This document shows positions 1 to 64,000 of a stretch of 64,000 bases of DNA, one piece after another. Position numbers and translations under genes: made by a program. How positions within the stretch are numbered: the first letter of the stretch is position 1; every line of letters begins with the position of its first letter. Source of the DNA: Serratia marcescens subsp. marcescens ATCC 13880 (GTDB lineage Bacteria; Pseudomonadota; Gammaproteobacteria; Enterobacterales; Enterobacteriaceae); contig NZ_CP071238.1 of the NCBI RefSeq assembly GCF_017299535.1, positions 1,116,001-1,180,000 on the forward strand, written 5' to 3'. The notes below the pieces were generated by a model. That model searched no databases. It saw only the letters and a list, made by a program, of their open reading frames with translations, and had not been told where the DNA came from.

Positions 1-892
1 GGGCGCGCACGAACATGCCAGGCAACAGCGTATCGTTCGGGTTAGGGAACAGGGCGCGAATGGTAATGGAGCCGGTGGTCTCATCGACGGTGACGTCAGA
101 GAATTCCAGCGTGCCTTCCTGCGCATATTCGGTGCCGTTTTCCAGCATCAGTTTCACCTTGGCCTTGCCGTTTTCCTGCTTCAGCGCGCCGCTGGCCAGT
201 TCTTGCTTCAGGCGCAGGAAGTCGGTGCTCGACTGGGTGACGTCGACATACATCGGATCCAACTGCTGCACGGTGGATAGGGCGGTCGCCTGGCCGTTGC
301 TGACCAGCGCGCCTTCGGTCACGGCGGATTTGCCGATGCGGCCGGAGATCGGGGAGGTCACTTTGGTGTACGCCAGATTAATGCGCGCGGTTTCGACGGC
401 GGCCTTGGCGGCCACGACGGCGGCATCCGCTTGCTGCAGCGTGGAGACGGCGTTGTCGTAGTCCTGCTTACTGATATAGCTGGTACCCAGCAATGGCTTG
501 TAGCGGTTTACCGTCACGCGTGCGATGGAAGCGCTGGCCTGTGCTTTGGCCAAATCGCCTTTCGCGCTGTCGTAGCTGGCTTGATAGGTTGCGGGATCGA
601 TTTGGTACAGAGACGTCCCGGCCTTGATATCGCTGCCTTCGACGAAGTTGCGCTTCAGGATGATGCCGCTGACCTGAGGGCGAACTTCGGCGATACGATA
701 CGCAGCGGTGCGGCCAGGAAGATCGGTAGTGATGTTGAGAGGCTCGGCCTTCAAGGTGACTACGCCCACTTCAGGTGCCTGTTGTTGGGCACCTTGCTGT
801 TGGGTTTCTTTATCGTTACATCCTGTTAGCACTAAGCTGCCTGAAAGCATCAGAACGGCCGCCAGAGGCGTTAACCCTCTGTTTTTGTTCAT
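1..892 (-). CDS. acrA: AcrA, periplasmic adaptor of the AcrAB-TolC efflux pump (3' end outside window)
   Basis: Membrane-fusion lipoprotein that links the inner-membrane RND pump AcrB to TolC for export of drugs, dyes and detergents. About 297 codons are present; the C-terminal quarter lies beyond base 1. The N-terminus is a lipoprotein signal with lipobox LTGC (Cys25). It is followed by the barrel-sandwich half-motif (QVSGIILKRNFVEGSDIKAG), an alpha-hairpin, the second lipoyl half (TSPISGRIGKS) and a beta-barrel segment. The start at 892 has a GAGG ribosome site just upstream. It is divergent from acrR, with a perfect operator-like palindrome between them. In S. marcescens the AcrAB-type pump has also been called SdeXY; which name applies here is not settled by this fragment. 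Confidence 0.95.
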   Translation of the reverse strand, partial: MNKNRGLTPLAAVLMLSGSLVLTGCNDKETQQQGAQQQAPEVGVVTLKAEPLNITTDLPGRTAAYRIAEVRPQVSGIILKRNFVEGSDIKAGTSLYQIDPATYQASYDSAKGDLAKAQASASIARVTVNRYKPLLGTSYISKQDYDNAVSTLQQADAAVVAAKAAVETARINLAYTKVTSPISGRIGKSAVTEGALVSNGQATALSTVQQLDPMYVDVTQSSTDFLRLKQELASGALKQENGKAKVKLMLENGTEYAQEGTLEFSDVTVDETTGSITIRALFPNPNDTLLPGMFVRA

Positions 893-982
893 AGAAAAAC
901 CTCAAGTGTCCGATTTCAAAATGATCAATGGATCACAAGCTTTAAAACCCATTGCTGCGTTAATTATATGTGCGTGCTATGG

Positions 983-1006
983 TACATACATTCGCGAATG
1001 TATGTA
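983..1006. promoter_or_regulatory. AcrR operator between acrA and acrR
   Basis: A perfect 24-base inverted repeat with half-site TACATACATTCG. It closely matches the known E. coli AcrR operator in the same acrA-acrR intergenic region. Binding here would repress acrAB and autoregulate acrR, whose start is only 28 bases away. Confidence 0.88.
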
Positions 1007-1034
1007 AATCACACTCCCCCTAAATAACAATGCC

Positions 1035-1718
1035 ATGGCACGAAAAACCAAACAGCAGGCGCAAGAAACCCGACAGCAAATCCTCGATGCTGCGGTGAGA
1101 GAGTTCTCTGAACGTGGCGTTGCTGCAACGTCACTGACAGATATTGCCACCGCTGCTGGGGTTACGCGTGGAGCCATTTACTGGCACTTCAAGAATAAGG
1201 TAGACCTGTTTAATGAAGTTTGGGAATCTACCGAGCCGAAAATTGACCAGCTCGAAACAGAGTATCAGGCAAAGTTTCCCGATAATCCACTGCGGGTTAT
1301 CCGAGAAATTCTGATTTACATTCTGACGTCTACGGTTGAAGACGGCCGCAGGCGGGCGTTGATGGAAATTATATTCCACAAATGCGAGTTTGTCGGTGAA
1401 ATGATGCCGTTGCTGGATTCGCGCAAGGTGCTGTACCTCGCCGGTTACGAACGCATCGAGGCGGTGCTGTGCAACTGCATTCACCACGGGCAATTGCCGG
1501 CCGATCTGCACACTCGTCGCGCGGCGATCATCCTGCGCGGTTATATCACCGGCCTGCTGGAAAACTGGCTGTTTATGCCGGAAAGTTTCGATTTGCGGGC
1601 TGAAGCCGAAGCGCTGGTGGATGCGTTTTTGGAGATGCTGCAGTTTTGCCCCACCTTGCGCCTCAAATCCGATATGCCGACGGCTGCACCGTCCAACGCC
1701 GGCTCCCTGCCTTTATAA
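1035..1718 (+). CDS. acrR: AcrR, TetR-family repressor of acrAB
   Basis: TetR-type repressor of 227 residues (E. coli 215). The N-terminal helix-turn-helix lies at about residues 30-52 ([20 protein letters not shown]), preceded by the basic start [20 protein letters not shown]. The C-terminal ligand-binding domain keeps AcrR features ([12 protein letters not shown]). The C-terminal tail after about residue 205 is low in complexity and longer than in E. coli. It is divergent from acrA across the 983-1006 palindrome, and a DsrE-like gene follows after 11 bases. Ligand binding by efflux substrates should release it from the operator, as known for the family. Confidence 0.95.
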
Positions 1719-1729
1719 GGAGAGATTTC

Positions 1730-2083
1730 ATGTCATCAGTCGTTCTCATCGCCAATGGCGCCGCCTATGGCCACGAATCCTTGTTCAATGCGCTGCGGTT
1801 GGCCATCGCCATGAAAGAGCAGCAGAGCGATCTCGATCTGCGGCTGTTTCTGATGTCCGATGCGGTGGTGGCCGGGTTGGCCGGGCAGCAGCCGCACGAG
1901 GGGTACCACCTGCAGCAGATGCTGGAAATCCTCACCGCGCAGCAGGTGCCGGTCAAGCTGTGCAAGACCTGCGCCGACGCGCGCGGCGTCAGCCGCTTGC
2001 CGCTGGCGGACGGCGTGGCGATCGGCACCTTGGTCGAGCTGGCGCAGTGGACGCTGGCGGCGGAGAAAGTGCTGACTTTCTGA
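1730..2083 (+). CDS. DsrE/DsrF-family small protein
   Basis: 117-residue protein with the DsrE/YchN-like Rossmann-type fold signature: beta-strand start SSVVLIANGAAYGHES, then a conserved cysteine region LCKTCADARG near residue 80. Family members are small sulfur-relay or putative sulfur-binding proteins; the substrate here is unknown. The start at 1730 is chosen because AAGGAG lies just before it and it follows acrR by 11 bases, so it is probably co-transcribed with acrR. E. coli does not have this gene between acrR and mscK. Family assignment is reasonably sure, function is not. Confidence 0.72.
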   Translation: MSSVVLIANGAAYGHESLFNALRLAIAMKEQQSDLDLRLFLMSDAVVAGLAGQQPHEGYHLQQMLEILTAQQVPVKLCKTCADARGVSRLPLADGVAIGTLVELAQWTLAAEKVLTF

Positions 2084-2183
2084 TTTCGCGACAATGGGAC
2101 ATCACCGGCAACGCTTTTGTTGTTCGTTGCCTGCCGGCGATCGTGATAATCTTCAGGCTTCTTAACCGATCCGAAGCTAAATC

Positions 2184-5100
2184 ATGCATCGCTGGTTGAC
2201 TCTGCCTTCTCTGGCGCCGCTCATGTTTGTCGGCGCATGCCGGCGGCGCATCGCCGCCGCGACTCTCCTTTTCCTTATTTACGCGTTCAGCTCGCCGGCG
2301 CAGGCGGCGCTGAGCGGCGATCTGCCGCAGCGCAGCGAAGTGCAAAGCCAGCTGGAAATGCTGAACAAGCAAAAAGCCCTGACGCCGGTCGAAAAGCTCT
2401 CCCAGCAGGATTTGACCCGCACGCTGGAGCTGCTGGATGCCCTCGAGCGCAACCGGCAAGACGCCGCGCAGCTTAAACAGCAGGTGCAGCAGGCGCCGGC
2501 GAAACTCAGTCAGGTCACCGCCGAATTGGATGCGCTGAAGCAGCCGGTAGACAATGCGGCGGCGCGCGCTGCGCTGTTGCCGCTGTCGCTGCGTCAGTTG
2601 GAAAGCCGGCTGTATCAAACGCTCGACGAGCTGCAAAGCGCGCAGGAGAGCCTCTCTACCTACAACAGCCAACTGGTGTCGCTGCAAACCCAGCCCGAGC
2701 GGGTACAAAGCACCATGTACGCCGCCTCGCAGCGCCTGCAGGAGATCCGCAGCCAGCTCAGCGGCCAGACGCCGGGGCAAGATTCGCTGCGTAACAGTCA
2801 GCAGGTGATGCTGAGCACCGAGCAGGCGCTGCTCAATGCGCAGCTGGAGCTGCAGCGTAAAAGCCTGGAAGCCAATACCACGCTGCAGGATCTGCTGCAA
2901 AAGCAGCGCGATTACACCACCGCGCATATCGATGCGCTCGATCGGTCGGTGCAACTGCTGCAGGAGATCGTCAACAGCAAGCGGTTGACGCTGTCCGAAA
3001 AGACCGCCAAAGAGGCGCAGAACCCGGAAGACGCCACCGATATTCAGCACGATCAGCTGGTCAGCAAGCAGCTGGACGTTAACCGCCAACTGAGCCAGCG
3101 GCTGATCGCCGCCACCGAAGAGAGCAACACCCTGTTCCAGCAGAACATTCGGGTCAAGAACTGGCTCGACCGCGGGCTGCAGGCGGAGCGTAACCTGAAA
3201 GAGCAGATCCAGGTGCTGAAAGGCAGCCTGGTGCTGTCGCGCATTCTGTATCAGCAGCAGCAAAGCCTGCCGCAGGGCACGCTGCTGGCGGATATGGATA
3301 CGCGCATCGCCGATCTGCGGCTGGAGCAGTTCGATATCAATCAGCAACGCGACGATCTGTTCAAGGGCGAAGATTACATCAACCAGCTGGTGACCGAGAG
3401 CAAGGAAAAGGCCGGCCCGGAAGTGATCGACGCGTTGAACGAGATCGTCGACATGCGCCGCGAACTGCTGGATCAGTTGAACAAGCAGCTCAGCAACCAG
3501 CTGTCGCTGTCGATCAACCTGCAGATTAACCAACAGCAGCTCACCAGCGTCTACGGCTCGCTGCAGGATACGCTGACCCAGCAGATTTTCTGGGTCAACA
3601 GCAACAAGCCGGTCGATCTGGCGTGGCTGAAGGCGATGCCGGAGGCGGTGCGCGATCAGATTGCCGGGCTCGATTTCAAATTCGACGGCGGCAAGCTATT
3701 GCAGGGCGGGGTGAATGCGCTGGTGTTCCTGATCCCGCTGCTGTTGGCGATCGGGGTATTGCGTTGGCGCTACCGGCTGATCGACGGCCATTTACAAAAG
3801 CTGGCCAACGATGTGGGGCAACTGAAGCGCGACGGCCAACTGCATACGCCGAAGGCCATCGCGCTGACCTTGCTGAAGGTGTTGCCTGGCGCCGCGTTGC
3901 TCCTTGGCGTCGGTTTCTGGATGTATCGCGCAGATTTTGGCATCAGCGACTTTATCTGGGCATTGTCGCAGCAGCTGGCGCTGTCATGGCTGGTATTCGC
4001 TTTCAGTTACCGCATGCTGAAACCGGGCGGCATCGCCGAGCGGCATTTCAACTTCGGCCCCAACCTGTGCGCGCATTACCGCCGCCAGACGCTGCGGCTG
4101 GGGCTGGCGCTGCAGCCGCTGATCTTCTGGTCGGTATTGGGCGAAAAAGCGCCGCTGCGCCTGGTGGAAGACGTTATCGGCCAGATCGTGGTGATGTTGA
4201 CGCTGGCGCTGCTCACGGTGCTGGTGTTCCCGCTGTGTCGCGACAGCTGGCGTGAAAAGGGCTCGCACGCCGTGCGGCTGGTGATGGTCACTGCGCTGGC
4301 CGCCACGCCGCTGATCCTGCTGGGGCTGATGTTCGCCGGCTACTTTTATACCACGCTGCGGCTGGCCAGCCGCTGGATAGACAGCCTGTATCTGTTTTTC
4401 CTGTGGAATATTGTGTACCTGACTGCCCTGCGCGGCCTGAGCGTGGCGGCGCGGCGTCTGGCCTACCGGCGCGCGTTGGCGCGGCGGCAAAACGTGGCGA
4501 AAGAGGGGGCCGAAGGCGGTGAACCGGTGGTGGAAGAGCCGCCGCTGGCGCTCGATCAGATCAACCAACAGTCGCTGCGCCTGACCACCCTGGTGCTGTT
4601 CGCCATCTTCGCCAGCGCCTTCTACGCCATTTGGTCGGATCTGGTGACGGTCATCGCTTACCTGGACAGCATCACGCTGTGGCATTACACCAGCACCGTG
4701 GCGGGCAGCAGCGTGGCGCAGGCGGTGACGCTGGGCAACATGATGGTGGCGATCGCCGCGGTGATCGTCGCCTACGTGCTCACCCGCAACCTGCCCGGTT
4801 TGTTGGAGGTGGTGGTGCTGTCGCGGCTGCAGCTGCGGCAGGGGGCGTCCTATGCCATCACCACCGTGCTCACTTACCTGATTACCGCCGTGGGCGCCGT
4901 GGTTGCGCTGGGATCGCTCGGCGTATCCTGGGACAAACTGCAATGGCTGGCCGCCGGTCTGACGGTCGGGCTGGGCTTCGGCCTGCAGGAGATCTTCGCC
5001 AATTTCGTCTCCGGTCTGATCATTCTGTTTGAACGCCCGATCCGCATCGGCGATACCATCACCATCGGCACCTTCTCCGGTTCGGTCAGCAAGATCCGCA

Positions 5101-5576
5101 TTCGCGCCACCACCATTACCGACTTCGACCGCAAAGAGGTGATCATTCCGAACAAGGCGTTCGTCACCGAGCGGCTGATCAACTGGTCGTTGTCCGATAC
5201 CATCACCCGCGTGCTGATCAAGGTCGGCGTGGCCTACGGTTCCGATCTCGACAAGGTGAAAAAGGTGCTGCTGCAGGCGGCGCACGACAACCCGCGGGTG
5301 ATGACCGATCCCGAACCGCAGGTGTTCTTCCTCAACTTCGGCGCCAGCACGCTGGATCACGAACTGCGGCTCTATGTGCGCGAACTGCGCGATCGCAGCT
5401 ACACGGTGGATGAACTGAATCGCTCAATCGACCGCTTGTGCCGGGAAAACGACATCGACATCGCTTTCAACCAGCTGGAGGTGTATCTGCATAACCAGCA
5501 GGGCAACGAAGTGCAGGAAGTGAAAAGAACGCTGTCGCCGGACGACGGCGGCCAGACGGCGGCGGATAAGCAATGA
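2184..5576 (+). CDS. mscK: MscK (KefA), potassium-dependent mechanosensitive channel
   Basis: Large MscS-family channel of 1130 residues (E. coli about 1120) that opens under membrane tension to release solutes after osmotic downshock. It has a signal peptide ending AQA near residue 40, then a long coiled-coil-rich periplasmic domain (to about residue 505) full of Leu/Gln heptads. Eleven or so membrane segments follow. The C-terminal MscS core includes the pore helix region (LTVGLGFGLQEIFANFVSG) and the beta-domain (IGDTITIG). It lies in the usual place downstream of acrR and upstream of convergent rsmS/priC. Confidence 0.96.
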   Translation: MHRWLTLPSLAPLMFVGACRRRIAAATLLFLIYAFSSPAQAALSGDLPQRSEVQSQLEMLNKQKALTPVEKLSQQDLTRTLELLDALERNRQDAAQLKQQVQQAPAKLSQVTAELDALKQPVDNAAARAALLPLSLRQLESRLYQTLDELQSAQESLSTYNSQLVSLQTQPERVQSTMYAASQRLQEIRSQLSGQTPGQDSLRNSQQVMLSTEQALLNAQLELQRKSLEANTTLQDLLQKQRDYTTAHIDALDRSVQLLQEIVNSKRLTLSEKTAKEAQNPEDATDIQHDQLVSKQLDVNRQLSQRLIAATEESNTLFQQNIRVKNWLDRGLQAERNLKEQIQVLKGSLVLSRILYQQQQSLPQGTLLADMDTRIADLRLEQFDINQQRDDLFKGEDYINQLVTESKEKAGPEVIDALNEIVDMRRELLDQLNKQLSNQLSLSINLQINQQQLTSVYGSLQDTLTQQIFWVNSNKPVDLAWLKAMPEAVRDQIAGLDFKFDGGKLLQGGVNALVFLIPLLLAIGVLRWRYRLIDGHLQKLANDVGQLKRDGQLHTPKAIALTLLKVLPGAALLLGVGFWMYRADFGISDFIWALSQQLALSWLVFAFSYRMLKPGGIAERHFNFGPNLCAHYRRQTLRLGLALQPLIFWSVLGEKAPLRLVEDVIGQIVVMLTLALLTVLVFPLCRDSWREKGSHAVRLVMVTALAATPLILLGLMFAGYFYTTLRLASRWIDSLYLFFLWNIVYLTALRGLSVAARRLAYRRALARRQNVAKEGAEGGEPVVEEPPLALDQINQQSLRLTTLVLFAIFASAFYAIWSDLVTVIAYLDSITLWHYTSTVAGSSVAQAVTLGNMMVAIAAVIVAYVLTRNLPGLLEVVVLSRLQLRQGASYAITTVLTYLITAVGAVVALGSLGVSWDKLQWLAAGLTVGLGFGLQEIFANFVSGLIILFERPIRIGDTITIGTFSGSVSKIRIRATTITDFDRKEVIIPNKAFVTERLINWSLSDTITRVLIKVGVAYGSDLDKVKKVLLQAAHDNPRVMTDPEPQVFFLNFGASTLDHELRLYVRELRDRSYTVDELNRSIDRLCRENDIDIAFNQLEVYLHNQQGNEVQEVKRTLSPDDGGQTAADKQ

Positions 5577-5585
5577 GAGGCGAAA

Positions 5586-5604
5586 GGGACAGCGGCGCTG
5601 TCCC
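5586..5604. terminator. Hairpin between convergent mscK and rsmS
   Basis: Perfect 8-base stem GGGACAGC/GCTGTCCC with a 3-base loop in the 31-base gap between the two stop codons. A short TTT run follows it on the minus strand only, so it may end rsmS transcripts better than mscK ones. Confidence 0.5.
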
Positions 5605-5607
5605 CGG

Positions 5608-5787
5608 TTACTGTCCGGCGGGCAGATAGGGCGAGGTGACGCCGGCGCGCTGCAGCTTTTCCTGATAATCCCGTTTGACGATATCCAGCGCCGCCAGCGC
5701 GGTAGCCGGATCGATCTCGTTGCATTCCAGCAGGTAAATCAAGTCTACCGCCAGCTGCAGTTCGGGTGAGGCGTTTTCCAGAGACAT
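5608..5787 (-). CDS. rsmS: RsmS (YbaM), small pleiotropic regulator
   Basis: 59-residue protein beginning [20 protein letters not shown] and ending TSPYLPAGQ, matching the short YbaM/RsmS family found next to priC in enterics. In Pectobacterium and Serratia RsmS affects the Rsm/Csr post-transcriptional system and virulence or secondary metabolism. Its biochemical activity is not known. It is read in the same direction as priC, 106 bases downstream, probably as one operon. The gene is short enough to be missed by ORF callers. Confidence 0.9.
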
Positions 5788-5893
5788 AGCACCTGCGCTT
5801 ATTAATTAATGGGATGAAAAACTCGTGTCTCGGCAGAGTATAGTGAACCCGGCGCGCAACCGGGAATAATCATTAAAATATTGTGATAAATCT

Positions 5894-6430
5894 TCAAAAA
5901 CCGTTTTCTTTGCGCTCGATATTGCGCTCGATGCGCGCCAGCGCCTGACGGCAGCGCATCAGTCTCCCCTCCAGCGCCGCCAGCTCGTGCTGCAGCTTTT
6001 GCTGCGCCGCCAGCGTGGTCTGGCGCCCCAGCAGGCTTTCCCGATCCTGAATCATGGCGATCAGCCGGCGTTCGTAGTCCTGATGTTCGGCCAGCTTGTG
6101 GTACAGATCGGCCTCGGGGGCTTCTTTCGGCTGGTTCTTGCGCCGCAGCGCCTGGGTTGCCAGCTCGCGCTGCAGGGCAGAGATTTGAGCCACCAGTTTT
6201 TCGGCCAGAAAGGCCACCTGGCTGGTGCGGTTGTCGTTGGCGGCGCTTTGCAATTGGGCGAAATTTTTCTCCACTTCGGCCAGGTAGTCGCGCAGCCGCG
6301 TGCCGCGATTGGCGAACAGGGCGGCGTCGAAGCGCGCCTGCGGGATCGGAACGTCGCCGCGCGGGGTCACTTCGGCCGCCAGCGCCGCGATCTGCTGCGC
6401 CAACACCTGTAATAGACGCTGAGTGCTCAC
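5894..6430 (-). CDS. priC: PriC, primosomal replication protein N''
   Basis: 178-residue helical protein (E. coli 175) that helps reload the DnaB helicase at stalled forks in the PriC-dependent restart pathway. It is rich in Arg, Gln and Leu, with predicted long helices across its length (for example HQDYERRLIAMIQDRESLL). It is divergent from ybaN and sits upstream of rsmS, as in other enterics. Confidence 0.92.
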   Translation of the reverse strand: MSTQRLLQVLAQQIAALAAEVTPRGDVPIPQARFDAALFANRGTRLRDYLAEVEKNFAQLQSAANDNRTSQVAFLAEKLVAQISALQRELATQALRRKNQPKEAPEADLYHKLAEHQDYERRLIAMIQDRESLLGRQTTLAAQQKLQHELAALEGRLMRCRQALARIERNIERKENGF

Positions 6431-6564
6431 ATAAGCTCCCTCTTGATTTCAACAGGCGTAAGCTTGCCCGCGATCCTGCCGTGAAACAAGCGCCGTACGC
6501 ATATTCCGCCGGCGCGGCGCCGATGCTACAGTAGGCGGCAACCGATTGAGGAGCGAAGAGCCGC

Positions 6565-6945
6565 ATGACGCGTGGGTTATTGATCATTTTGGGCTGGCTG
6601 GCGGTGGTGCTGGCGACGTTGGGCGTGGTGCTGCCATTGATGCCGACCACGCCGTTCCTGCTGTTGGCCGCCTGGTGCTTCGCCCGCTCTTCGCCGCGCT
6701 TTCATCACTGGCTGCTGCACCGCTCCTGGTTCGGCCCTTATCTGCGCCACTGGCAGCAGCATCGCGCGCTGCCGCCGGGGGCGAAGTGGAAGGCGGTGCT
6801 AGTGATCGTGCTGACCTTCGCCTGTTCGCTGTGGCTGGTGAAAATCTGGTGGGTGCGCGGGCTGTTGCTGCTGATGCTGGCTATTTTGCTGACCTTTATG
6901 CTGCGCCTGCCGGTTATTGACCTGTCGCAACAAAAACAGCGCTGA
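6565..6945 (+). CDS. ybaN: YbaN, DUF454-family inner-membrane protein
   Basis: 126-residue membrane protein with an N-terminal hydrophobic hairpin (residues 4-40, including the family motif [25 protein letters not shown] in part) and a second pair of hydrophobic segments at about 77-118. Members of the DUF454/YbaN family have no established biochemical role. The start has a GAGG-like site upstream. It lies divergent from priC and upstream of apt. Confidence 0.9.
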
Positions 6946-7097
6946 TTGTGCGCCGCTGGTTGCATTTGTCCGCCAGTTTGCATAGATTTGGGCGTTTTCG
7001 TGCGCGGATCGCCTGCCATTTCTTCTCCGGTGTGTTTCACCCGGGGCGGCGGGTGAGCGGCGCGCCGGTTTTCAGGCAGTTTTATCAGGCAACAATT

Positions 7098-7649
7098 ATG
7101 ACCGCTACTGCGCAGCAGCTTCAGTTTATTAAAGACAGTATCAAAACCATCCCGGATTATCCGAAGCCGGGCATCCTGTTCCGCGACGTGACCAGCCTGC
7201 TGGAAAACCCGTTGGCCTACGCCGCCAGCATCGAGCTGCTGGTTGAGCGCTATCGCGAAGCGGGCGTGACCAAGGTGGTGGGTACCGAAGCGCGCGGTTT
7301 CCTGTTCGGCGCGCCCGTCGCGCTGGCGCTGGGCGTCGGTTTCGTGCCGGTGCGCAAACCGGGCAAACTGCCGCGCGCCACGCTCAGCGAAAGCTATGAG
7401 CTGGAGTACGGCACCGACAAGCTGGAGATCCACACCGACGCCATCACTGCGGGTGACAAAGTGCTGGTGGTGGACGATCTGCTGGCGACCGGCGGCACCA
7501 TCGAAGCGACCACCAAACTGATCCGCCGTCTGGGCGGTGAAGTGAACGACGCCGCGTTCATCATCAACCTGCCGGATCTGGGCGGGGAAGCGCGTCTGAA
7601 CAAGCTGGGCATCGATTGCTACTGCCTGGTGGACTTCGCCGGCCATTGA
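7098..7649 (+). CDS. apt: Apt, adenine phosphoribosyltransferase
   Basis: Purine-salvage enzyme converting adenine plus PRPP to AMP. It is 183 residues, the same length as E. coli Apt. The PRPP-binding loop is [16 protein letters not shown] (about residues 119-134), and the family adenine-binding start [17 protein letters not shown] is present. The ATG at 7098 is chosen over the longer frame because it gives the family length and N-terminus [15 protein letters not shown]. Confidence 0.97.
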
Positions 7650-7741
7650 TGCGGCATTGCCCCTTGGGCACAACGGCCTCGCGGATCGCCGCGGGGCTGT
7701 GTTAGCATGACCCTCCAGATTCCTCGACTTCTCCGGTATTA

Positions 7742-9700
7742 ATGAGCTATCAGGTTCTCGCCCGTAAGTGGCGCCCTCAAACGTTCGCAGACGTGGTCGG
7801 CCAGGAACATGTCCTGACCGCGCTGGCCAACGGCCTCTCACTGGGGCGGATCCATCACGCCTATCTGTTCTCGGGCACGCGCGGCGTGGGGAAAACCACC
7901 ATCGCCCGCTTGCTGGCCAAAGGCCTGAACTGTGAAACCGGCATCACCGCCACGCCGTGCGGCCAATGCGACAACTGCCGCGAGATCGAGCAGGGGCGCT
8001 TCGTCGATCTGATCGAGATCGACGCCGCTTCCCGAACCAAGGTGGAAGATACCCGCGATCTGCTGGACAACGTCCAGTACGCGCCGGCGCGCGGCCGCTT
8101 CAAGGTCTACCTGATCGACGAAGTGCACATGCTCTCGCGCCACAGCTTCAACGCGTTGCTGAAGACGTTGGAAGAGCCGCCGCCGCACGTCAAATTCCTG
8201 TTGGCCACCACCGATCCGCAAAAGCTGCCGGTGACCATTCTCTCGCGCTGTCTGCAGTTCCACCTCAAAGCGCTGGACGTCGATCAGATCCGTCAGCAGC
8301 TGGAAACGGTGCTGACGGCGGAGCAGATCACCAGCGACGCGCGTGCGCTGCAGCTTCTGGCGCGCGCCGCCGACGGCAGCATGCGCGACGCGCTGAGCCT
8401 GACCGATCAGGCGATCGCCATGGGGCAGGGGCAGGTGACCGCCGCCACCGTCAGCCAGATGCTCGGCACGCTCGATGACGAGCAACCGCTGGCGATCCTC
8501 GAAGCGCTGGTCAGCGCCGACGGCGAAAAGGTGATGGCGCAGGTCGCGCAGGCCGCTTCGCGCGGTGTGGACTGGGAAAATCTGCTGGTGGAGACGTTGG
8601 CGCTGCTGCATCGCATTGCGATGGTGCAGCTGTTGCCTTCGATGCTCGACAACCAGTACGCCGCCGTGGAGCAACGGCTGCGCGAGCTGGCGCGAACCCT
8701 GCCGCCGGCCGATGTGCAACTTTACTACCAGACGCTGTTGGTGGGCCGCAAAGAGCTGGCCTATGCGCCGGATCGCCGCATGGGGGTTGAGATGACCCTG
8801 CTGCGTGCGCTGGCGTTTCACCCGAAAGCGGTGATCCCGGAGCCGGTGGCGTTGGTGCAGACCGCGCCGGCGCCGATGGCGCAGCCGCAGGCCGCCGCTT
8901 CACAACAGCCGCCGCAGTTTCAGGACGCGCCGCCGCCGCTAGGGCAGCCGGCCGCGCCACAGCGACAATCATCGGCCCCTTTACCGGATGCCACCGCCCA
9001 GCTGTTGAAAGCGCGGTCCCAGCTGCAACGGCAGCAGGGAGCATCCACACCAAAAAAGAATGAGCCGGCGGCGCCAGGAATAGCGCGGCCGGCAAACTCG
9101 GCGCTGGGGCGTTTGGCTTCCGTGACCGAGCGCAGCCAGCAGCGCCTGGCGGAGAAGAAGGTGCCGGAAAAACCGGCGAAACCGGAAGCCTATCGCTGGC
9201 GCGCGCAGACCGAGCCGGAAGCGGCGCCGGAACCGCTGGCGACGCCGAAAGCGCTGCGCACGGCGTTGGAGCACGAGAAAACGCCGGAGCTGGCCGCCAA
9301 GCTGGTGGTGGAGTCGCTGGCGCGCGACGCCTGGGCGGCGGAAATCGATAAGCTGAAGATCCCGAAATTGGTGCAGCAGCTGGCGTTGAACGCCTTCAAG
9401 CAGCAGCCGGAGCCGGGCAAAATTAACCTCCATCTGCGGTCTTCGCAGCGCCATCTGAATTCGCCTTCGGCGCAGAAGACGCTGGCCGACGCGCTCGGTG
9501 AGCTGTACGGCGGCCCGATTGAGCTGACCGTGGTGGAGGACGATAATCCGGCGGGGCGGACCCCGCTGGAATGGCGACAAGCCATCTATGAAGAAAAGCT
9601 GGCGCAGGCGCGCCAGTCCATCGAAGCGGATACCAACATTCAGACGCTGCGCCGATTCTTCGACGCGGATCTGGATGAAGAGAGTATTCGCCCCCTTTAA
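7742..9700 (+). CDS. dnaX: DnaX, DNA polymerase III tau subunit (gamma by frameshift)
   Basis: Clamp-loader ATPase and replisome organiser, 652 residues (E. coli 643). Walker A is GTRGVGKTT around Lys51. The zinc-binding cysteines are C64, C73, C76 and C79. The AAA+ domains are followed by a Pro/Ala/Gln-rich linker and the tau-specific domains that bind DnaB and polymerase alpha. A -1 frameshift signal at 9052-9058 should give the shorter gamma form of 440 residues. It leads the dnaX-ybaB-recR operon. Confidence 0.98.
   Translation: MSYQVLARKWRPQTFADVVGQEHVLTALANGLSLGRIHHAYLFSGTRGVGKTTIARLLAKGLNCETGITATPCGQCDNCREIEQGRFVDLIEIDAASRTKVEDTRDLLDNVQYAPARGRFKVYLIDEVHMLSRHSFNALLKTLEEPPPHVKFLLATTDPQKLPVTILSRCLQFHLKALDVDQIRQQLETVLTAEQITSDARALQLLARAADGSMRDALSLTDQAIAMGQGQVTAATVSQMLGTLDDEQPLAILEALVSADGEKVMAQVAQAASRGVDWENLLVETLALLHRIAMVQLLPSMLDNQYAAVEQRLRELARTLPPADVQLYYQTLLVGRKELAYAPDRRMGVEMTLLRALAFHPKAVIPEPVALVQTAPAPMAQPQAAASQQPPQFQDAPPPLGQPAAPQRQSSAPLPDATAQLLKARSQLQRQQGASTPKKNEPAAPGIARPANSALGRLASVTERSQQRLAEKKVPEKPAKPEAYRWRAQTEPEAAPEPLATPKALRTALEHEKTPELAAKLVVESLARDAWAAEIDKLKIPKLVQQLALNAFKQQPEPGKINLHLRSSQRHLNSPSAQKTLADALGELYGGPIELTVVEDDNPAGRTPLEWRQAIYEEKLAQARQSIEADTNIQTLRRFFDADLDEESIRPL
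9036..9093 (+). promoter_or_regulatory. Programmed -1 frameshift signal of dnaX
   Basis: The three parts known from E. coli are all present. A Shine-Dalgarno-like AGGGAG lies at 9036-9041. The slippery heptamer A AAA AAG lies at 9052-9058, in frame at Pro437-Lys438-Lys439, after a 10-base gap. A GC-rich downstream stem GCCGGC/GCCGGC lies at 9064-9069 and 9088-9093. After slipping, ribosomes read GAA and then TGA at 9061, so gamma ends Lys-Lys-Glu at residue 440. Confidence 0.92.
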
Positions 9701-9726
9701 ACGCCGCGCGAGGTGCGCGGCCCTAG

Positions 9727-10070
<344 letters not shown>

Positions 10071-10071
<1 letters not shown>

Positions 10072-10676
10072 TGCAAACCAGCCCGCTCCTTGAATCCCTG
10101 ATGGAGGCGCTGCGCTGTCTGCCGGGCGTCGGCCCGAAATCGGCGCAGCGCATGGCGTTTCAACTGCTGCAGCGCGATCGCAGCGGCGGGATGCGCCTGG
10201 CGCAGGCGTTGACGCGCGCGATGTCGGAGATCGGCCACTGCGCCGACTGCCGCACCTTCACCGAACAGGACGTCTGCACTATTTGCGCCAATCCGCGCCG
10301 TCAGCAAAACGGCCAGATTTGCGTGGTGGAAAGCCCGGCGGATATCCACGCCATCGAGCAGACCGGCCAGTTCGCCGGGCGCTACTTTGTGCTGATGGGG
10401 CATTTGTCGCCGCTGGACGGCATCGGGCCGGGCGATATCGGTCTGGATCGCCTGGAGCAACGGCTGGAAAAGGAAAGCATCACCGAAGTGATCCTCGCCA
10501 CCAACCCGACGGTGGAAGGGGAAGCGACCGCCAACTACATCGCCGAGATGTGCGGCCAGTATGGCGTGCTCGCCAGCCGCATCGCCCACGGCGTGCCGGT
10601 GGGCGGCGAGCTGGAGATGGTCGACGGCACCACGTTGTCGCATTCGCTGGCCGGGCGCCACGCCATCAAGTTCTGA
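10071..10676 (+). CDS. recR: RecR, recombination mediator of the RecFOR pathway
   Basis: 201 residues, as in E. coli. It has an N-terminal helix-hairpin-helix ([16 protein letters not shown]), a zinc finger with C57, C60, C69 and C72, and a Toprim domain ([14 protein letters not shown] onward). With RecO it loads RecA onto SSB-coated gaps. Its ATG overlaps the ybaB stop by one base, so translation is probably coupled. Confidence 0.97.
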
Positions 10677-10689
10677 TGTTTTCCCGGAT

Positions 10690-10715
10690 GGGGCCGCCCG
10701 GCCCCACCGTTTTTT
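10690..10715 (+). terminator. Rho-independent terminator after recR
   Basis: GC stem GGGGCC/GGCCCC (10690-10695 and 10700-10705) with a 4-base loop, followed by six T at 10710-10715. It lies 14 bases after the recR stop and ends the dnaX-ybaB-recR operon before htpG. Confidence 0.88.
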
Positions 10716-10737
10716 GCCAAAAAATTCCCGCTGTCCG

Positions 10738-10766
10738 CTTGAAAAACAACACCCTGACCCTCATCT
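10738..10766 (+). promoter_or_regulatory. Heat-shock (sigma32-type) promoter of htpG
   Basis: A -35-like CTTGAAA at 10738-10744 and a -10-like CCTCATCT at 10759-10766 are separated by 14 bases. This is close to the sigma32 consensus (CTTGAAA, CCCCATNT). It is placed about 47 bases before the htpG start, as expected for a heat-shock gene. Confidence 0.8.
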
Positions 10767-10813
10767 GATCCTCATTGTTCGATTTTGGTAGCCATTGTCT
10801 TTTGAGGTAATCA

Positions 10814-12685
10814 ATGAGTATGAAAGGTCAAGAAACCCGCGGGTTCCAGTCTGAAGTAAAACAGCTGCTTCATTTGATGATCCATTCGCTGTACTCCAAC
10901 AAAGAAATTTTCCTGCGCGAGCTGATTTCCAACGCCTCTGACGCCGCCGACAAGCTGCGCTTCCGCGCCCTGTCCGCGCCAGAGCTGTACGCCGGCGACG
11001 GCGAACTGCGCGTACGTTTGTCCTTCGATAAAGAGCAGCGCACCCTGACCATCGCCGACAACGGCATCGGCATGCGCCGCGAAGAAGTGATTGAAAACCT
11101 CGGCACCATCGCCAAGTCAGGCACCAAAGCGTTCCTGGAGTCCATCGGTTCCGATCAGGCGAAAGACAGCCAACTGATCGGCCAGTTCGGCGTCGGTTTC
11201 TATTCGGCGTTCATCGTGGCGGACAAAGTGACCGTGCGCACCCGCGCCGCCGGCGCCGCCGATGACGAAGGCGTGTTCTGGGAGTCCGCCGGCGAAGGCG
11301 ACTACACCATCGCCGACATCACCAAAGAGACCCGCGGCACCGAAATCACCCTGCATCTGCGCGAAGGCGAAGATGAGTACCTCGACGCCTGGCGCCTGCG
11401 TTCGGTGATCGGCAAATATTCCGATCACATCGCCTTGCCGGTGGAGATCGAAAGCAAAAACGAAGAAGACGACACCGTCACCTGGGAGAAGATCAACAAG
11501 GCGCAGGCCCTGTGGACCCGCAGCAAGGCTGACGTGACCGACGAAGAGTACAAAGAGTTCTACAAACACATCGCCCACGACTTCACCGATCCGCTGAGCT
11601 GGAGCCACAACCGGGTGGAGGGCAAGCAGGAATACACCAGCCTGCTGTACATCCCGGCGCAGGCGCCGTGGGACATGTGGAACCGCGATCACAAGCACGG
11701 CCTGAAGCTGTATGTGCAGCGCGTGTTCATTATGGACGACGCCGAGCAGTTCATGCCGAACTACCTGCGCTTCGTGCGCGGCCTGATCGACTCCAACGAT
11801 CTGCCGCTGAACGTGTCGCGCGAGATCCTGCAAGACAGCCGTGTGACGCAAAACCTGCGCGGCGCGCTGACCAAGCGCGTGCTGCAGATGCTGGACAAGC
11901 TGGCCAAAGACGACGCCGAAGGCTACCAGAAATTCTGGCAGCAGTTCGGTCTGGTGCTGAAAGAGGGCCCGGCGGAAGACAACGGCAACCAGGAAGCGAT
12001 CGCCAAATTGCTGCGCTTCGCGACCACCCACGGCGACAGCTCGGCGCAGACCGTATCGCTGGAAGAGTACGTCGGCCGGATGGCGGAAGGCCAGGAGAAG
12101 ATTTACTACATCACCGCCGACAGCTACGCCGCGGCCAAGAGCAGCCCGCACCTGGAGCTGTTCCGCAAGAAAGGCATCGAAGTGCTGCTGCTGTCCGATC
12201 GTATCGACGAGTGGATGATGAGCTACCTGACCGAGTTCGACGGCAAGCCGTTCCAGTCGGTCAGCAAGGCGGATGAAGCGCTGGATAAACTGGCGGATGA
12301 AACCGAAGAGCAGAAGGCCGCCGAGAAGCAGCTGGAACCATTCATCGAACGCGTGAAAACCCTGCTGGGCGATCGCGTGAAGGATGTGCGCCTGACGCAC
12401 CGCCTGACCGATACGCCGGCGATCGTCGTGACCGACGCCGACGAAATGAGCACCCAGATGGCCAAGCTGTTCGCCGCCGCCGGCCAGCAGGCGCCGGAAG
12501 TGAAGTACATTTTCGAGCTTAATCCGGAACATGCTCTGGTCAAACGCGCATCCGACGTGGGCGATAACGAACATTTTGCTGAATGGATCGACCTGTTATT
12601 GGATCAGGCGCTGTTGGCTGAACGCGGCACGTTGGAGGATCCGAACCTGTTCATCCGCCGCATGAATAAGTTGCTGTCCGCCTAA
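10814..12685 (+). CDS. htpG: HtpG, bacterial Hsp90 chaperone
   Basis: 623-residue Hsp90 (E. coli 624). The N-terminal GHKL ATPase has [21 protein letters not shown] and [12 protein letters not shown] middle domain and a C-terminal dimerisation domain ending RRMNKLLSA follow. It is cytoplasmic and assists late folding with DnaK. It has its own sigma32-like promoter and a strong terminator downstream, so it appears monocistronic. Confidence 0.98.
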
Positions 12686-12695
12686 AGTTGAAGAT

Positions 12696-12738
12696 ATGCG
12701 CCCTTAACGGCACCGTTAGGGGCGCATTTTCGGTTTTT
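12696..12738 (+). terminator. Terminator after htpG
   Basis: A 15-base stem runs from ATGCGCCCTTAACGG (12696-12710) to its near-perfect complement at 12713-12727, with a single G-T pair. It has a 2-base loop and is followed by TTTT and a later TTTTT run. It lies ten bases after the htpG stop. Confidence 0.88.
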
Positions 12739-12860
12739 CCCCACCTTTTCTCGCCTTTTGTTCGTCGGTTTTTTTGCACATTCCGCAATCGATTTCCTTC
12801 GCGCGCCTTGAGCCTGCCCCCCCTGAAATGGTATCGTTGAGCGTTTTCGCAATTTTATAA

Positions 12861-13532
<672 letters not shown>

Positions 13533-13552
13533 TCGCAAGCGCATTGTGCATG

Positions 13553-13583
13553 ACGCCGGGCCCGTGGCCCGGCGTTTTTTTTT
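13553..13583 (+). terminator. Terminator after adk
   Basis: Perfect 10-base stem ACGCCGGGCC/GGCCCGGCGT with loop CGT and a nine-T run at 13575-13583. Confidence 0.95.
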
Positions 13584-13698
13584 GCCGTTTTCCCGCCAAA
13601 TTGTGATCGCGGCGGCTTGTTGCAACCGTGCCCGTTAATCGCCCACGCCAAATGGCGTATAACAAGCCTGCGTTTTCACCCTCAGCAGGGAGCCCGGC

Positions 13699-14832
13699 AT
13701 GCTCAGACAAACCAATCTTCTGGCGGAAGCCACCGCGCGCCAGATCGTCCAGCGGGCGATGGGCATCATCAGCCATTCCGTCAACGTGATGGACAGCAAC
13801 GGCGTGATCATCGCCTCCGGCAACCCGCAGCGCCTGTTCCAGCGCCATGAAGGCGCGGTGCTGGCGCTGGCGGAGAATCGGGTGGTGGAAATCGACCGCG
13901 CCACCGCCGAGCACCTGAAGGGCGTGCGGCCCGGCATCAACCTGCCGTTCAGCTTTCGTAACCAGCGGGTGGGGGTGATTGGCATTTCCGGCGAACCGGC
14001 CGAGGTGCGCGCCTACGCCGAGTTGGTGAAGATGGCGGCGGAGATGATGGTAGAGCAGGCGGCGCTGCTGGATCAGCACCAGTGGGAAAAGCGCTACCGG
14101 GAAGAGCTGGCGAACCAGCTGCTGCAGCCGCAGCCGAACACGGCGTCGCTGGAAGCGATGGCGGCGTATCTGGGATTGGATCTGCGCCAGGCGCGCATCG
14201 TGTGGATCGTCGAACTGCAAGAGGCGCAGCCGCACCTGTTGCGCGAGCTGTTGGCGGAGCTGGAGGCCACCCAGCGCGACGCGTTGATCGCCATTACCGG
14301 CTTCAATGAAATGACCCTGTTGCGCCCGGCCTGCATGGCTCAGGGCGAATGGAGTTTGAAGCTGGAGCGCCAGCAGGCGCAGCGTTTGCAAAATCAGCTT
14401 AAACACCGCTTTCGGGTGCGGCTGATCGTCGGCGGTTTTTATGACGATCCGCAAAGCGCCTACCGTTCCAGCCTGACGGCGCGCGCCACCCAGGCAATGG
14501 CGCAGCGCCTGAAACTGCGTCACGCCACGCTGTTCTACCACGACTATCCGTTGCCGTCGCTGCTGTGCGATCTGGGAGAGGACTGGCGCGCGCAAGAGCT
14601 GGGGCGCCCCTGGCGGACGCTGGGCGAACAGGATGAAAAAGGCGTGCTGCGCAGTACGCTGCGCCACTATTTTTCGCAGAATTGTGATCAGACGCAGACC
14701 GCCGCGCAGCTGCATATTCACGTCAATACCCTGCGTTATCGCCTGCAGCGCATTGAAGCGATAACCGGCGTGAAAATCAATCAATTAACTGACTCTCTGC
14801 GGTTGTTTATCGGCATGCTGATGCACGACTGA
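13699..14832 (+). CDS. cdaR: CdaR-type sugar-diacid transcriptional regulator
   Basis: 377-residue activator of the CdaR/PucR type. The N-terminal sugar-diacid recognition domain begins NLLAEATARQIVQRAMGIIS and continues to about residue 135. The C-terminus has a PucR-type helix-turn-helix (QTAAQLHIHVNTLRYRLQRI, about 335-354). In E. coli CdaR responds to glycerate or glucarate and activates garPLRK and gudPD. Here it lies directly upstream of a GntP permease and a glycerate kinase, which fits control of that pair. GGGAG precedes the start. In E. coli cdaR is elsewhere, so this is either the relocated gene or a paralogue. Confidence 0.82.
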   Translation: MLRQTNLLAEATARQIVQRAMGIISHSVNVMDSNGVIIASGNPQRLFQRHEGAVLALAENRVVEIDRATAEHLKGVRPGINLPFSFRNQRVGVIGISGEPAEVRAYAELVKMAAEMMVEQAALLDQHQWEKRYREELANQLLQPQPNTASLEAMAAYLGLDLRQARIVWIVELQEAQPHLLRELLAELEATQRDALIAITGFNEMTLLRPACMAQGEWSLKLERQQAQRLQNQLKHRFRVRLIVGGFYDDPQSAYRSSLTARATQAMAQRLKLRHATLFYHDYPLPSLLCDLGEDWRAQELGRPWRTLGEQDEKGVLRSTLRHYFSQNCDQTQTAAQLHIHVNTLRYRLQRIEAITGVKINQLTDSLRLFIGMLMHD

Positions 14833-14951
14833 GTTGTGCCAACCCACAAATTCCGCGCCGTTCCCCCGGCGCTTTTTTGTTGTTTCCCCTCAGGTCAACG
14901 CCGGACGCGCGCGATATGTTGGCCTGCACATCAACCACGGAGAAAACAACA

Positions 14952-16217
14952 ATGACAACCGTATCCACTCTGGGGGCGCTGGTGGCGTTAGCCGTCGCCA
15001 TCGTCCTGATTCTACGCAAGGTGCCGCCGGCTTACGGCATGATCGCCGGCGCGCTGGCGGGCGGGCTGTGCGGCGGCGCCGACCTGGTGCAGACCGTGAC
15101 GCTGATGATCGGCGGGGCGCAGGGCATCACCAACGCCGTGATGCGCATTTTGGCGGCGGGGGTATTGGCCGGGGTGCTGATCGAATCCGGCGCGGCGCAC
15201 ACCATCGCCGAAACCATCGTGCGCAAGGTGGGCGAAACCCGCGCGTTGCTGGCGCTGGCGGTGGCTACACTTATCCTGACGGCGGTGGGGGTGTTTATCG
15301 ATGTGGCGGTGATCACTGTCGCGCCGATCGCGCTGTCGATCGCCCAGAAGGCCGGCATTTCACGCGCGGCGATCCTGCTGGCAATGATCGGCGGCGGCAA
15401 GGCCGGCAACGTGATGTCGCCTAACCCGAACACCATTGCGGCGGCGGACAACTTCCATGTGCCGCTCACTTCGGTGATGATGGCCGGCATCGTGCCGGGG
15501 CTGTGCGGCCTGGTGGTGGCCTATCTGCTGGCGCGTCGCCTGAGCGATAAAGGCAGCAGGGTGATGGCCGAAGAGCTGACTCAGCATGCCGAAGGAGCGC
15601 GGCCGGGTTTTGCTGCGGCGATCAGCGCGCCGCTGGTGGCGATCCTGCTGTTGTCGCTGCGGCCGATCGCCGGGATCGCCGTCGATCCGCTGATCGCGCT
15701 GCCGGTCGGCGGGTTGGCGGGTGCGCTGCTGATGGGGCGTATTCGTCAGTGCAATCAGTTTATGGTTTCCGGCCTGTCGCGCATGGCGCCGGTGGCGATC
15801 ATGCTGCTCGGCACCGGCACATTGGCGGGCATCATCGCCAATTCGGCGCTGAAGGATGTCTTGATTAACGGCTTAACGCACACCGGGCTGCCGGCCTGGC
15901 TGCTGGCGCCGCTGTCCGGCGCGCTGATGTCGATGGCGACCGCCTCGACCACCGCCGGCACCGCCGTCGCCTCCGGGGTGTTCAGCTCCACGCTGCTGGA
16001 ACTGGGGGTGAGCGGGTTGGCCGGCGCGGCGATGATCCACGCGGGCGCCACGGTGCTGGATCACCTGCCGCATGGCAGTTTCTTCCACGCCACCGGCGGC
16101 AGCGTCAATATGGCGGTGCACGAGCGGCTCAAGCTGCTGCCGTATGAAACGTTGGTGGGGTTCACCATCGCGGCAATCTCGGCGCTGATGTTTGGCGTAT
16201 TTAACCTGGCGGGATAA
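14952..16217 (+). CDS. GntP-family organic-acid:H+ symporter
   Basis: 421-residue inner-membrane permease with about 12 hydrophobic segments and GntP-family signatures (GGGKAGNVMSPNPNTIAAAD near residue 155; ATASTTAGTAVASGVFSS near 320). The family imports gluconate and related acids. Glycerate or a similar acid is likely here because a glycerate kinase follows after 9 bases and a CdaR regulator precedes it. The ATG at 14952 is chosen for its GGAG-containing leader; the longer frame upstream has no membrane character. Confidence 0.85.
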   Translation: MTTVSTLGALVALAVAIVLILRKVPPAYGMIAGALAGGLCGGADLVQTVTLMIGGAQGITNAVMRILAAGVLAGVLIESGAAHTIAETIVRKVGETRALLALAVATLILTAVGVFIDVAVITVAPIALSIAQKAGISRAAILLAMIGGGKAGNVMSPNPNTIAAADNFHVPLTSVMMAGIVPGLCGLVVAYLLARRLSDKGSRVMAEELTQHAEGARPGFAAAISAPLVAILLLSLRPIAGIAVDPLIALPVGGLAGALLMGRIRQCNQFMVSGLSRMAPVAIMLLGTGTLAGIIANSALKDVLINGLTHTGLPAWLLAPLSGALMSMATASTTAGTAVASGVFSSTLLELGVSGLAGAAMIHAGATVLDHLPHGSFFHATGGSVNMAVHERLKLLPYETLVGFTIAAISALMFGVFNLAG

Positions 16218-16226
16218 GGAACAGTG

Positions 16227-17390
16227 ATGAAAGCGCTGAAAAAAGTGGTTATTGCTCCGGATTCTTTCAAAGAGAGCCTGAGCGCGCTCGGCGTCGCCGA
16301 CGCCATCGAACGGGGATTCCGTCAGATTTATCCGCAGGCGCACTACGTGAAGCTGCCGATGGCGGACGGCGGCGAAGGCACGGTGGAGTCGATGGTGGCG
16401 GCCACCGGCGGCGAGATCGTCCAGGTAACGGTCACCGGGCCGCTGGGGGAGCCGGTACAGGGATTCTATGGTCTGCTGGGCGACGGCGAAACCGCGGTGA
16501 TTGAAATGGCCGCCGCCTCCGGGCTGCATTTGGCGCCGCCCAACCGGCGCGATCCGCGCATCACCACCAGTTACGGCACCGGCGAACTGATGCTGGCGGC
16601 GCTGGAACGCGGCGTGAAGGCGATCATTCTCGGCATCGGCGGCAGCGCCACCAACGACGGCGGCGCCGGGATGATGCAGGCGCTGGGCGTTAAATTGCTG
16701 GATAAGGATGGTCGCCCGCTGCCGGTGGGCGGCGCGGCGCTGGCGCAGCTGGCGCAGCTCGATCTCGCCGGGCTGGATGCGCGTTGGCAACGGGTGAGCG
16801 TGACCGCCGCCTGCGACGTCGATAACCCGCTGTGCGGCGAAAAGGGCGCGTCGGCGGTATTCGGGCCGCAGAAGGGGGCGACGCCGGAGATGGTGGCGCA
16901 GCTCGATGCGGCGCTGCATCACTACGGCGAGCTGCTGGAGCGGGAAACCGGCCGCGCCGTGCTGGCCCAGCCAGGGGCGGGCGCGGCGGGCGGCATGGGG
17001 GCGGCGCTGCTCGGCATGCTCGACGCGCGCTTGCGGCCGGGCATCGAGATCGTCACTGAAACCCTGCGCCTGGATGAGGTGGTGCGCGATGCCGATCTGG
17101 TGATCACCGGTGAAGGGCGGCTGGACAGCCAGTCGATTCACGGCAAAACGCCGATCGGCGTGGCGCGGGTGGCCAAGCGTTACGGCGTGCCGGTGATCGC
17201 CATCGCCGGCAGCCTGACGCCGGATTATTCGGTGGTGCATCAACACGGCATCGATGCGGCGTTTTCGGTGCTCGATCGTATTGTGACGCTGGAAGAAGCG
17301 CTGGCGGACGCCGATCGCAATCTGCAGGTGACGGCGCGCAACGTGGCGGCGGTATGGCAGCTGGCGCAAGGAAGAAGCCCACAGGCATAG
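16227..17390 (+). CDS. Glycerate 2-kinase (GarK/GlxK type)
   Basis: 387-residue type I glycerate kinase, phosphorylating D-glycerate to 2-phosphoglycerate so that diacid breakdown feeds glycolysis. Family motifs are the start VVIAPDSFKESLSALGVADA, then MADGGEGTVE, GIGGSATNDGGAGMMQALG and the C-terminal ITGEGRLDSQSIHGKTP. A GTG codon directly before the ATG gives an alternative start one residue longer; AAGGA lies upstream. It forms an operon with the GntP permease. Whether it equals garK or glxK cannot be decided by eye. Confidence 0.92.
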   Translation: MKALKKVVIAPDSFKESLSALGVADAIERGFRQIYPQAHYVKLPMADGGEGTVESMVAATGGEIVQVTVTGPLGEPVQGFYGLLGDGETAVIEMAAASGLHLAPPNRRDPRITTSYGTGELMLAALERGVKAIILGIGGSATNDGGAGMMQALGVKLLDKDGRPLPVGGAALAQLAQLDLAGLDARWQRVSVTAACDVDNPLCGEKGASAVFGPQKGATPEMVAQLDAALHHYGELLERETGRAVLAQPGAGAAGGMGAALLGMLDARLRPGIEIVTETLRLDEVVRDADLVITGEGRLDSQSIHGKTPIGVARVAKRYGVPVIAIAGSLTPDYSVVHQHGIDAAFSVLDRIVTLEEALADADRNLQVTARNVAAVWQLAQGRSPQA

Positions 17391-17407
17391 CCTGTTGCTG
17401 TTATCGG

Positions 17408-17435
17408 TTTCGATGCAGGACTTTTCCGTTACAAT
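17408..17435 (+). promoter_or_regulatory. Possible sigma70 promoter of hemH
   Basis: TTTCGA at 17408-17413 and TACAAT at 17430-17435 are spaced by 16 bases, about 75 bases before the hemH start. No terminator is visible after the glycerate kinase, so read-through is also possible. Confidence 0.45.
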
Positions 17436-17509
17436 AGCCGGCATTAATGGCTGCTGACATCCCGACCCAGAACGGAATGCCGGCCGGAAAGGAAATGAGG
17501 GGAACTGAG

Positions 17510-18472
17510 ATGAAGCAAGAGAAACACGGCGTATTGCTGGTGAACCTGGGCACGCCAGATGCGCCGACCTCGTCGGCGGTCAAACGCTATCTGAAGGAAT
17601 TCCTCAGTGACGATCGCGTGGTCGACACGGCGCCGCTGATCTGGTGGCCGATCCTCAACGGCGCGATCTTGCCGATCCGTTCGCCGCGCGTGGCGAAACT
17701 CTATCAGTCGGTGTGGATGGAAGAAGGCTCGCCGCTGCTGGTGTACAGCCGCCGCCAACAGCGGGCGCTGGCGGCGCGCATGCCGAATACGCCGGTGGAG
17801 CTGGGCATGAGCTACGGTTCGCCGAGCCTGGCGGAAGCCATCGACAAGCTGCTGGCGCAGGGCGTGACCAACCTGGTGGTGCTGCCGCTCTATCCGCAAT
17901 ATTCCTGTTCCACCAGCGCGGCGGTATGGGATGGCGTGGCGCGGGTGCTGAAAGGCTATCGCCGCTTGCCTTCTGTGGCCTTCATTCGCGATTACGCCGA
18001 ACACCCGGCCTATATCGCCGCGCTGCAACAAAGCGTGGAGCGCTCGTTCGCCGAGCACGGCCAGCCGGACCGGCTGGTGCTGTCTTTCCACGGCATCCCC
18101 AAACGTTATGCGCGGCTGGGCGACGACTACCCGCAACGCTGCGAGGATACGCTGCGTGCGCTGAGCGCCACGCTGCCGCTGGCGCCGGAGCGAGTGATGA
18201 TGACGTACCAATCGCGCTTCGGCCGCGAGCCTTGGCTGACGCCGTACACCGATGAAACCCTGAAGGGGTTGCCGGCGCAGGGCGTGAAGCACATTCAACT
18301 GATTTGCCCCGGCTTCTCGGCAGACTGCCTGGAAACGCTGGAAGAGATCAAAGAGCAGAACCGCGAGATCTTCCTCAAGGCGGGCGGCGAGAAGTTTGAA
18401 TACATCTCTGCGTTGAACGACGAGCCGGCGCATATCGACATGATGCAGCAGCTGGTGGCGCAACGTCTGTAA
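17510..18472 (+). CDS. hemH: HemH, ferrochelatase
   Basis: Inserts ferrous iron into protoporphyrin IX in the last step of haem synthesis. It is 320 residues, as in E. coli. Family signatures are [13 protein letters not shown] at the N-terminus, [10 protein letters not shown], the catalytic-histidine motif [10 protein letters not shown], and the conserved [18 protein letters not shown]. The ATG at 17510 is preceded by AGGGGA; the longer frame starting at 17447 lacks support. In E. coli adk and hemH are adjacent; here the diacid module separates them. Confidence 0.97.
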
Positions 18473-18562
18473 TCATCCATAATCTGTCTATTAGGTGCAT
18501 CGTGATCGGGCGGGGATGTGTTAACATTCTCCGCTTGTTAAACCGTCACCACCGCCAATCAC

Positions 18563-19867
18563 ATGAAATTTCCTGGTAAACGCAAGTCCAAACACTATTT
18601 TCCGGTGAGCGCCCGCGATCCGCTTCTGCAGCAGGCCCAGCCCGAAAGTGAAATCAGCACCTCGTATATTGTCGGCATCGACCAGACGCTGGTGGATATC
18701 GAGGCAAAAGTGGACGATGCTTTTGTCCAGCGTTACGGCCTGAGCCTGGGCCACTCTCTGGTGATCGAAGACGACGTCGCCGAGGCGCTGTATCAGGAAC
18801 TGAATGAAAACAACCTGGTCACCCATCAGTTCGCCGGCGGCACCATCGGCAATACCATGCACAACTATTCGGTGCTGGCGGACGATCGCTCGGTGCTGCT
18901 CGGCGTGATGTGCAGCAACGTGAAAATCGGCAGCTACGCCTACCGTTATCTGTGCAATACCTCCAGCCGCACCGATCTTAACTATTTGCAGGGTGTTGAT
19001 GGCGCCATCGGCCGCTGTTTCACGCTGATCGGCGAAAGCGGCGAGCGCACCTTCGCCATCAACCCTGGCCAGATGAACCAGCTGCGCCCGGAAAGCATTC
19101 CTGAAGAGGTGATCGCCGGCGCGTCGGCGCTGGTGCTGAGCTCTTATCTGGTGCGCTGCAAGGAAGGGGAGCCGATAAAGGACGCCACTCTGCAGGCGAT
19201 CGAGTACGCCAAAAAACACGATGTGCCGGTGGTGCTGACCCTGGGCACCAAGTACGTGATCGCCGACAACCCGCAGTGGTGGCGCGACTTCCTGAAGGAA
19301 AATGTGACGATTCTGGCGATGAACGAAGACGAAGCGCTGGAGCTGACCGGGCTGAGCGATCCGCTGACCGCGTCGGACATGGCGCTGGAGTGGGTGGATC
19401 TGGTGCTGTGCACCGCCGGGCCGAATGGCCTGTATATGGCGGGCTACACCGAAGAAGCCAATAAGCGCCAGACCCAGCACCCGCTGTTGCCGGGGCATAT
19501 CGCCGAGTTCAACCGCTACGAGTTCAGCCGCGCCATGCGCCGCGAGCACTGTGAAAATCCGCTGCGCGTTTATTCGCACATCGCGCCGTATATGGGCGGG
19601 CCGGAGAAGATCATGAACACCAACGGCGCCGGCGACGGCGCGCTGTCGGCGTTGCTGCACGATATCGCCGCCAACGGTTATCACCGCCATAACGTGCCGA
19701 ACTCCAGCAAGCATGTGCGCAGTTACCTGACCTACTCCTCCCTGGCGCAGGTGTGCAAATACGCCAACCGCGTCAGCTACCAGGTATTGAACCAGCATTC
19801 GCCGCGCCTCACGCGCGGCCTGCCGGAGCGGGAAGACAGCCTGGAAGAGTCCTACTGGGAGCGTTAA
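18563..19867 (+). CDS. gsk: Gsk, inosine-guanosine kinase
   Basis: PfkB-family nucleoside kinase of 434 residues (same as E. coli) for purine salvage. The start MKFPGKRKSKHYFPV is typical. It has the nucleoside-binding N-terminal sheet and the C-terminal catalytic motif NTNGAGDGALSALLHD, with Asp as base. It is separated from hemH by 90 bases; the aes gene that E. coli has here is absent. Confidence 0.97.
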   Translation: MKFPGKRKSKHYFPVSARDPLLQQAQPESEISTSYIVGIDQTLVDIEAKVDDAFVQRYGLSLGHSLVIEDDVAEALYQELNENNLVTHQFAGGTIGNTMHNYSVLADDRSVLLGVMCSNVKIGSYAYRYLCNTSSRTDLNYLQGVDGAIGRCFTLIGESGERTFAINPGQMNQLRPESIPEEVIAGASALVLSSYLVRCKEGEPIKDATLQAIEYAKKHDVPVVLTLGTKYVIADNPQWWRDFLKENVTILAMNEDEALELTGLSDPLTASDMALEWVDLVLCTAGPNGLYMAGYTEEANKRQTQHPLLPGHIAEFNRYEFSRAMRREHCENPLRVYSHIAPYMGGPEKIMNTNGAGDGALSALLHDIAANGYHRHNVPNSSKHVRSYLTYSSLAQVCKYANRVSYQVLNQHSPRLTRGLPEREDSLEESYWER

Positions 19868-19880
19868 CCCGCTGAAAAAG

Positions 19881-19908
19881 AAAAGGTCCGGCAATGCCGG
19901 ACCTTTTT
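19881..19908. terminator. Bidirectional terminator between gsk and ybaL
   Basis: Perfect stem AAAAGGTCCGGC/GCCGGACCTTTT with loop AAT. The T run on the plus strand and the matching A run serve both convergent genes. Confidence 0.93.
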
Positions 19909-19926
19909 ATATGCGCGCGCGGCGCT

Positions 19927-21618
19927 TCAGATCGGGCAGCCGCCCATTTTTTCTTCTTCGCTCAGGGTGTCCAACTGCAGGATGTTCAGCATGCTGTTGG
20001 CGATCTCCCGTTCGCCCATGACCACCTGATTGGCGCCGCGATCGGTGATGTAGGCCACTTCATCGTCGTAGTGGGCGCGGGCGATGATCTCGATATTCGG
20101 CCGCTTGGCGCGCGCCGAGGCGACGATCTCGCCGGCCTCGTAGCCATTCGGAATGGTCAACAGCAGCCAGCGCGCGCAGTCGAGCCGCGCCAGATCCATC
20201 ACTTCCGGATTGGCGGCGTTGCCCAGCACCGTCTTGATACCCTGTTCGCGCAGCGCTTCCACCCGCGGGCGGGAATTCTCGATCACCACCAGCGGAATGC
20301 CCGCCTCGGCCAGTTTGCCGCCCAGCAGGCTGCCGACGCGGCCGTAGCCGACCACCAGCGCGTGATTGCACATATCCACCGGGATCTGTTTCTCTTCTTC
20401 CACCGCCTCTTCGAGGATTTGCTCTTCGATGGTTTCGGTTTTGGCCAGATAGCGTTCCAGTAGGGTGAACAACAGCGGGTTGAGCATGATGGACAGGATG
20501 GCGCCGGCCAGCACCAGATTGCGGCCATGCTCCGACATCATGCCGAGCGCGATGCCGAGGCCCGCCAGAATAAAGGCGAACTCGCCGATCTGCGCCAGGC
20601 TGGCGGAAATGGTCAGCGCGGTGCGCTTGGAGTGACCGAACATTTTCACCAGCAGGAACGCGGCGGCGGATTTGCCGAACACGATGATCGCCAGCGTCGC
20701 CAGCACCGCCAGCGGTTCGTTAATCACGATCATCGGATCGAACAGCATGCCGACCGAGACGAAGAACAGCACCGCGAACGCATCGCGCAGCGGCAGGGTG
20801 TCGTGCGCCGCGCGGTGGCTCAGTTCGGACTCGTTCAGCACCATGCCGGCAAAGAAGGCGCCCAGCGCGAAGGAGACGTCGAACAGCTTCACCGCGCCGT
20901 AGGCGATGCCGAGCGCCAGCGCCAATACCGCCAGGGTGAACAGCTCGCGCGAGCCGGTGCTGGCGGTTTTCGACAGGATCCATGGCACCAGGCGGCGGCC
21001 GACCACGATCATCAGCGCGATGAAGGCGATGACTTTACCGATGGTCAGCGCCAGCTCCATCAGCAGCTGGCTGCTGCTGGCGTTGTCGTTGCCCAGCATA
21101 TTGCCGAAGGCCGGCAGCAATACCAGCGTCAGCACCATCGCCAAATCTTCGACGATCAGCCAGCCGATGGCGATTTGCCCGCGCTGGCTGTCGATCAGTT
21201 GCCGTTCCTCCAGGGCGCGCAGCAGCACCACGGTGCTGGCGGTGGAGAGGCAGAGGCCGAACACCAGACCGGAGATCAGATCCCAGCCGAGCAGCTTGGA
21301 CAGCCCCATGCCGAGCAGGGTAGCGACGGCTATCTGCGCCACGGCGCCGGGAATGGCGATAGATTTTACTGCGAGGAGGTCTTTCAAAGAGAAGTGCAGG
21401 CCAACACCGAACATCAACAGGATAACGCCGATTTCCGCCAGTTCCGGCGCCAGTGAGGTGTCGGCGACGAAACCGGGGGTGAACGGGCCGGCGAGCACCC
21501 CTGCGGCCAGATACCCCACCAGAGGGGAGATGCGCAGGCGGTTCGCCAGCATGCCGAGGAGGAAGGCGAGTACTAACCCTCCGACGATGGTGGTGATGAG
21601 CGGTGTTGAATTATGCAT
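19927..21618 (-). CDS. ybaL: YbaL, CPA2-family cation:proton antiporter with RCK_N domain
   Basis: 563 residues (E. coli 558). It has about 12 membrane segments of the Na+/H+ exchanger type, with LVGYLAAGVLAGPFTPGF early and the ALGAFFAGMVLNESE region. A cytosolic RCK/TrkA-N Rossmann domain follows from about residue 417 (ALVVGYGRVGSLLGGKLAEA). It resembles the glutathione-gated KefB/KefC efflux systems, but its physiological ion and gating are not established. It lies convergent to gsk. Confidence 0.94.
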   Translation of the reverse strand: MHNSTPLITTIVGGLVLAFLLGMLANRLRISPLVGYLAAGVLAGPFTPGFVADTSLAPELAEIGVILLMFGVGLHFSLKDLLAVKSIAIPGAVAQIAVATLLGMGLSKLLGWDLISGLVFGLCLSTASTVVLLRALEERQLIDSQRGQIAIGWLIVEDLAMVLTLVLLPAFGNMLGNDNASSSQLLMELALTIGKVIAFIALMIVVGRRLVPWILSKTASTGSRELFTLAVLALALGIAYGAVKLFDVSFALGAFFAGMVLNESELSHRAAHDTLPLRDAFAVLFFVSVGMLFDPMIVINEPLAVLATLAIIVFGKSAAAFLLVKMFGHSKRTALTISASLAQIGEFAFILAGLGIALGMMSEHGRNLVLAGAILSIMLNPLLFTLLERYLAKTETIEEQILEEAVEEEKQIPVDMCNHALVVGYGRVGSLLGGKLAEAGIPLVVIENSRPRVEALREQGIKTVLGNAANPEVMDLARLDCARWLLLTIPNGYEAGEIVASARAKRPNIEIIARAHYDDEVAYITDRGANQVVMGEREIANSMLNILQLDTLSEEEKMGGCPI

Positions 21619-21823
21619 CCATACTCCTTCTGGCTATGCATCGCGGCACGGGAGAATCGCAACAAAGTTACGAAAAGATACATTTAGTTTATTGCATTTG
21701 TTCGCGGCTTGCTTGGCTAATTTGGCCTTTTCTGTAAAAAAACAGAGGATCTCACTTAAGGCGCGGCAATGAGGGGGTTTTGGACCAGATAAACCAAATA
21801 ACATTGATTTATCCGTAGGATAA

Positions 21824-21851
21824 CCCGGATGAATAAATAATTTCATCCGGG
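21824..21851. repeat. Hairpin in the fsr-ybaL gap
   Basis: Perfect 10-base stem CCCGGATGAA/TTCATCCGGG with an AT loop, 13 bases beyond the fsr stop in its direction of transcription. No T run follows, so it may protect the fsr mRNA end or act as a weak terminator. The rest of the 245-base gap shows nothing else definite. Confidence 0.55.
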
Positions 21852-21863
21852 CGCTTCGCGGGG

Positions 21864-23084
21864 TTATTGCGGTTTATGCTCCATATTGGGCAGTAATGCG
21901 GTGATAATGCCGATCAGCGGCAGGAAAGCACAGATTTGGTAGACCAGTTCGATACTGGTCAAATCGGCGACATAACCAAGAACTGCCGCACCTAACCCGC
22001 CCATACCGAAAGCAAAACCGAAGAATAAGCCGGAAACCATGCCCACTTTACCGGGGATCAGCTCCTGAGCGTAGACCAGAATGGCGGAGAACGCCGAGGC
22101 GAGAATAACCCCGATGATCACCGTTAAAATGCCGGTCCAATAGAGGGATGCATAGGGTAAAACAAGGGTAAACGGCGCAGCCCCGAGAATAGAGCCCCAA
22201 ATCACGTATTTACGTCCTATCTTGTCGCCAATAGGCCCGCCGATAATGGTGCCAGCCGCTACCGCGAACAAGAAAGCGAACAGGTGAATTTGGGCATTTT
22301 GCACCGAAACGCCGAACTTATGTATCAGATAAAAGGTGTAATAGCTGCTGATGCTGGCCAGATAGAAGTATTTGGAGAAAATCAGCACCGGCAGGATGCC
22401 CAGCGAGTAGGCGACGGTACGTTTTGGCAGCGGTTTCAGCAGCGACGGGCTTTTCGGCTGCCCTTTAGTTGCCCGATGCTGATGTTGATACCACTTGCTG
22501 ACCTGCAGCAACACCACGATCGCCAGCAGCGCCGCCAGCGAGAACCAGGCGACGTTGCCCTTGCCGTAAGGCGCGATGATCAGCGCCGCCAGCAGCGGGC
22601 CGAGCGAGCTGCCGAAGTTGCCGCCGACCTGGAACAGCGACTGCGCCAGGCCGTGCCGCCCGCCGGAGGCCATGCGCGCCACGCGCGAGGATTCCGGGTG
22701 GAAGACCGATGAGCCGGTGCCCACCAGCGCCGCCGCCAGCAGCACCAGCGGGAAGGTGCTCGCCACCGACAGCAGCAGCAGACCGGACAGGGTAAAGCCC
22801 ATGCCGATCGGCAGCGAGTAAGGCTGCGGGTGTTTATCGGTGTAATACCCGATCAATGGTTGCAGCAGCGAGGCCGTTAGCTGATAGGTCAGGGTAATCA
22901 TGCCGATCTGCACGAAGCTGAGGTGGAAATCGGCTTGCAGGATCGGGTAAATCGCCAGGATCAGCGACTGGATCATATCGTTGAGCAGGTGAGACACGCT
23001 GATGGCGCCAAGGATGGAGAAGGCGGTTCCCTTCACCGCACTGCCCTTGGCGGGCGGCATCGCGCTTTGGCTACTGTCGGTCAT
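21864..23084 (-). CDS. fsr: Fsr, fosmidomycin-resistance MFS transporter
   Basis: 406-residue major-facilitator exporter (same length as E. coli Fsr) with 12 hydrophobic segments. Diagnostic sequences include ILGAISVSHLLNDMIQSLIL near the N-terminus and GQIGMITL-like FVQIGMITLTYQL. The ATG at 23084 is chosen because it matches the family N-terminus; a 20-residue longer frame begins at 23144. It confers fosmidomycin efflux in E. coli when overexpressed. Confidence 0.95.
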   Translation of the reverse strand: MTDSSQSAMPPAKGSAVKGTAFSILGAISVSHLLNDMIQSLILAIYPILQADFHLSFVQIGMITLTYQLTASLLQPLIGYYTDKHPQPYSLPIGMGFTLSGLLLLSVASTFPLVLLAAALVGTGSSVFHPESSRVARMASGGRHGLAQSLFQVGGNFGSSLGPLLAALIIAPYGKGNVAWFSLAALLAIVVLLQVSKWYQHQHRATKGQPKSPSLLKPLPKRTVAYSLGILPVLIFSKYFYLASISSYYTFYLIHKFGVSVQNAQIHLFAFLFAVAAGTIIGGPIGDKIGRKYVIWGSILGAAPFTLVLPYASLYWTGILTVIIGVILASAFSAILVYAQELIPGKVGMVSGLFFGFAFGMGGLGAAVLGYVADLTSIELVYQICAFLPLIGIITALLPNMEHKPQ

Positions 23085-23262
23085 ATTATTATTAGCCTGA
23101 TAAGTTGTTGAGCACAGAGATGACATCTTAGGCAGGACGTTCAATTTTTACCATATCTGAAATAATCAGACTCACATCGCAAAAATTTGAAATCAGCTGT
23201 CATTAATTCGCGCTACAATTTCGGCCTCATCATAAAAGCCATTTAATACACGGAGATCCGCC

Positions 23263-24915
23263 ATGCGTTTTTCGCTGAAAACCACCGCATGCGCGTTGGC
23301 CGTTTCCCTGACGTTGCTGTCGGGGGCCGCCAGTGCCTGGGAAAAGGATAAGACCTACGCCATTACCATTCTGCACACCAACGATCATCACGGTCACTTC
23401 TGGCAGAACGATCACGGTGAATATGGCCTGGGCGCGCAGAAAACGCTGGTGGACGGCATTCGTCAGGAAGTGGCGGCGCAGGGCGGCAGCCTGCTGTTGT
23501 TGTCCGGCGGCGATATCAATACCGGCGTGCCGGAATCGGATCTGCAGGACGCCGAGCCGGACTTCCGCGGCATGAACCTGGTGGGTTACGACGCGATGGC
23601 GATCGGCAACCACGAATTCGACAACCCGCTGAGCGTGCTGCGCCAGCAGGAGAAGTGGGCGACCTTCCCGCTGCTGTCCGCCAATATCTATCAGAAAAGC
23701 ACCGGCCAGCGCCTGTTCAAGCCTTACGCCTTGTTCGACAAGCAGGGCATCAAGATTGCCGTGATCGGCCTGACGACCGACGACACCGCCAAGATCGGCA
23801 ACCCGGAGTACTTCACCGACATGGAATTCCGCGTGCCGGCGCAGGAAGCGAAGCAGGTGGTGGAGCAACTGCGTAAGGACGAGAAGCCGGACGTGATTAT
23901 CGCCGCTACCCACATGGGGCACTATGACAACGGCGAACACGGCTCGAACGCGCCGGGCGACGTGGAGATGGCGCGCAGCCTGCCGGCCGGATATCTCGAC
24001 ATGATCGTCGGCGGCCACTCGCAGGATCCGGTGTGCATGGCCGGCGACAACCGCAAACAGGCGGATTATGTGCCGGGCACGCCGTGCTCGCCGGATCGCC
24101 AGAACGGCACCTGGATCGTGCAGGCGCACGAGTGGGGCAAATACGTGGGGCGCGCCGATTTCGAATTCCGCAACGGCGAGCTGAAGCTGGTGCATTATCA
24201 GCTGATCCCGGTGAACCTGAAGAAGAAAGTGGAGAAAGCGGACGGCACCAGCGAGCGGGTGTACTACACCCAGCAGATTGCGGAAGATCCGACCATGATG
24301 AAGCTGCTGACGCCATTCCAGGATAAGGGCAAGGCGCAGTTGGAAGTGAAGATCGGCAGCGTCAACGGCAAGCTTGAAGGCGACCGCAGCAAGGTGCGCT
24401 TCGTGCAGACCAACCTGGCGCGGGTGATGCTGGCCGCGCAGAGGGAGCGCGCCGACGCCGATTTCGCCGTGATGAGCGGCGGCGGGGTGCGCGATTCGAT
24501 TGAAAGCGGCGATATCACCTACAAAAATGTGCTCAAGGTGCAGCCGTTCGGCAACACCCTGGTGCATGTCGATATGAAAGGCCGCGAGGTTGAGCAGTAC
24601 CTGGCGGTGGTGGCCAACATGAAGCCGGATTCCGGCGCCTACGCCCAGTTCGCCAACGTCAGCCTGGTGGCGGACGGCAAGGGCGTCAGCGAGGTGAAGA
24701 TCAATGGCCAGCCGCTGCAGGCGGATAAAACTTACCGCATGGCGACGCTGAACTTCAACGCGCTGGGCGGCGACGGCTATCCGAAGCTGGACGGGCTGCC
24801 GAGCTACGTCAACACCGGCTTTATCGACGCCGAGGTGCTGAAGCAATACATCGAGAAACACTCGCCGCTGGATGCGGCGGCTTACGAACCGAAGGGCGAA
24901 ATCGTTTATCGCTAA
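23263..24915 (+). CDS. ushA: UshA, periplasmic UDP-sugar hydrolase / 5'-nucleotidase
   Basis: 550 residues, as in E. coli. It has a Sec signal peptide cleaved after AASA at about residue 25. The metallophosphatase motifs are TILHTNDHHGHF, GNHEFD and GGHSQDP. A C-terminal substrate-binding domain contains GGGVRDSIESG. It degrades extracellular nucleotides and UDP-sugars for salvage. GGAG lies before the start. Confidence 0.98.
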   Translation: MRFSLKTTACALAVSLTLLSGAASAWEKDKTYAITILHTNDHHGHFWQNDHGEYGLGAQKTLVDGIRQEVAAQGGSLLLLSGGDINTGVPESDLQDAEPDFRGMNLVGYDAMAIGNHEFDNPLSVLRQQEKWATFPLLSANIYQKSTGQRLFKPYALFDKQGIKIAVIGLTTDDTAKIGNPEYFTDMEFRVPAQEAKQVVEQLRKDEKPDVIIAATHMGHYDNGEHGSNAPGDVEMARSLPAGYLDMIVGGHSQDPVCMAGDNRKQADYVPGTPCSPDRQNGTWIVQAHEWGKYVGRADFEFRNGELKLVHYQLIPVNLKKKVEKADGTSERVYYTQQIAEDPTMMKLLTPFQDKGKAQLEVKIGSVNGKLEGDRSKVRFVQTNLARVMLAAQRERADADFAVMSGGGVRDSIESGDITYKNVLKVQPFGNTLVHVDMKGREVEQYLAVVANMKPDSGAYAQFANVSLVADGKGVSEVKINGQPLQADKTYRMATLNFNALGGDGYPKLDGLPSYVNTGFIDAEVLKQYIEKHSPLDAAAYEPKGEIVYR

Positions 24916-24926
24916 TCGCCACCGCC

Positions 24927-24959
24927 GCGGCCTGCCCCCATGGGCGGGCCGCCTGTTTT
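24927..24959 (+). terminator. Terminator-like hairpin after ushA
   Basis: GC stem GCGGCC-T-GCCC paired with GGGC-G-GGCCGC, loop CCAT, followed by CTGTTTT. The T run is short, so termination may be partial. Confidence 0.6.
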
Positions 24960-25064
24960 CCCGCCGAAAACCCCGCCTCAAACGCACGCAAAAGTCGCCG
25001 CCGCCGTCTTCCAATGATAGCCTGAGCGACAATTTGGTTTTGATAACGCAAACAGGAAGATGAC

Positions 25065-26531
25065 ATGTTGAAAACCGCAGGCTGGCTGCTGCCCGCCATC
25101 GTGGCGCTGGCGGGGTGTTCGTCATCCGGCCCACGTCACGAACAAACCCTCAGCCAGGCGCTGGCGGCCATCGGCCAGGACAAGGCGTTGGCCGGGGCGT
25201 CGAGCGGCGTGATGGTGCGCGACGCCAACAGCGGCAAGGTGCTGTATCAGGCGCACGCGGATCAGCGTTTGGCGCCGGCTTCCAACATGAAGATGTTCAC
25301 CTCTCTGGCGGCGTTCGGCGTGCTGGGGGCCGATTACCGCTTTGAAACCCGGCTGCTGACCGCCGGTAAACAGCGCGGCGACACCTTGCAAGGGGATCTC
25401 TATCTGCAGGGCAGCGGCGATCCGACGCTGCATCCGGACGATCTCGACACCTTCGCCGCGGCGCTGGCGCAGCGCGGCGTCCGTCATATACAGGGGCGGT
25501 TGTTGCTGGATGCCGGCGCCTTCGATCAGACGCCATTCGGCGCCGGCTGGAGCTGGGACGATGAACCTTTCGCCTTCGCTGCGCCGATCTCGGCGCTGAA
25601 CTACGCCTTTACTCCCGGCGGCGATATCAACGTGGTGCAGGTGGCGGTGCGGCCGGGCGCCCGCGCCGGCGTGCCGGGACGGGCGAGCTTCTATCCCGCC
25701 AATGACGCGGTGACGCTCGTCAACCGCACCACCACCGGCAGTGACACCGCGCTGACGTATGAGCGCCGGCCGGGCAGCAACCGGATCGTGGTCAGCGGCA
25801 CCATCGCCGCGCAGGCGGAGGCCAGCTCGCGATTGATTACCGTCGATCAACCGTCCCTCGTCGTCGGCGCCTTATTGCAACATGCCCTGCGCGCGCACGG
25901 CATCACCCTGCGCGGCAAGGTTGACGAGGGCGTGACGCCGGCCGGTGCACAGCTGCTGGCGGAAAAAACCTCGCCGCCGCTCTCCCGCCTGGTCGTCACC
26001 TTCCTGAAAGTCTCCAATAACGGCTACGGCGAGATATTGACCAAGGCGATGGGCCGCAAGACGCAGGGTAAAGGGGATTGGGCCGCCGGCCTTCAGGCGA
26101 TAAACGGATTTGTGCAAAGCCAGGGCGTCGCGGCCGACGCCTATCGCCAGGTGGACGGTTCAGGGCTGTCGCGCATGAACCAGATCACGCCGCAACAGCT
26201 GACGACGCTGCTGCTGGCGGCCAGAAAACAGCCGTGGTTCGCCGACTGGTATCACGCCTTGCCCGTTGCGGGCGAGCCAGGATTGCTGGTGGGCGGCACG
26301 CTGCGTAACCGCATGGTGAACAGCGCGGCGGCAGGGCGCGCCCACGCCAAGAGCGGTTCCATGACCGGCGTATCGTCGCTCAGCGGCTATGTCGATTCGG
26401 CGACCGGTCGGCCGCTGGCATTCGCCATCATCAGCAATAACTATTTGGTGCCCGGCGCGCAGGTGAAGGCGCTAGAGGACCGCCTGGTGGAAACGCTGGC
26501 GGCCTGTGACGCCACGGTGGCGTGCCGCTGA
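25065..26531 (+). CDS. D-alanyl-D-alanine carboxypeptidase/endopeptidase, S13 family lipoprotein (PBP4-like)
   Basis: 488-residue penicillin-binding protein of family S13. The active-site motifs are SNMK (Ser73-Lys76), SNN (317-319) and KSG (429-431). The long insert between the first two motifs is typical of PBP4/DacB. The N-terminus is a lipoprotein signal with lipobox LAGC (Cys18), so it should be membrane-anchored in the periplasm, unlike soluble E. coli PBP4. It would trim or cleave peptidoglycan peptide bridges. It lies between ushA and ybaK, where E. coli has no such gene. Family is secure, physiological role not. Confidence 0.9.
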   Translation: MLKTAGWLLPAIVALAGCSSSGPRHEQTLSQALAAIGQDKALAGASSGVMVRDANSGKVLYQAHADQRLAPASNMKMFTSLAAFGVLGADYRFETRLLTAGKQRGDTLQGDLYLQGSGDPTLHPDDLDTFAAALAQRGVRHIQGRLLLDAGAFDQTPFGAGWSWDDEPFAFAAPISALNYAFTPGGDINVVQVAVRPGARAGVPGRASFYPANDAVTLVNRTTTGSDTALTYERRPGSNRIVVSGTIAAQAEASSRLITVDQPSLVVGALLQHALRAHGITLRGKVDEGVTPAGAQLLAEKTSPPLSRLVVTFLKVSNNGYGEILTKAMGRKTQGKGDWAAGLQAINGFVQSQGVAADAYRQVDGSGLSRMNQITPQQLTTLLLAARKQPWFADWYHALPVAGEPGLLVGGTLRNRMVNSAAAGRAHAKSGSMTGVSSLSGYVDSATGRPLAFAIISNNYLVPGAQVKALEDRLVETLAACDATVACR

Positions 26532-26541
26532 GCGCGCGGCG

Positions 26542-27021
26542 TCAGTCGCGTTTGGCGATGTCGGCGAAGCTGCCGGCCAGCAGGCGGCACAGATCGGCGG
26601 CGGCCAACTCGATGTCCAGCCCGCGTTTGCCGCCGGAAACGTAAATGGTGGCGAACGCTTGCGCCGGGCTGTCGATCACCGTCGGCAGCCGTTTTTTCTG
26701 CCCCAGCGGGCTGATGCCGCCCACCAGATAGCCGGTGACGCGCTGCGCCAGCTGCGGATCGGCCATCTCGGCCTTTTTGGCGCCGAGGGCGCGGGCAACT
26801 TTTTTCAGATCCAACTGGGTTGCGACCGGCGTGACCGCCACCGCCAGGTGTTTGGCGTCGCCGTTCAGCGCCACCAGCAAGGTTTTGTAAACCCGATCGG
26901 CATCCAGTCCCAGCTTTCTCACCGCTTCGTCACCGAAGTTGGTTTCGTCACTGTCGTGGTGATAAGGATGAAGGGTGAAGGCGACCTTTTGTTTCTCAAG
27001 CAGAACGACTGCGGGCGTCAT
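26542..27021 (-). CDS. ybaK: YbaK, Cys-tRNA(Pro)/Cys-tRNA(Cys) deacylase
   Basis: 159-residue editing protein (E. coli 159) of the YbaK/ProX fold, which hydrolyses Cys mischarged on tRNA-Pro in trans. Conserved elements are the catalytic lysine region VYKTLLVAL, then [18 protein letters not shown] and the glycine-rich [11 protein letters not shown]. It is convergent with the S13 gene, with a 10-base gap. Confidence 0.96.
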
Positions 27022-27174
27022 GATGTGTTGTCCAAAATGTCCCCAGCGGGGAAAGGGTGATAACCAGCCTTAAAAATACAAAAATCCAACCTGCCCGGCA
27101 ACCTGAGCGGCTGTTACATAAAGCGGGTTGCCAAGATATTCACCGGGTTGCTACCCTGTTTACTGTAACCGTTA

Positions 27175-27251
27175 ACACGGTTGCTATGCGTATAACTAGA
27201 ATACAAGAAATTCCTCTTTGACTGGCCAATAGCGATATTGGCCACTTTTTT
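27175..27251 (+). ncRNA. chiX: ChiX (SroB/MicM) small RNA
   Basis: An Hfq-binding sRNA lies in its conserved position between ybaK and ybaP. The seed GAAATTCCTCTTTGAC is the same as in E. coli ChiX. It is followed by the terminator stem TGGCCAATA/TATTGGCCA (27223-27231 and 27236-27244) and six T. The 5' end is estimated from the ACACGG at 27175, which parallels the E. coli start ACACCG; a weak promoter (TTCACC, TACTGT) lies upstream. ChiX silences chitoporin (chiP) mRNA and is itself titrated by chitobiose-operon mRNA. In S. marcescens it is reported to affect chitinase production. Confidence 0.92.
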
Positions 27252-28056
27252 ACCCCTGCGGCTGCAGCATCGCCGGCAGGTTATCCTCGCCATACAGGTG
27301 CAATGCGCCAACCGCCACCACATAGTCTCCGGCCGGCAGCGCCTCCAGCTGACGCCGCCAGTCGCGATTGCGCTGATGCATCAGCACGTCGTAAAGTCCG
27401 GCGCTGAAGGTGGCCGGCAGCGTGTCCAGCGTGCCGCGCGGTTTGGCGTCCAGCCACCAGCTCACCATGGTTTGCAGCAGCCGCGCGTTGGTATGCCAGT
27501 GCTCCAGCGTATCGCGCAGCAACGCGATGCCGCCTTCCGGCAGCTGTTCCAGCAGCGCCAACTGCTGCTGCGCCCCCTCGAGTTCGATCACCGGTTTGTC
27601 CTGCGCTCTGGCGGCCTGCAGCAGCTGATAATCTACGCCGTACTCTGCGCGCAGCCCCAGACGCTGAGCCTGCCGCGCCTGCATCATCAGCGCCACCTGC
27701 CAGCCGGGCAGGGTGGCGAAGGCGTGCGGATCGGCGCCCAGTTCGTGGCACAGCGCCAGCAGCTGTTGATATTCTTCGGCGGACAGGCGCTGTTCCAGCT
27801 CGGGCTGTTGCTCTGCGTGGTCGAAAGGGGAGGCGGCGCCGGTGATATCGGCTTCGACGATCAGCGCGTCGGCCTGTTGCAGCCGGGCGGCCAGCCGGGG
27901 CGGCAGCGGCGACATATCGACGGTGCCCATATGGATGCTGCCCACCAGATGGAGCCGACGCTCGCCCGGCAGAGTGATGTCCAGCGCCGGATAAGCGTAA
28001 CTTTTGGGCGAGATCAGGCCGAGAAAGGCGGCGAGGCGGCGTAACAGTTGACCCAT
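27250..28056 (-). CDS. ybaP: YbaP, TraB/GumN-family protein
   Basis: 268 residues (E. coli 264) of the TraB/GumN (Tiki-like) family. Typical motifs are LVGSIHMGTVDMSPLP near the start with the GxxH signature, and the C-terminal VVAVGALHLYGEDNLP. The family fold is a probable metal-dependent protease, but no activity is shown for YbaP. The ATG at 28056 is chosen because AGGAG precedes it and it matches the family N-terminus; a longer frame begins at 28173. Its stop codon overlaps the T run of the convergent ChiX gene. Confidence 0.93.
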   Translation of the reverse strand: MGQLLRRLAAFLGLISPKSYAYPALDITLPGERRLHLVGSIHMGTVDMSPLPPRLAARLQQADALIVEADITGAASPFDHAEQQPELEQRLSAEEYQQLLALCHELGADPHAFATLPGWQVALMMQARQAQRLGLRAEYGVDYQLLQAARAQDKPVIELEGAQQQLALLEQLPEGGIALLRDTLEHWHTNARLLQTMVSWWLDAKPRGTLDTLPATFSAGLYDVLMHQRNRDWRRQLEALPAGDYVVAVGALHLYGEDNLPAMLQPQG

Positions 28057-28189
28057 ACGGCGTGGCTCCTGAATAACGGGTGCGCGTTTCAGCATGAAAG
28101 GCGAGGGGAAATCGTCATTCATGCTAAACGCTATCCGCCGCGCAGGAAAGCCCGGAAAACGGCGGGGCGCCATGACGGCGCCCCGGCGA

Positions 28190-30901
28190 TCATTTCCTGG
28201 GTTTAAAACGCAGCAGCCGGTTGGCGTTGCTGACCACGGTAATGGACGACAGCGCCATCGCCGCGCCCGCCACCACCGGGCTGAGCAGCGTGCCGGTCAG
28301 AGGGTAGAGCACGCCGGCGGCGATCGGGATGCCCAGCGTATTGTAGATAAAGGCGCCGAACAGGTTCTGCTTCATGTTGCGCAGCGTGGCCTTCGACAGT
28401 TCCACCGCATCCGCCACGCCGTGCAGGCTGTGGCGCATCAGGGTGATGGCGGCGGTCTCGATGGCGATGTCGCTGCCGCCGCCCATCGCGATGCCCACGT
28501 CGGCCTGCGCCAGCGCCGGGGCGTCGTTGATGCCGTCGCCGACCATCGCCACGCGCTGGCCCTGCGCCTGCAGCTGCTTGATCGCCGCCGCTTTGCCGTC
28601 CGGCAGCACGCCGGCAATCACCCGATCGATACCGGCCTCTTTGGCGATGGCGTTGGCGGTTACCGGGTTGTCGCCGGTCAGCATCACCAACTGATACCCC
28701 TGTTGGTGCAGGCGCTGCAGCGCCGCGACGCTGTCCTCGCGCAGCGGATCGCGAATGGCGAACAGCGCGGCCGGTTTACCGTCCACGGCCAGCAGCACCG
28801 GCGTCACGCCGCGTTCGGCCTGGGCGCGCATCGGCGCTTCCAGTTCGGCGGTCACGACCTGATGCTGCTCCAGCAGCGCGGCGTTGCCCAGCAGCACCTG
28901 AACGCCGTCGATCTCCCCGCTGACGCCGGCGCCGCGCAGGGTGCGGAACTGCGCTACCTGCGGCAGCGTTTGCCCGGCGGCGCGTTCCATGATGGCGCGC
29001 GCCAGCGGGTGGTTGGAGCCTTGTTCCAGCGCGGCGGCCCAGCCGATCGCCTGCTGTTCGCTGACCTGATTGAAGGTGAGGATCTCCACCACCTGCGGTT
29101 TCCCTTCGGTCAGGGTGCCGGTTTTGTCGAACACCAGGGTGTCCAGCTGGCTGGCCTGCTGCAGGGCGTCGGCGTCGCGCACCAGCACGCCGAACTCCGC
29201 CGCGCGGCCGACGCCGGAGATGATCGACATCGGCGTTGCCAGGCCCAATGCGCACGGGCAGGCGATGATCAGCACCGTGGTGGCGATCACCAGCGTATAG
29301 ACCAGCTGCGGCTGCGGGCCGAAGAAGTACCACATCGCCGCGCTGAACAGCGCGATCGCCACCACCGCCGGCACGAACACCGCCGAGACGCGGTCGGCCA
29401 GTTGGCCGATCGCCGGTTTACTGCTCTGCGCCTGACGCACCAGTTTGATGATGCGCGCCAGCGTGGTTTGGCTGCCGATGGCGGCGGCGCGGAACAGCAC
29501 GCTGCCGTCGTCGACCACCGTCCCGGCATGCACCGTATCGCCGGGGCCTTTCTGCTGCGGCACCGCTTCGCCGGTCAGCATCGCTTCATCGAGCCAGACT
29601 TCGCCCTGCTCGATTTCACCGTCGACCGGCACGCGATCGCCGGTGGTCAGCCGCAGCGTCATGCCGAGCTGCACCTCCGCCAGCGGGATATCGCGCTCGC
29701 CGTCGTCGGTCACCTGGCGCGCGGTGGGCGGCGTCAGATCCAGCAGCCGCTCCAGCGCCTGTGAAGAGCGCTGACGGGCGCGCTGCTCCAGCGCATGGCC
29801 GAGGTTGATCAAACCGATGATCATCGCGCTGGCCTCGTAATAGAGGTGGCGCGCCGCCATCGGGAAGAAATCGGGCCAAATGTTGACGGCGATCGAATAA
29901 AGCCAGGCGGCGCCGGTGCCGAGCGCCACCAGGGTGTCCATGGTAGCGCTGCCGTTCATCAGCGCGCGCCAGGCGTTGCGGTAGAAGTGCCCGCCGGCGA
30001 ACACCATCACCGCCAGGGTGATGACGCCGACCAGCAGCCAGGGGCGCTGAGTTTCCGGCGTCAGCGTCATGCTGCCGCCGAACAGCCCCCAGGCCATCAG
30101 CGGGATACCCAACGCCAGACCGAGCGCCGCCTGCCAGCTAAAGCGCTTCATGTTGGCGCGTGCGGTCTGCTGCTGGCGCTCGCGGCGTTCGGTCTCGTCC
30201 TGAATCATCTCGGCGCCGTAGCCGGCTTTTTCCACCGCCGCCACCAGCGCTTGCGCATCGGCGGCGCCGGTCACCAGCGCGCTGCGTTCCGCCAGGTTGA
30301 CGCGCGCGTGCTCTACGCCGGGTACGCTTTGCAGCGCCAGCTGCACTTTATTGACGCAGCTGGCGCAGGTCATGCCGCTGAGCAGCAGCTGTACGCTGTC
30401 GTCCGCGCTGTCGGTTGCCGGAAGGGAAGGTTGCGCCGCTGGCTGAACGTCCGGCAACGAAGGTGTTGCGTCAGTCAACGGCTCAGTTTTTGGGGCGGCG
30501 GCGCCTGCTACGCTGGCGTGATAACCGGCATCTTCCACCGCGGCGATCAGCGTTTGCGGATCGGCATCGCCATACACTTTCGCGCTGTCGATAGCGACGT
30601 CGGCGGCGAATACGCCCGGCACCGCCTCCAGCGCCTTGCGGGTGGTGCCGACGCAGTGCATGCAGCTCAGACCGCTCAGCTGCAGTTCGGTATCGGCGTG
30701 CGGCGCGACTTCGGCCTGATAACCGGCGGCGATCACGCTGTCGATCAGCGCGCTGTCCGGTGCGTCGCCGGTCACTTTGGCGTAATGGACGTTAACCTCC
30801 GCCTGTTCGACATCGCTGCGGCTTTCCAGGGCTTTTTTCACCCGCTGCGCGCAGTTCATGCAGGACAGCCCCTGCAATGCCAGCATAGTGGTGTGTGACA
30901 T
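28190..30901 (-). CDS. copA: CopA, Cu(I)-exporting P1B-type ATPase
   Basis: Inner-membrane copper exporter of 903 residues (E. coli 834). It has three N-terminal heavy-metal domains, against two in E. coli: C14/C17 (GLSCMNC), C80/C83 (GLSCMHC) and C179/C182 (GMTCASC). An Ala/Pro-rich linker joins domains 2 and 3. The ATPase core has the CPC copper motif ([13 protein letters not shown]), the phosphorylated Asp in [11 protein letters not shown], and late membrane motifs [11 protein letters not shown] and [21 protein letters not shown] precedes the start. A CueR box with a MerR-type promoter lies upstream. A likely -1 frameshift site lies at the domain 2 boundary. Confidence 0.97.
30414..30494 (-). 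promoter_or_regulatory. Predicted -1 frameshift site in copA giving a two-domain copper chaperone
   Basis: The slippery heptamer C CCA AAA (30494 down to 30488) is in frame at Pro137-Lys138, immediately after metal-binding domain 2. After a -1 slip the next codons are AAC and then TGA (30485-30483), giving a 139-residue product with both first CxxC domains. Downstream, GTTGCCGG (30458-30451) can pair with GCAAC just upstream of it or with CCGGCAAC (30421-30414). In E. coli copA, a CCCAAAG slip after domain 1 is known to give the chaperone CopA(Z). Function here is inferred. Confidence 0.6.
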
Positions 30902-30969
30902 GATTGGACTCCTTGCTTAGAAGGCGGTGTTTAAAGGTTGACCGCCTGACCTGTTTTCACTAAGAAGGG

Positions 30970-31000
30970 AGCTTAAACCTTCCAGCAAGGGTAAGGTCAA
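30970..31000 (-). promoter_or_regulatory. CueR-controlled copA promoter
   Basis: The dyad ACCTTCCAGCAAGGGTAAGGT minus one base (30977-30997) matches the CueR box; its key arms are ACCTT and AAGGT. On the minus strand, -35 TTGACC (31000-30995) and -10 TAAGCT (30975-30970) are separated by 19 bases, the stretched spacer typical of MerR-family activation. Copper-bound CueR would activate copA from here. Confidence 0.87.
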
Positions 31001-31062
31001 GGCGGTTTTTACTTGCGCGGGCGTGACGGTCGTTTTGTGTTGTATGACAAGGCGTTTTATCG

Positions 31063-31100
31063 GCGGCAGCGCGGTCGGCTTACCCGAACCGCGCTGCCGC
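31063..31100. terminator. Strong hairpin after pigN
   Basis: Stem GCGGCAGCGCGGT/ACCGCGCTGCCGC (31063-31075 and 31088-31100), with further pairing of CGG/CCG inside. It starts 7 bases past the pigN stop. No T run follows on either strand, so it may stabilise the pig mRNA end or cause only partial termination before copA. Confidence 0.55.
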
Positions 31101-31107
31101 GTTGGAG

Positions 31108-31836
31108 TTACAGCACGAAAGGAATGAAACACTTAACCTGACGTTTATAGTTGCGCCAGACCTCGCCGTAGCGCTTCTCGGCCATTTTCTCGCTTTTGGG
31201 AATGGCGTCGGCGAAATACTGCACCAGGTTAGTCAGCGGTGCGATCAGGCCAAACAGGTTGCCGGCAAGCAGCCCGAAGCTGACGAAAATAAGAAAGTCG
31301 CCGAAATAATTCGGATGGCGCGCCAATCCCCAAAAGCCACTGTTCAGCAACCGGCCTTTATTGTTCGGATCCTGTTTGAAGCGCCGTTTTTGATAATCGC
31401 TGCCGAAGTGGAACAGCGTGCCTATCAGGTAGACCCCAATGGCCAGCCATTGCAGCGCGCCCCACGTCCCCTGCAGTTGGCTGGCCCAGTAAAAGGGCAG
31501 GCAGTACAGGCCGCCGAAGATCATGACCATCATCACCGCCAGCCAGGGCACCTGCTGCGTGGGCATCACGTCCTTGAGTTTGGCCGCGGCGGTGTTGCCG
31601 TACCAACGTGTCAGCACGATGTTCATGCGCAGCAGGTACAGGCCGACCATAAGAAGGATCAGGGCTTTGTGGCTCAGATCGCCCTCGCCGAAATAGCAAT
31701 AGACCAGGGTAACCGGCCCCATGGCGTTGAACCCCCACAGGAACATCGGGCGAGTGTCCTGGGCGCCGCGGCTGGTAATAAACGCCAGCAGGGCAAGGAT
31801 CAACAAAACAACGGCCAAAGCAATCCATACATTCAT
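31108..31836 (-). CDS. pigN: PigN, membrane protein needed for the last MBC O-methylation
   Basis: 242-residue integral membrane protein with about six hydrophobic segments. The C-terminal half has the motif GLARHPNYFGDFLIF and a later WRNYKRQVKCFIPFVL, the pattern of the DUF1295/steroid-reductase-like and isoprenylcysteine-methyltransferase-like families. In Serratia, loss of pigN or pigF gives norprodigiosin, so PigN works with the methyltransferase PigF in converting HBC to MBC; its exact chemistry is unsettled. It is the last gene of the cluster, 18 bases after pigM, and is followed by a hairpin and then copA. Confidence 0.93.
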   Translation of the reverse strand: MNVWIALAVVLLILALLAFITSRGAQDTRPMFLWGFNAMGPVTLVYCYFGEGDLSHKALILLMVGLYLLRMNIVLTRWYGNTAAAKLKDVMPTQQVPWLAVMMVMIFGGLYCLPFYWASQLQGTWGALQWLAIGVYLIGTLFHFGSDYQKRRFKQDPNNKGRLLNSGFWGLARHPNYFGDFLIFVSFGLLAGNLFGLIAPLTNLVQYFADAIPKSEKMAEKRYGEVWRNYKRQVKCFIPFVL

Positions 31837-31854
31837 TGTGTTCTCCTCAGCGGA

Positions 31855-32913
31855 TTAGGGGGAATCGTTCCCCGAGTGCGCGTATTCGCCGGATGGCGGC
31901 GCGGTCAAAATGCTTTGCCAACTGCGTCTGGGCGCTGCGCTGCCCCATTGTTGCAGGTGGCCGAAGCGGGCAAAAAACACCGGGGGAGCGCTGAGCGCCA
32001 GGGTTGCTGCGAGCTCGCGACGCGCCTCGGCGTGTTGCACCAGAACGCTGATCGGATGCAATCCCCAACCCCAGTGTTGCAGCGTGAGCCACAGACGCCC
32101 AAGCCGCATGCCGGTGGCGAACAGGTGCTCGGCACTTTCGTCGTTCAGACACAGCGCCAGGTATTGCGGGCCTTCCGCGACGCGTTGCGCCAGCCCTTGC
32201 GCCATATAAGCCGGCAGGCGCAGCCCGGTCGCCAGCCGGCTTAAGCGAGGATGAAACGCCACTTGAAAGAAGCGCTTGAATGCTGGGGATACCGGGCCAA
32301 ACAGGTGGTGCAGGTGAAAACCGTCGTCGGTAGGCTGCCGTTCGTTGAAGCGGATGTATTGATAGGTTTCCCGCCAGGCTTGGCGATCCGAGAAATCGAG
32401 CGCGGCGTGACGAGCGGTGAGCTGCGCGACCCGACGGCGAGCGCGTTCGTCACCTGCGATACTGAGTGAACTCGCCGTTCCGTCGAACAAGGTCTGCAGC
32501 TGCATCCGCTGCGCTTCATTGATTGGCGTAGGCTGATAGGCCGCCCGTGCGGTATGCCGCTCGCCGATCAGCTGCGCCAATTGGCGATGGGCGGCGCGAT
32601 CGGGCGCGGCAGGCGCGGCGGGGGCAAAGCTCAGTAAATGCGTGGGGCCATTCTCCCAACGCCAGGCGAGAGGCGAGCCTGCACAGTTGAGCAGCGCGCT
32701 GAGGTACTCGAAGAAAATCCCGCAGCTCATCAGCATCTCGCGTTCCAGCGAAGGCAGGCTCTGCAAGGCGCGACGGCGGTCGATAGCCAACCGGCCACAT
32801 CGGGCGTCGGCGTCATAGTGGAGAGACCAGGGTTGACAGTTGTGTGAAGAGGGCGCCTGCCGCGCGATGTCCACGGCCTGTTGCAGCGCCGCGGCGAAAA
32901 GGTCTTGGGTCAT
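31855..32913 (-). CDS. pigM: PigM, nitroreductase-like oxidoreductase of the bipyrrole branch
   Basis: 352 residues of the flavin nitroreductase-like fold, with an early ARQAPSSHNCQPWSL motif typical of that family and a C-terminal GMRLGRLWLTLQHWGWGLHP stretch. PigM is assigned to oxidation of 4-hydroxy-2,2'-bipyrrole-5-methanol (HBM) to the aldehyde HBC. The ATG at 32913 overlaps the pigL stop as ATGA, which decides the start over the longer frame at 33030. The low similarity to well-studied nitroreductases leaves the cofactor inferred. Confidence 0.93.
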   Translation of the reverse strand: MTQDLFAAALQQAVDIARQAPSSHNCQPWSLHYDADARCGRLAIDRRRALQSLPSLEREMLMSCGIFFEYLSALLNCAGSPLAWRWENGPTHLLSFAPAAPAAPDRAAHRQLAQLIGERHTARAAYQPTPINEAQRMQLQTLFDGTASSLSIAGDERARRRVAQLTARHAALDFSDRQAWRETYQYIRFNERQPTDDGFHLHHLFGPVSPAFKRFFQVAFHPRLSRLATGLRLPAYMAQGLAQRVAEGPQYLALCLNDESAEHLFATGMRLGRLWLTLQHWGWGLHPISVLVQHAEARRELAATLALSAPPVFFARFGHLQQWGSAAPRRSWQSILTAPPSGEYAHSGNDSP

Positions 32914-33557
32914 GATAAGGCTCCGAAAGCGGAAGGGGTGGGCAGGGAAAATACGGTAACGTTCGCTCTGAACGACATGCTCTCCTCCGCCGGAAAGCAG
33001 AGTGCGCATGTCCAGTCCAGGCTGCGCCACAGCCAGAAGCGTCTGCTCGGCAAACTGCCGTCGGCGCTTGAGACCAACCCGGTGCGCCAGTCGATGCCGA
33101 TCGTCCGCAATTCGTAGGGCAGACCGCGGCCGTGGCTTTTTAAAAATGCTTCGCGAATGGCCCAGACGGCGCAGGCCTGTATGCGTCCCAATCGCTGTTC
33201 CGCCTCGCTAAAGGCCCAGCGCAGCGCCGCGCCGGAGAAGGGGCGATAATACTGCAGATCGATGCCGAGCGGGATATCGCCGGTGGCGCTGGCGTACCAG
33301 GCAAGCGAATGGCTGAGGGAAACGTGGCGGCGTCCCAGCAGGAGGTGTTCGCCGAACGGTTGTCCACTCGCCTCATGGCGCAGCGTAAAGCCGGTTGCGT
33401 GCCCCTGGCACCATGTCCAGTTCAGCAGCGCGACGGCCTGCGCCCGCGCGAGGTTTTTCACCGCCGACAGAGGCCGCAATCCCCGAACGGCGGCGCAGCG
33501 GTGGGCGCCGCCCAGGGCGATGACGATACGCGGCGCCACGCTAAGCTCGATAACCAT
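32910..33557 (-). CDS. pigL: PigL, 4'-phosphopantetheinyl transferase
   Basis: 215-residue Sfp-type transferase that moves the phosphopantetheine arm from CoA to the carrier domains of PigG and PigH. The magnesium-binding motif is GIDLQYY, and the second motif is WAIREAFLKSHGRGLPY, where Arg replaces the usual Lys before Glu. HVSLSHSLAW precedes them. The start at 33557 lies 17 bases inside the end of pigK; an in-frame ATG at 33617 would make 235 residues and cannot be excluded. The stop overlaps the pigM start. Confidence 0.94.
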   Translation of the reverse strand: MVIELSVAPRIVIALGGAHRCAAVRGLRPLSAVKNLARAQAVALLNWTWCQGHATGFTLRHEASGQPFGEHLLLGRRHVSLSHSLAWYASATGDIPLGIDLQYYRPFSGAALRWAFSEAEQRLGRIQACAVWAIREAFLKSHGRGLPYELRTIGIDWRTGLVSSADGSLPSRRFWLWRSLDWTCALCFPAEESMSFRANVTVFSLPTPSAFGALS

Positions 33558-33855
33558 CGGCGATGCGTTCTCCGCTGATTTCGTCAACGACTTCCGCCAA
33601 CTGATTAAAGCGTTCAACCAGGCTTTGAAACAGCGGGGTTTGCATCTCGCGCTCGAACATTTTCAGCGAGTTCAGCTGAATGATTTCGATAAAGTGAAAC
33701 GGCGCCTCCGCCGAAGGGCTGACTTCGATGACATCGAAGGCGCGTACCGCGTCGAGGTGGCGGCAAGCCTGGTAATCGGTCGTCTCCACCCAGTCGCGAA
33801 ACGCGGCGCGGTGGGCGATGTCTTTTAGCCGAATCTTATGGACGATAATGTGCAT
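33541..33855 (-). CDS. pigK: PigK, RedY/HapK-like accessory protein
   Basis: 104-residue protein of the RedY/HapK type (a small ferredoxin-like fold related to dimeric alpha-beta barrel proteins), beginning MHIIVHKIRLKD. The function is not proven; it is thought to assist the bipyrrole branch as a chaperone or accessory protein. The ATG at 33855 is chosen by the family N-terminus and is 13 bases from the pigJ stop. The 3' end overlaps pigL by 17 bases. Confidence 0.9.
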   Translation of the reverse strand: MHIIVHKIRLKDIAHRAAFRDWVETTDYQACRHLDAVRAFDVIEVSPSAEAPFHFIEIIQLNSLKMFEREMQTPLFQSLVERFNQLAEVVDEISGERIADGYRA

Positions 33856-33868
33856 CTGGGCGGCCTTT

Positions 33869-36157
33869 TTAAACGGGTTGATGGATAAGCAAATGGTAAT
33901 TGATGCCACCGGTGCCAAAGCCGTTGATCGCCGCCCGACGTCCGTCTTCACCGTGTGGCCAGTCGAGCGCGATTTGCGGGATTTCGGCCGGGATCGCCGC
34001 CAGCGGCAGTTCGGCGTTCAATGTCGCCACCGGCGTGGGCGGGATTTGACCGTGTTCGAAAGCGCTCAGCACTTTGCACAGGCTGAGCGCGCCGGCGCCG
34101 GCGAAACAGTGGCCGAAGTTGTACTTCACCGAGCCGATGTACAAAGGGGCGCGCGCGGCGCGGCGATACCCCTGATGCAATGACGCGACTTCTGCCCGAT
34201 CGCCCAGTTCGGTGCCGGTGCCGTGCGCTTCGAGATACTGTATCTGGCGCGCTTCGACGGCGCTCAGGCTCTGGGTTTTTTCGATTGCCAACGCCTGGCC
34301 CTCGGGATCGGGCGCGGTCATGGAATAGCTGTCGCAAGATCCCGATATCGCTTCGATGGTGGCGATGGCCCGCGATGTCGCCTGGCCGGTCAGAATGAAG
34401 AAGCCGCCACCGTCGCCGGGAGTAAAACCGTCGGCTTGTCGGGCGAAAGGTCGCATACGCGAAGCGGAAAGCATCATCTGCGCGCTGCACAGCACCATAT
34501 CGCGTTCGAGCGTCGCCGTTTCTATGCCGCCGACGAGCACCGCATCGTAGCGGCCGGCCTGTAATGCCCTGACCGCATTGTGCAAGGCGGCCAGCGAACT
34601 GGCGCAGGCCGCCTCGACCGCGTAGCAGTCCGCCTCGACGCCGAGCTGTTGCGCCAACAGCTGCGCGGTGCCGAGGCCGCAGGCGCCATGCCAGCTCCAG
34701 CGGTTGATCGCGGGTTGGGGCGGTGGCGAAAGGGAGACGCCGGCGGGAGGCAACGCCGGCCACAGGGCGCGCATGGCCTGTTGTCGATCGGCGCTCAAAG
34801 ACAGGTTGCTGGCGACGATAATGGCGATGCGTTCAAAGCGTCGCAGGCTGTCGGGCCACGCCGCGCAGCCGTTGAGGGCGTGCAGTTGTGTGACGTCGAG
34901 GCGCTGTTTTTTGGCCGGCATCATAGGCCGCGTCAGCTCAAGCCGCACCGGATCGTGCGTTGGGAAGCACATGGCGTGAGCGGTGTAGGCGCTGAGCTTT
35001 TGCGGCGTGGGGCGCACGAAGGCGCCGGGGTGCAGCTGCTCGGGGCTGTGATCGCGCAGGGCGTCCTCCCCGTTGCGCAAGGCCTGCCAGAAACGCGCTT
35101 TATCCAGCCCCTGCGCGGTGATGGGCTGATAGTCGATGATGCTGATGCGTGGCGAAGCCGTCGGTTTTAATGAGGGGGGAGACGCCGCGTCGATCCGCCA
35201 GCGGTAGCCGGTGAACGAGTGGCCGGCGCACGCCTGTTGCCGTTGCAACAGCATGTCGAGGAGATGGCAGAAAACCTGATTGGCGCCGGCAAAATAGCCG
35301 GCGCTCGGCGCGGCATCCTGCCGTTCGGCGATCAGGGTCGACAATTGCGCGATCGCTGGCCATCCCTGTTCCTGAGCGACGTCCAGCGGGCAAACGACCA
35401 GGCTGATCGCGCCCTCCAGCCAACAGGCCGAAGAGGAAACGCCCTGCGCCAACAGCATGTCCGCCTGAGGTTGATGGTGGAAGCATTGTACGGCGGTCAG
35501 CACCGCCATGCGGCTGTCGGCATGGCGAAAACAGTCTTGTGCCAGCTGCAGCAAGCGCAGGCCGCCCAGATCGGCGCCGTCGAGGGTTTGGCATTTACCG
35601 CGCGTGCGGGCGAAATGGGCGATGCGCGCGGGAATGCTGGAGGCCATTTCCCCCACGCGATCGTGGGATGAACTGCCGAACGCCTGGGCCAGCGGCTGTT
35701 TGTAATCGTCAATCCGGCGCATGACCGCCGCCGGTGAGAGCCCCTGAGCGTCAAGCCGTTCGGCCAGCCTGCGCAGCGCGCCGATTTTGGTGGCGTTGCG
35801 ATAGGCGGCATCACTGCCCAAATGGGTGGCGCAAAATTGATCGCAGCGGTCGCGCAACGCGTCGGATAACGTCAGATGCTGCATGGCGGCGGAGGCGGCC
35901 TGCAGCGCCAGGCGGGTCTCGCGGCTGACCGCCAGTCGAAACAGCGGCGGGATGGCGAATTTTTTGAAATCAAACGCGGCGTCGTCGATCTGGCGGCCGC
36001 GGATCGGCGCGGCCGCATCGCTCCACGGCATCGGCGGCGGGGCGTCGAACAGCGCCGACCAGGCGGCGCCGTTGGACAGATCGATACGATCGATGCCGGG
36101 CAGTGCGCAGCCGATGCCGACCAGCGCCAGCGGCGCGGCATGAATTTCCTGGTTCAT
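33869..36157 (-). CDS. pigJ: PigJ, ketosynthase of the bipyrrole branch
   Basis: 762-residue beta-ketoacyl synthase that condenses the pyrrolyl thioester from PigG with a malonyl unit on PigH. Two KS-like halves are visible. The C-terminal half has the full triad: Cys518 in EAACASSL, His645 in [11 protein letters not shown] and His683 in [10 protein letters not shown]. The N-terminal half starts with the KS-like [14 protein letters not shown] but has no Cys-His-His set. The start ATG at 36157 overlaps the pigI stop as ATGA. Confidence 0.95.
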
Positions 36158-37629
36158 CGCGCATTCACCTCGGACAAACGTCCTCTGTCCACCTTGCCGT
36201 TCGCGTTGGTGGGCAGGCTGTCGGCGACCACCAGTTGGCTGGGGAGCATATAGGCGGGCAGCCTGGGCTGCAGGAACTGCTTGAGCTCCAGCAGGTTGGG
36301 GCGGAGCGCGCCGGGATGGAGGGTGATCACGGCGATCAGTTTTTGCTTCAGCTCGCCAAGCTCGACATACAGTGCGGCCTGGCAGACCGAGGGATGGTGA
36401 TGAAGGATCGATTCTATCTCCCCCAATTCCACCCGGTAGCCGTTGATTTTCACCATGTCGTCCAGCCGGCCGCGGTAGACCAGCCCATTCGCCGTCGTCT
36501 CCACCCAGTCGCCGGTCGCGTGGCATTGGCGCGGATGCCATTGCGCTTGCCGCGATGAGGTGACGTTGCTGTAGCCGGGGGTAACGCACGGCCCGCCGAT
36601 CAGCAATTCTCCGCGTCGGCCCGGCGTGCCGTCAATCGGCTGCAGACGCCCCTGCTCATCGACCAACTGCGCCGTCAAGCCGGGCAGCGGATGGCCGATG
36701 GGGATCTGCTCCAGCGTCGCCAACTGCATTCGATCCAGCGCGTAGGCGGTGCAGACATTGGTTTCCGTCGGGCCATACCAGTTGCTGACGCGGCAGCGGG
36801 CCGGCAGATGCGCAACCAGGCGCCTCAGCGCGGCGGCCGGATAAGGCTCTCCGGCGAACGTGACCTGGCGCAGCGTTTTCACCGTCGACGGCGCCAGCAA
36901 CGCGCTCTTTTCCAGCATGGCTAAAATCGAAGGCACGCTATACCACAGGGTGACGCCGTGCGTTTGCAATCCGCGAACGAGAGCCTGGCAATCTTTCTGT
37001 TCATCTTCGCGCACGATCCAGGTCGCGGCGCCGGCACAAACGCCAGCGAACAGATCGAAGGTGCTCAGATCAAAGGCGAAACTGGCATGGTTGGCCAGCA
37101 CGTCGCGCGCCGTCAGTTGTGTATCGCTGACGGCCCAGCCGATGAAAAACGTCAGCATGTCATGGGTGATTTGCACCCCTTTCGGGGTGCCTGTGGAGCC
37201 TGAAGTATAGAGAATGGCGGCGAGGGGAGAGCCGAGCGCGGCGATCGCTTCCGGCCAGGCGCCATCGAGATCGGTGCGGTCATCGAGCGCGTTCAACCAG
37301 CCCTCATCGACGATCAGCGCGGGTGAGGCGGCGGCGATAATGCGTTCGATGCGCGCCGTCGGTTGGCTGAAATCGATAGGGACATAGTGGTTGCCGCTCA
37401 GCCAACATGCGTACATGGCGGCGACGGCGTCGGGCCCTTTCTGCAGGTTGAGCAGCACGGCCTGCTGCTTCAACCCGGCATGTCGCAGCGCCGCCGCCAT
37501 CATGCAGGCGCGATCGGCCAGGCGACGATAGCTCCAGCGCCGATCGCCGCACAGCAGTGCGGTGCTTTCCGGCGCTTGGCGGGCGTGCCGGAACAGGGCC
37601 TCCAGTATCGATGAAATGAAGGTTGCCAT
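36154..37629 (-). CDS. pigI: PigI, L-prolyl-AMP ligase
   Basis: 491-residue stand-alone adenylation enzyme that activates L-proline and loads it onto carrier protein PigG, the first step to MBC. NRPS adenylation motifs are in order: [13 protein letters not shown] (A3), YGPTETNV (A5), TGDWVE (A7), [20 protein letters not shown] (A8) and NANGKVDR with the A10 lysine. The start at 37629 follows pigH by 4 bases. The in-frame extension to 37758 lies inside pigH and is rejected. Confidence 0.96.
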
Positions 37630-37633
37630 GATG

Positions 37634-39580
37634 TCAGACCTCGGCGGCGCGTGCGCGCGCTTCCCGTCGGACATCGCCGTTGACCGGCACGCCGGTCTCC
37701 AGCGCCGCCGCCACCAAAATGGCGTAGGCTTCATCCAGATCTTCACGCGTGTGTTCACTGGTCACGCTGATGCGTAAGCGGGCGTCACCCACGCTGACGC
37801 CCGGGAAGACCACGGTCTGGCAGAATAGCCCGCGCGCCCGGACGGCGCGGCCGAACAGCAGCGTTTTGGCGTCGTCGCCCACCACCACCGGAATGATGGC
37901 CGAGTCGGAATGCTCAAGGTCAAAACCGGCGTTAAGCAGCAGCGTGCGGAAGTAGTAGATGTTGTCCCACAGCTTGGTCAGTCGCTCGGGTTCACGCAGC
38001 ATCACGTCGATGGAGGCGATCACGCCGGCGGCGACTGCGGCGGGGATGGTGGCGGCGAAAACATAGGAGTTGGAGTAGAAACGCAGGTATTCGACCACTT
38101 CGCCATCGGCGCAAACGAAGCCGCCTAACCCCGACAGCGCCTTGCTCATGGTGCCCAGTTCGAGATCCACCTGGCCTTTCATATTGAAGTGTTCCGCCGT
38201 GCCCGAGCCGGTTTTGCCCAAGACGCCGGTCGCGTGCGCGTCGTCGACCAATACGCGTGCGCCGTAGCGTTCGGCCAGCTTCATCAGGCGCGGCAGATCG
38301 ACGATATCGCCGTGCATGCTGAAAACGCCATCGGTGACGATCAGCTTGCCGCCGGGGTGATCGGCGTATTTGGCCAGCGATTTCTCAAGGCTGGTCAAAG
38401 AGTGGTCATAAATTTTCCGCTGCGCGCCCGCCAACTTGCAGCCGTCCTGGATGCTCATGTGGTTGATGGCGTCGGTGAACACCAGGTCGTGTCGGCTGGT
38501 CAGAGCCGAGATGCATCCCAGGTTGGCCGAGTAGCCGGACGGATAGACGATGCAGTCTTCGCGCCCTTTGAGCTTGGCCAGTTTGCGCTCCAATTCCAGA
38601 TGCAGCACGTTGCTGCCGGCGATGATGCGGCACCCGGTGTTGGTGGCGCCGTACAGGCCAGCGGCGTCCTGGATGGCGTGGATCACTTCCGGATGGTTCG
38701 ACAATCCCAGATAGCTGTTGGAGCCGAACATCAGAAATTCGCGGCTTTTGCCGGTGACCTCGTCGAACATGACCGCGCGGTTTTTGCACGGCGTTTCAAG
38801 TGGCATGCCGTACCAGTAAAGCTGACGCTGTTTTTTATCGCGATAAAAAGCGCCGAATTCACGCGTTTTATGGAACAAATCCGGGTGCTCGATGCCGACG
38901 AAGTCCCGCATGGTGCGCGGATCGCCGAGCTCATCGCGCGCGTCCGGCGATGCGGGCGCCTTGGTGGGCTGCGGCGCGGCGGACGCGGCGGTGTGCTGGC
39001 CAAAGCGGCTGAACCACGCTTCGCCCTGTTCCTGAACCAGCCGCGCCGCCAGGTTGTGCTCCAGCTCAGCCAGCGTGCGGCACTCCGCCAGCGCTGCGTT
39101 ATCGTCCAGGCCCAGCGTTTTGAGCAACTCGTTGCGCGCCATCACCACCGCTACGGAGTCGATGCCCAGGTCGCCTTCGATGGCGGCGTCGGGGGACAGA
39201 TCACGCACTTCATATCCGCTGTGGGTGGCGAACACCTGGCGCACGAGAGCGCTCAACCAGGCCTGAGGCGTCTGGGGGGCAGGTTGCGCGGCGGCGTTCG
39301 GCGTCGGCAGCGTGAAACCGCGCTGCAAAATACCGTCGAGCGCATCCTGAATGGTTTTGATCTCCTGGATCGCCAGCGGCGTATTTAATTGGAACTGACG
39401 GTTCAGCACCATGGCAATTTCCGCCAGCGCGATGGAGTCGACGCCCAAATCGTTTTCCAGATGGCTGGTCAGGGCCAGTGCCGACGGTTCATACTCGGTC
39501 AGCCGGGCGAAGGTGTGCAGCACCGACTGCCGGACGGCTTCATGCGCGTTTGCGGCGCTATCGACGGCGTGAACGCTCAT
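37634..39580 (-). CDS. pigH: PigH, tandem-ACP / alpha-oxoamine synthase fusion
   Basis: 648 residues. Two acyl-carrier domains come first, with phosphopantetheine serines at Ser49 (GVDSIALAE) and Ser142 (GIDSVAVVM). A PLP-dependent alpha-oxoamine synthase follows from about residue 230, with Schiff-base Lys480 in [12 protein letters not shown] and VDDAHATG upstream. It carries the malonyl unit, receives the PigJ product, and condenses it with serine to form 4-hydroxy-2,2'-bipyrrole-5-methanol. Its ATG overlaps the pigG stop (ATGA). Confidence 0.96.
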
Positions 39581-39840
39581 GCGACACCCCCTGCGGCGAC
39601 TTGCGCTTGCAACCGTTGCACCAGCGCGACCATCGCCTGCACCGAGGCGAAGTTCGCCGGATGGATCTCATGCATGCCGATGGCGACATGAGACTCCTGA
39701 CGCAGAAAATCCACCAGATCGAAAATGGAGGCGGAATCGACGACGTTCAGTTCAAACAGCGGGGTTTGAGCATTCAGGCCGTCGTGATCGCCATCCAGAT
39801 ACTGGGTGGCGATATGCTGGATCAATTTGCTTTCTAACAT
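39577..39840 (-). CDS. pigG: PigG, peptidyl carrier protein
   Basis: 87-residue free-standing carrier protein with attachment Ser36 in NVVDSASIFDLVDFL. It is loaded with proline by PigI. The prolyl thioester is then oxidised to pyrrolyl by PigA and passed to PigJ. It lies 23 bases after pigF and overlaps pigH by 4 bases, so the carrier and its partner synthase are translated in step. Confidence 0.94.
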   Translation of the reverse strand: MLESKLIQHIATQYLDGDHDGLNAQTPLFELNVVDSASIFDLVDFLRQESHVAIGMHEIHPANFASVQAMVALVQRLQAQVAAGGVA

Positions 39841-39863
39841 TGCGAGCTCCCGTTGCTAACTGG

Positions 39864-40880
39864 TTATTTTTCGCCGACGATCAGGGTGCGTGGGCCGGCT
39901 ATTTTCATGATGCGCGCGTTGCTGAATCCCGCCAGACGGAATCTGTCCAGGTATTCCTGCGCGCTGCTCTCTATGCCGCCGTCGGTGGAGACCAGCATGT
40001 TCAGCGACAGCAGGGCGGTAAATTCCGGCCCTGATTTGTCTTCGTTCAGCGGCGTTTCGGAAGCGATGAAGCGGCCGCCGGCCGGCATCGCCCGATAGAT
40101 GTTGCGCAGGATGGTCAGTTGGGTTTCCGGGGCGTAGTCGTGCAGCATCCATCCCAGGTGGATCAGGTCATAGCCGCCGATCGGCAGATCGCCGCTGATG
40201 ACATCGCCCTCCACGACGTCAATGCGTTCGCCATAGCCTTGCAGCGTCAGCTTGTCGCGCAAGAACGCCGAGGCCTGCGGCAGTTCGCAGATCGCGAGTG
40301 CGATCCCCGGATAAGCGTCGGCGATCGCCATCGGCAGGCTGCCGATCCCGCTGCCGATGTCCAAAAACGCACGGTGTTGCGAGAAGTCGTAATCGCGAAC
40401 AAAGCCGGCGATAAAGGGCGCGGCGAATTTACCGAGAAATTCCTGGAAGTCCGCCACGTCGTCCGGATTTTGGTACAGGATGTCGAACCAACTGCGGTCA
40501 TCGCCGAATACCGTGCGGCGCTGGTGGGCATCGTTTCGCACCGCCGTTTTCAGCTCGCCCCATAGCGGATACAGGAAGGTATCGATGTGGCGGCCCAGCC
40601 ATCCCAGCCACTGGGGTTCGTCGCTCAACAGAAAAGCCCGATGGGCGGCGGGCAAATGATAAAGGCCGTCTCGTTGGTCGAGATACCCCATGGCCCGCAG
40701 CGCGATGAGCAACTGCTCGGTGGAACGCGCCGGGCAGTCAAGCCGCGCGGCGATGTGCGCCGCGTCGGCGTCCCGATCGCGCAGCTGATCGAACAGCTTC
40801 AGCGCCAGCGCGGCGGTCAGCGCCTTGGCCTGGAAAAAGCCCATCATCTGATTGACGGCATCTTGCTTGGTTAAAGGCAT
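39864..40880 (-). CDS. pigF: PigF, SAM-dependent O-methyltransferase
   Basis: 338 residues of the plant/antibiotic O-methyltransferase type. It has an N-terminal winged-helix dimerisation domain (to about residue 105) and a Rossmann methyltransferase domain with SAM motif LDIGSGIGSLP near residue 173. The later LGWMLHDYAPE contains the likely catalytic His. It methylates the 4-hydroxyl of HBC to give MBC, together with PigN. It sits between monopyrrole gene pigE and carrier gene pigG, 10 bases after pigE. Confidence 0.95.
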   Translation of the reverse strand: MPLTKQDAVNQMMGFFQAKALTAALALKLFDQLRDRDADAAHIAARLDCPARSTEQLLIALRAMGYLDQRDGLYHLPAAHRAFLLSDEPQWLGWLGRHIDTFLYPLWGELKTAVRNDAHQRRTVFGDDRSWFDILYQNPDDVADFQEFLGKFAAPFIAGFVRDYDFSQHRAFLDIGSGIGSLPMAIADAYPGIALAICELPQASAFLRDKLTLQGYGERIDVVEGDVISGDLPIGGYDLIHLGWMLHDYAPETQLTILRNIYRAMPAGGRFIASETPLNEDKSGPEFTALLSLNMLVSTDGGIESSAQEYLDRFRLAGFSNARIMKIAGPRTLIVGEK

Positions 40881-40890
40881 TGCTGGCTCC

Positions 40891-46052
<5,162 letters not shown>

Positions 46053-46222
46053 GATGAGTTCCTTGTGCAGCCAAAATGGAGTGACGGCTTCAGCCAGGCG
46101 GGCAAATTCGGCACGACAAAGCCCGCGACGGTCTCTGCAGGCGGCGGTTGCCGCGCGCATCACCTTCGTTGAATTGTGCTGTGTTCAGGCGGATGGTTTA
46201 CCTTCGCCGGATGTGGTGCTGA

Positions 46223-48889
46223 CTAGCCATCGGCACGTTCTCCGCGTTGAATAATGACCGTCCCGCTGTCGCCGTCGAGAATCAAGGTGTCGCCGCTGTT
46301 GATCAACTGGGTGGCGTTCTTGAGATTGACCGCCGCGGGAATGCCGAATTCGCGTGCGACGATGCAGCTGTGGGACAGCGCAGAGCCGATATCGGTGACG
46401 ATGCCCGCCGCCAGCGCGAAGAGCGGGGTCCAGCTGGCGTCGGTAAAGCGCGCCACCAGGATTTCGTTGGGCTGCAGCTCGCCGGCCTGCGCCAGCAGAT
46501 CGGTGATGACGCGCGCTTTCGCCACCACTTTGCCGGGGCTGGCCGCCAGGCCGGACAGCATGCCGGCGGCGTTTTCCGCCGTGGGGGCTTTCATCCTGGG
46601 CTGATACCCCCCGACGATCGCCATCGGCGGCTCTTCCGCATGCAGGTTCAGCAGATGCTGGTGGCGATTGCGCTCGATCAGATCGGCGGCGAACGCTTCC
46701 TGCGCCGACTGTTCCCCCGCCATAAACGCGCGGAAGCGCTCGAAGTCCACATAGGGCAGATCGGCCGATTTGACCAGGCCTTGCGCCTCCAGGCGCCGCA
46801 GCACTTCCAGCATGATGCGGCGGTAGAACCAGGTTTCGGTGACGAAGGTTGGCCGGGTCGCTTCGCGGCGTTCGGCCATCACGCCATACAGTTTGGTGAT
46901 GAACTTCAGCTTCATCCGGCCAAACCAGGGCATCGCTTTAAGCAGCGTCGCGCTGTCTTCATGGCGCAGCCGCTCTGTTTCCCGCAGTTTCGTGTGCAGA
47001 TCCACCGGATGTTGCAGATACATTTTCATCACTTGCAGCAGGTAGCTGGGATCGTCGTTCCAGCGCGGAAGACTCAATTCGAACTCCTGGCGGCCACGGG
47101 CGCCGAACTCGAACAGGAAGGCGCTGAAGTCGCTTTGCCAGAAGGCGCGCGATTCGGGATCGGTGGGCAGGACGGTGACCAGTTCCTGTGCGCTGTGTCG
47201 CTCGAACAGGGCCTTCAACGCCGGTTGACGATTGACCGTCTCCACCAGGCTGAGAATGCCCAGCGTGACTTCGATGGTGCGCAGGTTGTTCATCGACGCC
47301 TTGATGCGATTTTGCAATCCGTTGCCGCGGCCTTTGAGATAACGTTCGCAGGTCAGCGCCAGCGCATCGTAGAGCGCGAACGACTGAAGGAAGAAGGGCA
47401 TATAGGCGGCGCAGCTGTCGAGGAAGTAACCGTCGATGCGGCTGAGTTCTCGCTCCAGTTCCTGATGTGTCATGGTCGTCAGATCCAGCGCCAGAAAGCG
47501 GCGCGTCTCGCGCTGGCGCAGGGCGATCATGGCATCGACGGTCGCGCCGGCGCTGCGCAGGTTATGCCTCTGCTGTTTCAGCCAATGCCAGGCGCTCTTG
47601 AGATAAGCCCATCCCTGTACGCCGGGGCCATAGGGGTTTTTGTACCCGCTGAAATCGATATCGGCGGTGGCGTAGCGGGTCGTGAACTTCATTTCGTCGC
47701 GGGTGGGCGGGCATTGGCGGAGCATGTAGGCCGATCCGGAGATATTCAGATAGACGTAGCCTTGCAAATACCCCATATAAATCTGCCAATCGCCGATATC
47801 CGCCAGCCCCATGGTTTTGATCGCCGGGCCATGAATATGCTTTTGGTAGAACTGGCAAAACGACAGCCCCAGCGGCGTCATCAAGCCGGTGACGATCTCG
47901 CCGGTGTCCATTCGGGAGAAAAAGGCCCGTTCCTTGATCGTCGGATCGCTTTCCCACGGGTTGGCGTAAAGCATCTGAACCGGTTTGGCCTGCGTGGTGA
48001 TCGGCCGCGCCTGCAGGAGCCACACGCGATCGTCTTTCACCGCCCATTCGATATCCAGTTCCGCGCCGTAAATCATCCGCGTTTGCCGGGCCAGCCTGGT
48101 AAGCTGTTGCAGCTGTTCCGGGGTTAAGCTGGGGGCGTCTCGCCTGGCTTCGGGCGTTTGCAGCAGCGTGACCCGTCCCTGCGGATCGCGTTGGCAATAG
48201 TGCGGTTTGTGACGAATTTGCCGCTCGCGGATCTCGCCGCTCGCCTTATCCAAAATGAAGCTGTCGGTGGTGACTTGTCCGGAGACCACGCCTTCCCCCA
48301 GCCCCCAGCAGCTGTCGATGACGATGTGGTTGGCATCGCCTGTCAGCGGATCTTGGGTAAACATGACGCCGGCGGCGTCTGCATCCACCATGATTTGCAA
48401 GACGACGGCGATATCGCTCTGCGCCGCCGATGTCCGGCTATACTGGGCGGCGCGTTCCGCCCAGAGCGACGCCCAGCAGGATTGCACCTTGCGCACCACC
48501 TCGTCATCCCCGCGCACGTGAAGGTAAGTGTCGTATTGCCCGGCGAAAGAGTGGGTCAGGCCGTCTTCTTCCAGCGCCGAAGAGCGCACGGCGAGCGAGG
48601 CGCCGTCGCCCAACTGTTTGCAGGCGTGACGGATCGCCAGATCGAGCGGGGCGGGGATGGCGGCGCTCAAAATCATATCGCGCACGTTGCCCGGTGCGCC
48701 CGTGTCGAGCAGCGCTCCCGGCACGGCGAATTCGATAAACTGCCGGTAAGCCTGCGCGGTGATGCAAAACGCCGGCGGCACCGGCAAGCCCGCGTGAATC
48801 AAATGATTCAACGAATGGGCTTTGCCGCCCAGGCGATGGGGTTCCAGCGTTTTATCGCCGGAAAGTTCAACCACCAGGGTAGGATTCAT
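46223..48889 (-). CDS. pigC: PigC, prodigiosin-forming condensing enzyme
   Basis: 888-residue ATP-dependent enzyme that joins MBC and MAP to give prodigiosin. The N-terminal part is the ATP-grasp, pyruvate-phosphate-dikinase-like domain ([56 protein letters not shown]). A large middle region specific to PigC follows. The C-terminal phosphohistidine domain has His840 in [18 protein letters not shown]. The start overlaps the pigB stop (ATGA). Confidence 0.96.
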
Positions 48890-50901
48890 GACATCACCTC
48901 CGCAGACGTAACGGGCATTGCGAGGCGTTCTCTCACCGCTTTGGCGGCGTTCAGTCCGGCTAACACCGCGCTTTCGATATTACCGATGCCCACGCTGTCC
49001 TGATTGGCGAAGTGAATATTCTCAAACGGCCTGCTGGCCTGGTGAAACACGCCCTGGGCCTGTTGCCCGGCGACCGAGGTCACCAGACCCGCGGGCCAGA
49101 ACCAGATTTGAATGTCTTCAATGATGTCGGCGTCAATGCCCATGTTGCCCAGCACTTTGGCGATTTCGACATAGGTCTGTTGCTGCAGCGCCGGGAACTC
49201 GTTTTGCGCGGTGCGACCTTGCCGCTCTGGACGAGTGGTTGGTTTGAGCAGGGTTAATACCCCGGCTTCCGCGCTGAGGTGATTGTCCATCCAATTGGCG
49301 ACCAGGCAGGTGCCGGCTTTGCTCCAATAGTAAGGTGTGCGGGTGTTTTCCGGCTCGATCAGATAGCCGCCGAACGAGCGTTCGAGGATCGGTTTTTTCA
49401 ACAGCACGTTCGCCAGGTAGTAATCTTCATGGCGGATCTGGCGGATCGCCGCCAATTGCTCTTTGGGCAGGGTGGGCAACCAGGTGGGCACATGCGTTTT
49501 GGGGGCGGCCCAGATCACTTGTTTGGCTCTGATTTCGCTGGCCGCGCCATTGACGCTGAACCGGATCACCGTTTCGTCGCCGCCGGGCGTGATGCTTTGA
49601 AGCTGTACGCGGCTTTGCAGCCTGACGTTGTTTTGCTCCTCAAGATAGTCGAGCAGCCCGGCGCTGATGCTGCCGTTACCGCCCGGCAGCGTGACCAGAT
49701 TGCCGCGTAAATACCCCACCAGGAAGTGCAATCCGACATAGGCGGAGACTTCGCGAATATCGAGACATTCCACGCGCAGCGTGGTGCTGACGGCATTCTC
49801 TACCAGCTTGCCGAATTTTCTCGGTGGCCGCAGATCCGCCGGGATCTGATCCAGTTTGTGCGGTTCGAACAGATACGTGTACAGCGGGATAGTGTCGAGC
49901 AGCGCCATATTCGTTTTGCTCCAGGCGCTCTGCGGCGTCCAGGGCAGGCTGGGGTACCGCTCGCCGCGCGGCGAGAAGGTATCCAGGAAGGCGTACAGAT
50001 CGGCAAAGATCGGATCGCCCAGCTGTTTTGCCGCGATAACATAAGGTTTACCGATCAAGGCATGCAGGAATAGTTGTCCCGTCAGGCGCCAGACGGCGGG
50101 TTTAAGCAGGTAGACCGGTTGTTTGATAAAACCGACGACGACTTCACCCAGGCAGCGGAGCAGCAAGAAGGTGTCGAAAAATACCAGCGTGTCCTTTTCA
50201 TTGGATTTATATACGCCGCTCAGACCGATTTTCTTCAGCAGTTGCGCCATGAAAGAATTCGGCAGCGGTTCCTGGAAGCAGACGCCGGCGATAGGAAATT
50301 TCAGGCGGTTCACCGTACTGTAGCGGGCGTTGCCGCCGAAGGAGGCGCTTTTTTCCAGCACCAAAACCCGGCGATCGGTCAGTTCGCTGGCCGCGGCCAA
50401 ACCGGAGACGCCGCCGCCGATGATCACCACGTCATACTCGCCGTCCAGCGCGGGGGTTACCGGGCCGCCTGCCGCCGGCGTGGGCGTGGAAAAGTCGCGC
50501 GTGGGGAACGTGCGCGGCTTGGGTTTGCGGTGGTGCTGCTGACGCAGCATGTACAGCGCCGCCAGCGCGAAAATCGCATCGAGCAACATGACCTGCGGCT
50601 GGGCGCGGTGCAGGATCGTGACAAATCCCGCCATCATCAGCAGCTGGCAGTAGATGATCAATGGCGTCCAACGCGGGTTGAACATCAAGACCGCACCGGA
50701 GGCAAACAGCGCCACGCCGATCAGCGCGTTAACCACTGTACCCTGCGCCGCCAACCAAGCCGTCGCCCCGGCGTACCAGGTGCCCTGGTTCGCCACGGCC
50801 GCCTGCTGCAGAATATCGGCGACGTTTTCCAACTGAGGGAAGACTTTCGCCAGGCCGGCCAACATATAGAGCACGGCAAAAACGCGTTGAACGATCATCA
50901 T
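48886..50901 (-). CDS. pigB: PigB, FAD-dependent oxidase of the monopyrrole branch
   Basis: 671 residues. An N-terminal membrane region with about four hydrophobic segments (residues 5-120, DoxX-like) is joined to an FAD-dependent amine-oxidase-like domain whose dinucleotide motif [17 protein letters not shown] lies at about 158-174. It oxidises dihydro-MAP to MAP, and the membrane anchor suggests action at the inner membrane. Two ATG codons in tandem open the gene; the first overlaps the pigA stop (ATGA). Confidence 0.95.
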
Positions 50902-52055
50902 GCGCCTCCCCGCAGACCCAGCTTGCGGGCGACAATTTCTTTTTGTATCTCGTTGGTGCCGGAGAAGATCCGGCTGGGGATCACGTTCAGCAAGTGGCGC
51001 ACCAGACCGAGTTCTTGATCCATGCCGGCTCCGCCGAAGATTTGAATCGCGTCCAGCGCGGACTGCACGGCATATTCGGAAATCAACAGTTTGCTCATGG
51101 CGATGTCGATCTCGGCATCCTGGCCCCGATCGTGTTTCCAACAGGCGCGGTAGAGCATTAGCCGACACTGTTCCAGACGCAGTTTCATATCGATGATGCG
51201 GTTGGAGACGGACTGAAATTGGCCGATCGCTTTGCCGAATTGTCGGCGTTGTTTGGCATAGTCCAGCGCGCTGTCGAACACGCGCTCCATTGCGCCGATA
51301 AACAGAGCCGACAGGCAGCCCTTTTCCCAGATCATTGAATCGTGGAAGATGGCGCCGCCGGCGCCCGGCATACCGATCCGTTGGGCCTCTGGAATGAAGA
51401 CGTCGTTGAAGGTCAGTTCGCTCCACGGGCAGTTGGAGAGGCAATCTTTCGGGCTGACGGCGCCTACGTTTAAGCCTGGCATCCCTTTCTCGAGCACAAA
51501 TGCGGACACGCCCATAAAGCCATGTTCGGGATGGGTTTTCGCATAGACGATGAAGATGTCGGCAATCGGCGCGTTGGTGATGAAAATTTTGTTTCCGTTG
51601 AGCCGGTAGCCGCCTTCACAGGGTTGAGCGGTTGATTTCATGGCATAAATATCGGAACCGGCGTCCGGCTCCGTCGCCGCATTCGCCGCGATCAGTTTTC
51701 CGGCCGCCAACGCTTCGAGATAGCGCGCTTTTAATGCCTCGGAACCGAAGCGGGAAAGCGGGATCACGCAGGCGCACAGATGGGCGCAGAGCGAGAAGGA
51801 CATGCCGATGTCGCGGCTGCCTTTACCCAGCGCCTCAATCATCAGTGCAGTATCGAGCGCATTCATGCCCAATCCGCCGAACGCGGTCGTCACGGGGGCT
51901 CGGGTAAAACCATAGGCGGCGGCTTGTCGCCACAAATCCAGGCTTAATACCTGCCGTGAAAGCCGAGCATGCGCATCCTGATCCAGCACCTCGCGGGCAA
52001 AACGCTGAGCGGATTCGCTTAGAGCCTGCTGCTCACTTGATAAGTTAAAATCCAT
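50898..52055 (-). CDS. pigA: PigA, L-prolyl-PCP dehydrogenase
   Basis: 385-residue acyl-CoA-dehydrogenase-fold flavoenzyme that oxidises prolyl-S-PigG to pyrrolyl-2-carboxyl-S-PigG. Family motifs are AATEPDAGSDI, the Arg/Gly-rich QRRQFGKAIGQFQSV, and IFGGAGMDQE. The usual late catalytic Glu position reads IFSGTNEIQ, with Ser in its place, and Glu244 lies in MIWEKG as in prolyl-carrier dehydrogenases. The start at 52055 has GGAG eight bases before; the ATG at 52070 has none. It is the first gene of the pig operon. Confidence 0.95.
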   Translation of the reverse strand: MDFNLSSEQQALSESAQRFAREVLDQDAHARLSRQVLSLDLWRQAAAYGFTRAPVTTAFGGLGMNALDTALMIEALGKGSRDIGMSFSLCAHLCACVIPLSRFGSEALKARYLEALAAGKLIAANAATEPDAGSDIYAMKSTAQPCEGGYRLNGNKIFITNAPIADIFIVYAKTHPEHGFMGVSAFVLEKGMPGLNVGAVSPKDCLSNCPWSELTFNDVFIPEAQRIGMPGAGGAIFHDSMIWEKGCLSALFIGAMERVFDSALDYAKQRRQFGKAIGQFQSVSNRIIDMKLRLEQCRLMLYRACWKHDRGQDAEIDIAMSKLLISEYAVQSALDAIQIFGGAGMDQELGLVRHLLNVIPSRIFSGTNEIQKEIVARKLGLRGGA

Positions 52056-52461
52056 GACGAACTCCGCCATTGGGTTGAGAGATTAAATTAGCTAATATTT
52101 CTAGTTTGGAGGTGGCCAAAACTCAAACAGGCAAAGTAATGGTAAATGTAAATAAATGTTTATTTATGTGGTCTATTATTACAATTTTGTTAATTGATGT
52201 TTTTATTTTGTTGTTTTTATTGTGTTTTATTTTGTGTTATTTATACACAAAAATTTACATATAATAAAAATCTTAATTTGATCAAATTTTAATAGGTTAG
52301 ATTGTCTATTGTTTTTTGATGAATACTTTGCAGGTGAAGTATCTATCTTTTGGATGTGGCTATCGGTTTCTCATCGATATCGACGGTAGGGCGTTGAGGC
52401 TTGGTGAGTGGCGGAAAGCGGCTTAAGATAGGAGATGAGCAGGAGCATTCCGGAGGAAAAA
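52056..52461. promoter_or_regulatory. AT-rich pigA-cueR intergenic region with the pig promoter
   Basis: About 400 bases with no gene, far richer in A+T than the surroundings, especially 52140-52320. It must hold the pigA promoter (leftward) and the cueR promoter (rightward). Visible elements are the palindrome ATTAGCTAAT (52087-52096), the palindrome AAATAAATGTTTATTT (52150-52165), and repeated TTTTATT tracts at 52201, 52215 and 52225 that suggest bent, H-NS-type DNA. Several -10-like TATA/TAAT words make the exact pigA promoter unclear; TTGTAA near 52190 on the minus strand is one -35 candidate. Confidence 0.75.
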
Positions 52462-52863
52462 ATGAATATTAGCGACGTCGCGAAAAAGACCGGGTTAACC
52501 AGCAAGACGATTCGTTTTTACGAGGAGAAAGCGCTGATTACCGCCCCGATCCGCAGCGATAACGGTTATCGCCATTATTCCGCCAGGCACGTTGAAGAGC
52601 TGACGCTGCTGCGCCAGGCGCGGCAGGTGGGCTTCAACCTGGACGAGTGCCGTGAGCTGGTGGCGTTATTCAACGATCCGGCCCGCCACAGCGCCGACGT
52701 GAAGGCGCGCACGCTGCAGAAGGTGGCGGAGATCGAAAGGCACATCAGCGAACTGGGAGAAATGCGCCAACGCCTGTTGACGCTGGCGGAACAATGTCCG
52801 GGCGACGAGGGGGCGGAGTGCCCCATCATCAATAATCTGGCGGGATGCTGTCGTTCGAATTAA
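52462..52863 (+). CDS. cueR: CueR, copper-responsive MerR-family activator
   Basis: 133 residues (E. coli 135). The N-terminal MerR helix-turn-helix is [21 protein letters not shown] dimerisation coiled coil follows, and then the Cu(I)-binding loop with two cysteines spaced as in E. coli CueR ([11 protein letters not shown]). It activates copA and cueO when copper is present. The start has GGAGG at good spacing. It is divergent from the pig cluster, which separates it from copA; its stop overlaps the ybbJ stop by 3 bases. Confidence 0.96.
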
Positions 52864-53321
52864 CGGCTGATGGCGCGGATCACCAGCGTGACCCCTTCCA
52901 CCGCCACCACTTCCACTTCAGTGCCGGCAGGCAGATCTTCCGCCGCCTGCGCGCGCCAGCTGCTGTCGCCGATATTGATGCGGCCCATGCCGTTGTGCAT
53001 CGGTTCCGTCAGCGTGGCGCGGGTGCCGATCAGCTGGCGGTTGCGCTGGTTGAGCACCGGCGACCCGCCGGATGCGGCCGCCGGGCGCCGGCGCAGCCAG
53101 TACCACCACAGGTAAGCGACGACGACGGTCAGGACGGCAAAGATCGCGCCTTGCCACGCCCAGGAAAGTTGCGGAAGCAGCCAGATCAGGACGCCGACCA
53201 ACAGCGCCGCCACGCCGCTCCACAGCAGGTAGCCGCCGGCGCCGAGCATTTCCGCCGCCAGCAACACGCCCCCGAGGGAGAGCCAAAACCACAGCGGATT
53301 CGCCGCGATCAGTTCGAGCAT
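52860..53321 (-). CDS. ybbJ: YbbJ, NfeD-like inner-membrane protein
   Basis: 153 residues. Two or three N-terminal membrane segments (to about residue 75) are followed by a C-terminal OB-fold NfeD domain ([23 protein letters not shown]). NfeD proteins pair with SPFH/stomatin proteins, and qmcA lies 2 bases upstream in the same operon. It is convergent with cueR, with overlapping stop codons. The pair has been linked to membrane microdomain quality control. Confidence 0.94.
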
Positions 53322-53323
53322 GA

Positions 53324-54229
53324 TTATTTGCCTTTGCTTTCTTTCAGCAGTTCGGTAATGCCGCCGATCGAGCCGAGCAGGCTGCTGGCGTCCAGCGGCA
53401 TCATCACCACTTTGCTGTTGTTGGAAGAACCGATCTTCTGCAGCGCGTCGGTGTATTTCTGCGCCACGAAGTAGTTCACCGCCTGAATGTTGCCGCTGGC
53501 GATGGCGTCGGACACCAACTGGGTGGCGCGCGCCTCGGCCTCGGCGGCGCGTTCACGCGCTTCCGCCTGCAGGAATGCCGACTGGCGTTCGCCCTCAGCC
53601 TTCAGGATCTGCGATTGTTTCTCACCCTCGGCGCGCAGAATGGCCGCCTGACGCACCCCTTCCGCCTCCAGGATGTCGGCGCGCTTGGTGCGCTCAGCCT
53701 TCATCTGGGCGTTCATCGAGGCGATCAGCTCCGCCGGCGGCCGCACGTCGCGGATCTCGATACGGGTGATCTTCACCCCCCAAGGGTTGGTCGCTTCATC
53801 GACGATGTGCAACAGGCGGCTGTTGATGCTGTCGCGCTGCGACAGCATTTCGTCCAGCTCCATCGAGCCGAGCACGGTGCGGAAGTTGGTCATGGTCAGG
53901 TTGACGATCGCCTGTTCGAGGTTGCTGACCTCGTAGGCGGCGCGCGCCGGGTCGACCACCTGGATAAAGCACACCGCGTCGATGGCGACGTTGGCGTTAT
54001 CGCGGGAAATCACTTCCTGCGAGGGGATATCCAGCACCTGCTCCATCATGTTGATTTTGCGGCCGATGCGGTCCATGAACGGCACCACCAGGTTCAGGCC
54101 CGGCATCAGCGTCTTGGTATAGCGGCCGAAGCGTTCTACCGTCCATTGGAACCCCTGCGGCACAATTTTGACGCCGGCGAACACCACAATCAGCGCGACG
54201 ACGATCACGATGGGAATAAAAGTAAGCAT
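53324..54229 (-). CDS. qmcA: QmcA, SPFH/stomatin-family membrane protein
   Basis: 301 residues (E. coli 305). It has an N-terminal membrane anchor ([17 protein letters not shown]), an SPFH band-7 domain ([19 protein letters not shown] onward) and a long Ala/Glu/Arg coiled coil at about 180-240. In E. coli it is a multicopy suppressor of htpX ftsH loss, pointing to membrane-protein quality control. GGAGG precedes the start. It leads the operon with ybbJ. Confidence 0.95.
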
Positions 54230-54555
54230 GCAAACCTCCTGTCAGACATATGTAAACAGATATTACGTCAGCGCCGGAAAAATGCCTACCGATACCGCGA
54301 CTTAATCCAGGACATTGGCGACTCCGCCATAAGCGGAACCGCTGTTCCGAACAGGGAGAAAAACGTTATTGAAATAAGTCTGGCACAGTTGGCGGATAAG
54401 TATGCCTAAATGGCATGATTTCAATAATTTTTATTCATTTCATGATGTTGCTCGCCTTGGCTAGAGTAAAAACACCCCCCGTGTTTACCGTCAAAAATTT
54501 GTCATTTTTATTTGCGACTATGCTTTTTGAAATGACATTTCGGCCAAGGATTGTT
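54230..54555 (+). promoter_or_regulatory. cfa upstream region with probable stress promoter
   Basis: 326 bases between divergent qmcA and cfa. The right part (54405-54555) is AT-rich. CTATGCT at 54518-54524 resembles a sigmaS-type -10 (CTATACT), with TTGTCA at 54499 as a loose -35. This would start transcripts about 25-30 bases before cfa, like the known stationary-phase promoter of E. coli cfa. An open frame through the region continues into cfa, but it has no conserved sequence. Confidence 0.45.
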
Positions 54556-55707
54556 ATGGATTCGCTCAGTGTTGATGAACTCGCCCAGAAGAAAGACCGC
54601 TGGTATCGCATTGTAGAGGAGATGCTGGCCGAAGCCGGTGTCGCCATCAACGGCCCGCGCGCCTGGGATATTCGGGTGCACAACCCGGCCCTGTTCAAAC
54701 GCATTTTGCAGGAAGGCTCGCTCGGCTTCGGCGAGAGCTATATGGACGGCTGGTGGGAATGCGAACGGCTGGACATGCTGTTTACCCGCATTCTGCAGGC
54801 CGGCGTCGATGAGCGCCTGCCGAAAAGCCTGAGCGACATCGCGCGCATCGCCTATGCCCGGCTGTTCAACCGCCAATCGCGCAAGCGCGCCTGGCAGGTG
54901 GGCAAAGAGCATTACGACATCGGCAACGACCTGTTCCGGGCGATGCTCGATCCTTACATGCAATACTCCTGCGGCTACTGGAAAGAGGCGCAGACGCTGG
55001 AGCAGGCGCAGCAGGCCAAGCTGCGGATGATCTGCGAGAAGCTGCAGCTGAAACCGGGCATGACGCTGCTGGATATCGGCTGCGGCTGGGGCGGGCTGGC
55101 GCAGTTTGCGGCGCAAAACTACGGCGTCGCGGTGCACGGCGTGACCATTTCGGCCGAGCAGCAGAAGCTGGCGCAGGCACGCTGCGCCGGGCTGGACGTC
55201 GAGATCTTGCTGCAGGATTACCGCGATCTGGATCGTCAGTTCGATCGCATCGTGTCGGTCGGCATGTTTGAGCACGTCGGGCCGAAAAACTACGAGACCT
55301 ATTTCAGCGTCGCGGCGCGCAACCTGAAGCCGGATGGCCTGTTTTTGCTGCACACCATCGGTTCCAATCAAACCGACCTTAACGTCGACGCCTGGATAGA
55401 CAAATACATCTTCCCCAACGGCTGCCTGCCTTCGGTGCGGCATGTCGCCGAGGCCAGCGAAGGGCGTTTCGTGATGGAGGATTGGCACAACTTCGGCGCC
55501 GATTACGATCGCACGCTGATGGCCTGGCTGGAGAATTTCAAACGGGCGTGGCCGGAATTGGCGGGCGGTTATTCCGAGCGCTTCGAGCGCATGTTCACTT
55601 ATTACCTGAACGCCTGCGCCGGCGCGTTCCGTTCACGCAACATTCAGCTGTGGCAGGTGTTGTTCAGCCCGGCGGGCGTGGAGGGCGGGGTGCGGGTCTA
55701 TCGCTGA
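54556..55707 (+). CDS. cfa: Cfa, cyclopropane-fatty-acyl-phospholipid synthase
   Basis: 383 residues (E. coli 382). It is a SAM-dependent enzyme that cyclopropanates unsaturated membrane lipid chains at entry to stationary phase. SAM motif is LLDIGCGWGGLAQ. Other signatures are GKEHYDIGNDLF, MQYSCGYW and SVGMFEHVGPKNY. The ATG at 54556 matches the family N-terminus, with AAGGA upstream; a 47-residue longer frame from 54415 is rejected. In E. coli cfa lies elsewhere in the genome. Confidence 0.95.
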   Translation: MDSLSVDELAQKKDRWYRIVEEMLAEAGVAINGPRAWDIRVHNPALFKRILQEGSLGFGESYMDGWWECERLDMLFTRILQAGVDERLPKSLSDIARIAYARLFNRQSRKRAWQVGKEHYDIGNDLFRAMLDPYMQYSCGYWKEAQTLEQAQQAKLRMICEKLQLKPGMTLLDIGCGWGGLAQFAAQNYGVAVHGVTISAEQQKLAQARCAGLDVEILLQDYRDLDRQFDRIVSVGMFEHVGPKNYETYFSVAARNLKPDGLFLLHTIGSNQTDLNVDAWIDKYIFPNGCLPSVRHVAEASEGRFVMEDWHNFGADYDRTLMAWLENFKRAWPELAGGYSERFERMFTYYLNACAGAFRSRNIQLWQVLFSPAGVEGGVRVYR

Positions 55708-55824
55708 TATCCCCGTCATATTTCAAGCTGACTGCACGTTCTAGCCCTGGTCGCTTAGTTATCTAAGCTCCCAGGGCTTCTCACCTTTGCCGCCTGGATG
55801 CAGCTTCAAGCATGACGAGTATCA
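55706..55824. repeat. Palindromic interspersed repeat (MITE/ERIC-like) between cfa and ybbN
   Basis: The ends form an imperfect inverted repeat of about 23 bases: GATA-CGTCAT-AAGCTG on the left (55706-55730) against the reverse complement of 55801-55823. Inside is a second strong hairpin with arms GCCCTGG/CCAGGGC (55744-55750 and 55771-55777) and GCTTAG/CTAAGC. This pattern is like the short palindromic repeats scattered in Serratia, Yersinia and relatives. It contains the ybbN stop codon and may also end both convergent transcripts. Confidence 0.75.
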
Positions 55825-56676
55825 GTACAGCAGTGAGTACAGCTGGCGGCGATATTTAGCGGCCAGCGCGTCGCCGGTGCCGAGCGCGGCCAGAATGTCC
55901 ATCAGCGTCTTGCGCGCGTTGCCGTTGGCGGCGGCCAGATCCTTCTTCAGATGCCCCATCAGCAGTTCCAACGCTTCTTCGTTACGCCCGACCTGATGCA
56001 GCTGCAGCGCCAGCTGCACCGCCAGATCGACGTTGTCCGGCTGCTGCTGCACCTGCTGTTGCAGCTGTTGGATTTCCGGCGTGTCCGCCGCCTGCTTCAA
56101 CAGTTCAATCTGCGCCACCAGGCCTTGATAGCGCGTATCGCGATCCTGCAACGGGATGGTCGCCAGCACCGCCTCGGCATCTTCGCTGCGGCTGAGGGCG
56201 ATCTGCGTTTCGGCCAGCGTCAGGCCGATGTCGCTGCGCTGTTGGCTGCTCTGCCAGGCGTCTTTCAGCAGCGGCAGCGCTTCGGCGGCGTTGCCGGCGG
56301 CCAGCAATTCTTGCGCCTGCGCCAGTTTCAGATCTTCTTCCTTTGGCAGGAAACGCTGCAGCAAGTCGCGGATCGCTTCTTCCGGCTGCGGGCCCTGGAA
56401 GCCGTCGACCGGTTGGCCGTCTTTAAACAGGTAGACCGTCGGAATGGAGCGCAGCCCGAATTGGGAGGCGATCATCTGTTCGGCGTCGCAGTCCACCTTG
56501 GCCAGAATGAACTGACCGGCGTATTCCGCCGCCAGCTTGTCCAGCACCGGCGTGAGCTGCAGGCAGTGTTGGCTGCGCTCGGACCAGAAGTAGAACAGCA
56601 CCGGAATGGACATCGACTGTTCCAGCGTCTGGTGCAGGTTAGTTTCGTTAATATCAACAACAGCTTGAGCTAGCAT
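55822..56676 (-). CDS. ybbN: YbbN (CnoX), thioredoxin-like chaperedoxin
   Basis: 284 residues, same as E. coli. The N-terminal thioredoxin fold has SQHC in place of the CxxC active site ([11 protein letters not shown]), so it lacks thioredoxin reductase activity, as known for CnoX. A C-terminal TPR-like helical domain runs from about residue 115. It protects proteins during bleach stress and hands them to DnaK or GroEL. It is read with ybbO and tesA on the same strand. Its stop lies inside the palindromic repeat. Confidence 0.95.
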
Positions 56677-56753
56677 CTTTTTTCTCTCTGATCGTGCGGA
56701 GCCATGGGGTGTAAATGGGGGCGCGCCGCCATTCTTCAACCCCGTCGGGCGAA

Positions 56754-57530
56754 TTAAGCGTTGCTGCGCAGCAGCCAATCCAGACAGCGGCCCGGCAAAA
56801 TGCGGCGCAGCACGCTCATCGCGTGCGCCAGCAGGGTGACCGGATAGCGCAGTTTGGCGCGCGGGCTTTCCAGCGCGTGGCGCAGTTTGGGCAGGATGGC
56901 CTCCGGCGGCAGCGTCAGGCGCTTGGCGATGCCGGGATTGTGCACCGGCTTGTCGCTCTGCGCCTGGTTGACGTTCTGGCTAAAGTGGGTGGCGATCGGC
57001 CCCGGTTCGATCAGGCTGACCTGAATGCCGCTGCCGTGCAGCTCCATGCGCAGCGCGTCCGACCAGGCTTCCAGCGCGAACTTGCTGGCGGCGTAGGCGC
57101 CGCGCCCGGCGCTGGAGACCAGCCCCATCACCGAGCTGGTCTGAATGATGCGCCCTTCGCCGTGCGGCAACATCGCCGGCAACAGCAGCTGGGTCAGTTG
57201 GTGGGTGCCGAACAGGTTGGTGGCGAACTGCCGCTCCAGCTGGCTGCGCGAAATGCGGCTAAGCGGGCCGTAAACGCCGAACCCCCCGTTATTGAACAGG
57301 CCGTACAGGCGGCCGTCGGTCAGCGCGATCACCTCGGCGGCGGCGCGCTCGACGCTGGCGCTGTCGTCCAGATCCAGCTCAATGCCTTCCAGCCCCAGCT
57401 GGCGCATGTTTTCCACGTCCTGCGGCTTACGGCAGGCGGCCAGCACCCGGTAGCCGCGGTTGCGCAGATCCTGCGCCGCAATCAATCCAATCCCGCTGGA
57501 ACAGCCGGTTATCAATACCGCTTTTTGCAT
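56754..57530 (-). CDS. ybbO: YbbO, short-chain dehydrogenase/reductase
   Basis: 258-residue classical SDR. It has the NADP-binding GCSSGIG motif near residue 9, NNGG in place of NNAG, and the catalytic Ser (SSVMG) and YxxxK (YAASK). In E. coli YbbO is an NADP-dependent aldehyde reductase. It lies between tesA and ybbN in the conserved order. The C-terminus carries a basic, hydrophobic tail ([15 protein letters not shown]). Confidence 0.92.
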
Positions 57531-57556
57531 AACTTTACCTAGTGTACGACCCTAAT

Positions 57557-58198
57557 TTAGTGAGACTCATGCTTTACTAGCGGTTCCAGGCGCTCCGCCA
57601 TCCAGGTGGCGATAAACGGCTGAGCGTCCCCATTGGGGTGCAATCCGTCATCCTGCATCCATTCCGGCTTCACCACCACCTGTTCCATATAGAACGGCAG
57701 CAGCGGAATGTTGAACTGCTTGGCCAGCGCCGGGTAGACGGCGCTGAACGCCTCGGTGTAGCGGCGGCCGTAGTTCGGCGGGATGCGGATCTGCATCAGC
57801 AGCGGCTGCGCGCCGGCCTGCTGCACCCGCGTGATGATTTGGCCGAGATCGCGCTGTACGTCCTGCGCCGGGAAGCCGCGCAGGCCGTCGTTGGCGCCCA
57901 GCTCGATCAGCACCCAGCGCGGCTGATGCTGTTTCAGCAGCGCGGGCAGACGCGCCAGCCCCTGCGCGGCGGTGTCGCCGCTGATGCTGGCGTTGACCAG
58001 CTGCGGCGCGCCCGGTTTTTTCTGCCACTGTTCGGCCAACAGCGTCGGCCAGGCCCGCTCGATCGGCAGGCGATAGCCGGCGCTTAAACTGTCGCCCAAA
58101 ATCAATAAGGTATCGGCGGCGGCAGCGCGTAAACTGAATAATCCCAACAGCAAAAGGAAGGGAAGATGCCAGCGGAAAACGTTCTTGAAGTTCATCAT
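57557..58198 (-). CDS. tesA: TesA, periplasmic acyl-CoA thioesterase I / protease I / lysophospholipase L1
   Basis: 213 residues including a signal peptide cut after about residue 27. The mature SGNH/GDSL hydrolase has nucleophile Ser37 of the precursor (LILGDSLSAGY), the oxyanion Gly and Asn motifs (ISGDT, GANDGLRG), and catalytic Asp/His in DDGLHPN. The start at 58198 gives the family N-terminus [14 protein letters not shown]. Its 5' end overlaps the divergent ybbA by 33 bases. Confidence 0.95.
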   Translation of the reverse strand: MMNFKNVFRWHLPFLLLLGLFSLRAAAADTLLILGDSLSAGYRLPIERAWPTLLAEQWQKKPGAPQLVNASISGDTAAQGLARLPALLKQHQPRWVLIELGANDGLRGFPAQDVQRDLGQIITRVQQAGAQPLLMQIRIPPNYGRRYTEAFSAVYPALAKQFNIPLLPFYMEQVVVKPEWMQDDGLHPNGDAQPFIATWMAERLEPLVKHESH

Positions 58199-58852
58199 CT
58201 TAGTAAACACGTTGGTCAGGGTGAGCATCAGCTCACCATCCTTACCGGAGTCGAGCTGCTTGTCAAACCCGCGCAGACGATCGCCCTGATCGGCGAATCC
58301 GGATCGGGGAAATCGACCTTGCTGGGCATTTTGGCCGGGCTGGACGACGGCAGCGAGGGCGAGGTGCGTTTGCTCGGCGAGTCGCTGACCGCGTTGGACG
58401 AAGAAGGCCGCGCCGCGCTGCGCGCCAGGAACGTCGGCTTCGTGTTTCAGTCGTTCATGTTGGTGCCGACGCTGAACGCGCTGGAGAACGTGCAACTGCC
58501 GGCGCTGCTGCGCGGCGAGAGCGACAGGCAGAGTCGCGAGCAGGCGGTGCAGTTACTGGAACAGCTGGGGCTGGGCAAACGTCTCGATCACCTGCCGGCG
58601 CAGCTGTCCGGCGGTGAGCAGCAGCGCGTGGCGCTGGCGCGCGCCTTCAGCGGCCGGCCGCGGGTGCTGTTCGCCGATGAACCGACCGGCAACCTCGATC
58701 GTCAGACCGGCGATCGCATCGCCGACCTGCTGTTCTCTCTCAACCGCGATTTTGACACCACCCTGATCCTGGTGACCCATGACGAAACCCTGGCGGCGCG
58801 CTGCCAGCGGCGGTTGCGGCTGCGTGAAGGCAAGCTGTGGGAGGAAGCATGA
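58166..58852 (+). CDS. ybbA: YbbA, ABC-transporter ATPase
   Basis: 228-residue LolD/MacB-like ATPase with Walker [10 protein letters not shown], signature [15 protein letters not shown], Walker [13 protein letters not shown] and the switch His in LVTHDE. It pairs with the MacB-type permease YbbP, whose start overlaps its stop (ATGA). The substrate is unknown; together with tesA the context points to lipid or envelope work. The start region overlaps divergent tesA. Confidence 0.95.
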
Positions 58853-61281
58853 TCTGGCGCTGGTTCTGGCGCGAATGGCGCTCGCCGTCGCTGCTGATCG
58901 TGTGGCTGGCGCTGACGCTCTCTGTCGCCTGCGTGCTGGCGCTGGGCAGCATCAGCGATCGCATGGACAAAGGGCTCAGCCAGCAGAGCCGCGATTTTAT
59001 CGCCGGCGATCGGGTGCTGCGCAGCGCGCATCCGGTGCCGGAAGGCTGGCTATTGGACGCGCAGCAGCAGGGGCTGAAGGTGAGCCGCCAGCTGTCGTTC
59101 ACCACCATGACCTATGCCGGCGAGCGGCCGCAGCTGGCGGACGTGAAAGCCACCGATCTGACCTATCCGCTGTACGGCAAGCTGGAAACGCGCCCGGCCA
59201 ACATCAAGCCCGAACCGGGCAGCGTGCTGGTGGCGCCGCGTTTGCTGGCGCTGCTGAACGTGAAAGTGGGGGATTCGCTGGAGGTGGGCGACACTACGCT
59301 GCGTATCGCCGGTGAAATCATTCAGGAGCCGGACGCCGGCTTCAATCCATTCCAGACCGCGCCGCGCATCATGATCAACCTGGCGGACGTCGAGAAGACC
59401 GGAGCGGTGCAGCCGGGCAGCCGCCTGACCTACCGCTACATGTTCGCCGGCGCCGAGCCGGATATTCAGCGTTACGAGGAACGGCTGGCGCCGCAGTTGA
59501 CGCCGGATCAGCGCTGGTTCGGGCTGCAGGAGTCCGGCAGCGCGCTCGGCAAGTCGCTGCAGCGATCCCAACAGTTCCTGCTGCTGTCGGCTCTGCTGAC
59601 GCTGCTGTTGTCGATCGCCGCCGTGGCGGTGGCGATGAGCCACTATTGCCGCAGCCGTTACGATCTGATCGCGGTGCTGAAAACCCTCGGCGCCGGGCGT
59701 GGCGCGCTGCGTAAATTGATCGTCGGCCAGTGGCTGGCGGTGATGGCGCTGGCGGCGGCGTGCGGCGGGGCGATCGGGCTGGCGTTTGAAGCGTTGCTGA
59801 TCCGCCTGCTGAAGTCGGTATTACCGGCTGCGTTGCCTGCCGCCGGCGCCTGGCCCTGGCTGTGGGCGCTCGGCGCGCTGGTGCTGATCTCGCTGCTGGT
59901 CGGGCTGCGGCCGTATCGCCAGCTGCTGGCCACCCAGCCGCTGCGGGTGCTGCGCCGCGATGTGACGGCCAACGTCTGGCCGCTGCGCTACTTCCTGCCG
60001 GTGACGGCGGCGATCGTGGTGGCGCTGTTGGTGGCGCTGATGGGGGCCAGCACGCTGCTGTGGGCGATCCTGGCTGGCATGGCGGTGCTGGCGCTGCTGC
60101 TGGGCGGCATCGGTTGGGGCAGCCTGCTGTTGCTGCGCCGCATCACGCTCAAGAGCCTGGCGCTGCGGCTGGCGGTTAACCGCCTGCTGCACCAGCCCTG
60201 GGTGACCATCAGCCAGCTGGCGGCGTTTTCGCTGTCGTTCATGCTGCTGGCGCTGCTGTTGGTGTTGCGCGGCGATCTGCTCGAACGCTGGCAGCAACAG
60301 CTGCCGCCGGACAGTCCGAACTATTTCCTGCTCAACATGACCGAGGCGCAGGTGCCGCAGGTGAAAGCTTTCCTGCAGCAGCACCAGATCAAGCCGGAAA
60401 CCTATTATCCGATCGTCCGGGTGCGCCTGACCGAGATAAACCAGCAGGTGGCGACCGAGCGGGTGCATGAAGACGATCCGGGCGGCGAGGCGGTGAACCG
60501 CGAGCTGAACCTGACCTGGCTGGCCGATCTGCCGGATCACAATCCGCTGGTGGCGGGCAATTGGCCGCCGAAAACCGGTGAGGTTTCGATGGATGAAGGC
60601 ATCGCCGGGCGGCTGAAGATCACGCTGGGTGATACGCTGACCTTCAGCGGCGATACCCAGGCGTTCAGCGCCAAAGTCACCAGCCTGCGCCAGGTGGATT
60701 GGGAAAGTCTGAAGCCGAACTTTTACTTTATCTTCCCGCCGGGCGCGCTGGACGACCAGCCGCAGACCTGGCTCACCAGCTTTCGCTACGATGGCGACGG
60801 CCAGATGCTGACTCAGCTCAATCGCCAGTTCCCGACGCTCAGCCTGCTGGACATCGGCGCGATCCTGAAACAGGTCGGCGGCGTGCTGCAACAGGTCAGC
60901 CGCGCGCTGGAGGTGATGGTGGTGCTGGTGGTGCTGTGCGGCGGCTTGCTGCTGCTGGCGCAGGTGCAGGTCGGCATGCGTCAGCGGCGGCAGGAGCTGG
61001 TGGTCTATCGCACGCTGGGCGCCGGCAAACGGCTGCTGCGCCGCACGCTGTGGTGCGAGTTTGCTTTGCTGGGGCTGGTGGCGGGCATCGCGGCGGCGGT
61101 GGGCGCCGAGGCGGCGCTGTGGCTGCTGCAGAGCCGGGTGTTTGACTTCCCGTGGACGCCGACGCCGGTGCTGTGGTGGGCGCTGCCGCTGGCCAGCGCG
61201 CTGCTGCTGTCGCTGTGCGGCGGCTGGCTGGGCGTGCGGCTGCTGCGCGGCAAGGCGCTGTTCCGCAGTTATGAGGGTTGA
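58849..61281 (+). CDS. ybbP: YbbP, FtsX-type ABC-transporter permease
   Basis: 810 residues (E. coli 804). Ten membrane segments are arranged as two FtsX/MacB units, each with a periplasmic domain (residues about 40-240 and 480-680). It begins [19 protein letters not shown] and ends in FtsX-like LLRGKALFRSYEG. With YbbA it forms a putative exporter or mechanotransmission complex of unknown cargo. Confidence 0.94.
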   Translation: MIWRWFWREWRSPSLLIVWLALTLSVACVLALGSISDRMDKGLSQQSRDFIAGDRVLRSAHPVPEGWLLDAQQQGLKVSRQLSFTTMTYAGERPQLADVKATDLTYPLYGKLETRPANIKPEPGSVLVAPRLLALLNVKVGDSLEVGDTTLRIAGEIIQEPDAGFNPFQTAPRIMINLADVEKTGAVQPGSRLTYRYMFAGAEPDIQRYEERLAPQLTPDQRWFGLQESGSALGKSLQRSQQFLLLSALLTLLLSIAAVAVAMSHYCRSRYDLIAVLKTLGAGRGALRKLIVGQWLAVMALAAACGGAIGLAFEALLIRLLKSVLPAALPAAGAWPWLWALGALVLISLLVGLRPYRQLLATQPLRVLRRDVTANVWPLRYFLPVTAAIVVALLVALMGASTLLWAILAGMAVLALLLGGIGWGSLLLLRRITLKSLALRLAVNRLLHQPWVTISQLAAFSLSFMLLALLLVLRGDLLERWQQQLPPDSPNYFLLNMTEAQVPQVKAFLQQHQIKPETYYPIVRVRLTEINQQVATERVHEDDPGGEAVNRELNLTWLADLPDHNPLVAGNWPPKTGEVSMDEGIAGRLKITLGDTLTFSGDTQAFSAKVTSLRQVDWESLKPNFYFIFPPGALDDQPQTWLTSFRYDGDGQMLTQLNRQFPTLSLLDIGAILKQVGGVLQQVSRALEVMVVLVVLCGGLLLLAQVQVGMRQRRQELVVYRTLGAGKRLLRRTLWCEFALLGLVAGIAAAVGAEAALWLLQSRVFDFPWTPTPVLWWALPLASALLLSLCGGWLGVRLLRGKALFRSYEG

Positions 61282-61409
61282 TGCGGCTATTTATAACGCC
61301 GGATGTGATAAGCGCCCGGCTTGGCAGAAATAGAGGCGTCGTCTTTAAACTGTATTATTTTCGTGTTTTATAATGTGTTATCTGCGGGTTACCACCAGGA
61401 ACGAAGGGA

Positions 61410-61709
61410 ATGAAAATCTACTGGTCACTTAAAAGTATCCCGGAATTAAAAAATTTGCCTTTGCGCGAACGTCTCGGACGTTGGCAGCGTGGCCTTGCTT
61501 CAGCGGGATTTTTTAACGGAACGGGCATATTGCTGGTTGCATTGTTGCCGTGGTTTTCGATTCTTATCGCTAACGATCTGACCCTTAATTACCCTTTCTT
61601 GCGCAATCATATCGTCACAGCGCTTGGATATGGCATCAGCGGTTTTTTGGGTGTGAATCTGATGATAAGAAGTATGCTAAGGAAAAATAAGAATATTTTT
61701 TCTGATTAA
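61410..61709 (+). CDS. Unknown 99-residue membrane protein
   Basis: Not recognised. It starts MKIYWSLKSIPELKNLPLRERL with a basic cytosolic N-terminus, then two hydrophobic segments at about residues 37-55 and 71-87, and a short basic C-terminus. AAGGGA lies before the ATG. Codon use is clearly more AT-rich than the neighbours, which suggests recent arrival. It sits between ybbP and purK, where E. coli carries rhsD and other inserted genes. A small immunity-like protein is one possibility, but no toxin gene is present beside it. Confidence 0.65.
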   Translation: MKIYWSLKSIPELKNLPLRERLGRWQRGLASAGFFNGTGILLVALLPWFSILIANDLTLNYPFLRNHIVTALGYGISGFLGVNLMIRSMLRKNKNIFSD

Positions 61710-61737
61710 GCGCGGCGGTTTAAAATTGTCGTCATAA

Positions 61738-61768
61738 AAAAGGGGTTAGCCTTAGGCTAACCCCTTTT
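61738..61768. terminator. Bidirectional terminator between the unknown gene and purK
   Basis: Perfect stem AAAAGGGGTTAGCC/GGCTAACCCCTTTT with loop TTA, flanked by A and T runs, serving both convergent genes. Confidence 0.95.
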
Positions 61769-61786
61769 ACTTTCGGCGGCGGCACC

Positions 61787-62854
61787 TTAGGCCAGCTTCT
61801 GCTGCGCCCAGGCCAGCCCGCTTTGGTATTCGCCCGGCAGCAGCGGCGCCAGCGCCTGCAACGCCTGGCGCAGATCGGCGGCGCTCGGGTCGTTCAGATT
61901 GAGGTGGCCGACCTTGCGGCCCGGGCGCACCTCTTTCTCATACCAGTGCAGATGCACCAGCGGCAGCGACAGCCACTGTTCGTTGACAGCGGTGCCGATC
62001 AGGTTGACCATCACCGACGGCGTGCTCACCACCGGCTGCGGCAGCGGCAGGCCGAGGATGGCGCGCAGGTGCAGCTCGAACTGGCTGATGGAGGCGCCGT
62101 TTTGCGTCCAGTGGCCGCTGTTGTGCACGCGCGGCGCCAGTTCGTTGATCAGCAGCCGATCGCCGACGATAAAGCACTCCATAGCCATCACGCCGACATA
62201 GTTCAGCTCGTTCAGGATCGCCGCCAGCATCTGCTCGGCCTGTCGCTGCAGCGCTGGATTGGGCTGCGGCAACGCCACGCTGGCGCGCAGAATGCCGTCT
62301 TCATGCAGGTTATGGGTCAGCGGGTAGAATACCGAACGGCCGTCGTGGCCGCGCGCGCCCACCAGCGACACTTCGCCGGAGAAATTGATGCCTTGCTCGA
62401 CGATGCACTCGCCATAGGCGTCGGCCGGCAGTTCGGCTTCCTGGCCCGGCCGCAAGCGCCACTGGCCGCGGCCGTCATAGCCGCCGACCCGGCGTTTGAC
62501 GATCGCCAGCTCGCCCAGCGCAGCGAATACCTGCGGCCATTCGGCGGCGCTCGCCAGCAACTGCCACGGCGCAGTCGCCAGGCCGAGCTGGTCGAGCAGC
62601 TGTTTTTGCGTCAGGCGATCCGCCAGACGCGGGAAGATGTCGCGGTTGACGAAGGCGCTGTGGGTCGCCAGCTCGCGCGTCAGCGCGGTTTCCGGCCAGC
62701 GTTCTATCTCGGCGGTAATGACGCTGTTCTGATACGGCACCGCTTCAGGTTCGGCATCGATGCCGACAGGGTAGACGGCGATGCCCAGCGGTTCGCCGGC
62801 CTGGCGTAGCATGCGCCCCAGTTGGCCGTTGCCCAGTACGCAAACCGGCTTCAT
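61787..62854 (-). CDS. purK: PurK, N5-carboxyaminoimidazole ribonucleotide synthase
   Basis: 355-residue ATP-grasp enzyme (E. coli 355) that carboxylates AIR at N5 in purine synthesis. It begins [23 protein letters not shown]-grasp features include [13 protein letters not shown] and EVSLVGARG, and the metal-binding [14 protein letters not shown]. Its ATG overlaps the purE stop (ATGA). Confidence 0.97.
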
Positions 62855-63375
62855 GCGTCCTCCCGCGGATCGGGGTGGTTCAAGACGTCTTCAGTCTGCG
62901 CCTGACGCCAGTCCGCCAAACGCTGCGCCAGCGCGGCGTCGTGCAGCGCCAGGATCTGCATCGCCAGCAGCCCGGCGTTGGCGGCGCCGGCTTTGCCGAT
63001 CGCCAGCGTGCCCACCGGAATGCCGCGCGGCATCTGCACGATGGAGTACAGGCTGTCCACGCCGCTCAGCGCGGCGCTTTGCACCGGCACGCCCAACACC
63101 GGCACCAGGGTTTTCGCCGCCAGCATGCCCGGCAGATGCGCCGCACCGCCGGCGCCGGCGATGATCACGTCAAAGCCGTTGGCGGTAGCCTGCTCGGCGA
63201 AGCTGAACAGCTTGTCCGGCGTGCGGTGAGCGGAAACGACTTCGACATGGAAGGGGACATCGAGCTGGGTCAGGACTTCGGCGGCGAACTGCATGGTGGC
63301 CCAGTCACTTTTCGATCCCATTACAATTGCGATTTTCGCCCCGGTATTGGCGGCTGAAGCGGCGTTGGCTCCCAT
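62851..63375 (-). CDS. purE: PurE, N5-CAIR mutase
   Basis: 174 residues (E. coli 169). It moves the carboxyl group from N5-CAIR to C4. Active-site motifs are [20 protein letters not shown] and [13 protein letters not shown]. The ATG at 63375 has AGGAG about 10 bases upstream and a short family-variable N-terminus; the longer frame from 63483 is rejected. A PurR box lies upstream. Confidence 0.96.
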
Positions 63376-63454
63376 GGGTGTAAGGCTCCTGTGATTTGTC
63401 TGGCGTCGGCTGAGGGCCGAATGAGGGCGTAGAGCATACCATGAGCGCACGGCG

Positions 63455-63470
63455 AGGAAAACGGTTGCGT
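63455..63470 (-). promoter_or_regulatory. PurR operator of purEK
   Basis: On the minus strand the 16-base ACGCAACCGTTTTCCT closely matches the PurR consensus ACGCAAACGTTTTCGT, 80 bases before purE. Hypoxanthine- or guanine-bound PurR would repress the operon. Confidence 0.85.
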
Positions 63471-63524
63471 CGCCGGTTTTCACCGTCGAAAGCGCGAATT
63501 TTCACTCTCGCGCCAGTGCGGAAT

Positions 63525-64000
63525 TCAGAATGGGAATGAGATCAGCTCGACGGCGTCGGCGCTGACTTTGATCATCGATCCTTCGACGTGCCAGGCACCC
63601 AGCACCGCGCGATGGGCTTCGCCATTGCTCAGCGCCAGCCGGTGCACCGCCGGGCGATGGGTATGGCCGTGGATCATCCAGTGCACGTCGTGGCGCAGCA
63701 TGGTTTGTTCGACCGCTTGCGGGTTGACGTCCATGATGGCGTCCGACTTGTACTGGTTGGATTGCTGGCTACGGGCGCGCATCTTGGCGGCGATTTTCAG
63801 TCGCCAGCGCAGCGGCATCGCGAGGAACAGTTTTTGAATCAGCGGGTTGTGCACTTTACGGCGAAATTGCTGATAGGCTTGATCGTCGGTGCACAGGGTG
63901 TCGCCGTGCAGGATCAGGATCCTGCGGCCGTACAGCTCCAGCACTTTTTCTTCCGGCAGCAGCTGCATGCCGCTGGCGCGGGCGAAGCGCTTGCCGAGCA
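63525..64000 (-). CDS. lpxH: LpxH, UDP-2,3-diacylglucosamine pyrophosphohydrolase (5' end outside window)
   Basis: C-terminal two thirds of the lipid A enzyme that cleaves UDP-2,3-diacylglucosamine to lipid X and UMP. Visible metallophosphatase motifs are HGDTLCTDD and GHTHRPA; the family ending VELISFPF is intact at 63525. The N-terminal metal motifs lie beyond base 64000. It follows the enteric order purK-purE-lpxH on the same strand. Confidence 0.95.

Follow-up and report, generated by a model that had tools for sequence, protein, structure and literature searches.

In Escherichia coli, copA reportedly undergoes a programmed -1 frameshift that yields CopA(Z), as described by Meydan et al. 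2017 and Drees et al. 2017, and the abstract of the 2017 paper by Meydan and colleagues is said to mention similar mRNA elements in copA of other bacteria. PMC9548414 states that ribosome profiling gives good support to frameshifting in E. coli copA, which was also confirmed independently, and dismisses the case of human ATP7B. The slipped E. coli product has 70 residues according to PMC5009743, and PMC7558416 names the slippery sequence, a pseudoknot, and the nascent chain as stimulators of slipping and terms the product the CopZ chaperone. In E. coli K-12, the element stands just before the last HMA domain, the same place as in the gene analyzed here, and a joined CDS in RefSeq represents the soluble Cu(+) chaperone. 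Products with two domains, or copA genes in which the frames of the short product and the ATPase are exchanged (hereafter frame-inverted), were the subject of no title or abstract opening among the literature matches listed, most subscription papers being outside the literature searched; a term search of the main texts of PMC3711429 and PMC8915115 returned nothing on copA beyond a reference.

In this study, we analyzed a stretch of 64,000 nucleotides from Serratia marcescens subsp. marcescens ATCC 13880 (hereafter the window). Its copA gene (28190..30901, minus strand) has 903 codons and encodes a P1B-type ATPase with three HMA domains, whose CxxC motifs begin at residues 14, 80, and 179. The product matched the NCBIfam model NF007952 (copper-exporting P-type ATPase CopA) with 1647.6 bits against a cut-off of 1316, and it is 96 to 98% identical to the CopA proteins of several named Serratia contigs. 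HMA domain 1 (residues about 8-62, with C14/C17; 30716..30880, minus strand) is the best PF00403 stretch; domain 2 (residues about 72-132, with C80/C83; 30506..30688, minus strand) is the second HMA stretch in the Pfam count, its limits being taken from PDB matches; and domain 3 (residues 174-228; 30218..30382, minus strand) occurs in the ATPase only. NCBIfam CopZ models also matched HMA stretches inside this CopA. Upstream of the gene, the CueR-type promoter element TTGACCTTACCCTTGCTGGAAGGTTTA (30974..31000, minus strand), which we take to be the CueR box, differs at one position from the stretch upstream of E. coli copA. Prodigiosin genes (the PigJ and PigB models match) lie at 33869-50901, between copA and the cueR gene (52435-52863); this copA, prodigiosin, and cueR arrangement is described for S. 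marcescens in PMC6433178.

A slippery heptamer of the X XXY YYZ type, C CCA AAA, was read from the sequence in frame at Pro137-Lys138 (30488..30494, minus strand), exactly as a first-pass annotation of the window had described. In the -1 frame (30483..30488, minus strand) it is followed by AAC (Asn, 30486-30488) and then TGA (30483-30485), again as annotated, and the two codons end a predicted product of 139 residues, namely, residues 1-138 plus Asn with a Pro-Lys-Asn C-terminus. If ribosomes slip by -1 in copA, this two-domain product follows directly: both cysteine pairs claimed for it, C14/C17 and C80/C83, were found, and Pfam placed two HMA stretches within the 138-residue part before the slip site. 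Because the 20 PDB matches stop at residues 127-133, the site lies 4 to 10 residues past domain 2. The annotated span, 30414-30494, comprises the heptamer and the whole pseudoknot described below. A protein search for free relatives of the two-domain product gave 21 matches, 10 of which were inspected. Two proteins deserve mention in this context: P0001 (140 residues, 13 members, ending PKLSR), in which one residue of domain 1 is also missing, may reflect assembly errors, and P0011 (140 residues, ending PKPSR) may be a frame-inverted case.

The predicted two-domain product is likely a copper chaperone. We regard it as unlikely that slipping is real but the product serves instead to tune the amount of ATPase or to buffer copper; two metal sites would suit a copper buffer too, but both CxxC motifs are invariant in 33 aligned two-domain products, the E. 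coli product bears the name of a CopZ chaperone in PMC7558416, and a one-domain ORF is kept without the pump at the locus in four Serratia genomes. In these genomes (G017-G020, loci L031-L034), a 66-residue ORF with one HMA domain takes the place of copA under a CueR-type promoter, the locus lacks the pump part, and the downstream neighbor gene, judged by eye, is the same as at the copA locus. A Pfam HMA match is shown for the ORF of L031, and by eye the ORF starts like domain 1 and continues like domain 2. All four genomes have another ATPase elsewhere, which is 45% identical and is preceded by a promoter element of this type in a more degenerate form. It follows that the chaperone part can persist when its pump is not encoded in cis.

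In the window, 43 proxy genes (18,393 codons) contained 15 in-frame X XXY YYZ heptamers (Y = A or T), among which the copA heptamer was the only one of the C CCA AAR type, and a -1 stop lay at most two codons away in 3 of the 15. The first-pass argument that such a coincidence is improbable is thus weak when taken from the window alone, but chance as the origin of the copA heptamer and stop is excluded by their conservation among relatives. We searched 30 genomes of the genus and obtained 22 three-HMA copA genes, chosen regardless of the heptamer; all 22 had C CCA AAA with a -1 TGA one codon on. Codons 137-138 were CCA AAA throughout, whereas residue 136 was A, V, I, H, S, L, or P (seven residues), its codon always ending in C. 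Windows over codons 135-145 had pS values of 0.008 to 0.011 against 0.326 gene-wide, and thus occupied ranks 1 to 3 of 899 nine-codon windows as the lowest synonymous diversity of copA, whereas pN at codons 135-143 was 0.097 against a gene mean of 0.045. The expectation stated with the first-pass annotation, that heptamer and stop would be kept among relatives while synonymous sites vary elsewhere in copA, was therefore borne out, both here and in 77 of 84 orthologues of the family (see below). A second stretch of low synonymous diversity was seen in the same 22 genes at codons 20-32 (30806-30844, in HMA domain 1; pS down to 0.026, rank 4 of 899). The remaining eight of the 30 genomes comprised G025, a reduced Serratia genome whose two-HMA copA (locus L023) carries C GCA AAA instead; G017-G020 with the free one-HMA ORF; and G026-G028 (1.5-2.5 Mb), from which intact copA was not obtained.

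At the family level, 149 genomes were searched, about one per genus, and 84 had a copA orthologue at E ≤ 1e-220. In 77 of the 84, C CCA AAR stands immediately ahead of the last HMA domain, and exactly one codon separates it from a -1 stop. Codon counts and distance measures were made on 76 of these 77 elements; L047 (C CCA AAA, stop one codon on) was outside them. CCCAAAG, with a run of only three A, was found in 44 of the 76 genes counted. The first C of the heptamer was the wobble base of a codon for any of nine amino acids, and CCA made up 381 of the 2826 other Pro codons; as these genes were picked by having the heptamer, its fixed bases in the 76 are not evidence as such.

Seven of the 84 orthologues lacked the standard element: three frame-inverted genes (L184, L195, and L196), L058, L057, L060, and L177. 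In L058, A AAA AAA replaces C CCA AAA before the same -1 stop, and both stems of the pseudoknot are changed on both sides and still pair, a possible swap of the slippery sequence. L057 has its -1 stop 18 codons on, and L060 and L177 have no heptamer; these three look like losses of the element. Apparent losses of the recoding element were also seen in L108, L177, L111, and L117 (the last two from Arsenophonus), where the HMA domains remain, the linker has no C CCA AAR, and the pseudoknot arms are absent by eye. Among 55 named enterobacterial loci, which partly overlap the searched genomes and were kept out of the 84, heptamer and near stop occurred in 50: 12/12 Serratia, 13/14 Xenorhabdus, 9/10 Providencia (the tenth was not parsed), 8/8 Proteus, and single loci of Yersinia, Edaphovirga, Ewingella, Erwinia, Tatumella, Winslowiella, Tenebrionibacter, and one family-level MAG. 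Named loci without the element were those of Moellerella (1) and Arsenophonus (2), and in Xenorhabdus kozodoii the stop lies 24 codons on.

We also scanned 295 genomes of the order with a strict pattern of the standard element. It matched 16, all among the 23 genomes of the same family, and none of the 272 genomes of other families, the split by family being made by eye; its backwards control matched none of the 295. The pattern is strict enough to have missed G174, in whose copA (L197) the element is present but a stem is changed. No C CCA AAR was found in the scanned stretch of 25 Vibrionaceae and Pasteurellaceae loci, 4 of which were unparsed in a second count.

The number of HMA domains upstream of the element varies. 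Counted with a regular expression for CxxC, it was one in 53, two in 20, and three in 4 of the 77 orthologues. By contrast, the preceding CxxC stands 56 to 61 residues before the site overall: 56 to 61 with one upstream domain (n = 53), 59 to 61 with two (n = 19), and 59 to 60 with three (n = 4). ORFs were taken from stop to stop, so that codon counts include some pre-start codons. The distances indicate that the site keeps to the boundary ahead of the last HMA domain and that domains are gained and lost upstream. The first-pass proposal that the site had moved to a position after domain 2 was accordingly not upheld, because the E. coli site also lies before the last HMA domain and it is the number of upstream domains that varies instead.

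Comparative alignment revealed an H-type pseudoknot beginning 5 nt after the heptamer. On the minus strand of the window, stem 1 is formed by the 5' arm GCCGTTGAC (30474..30482) and the 3' arm GCCAGCGGC (30435..30443), and stem 2 by the 5' arm GTTGCCGGA (30450..30458) and the 3' arm TCCGGCAAC (30414..30422), the latter with nine perfect pairs between 30450-30458 and 30414-30422. The pairing that had been noticed downstream of the heptamer as a possible pseudoknot, GTTGCCGG (in 30450-30458) with CCGGCAAC (in 30414-30422), turned out to be stem 2 of this covarying structure; the alternative upstream partner GCAAC was present in 14 of 22 Serratia genes. The alignment comprised 84 downstream stretches, namely, those of 83 of the 84 family orthologues (all except L177) and of E. 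coli K-12, and its consensus has stem 1 as CCGCTG/CAGCGG and stem 2 as CCGGAA/TTCCGG in interleaved order. Over 18 pairs, 88.2% of the cells pair, compared with 18.5 to 50.2% in controls with slid partners, and in a 14-pair core the value is 95.0%. Changes on both sides occurred in 13 of the 18 pairs against a shuffled mean of 6.2, with none of 500 shuffles as high, and two-sided changes were seen in 61 cells against 22.6 in shuffles; these counts were made on the sequences whose consensus defined the pseudoknot, and relatedness among them is not preserved by the shuffling. RNAalifold is unable to represent pseudoknots but recovered stem 1 unaided. The plain folding of 30380-30500 suggested with the first-pass annotation gave an unremarkable result: the pseudoknot-free fold was not unusually stable (z -0.60; 47 of 200 shuffles folded as well), and single-sequence folding lent no support because the program does not fold pseudoknots. 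We infer that the pseudoknot would stimulate slipping in Serratia as well.

Frame-inverted copA genes occur in four genomes, G143 (L207), G180 (L206), G033 (L195), and G135 (L196). In these genes, the frame opened by the HMA start codon closes three codons past C CCA AAA, with the chaperone as the predicted unshifted product, and the ATPase, open for 781 to 827 codons, is encoded in the -1 frame relative to this heptamer. The alignment includes three of the inverted genes, and these retain the pseudoknot arms. The ATPase part is under purifying selection, as its dN/dS was 0.062 between L206 and L207 (26 synonymous and 5 other changes) and 0.128 between L195 and L196 (242 synonymous and 117 other changes). 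One match to CopA was found in each of G143 and G180 at E ≤ 1e-200 and in G033 at E ≤ 1e-100. G143 and G180 are two of six genomes of one genus, and the other four have an uninterrupted copA match, with a standard-phase heptamer read in three; these four other species suggest that the two inverted lineages arose independently. When 392 genomes of the family were scanned with a pattern built on the inverted spacing, 5 matched, and the backwards control gave 2; the five were G033, G135, G143, G132 (a degraded copA), and G510 (outside copA), and the pattern is blind to other spacings or stems, G180 not being among the matches listed. Gene callers may well report frame-inverted genes as a broken copA or as separate genes.

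Because the ATPase of these genes is open and selected in the -1 frame at the heptamer, the pump would probably be made there by -1 slipping. The ATPase may start internally instead: upstream of the Met in the last HMA motif, L206 and L207 have an ATG and all four inverted genes have GTG or TTG codons, but no candidate internal start stands at a place common to both lineages. We consider it rather likely that the frameshift element of copA acts as a fixed boundary that allots the metal-binding domains, those upstream being released as a free chaperone with one, two, or three domains and the last being retained by the pump. Its polarity would have flipped, probably on two occasions, once in two species of a single genus and once in a second, Sodalis-like lineage; in both, the unshifted frame would yield the chaperone, and the whole pump would be reached only through the -1 slip on the same heptamer, implying efficient natural slipping.

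Two readings without ribosomal frameshifting carry very little weight. The nucleotide conservation is most improbably a protein constraint on the linker Pro-Lys-X-Glu-Pro-Leu, for P137 and K138 are indeed invariant in 33 aligned sequences (chosen among genes with the heptamer), but the codons CCA and AAA are themselves fixed in Serratia, the preceding residue varies while its wobble base is constant, the -1 stop is kept, the stems covary, and the frame-inverted genes retain the heptamer despite their different reading frames. That a short product arises by transcriptional slippage or ribosome drop-off is likewise highly improbable: the window does have a run of five A, but 44 of the 76 genes counted carry CCCAAAG with a run of only three, both the phase of the heptamer and the pseudoknot match those of ribosomal -1 slipping, and short A runs are not known to suffice for transcript slippage.

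Judging from the sequence comparisons, copA of Serratia is very likely decoded in two ways by programmed -1 frameshifting. Ribosomes remaining in frame would produce the 903-residue copper-exporting ATPase, whereas a fraction would slip by -1 on C CCA AAA with the aid of the H-type pseudoknot, read AAC, and stop at TGA, thereby releasing a soluble 139-residue protein with two HMA domains. This protein would most likely act like E. coli CopA(Z), binding Cu(I) and handing it to the ATPase, and would differ in carrying two metal sites. In this reading, a free chaperone upstream and a pump-only part from the last HMA domain on would meet at the slip site, and gain or loss of upstream HMA domains would therefore alter the size of the chaperone (one to three domains) and leave the signal untouched. 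Most sampled genera of the family that have copA thus appear to keep a recoding signal that was established in a single laboratory species, and in them the signal would set the number of metal-binding domains in the free chaperone; such a chaperone of two or three domains is a directly testable prediction. The frame-inverted genes offer a natural test of how efficient slipping must be, because the pump there seems to depend on the slip.

The Serratia site is of the kind known from E. coli CopA(Z). We class the two-domain product as a variant, since one to three domains stand upstream of the same element, and the frame-inverted genes are likewise variants. The E. coli and Serratia systems share the gene, the C CCA AAR phase, a single codon before the -1 stop, a CueR-type promoter, and a pseudoknot, whose E. 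coli core is CCGCTG/CAGCGG and CGGAAGC/GCTTCCG. However, the E. coli element is preceded by one HMA domain and gives 70 residues, whereas the Serratia element is preceded by two and has a predicted product of 139 residues; the heptamer is CCCAAAG in the former and CCCAAAA in the latter. Like the one-domain chaperones of the CopZ and Atx1 type, the predicted protein consists of HMA sequence with CxxC and matches the CopZ models, but it has two domains and no gene of its own. The tandem HMA structures 1p6t (potential copper-transporting ATPase) and 2ew9 (copper-transporting ATPase 2), with lengths of 151 and 149, are sequence relatives with HMA domains and presumably two-domain pieces; unlike these structures, which are parts of ATPases, the Serratia product is predicted to be a released protein.
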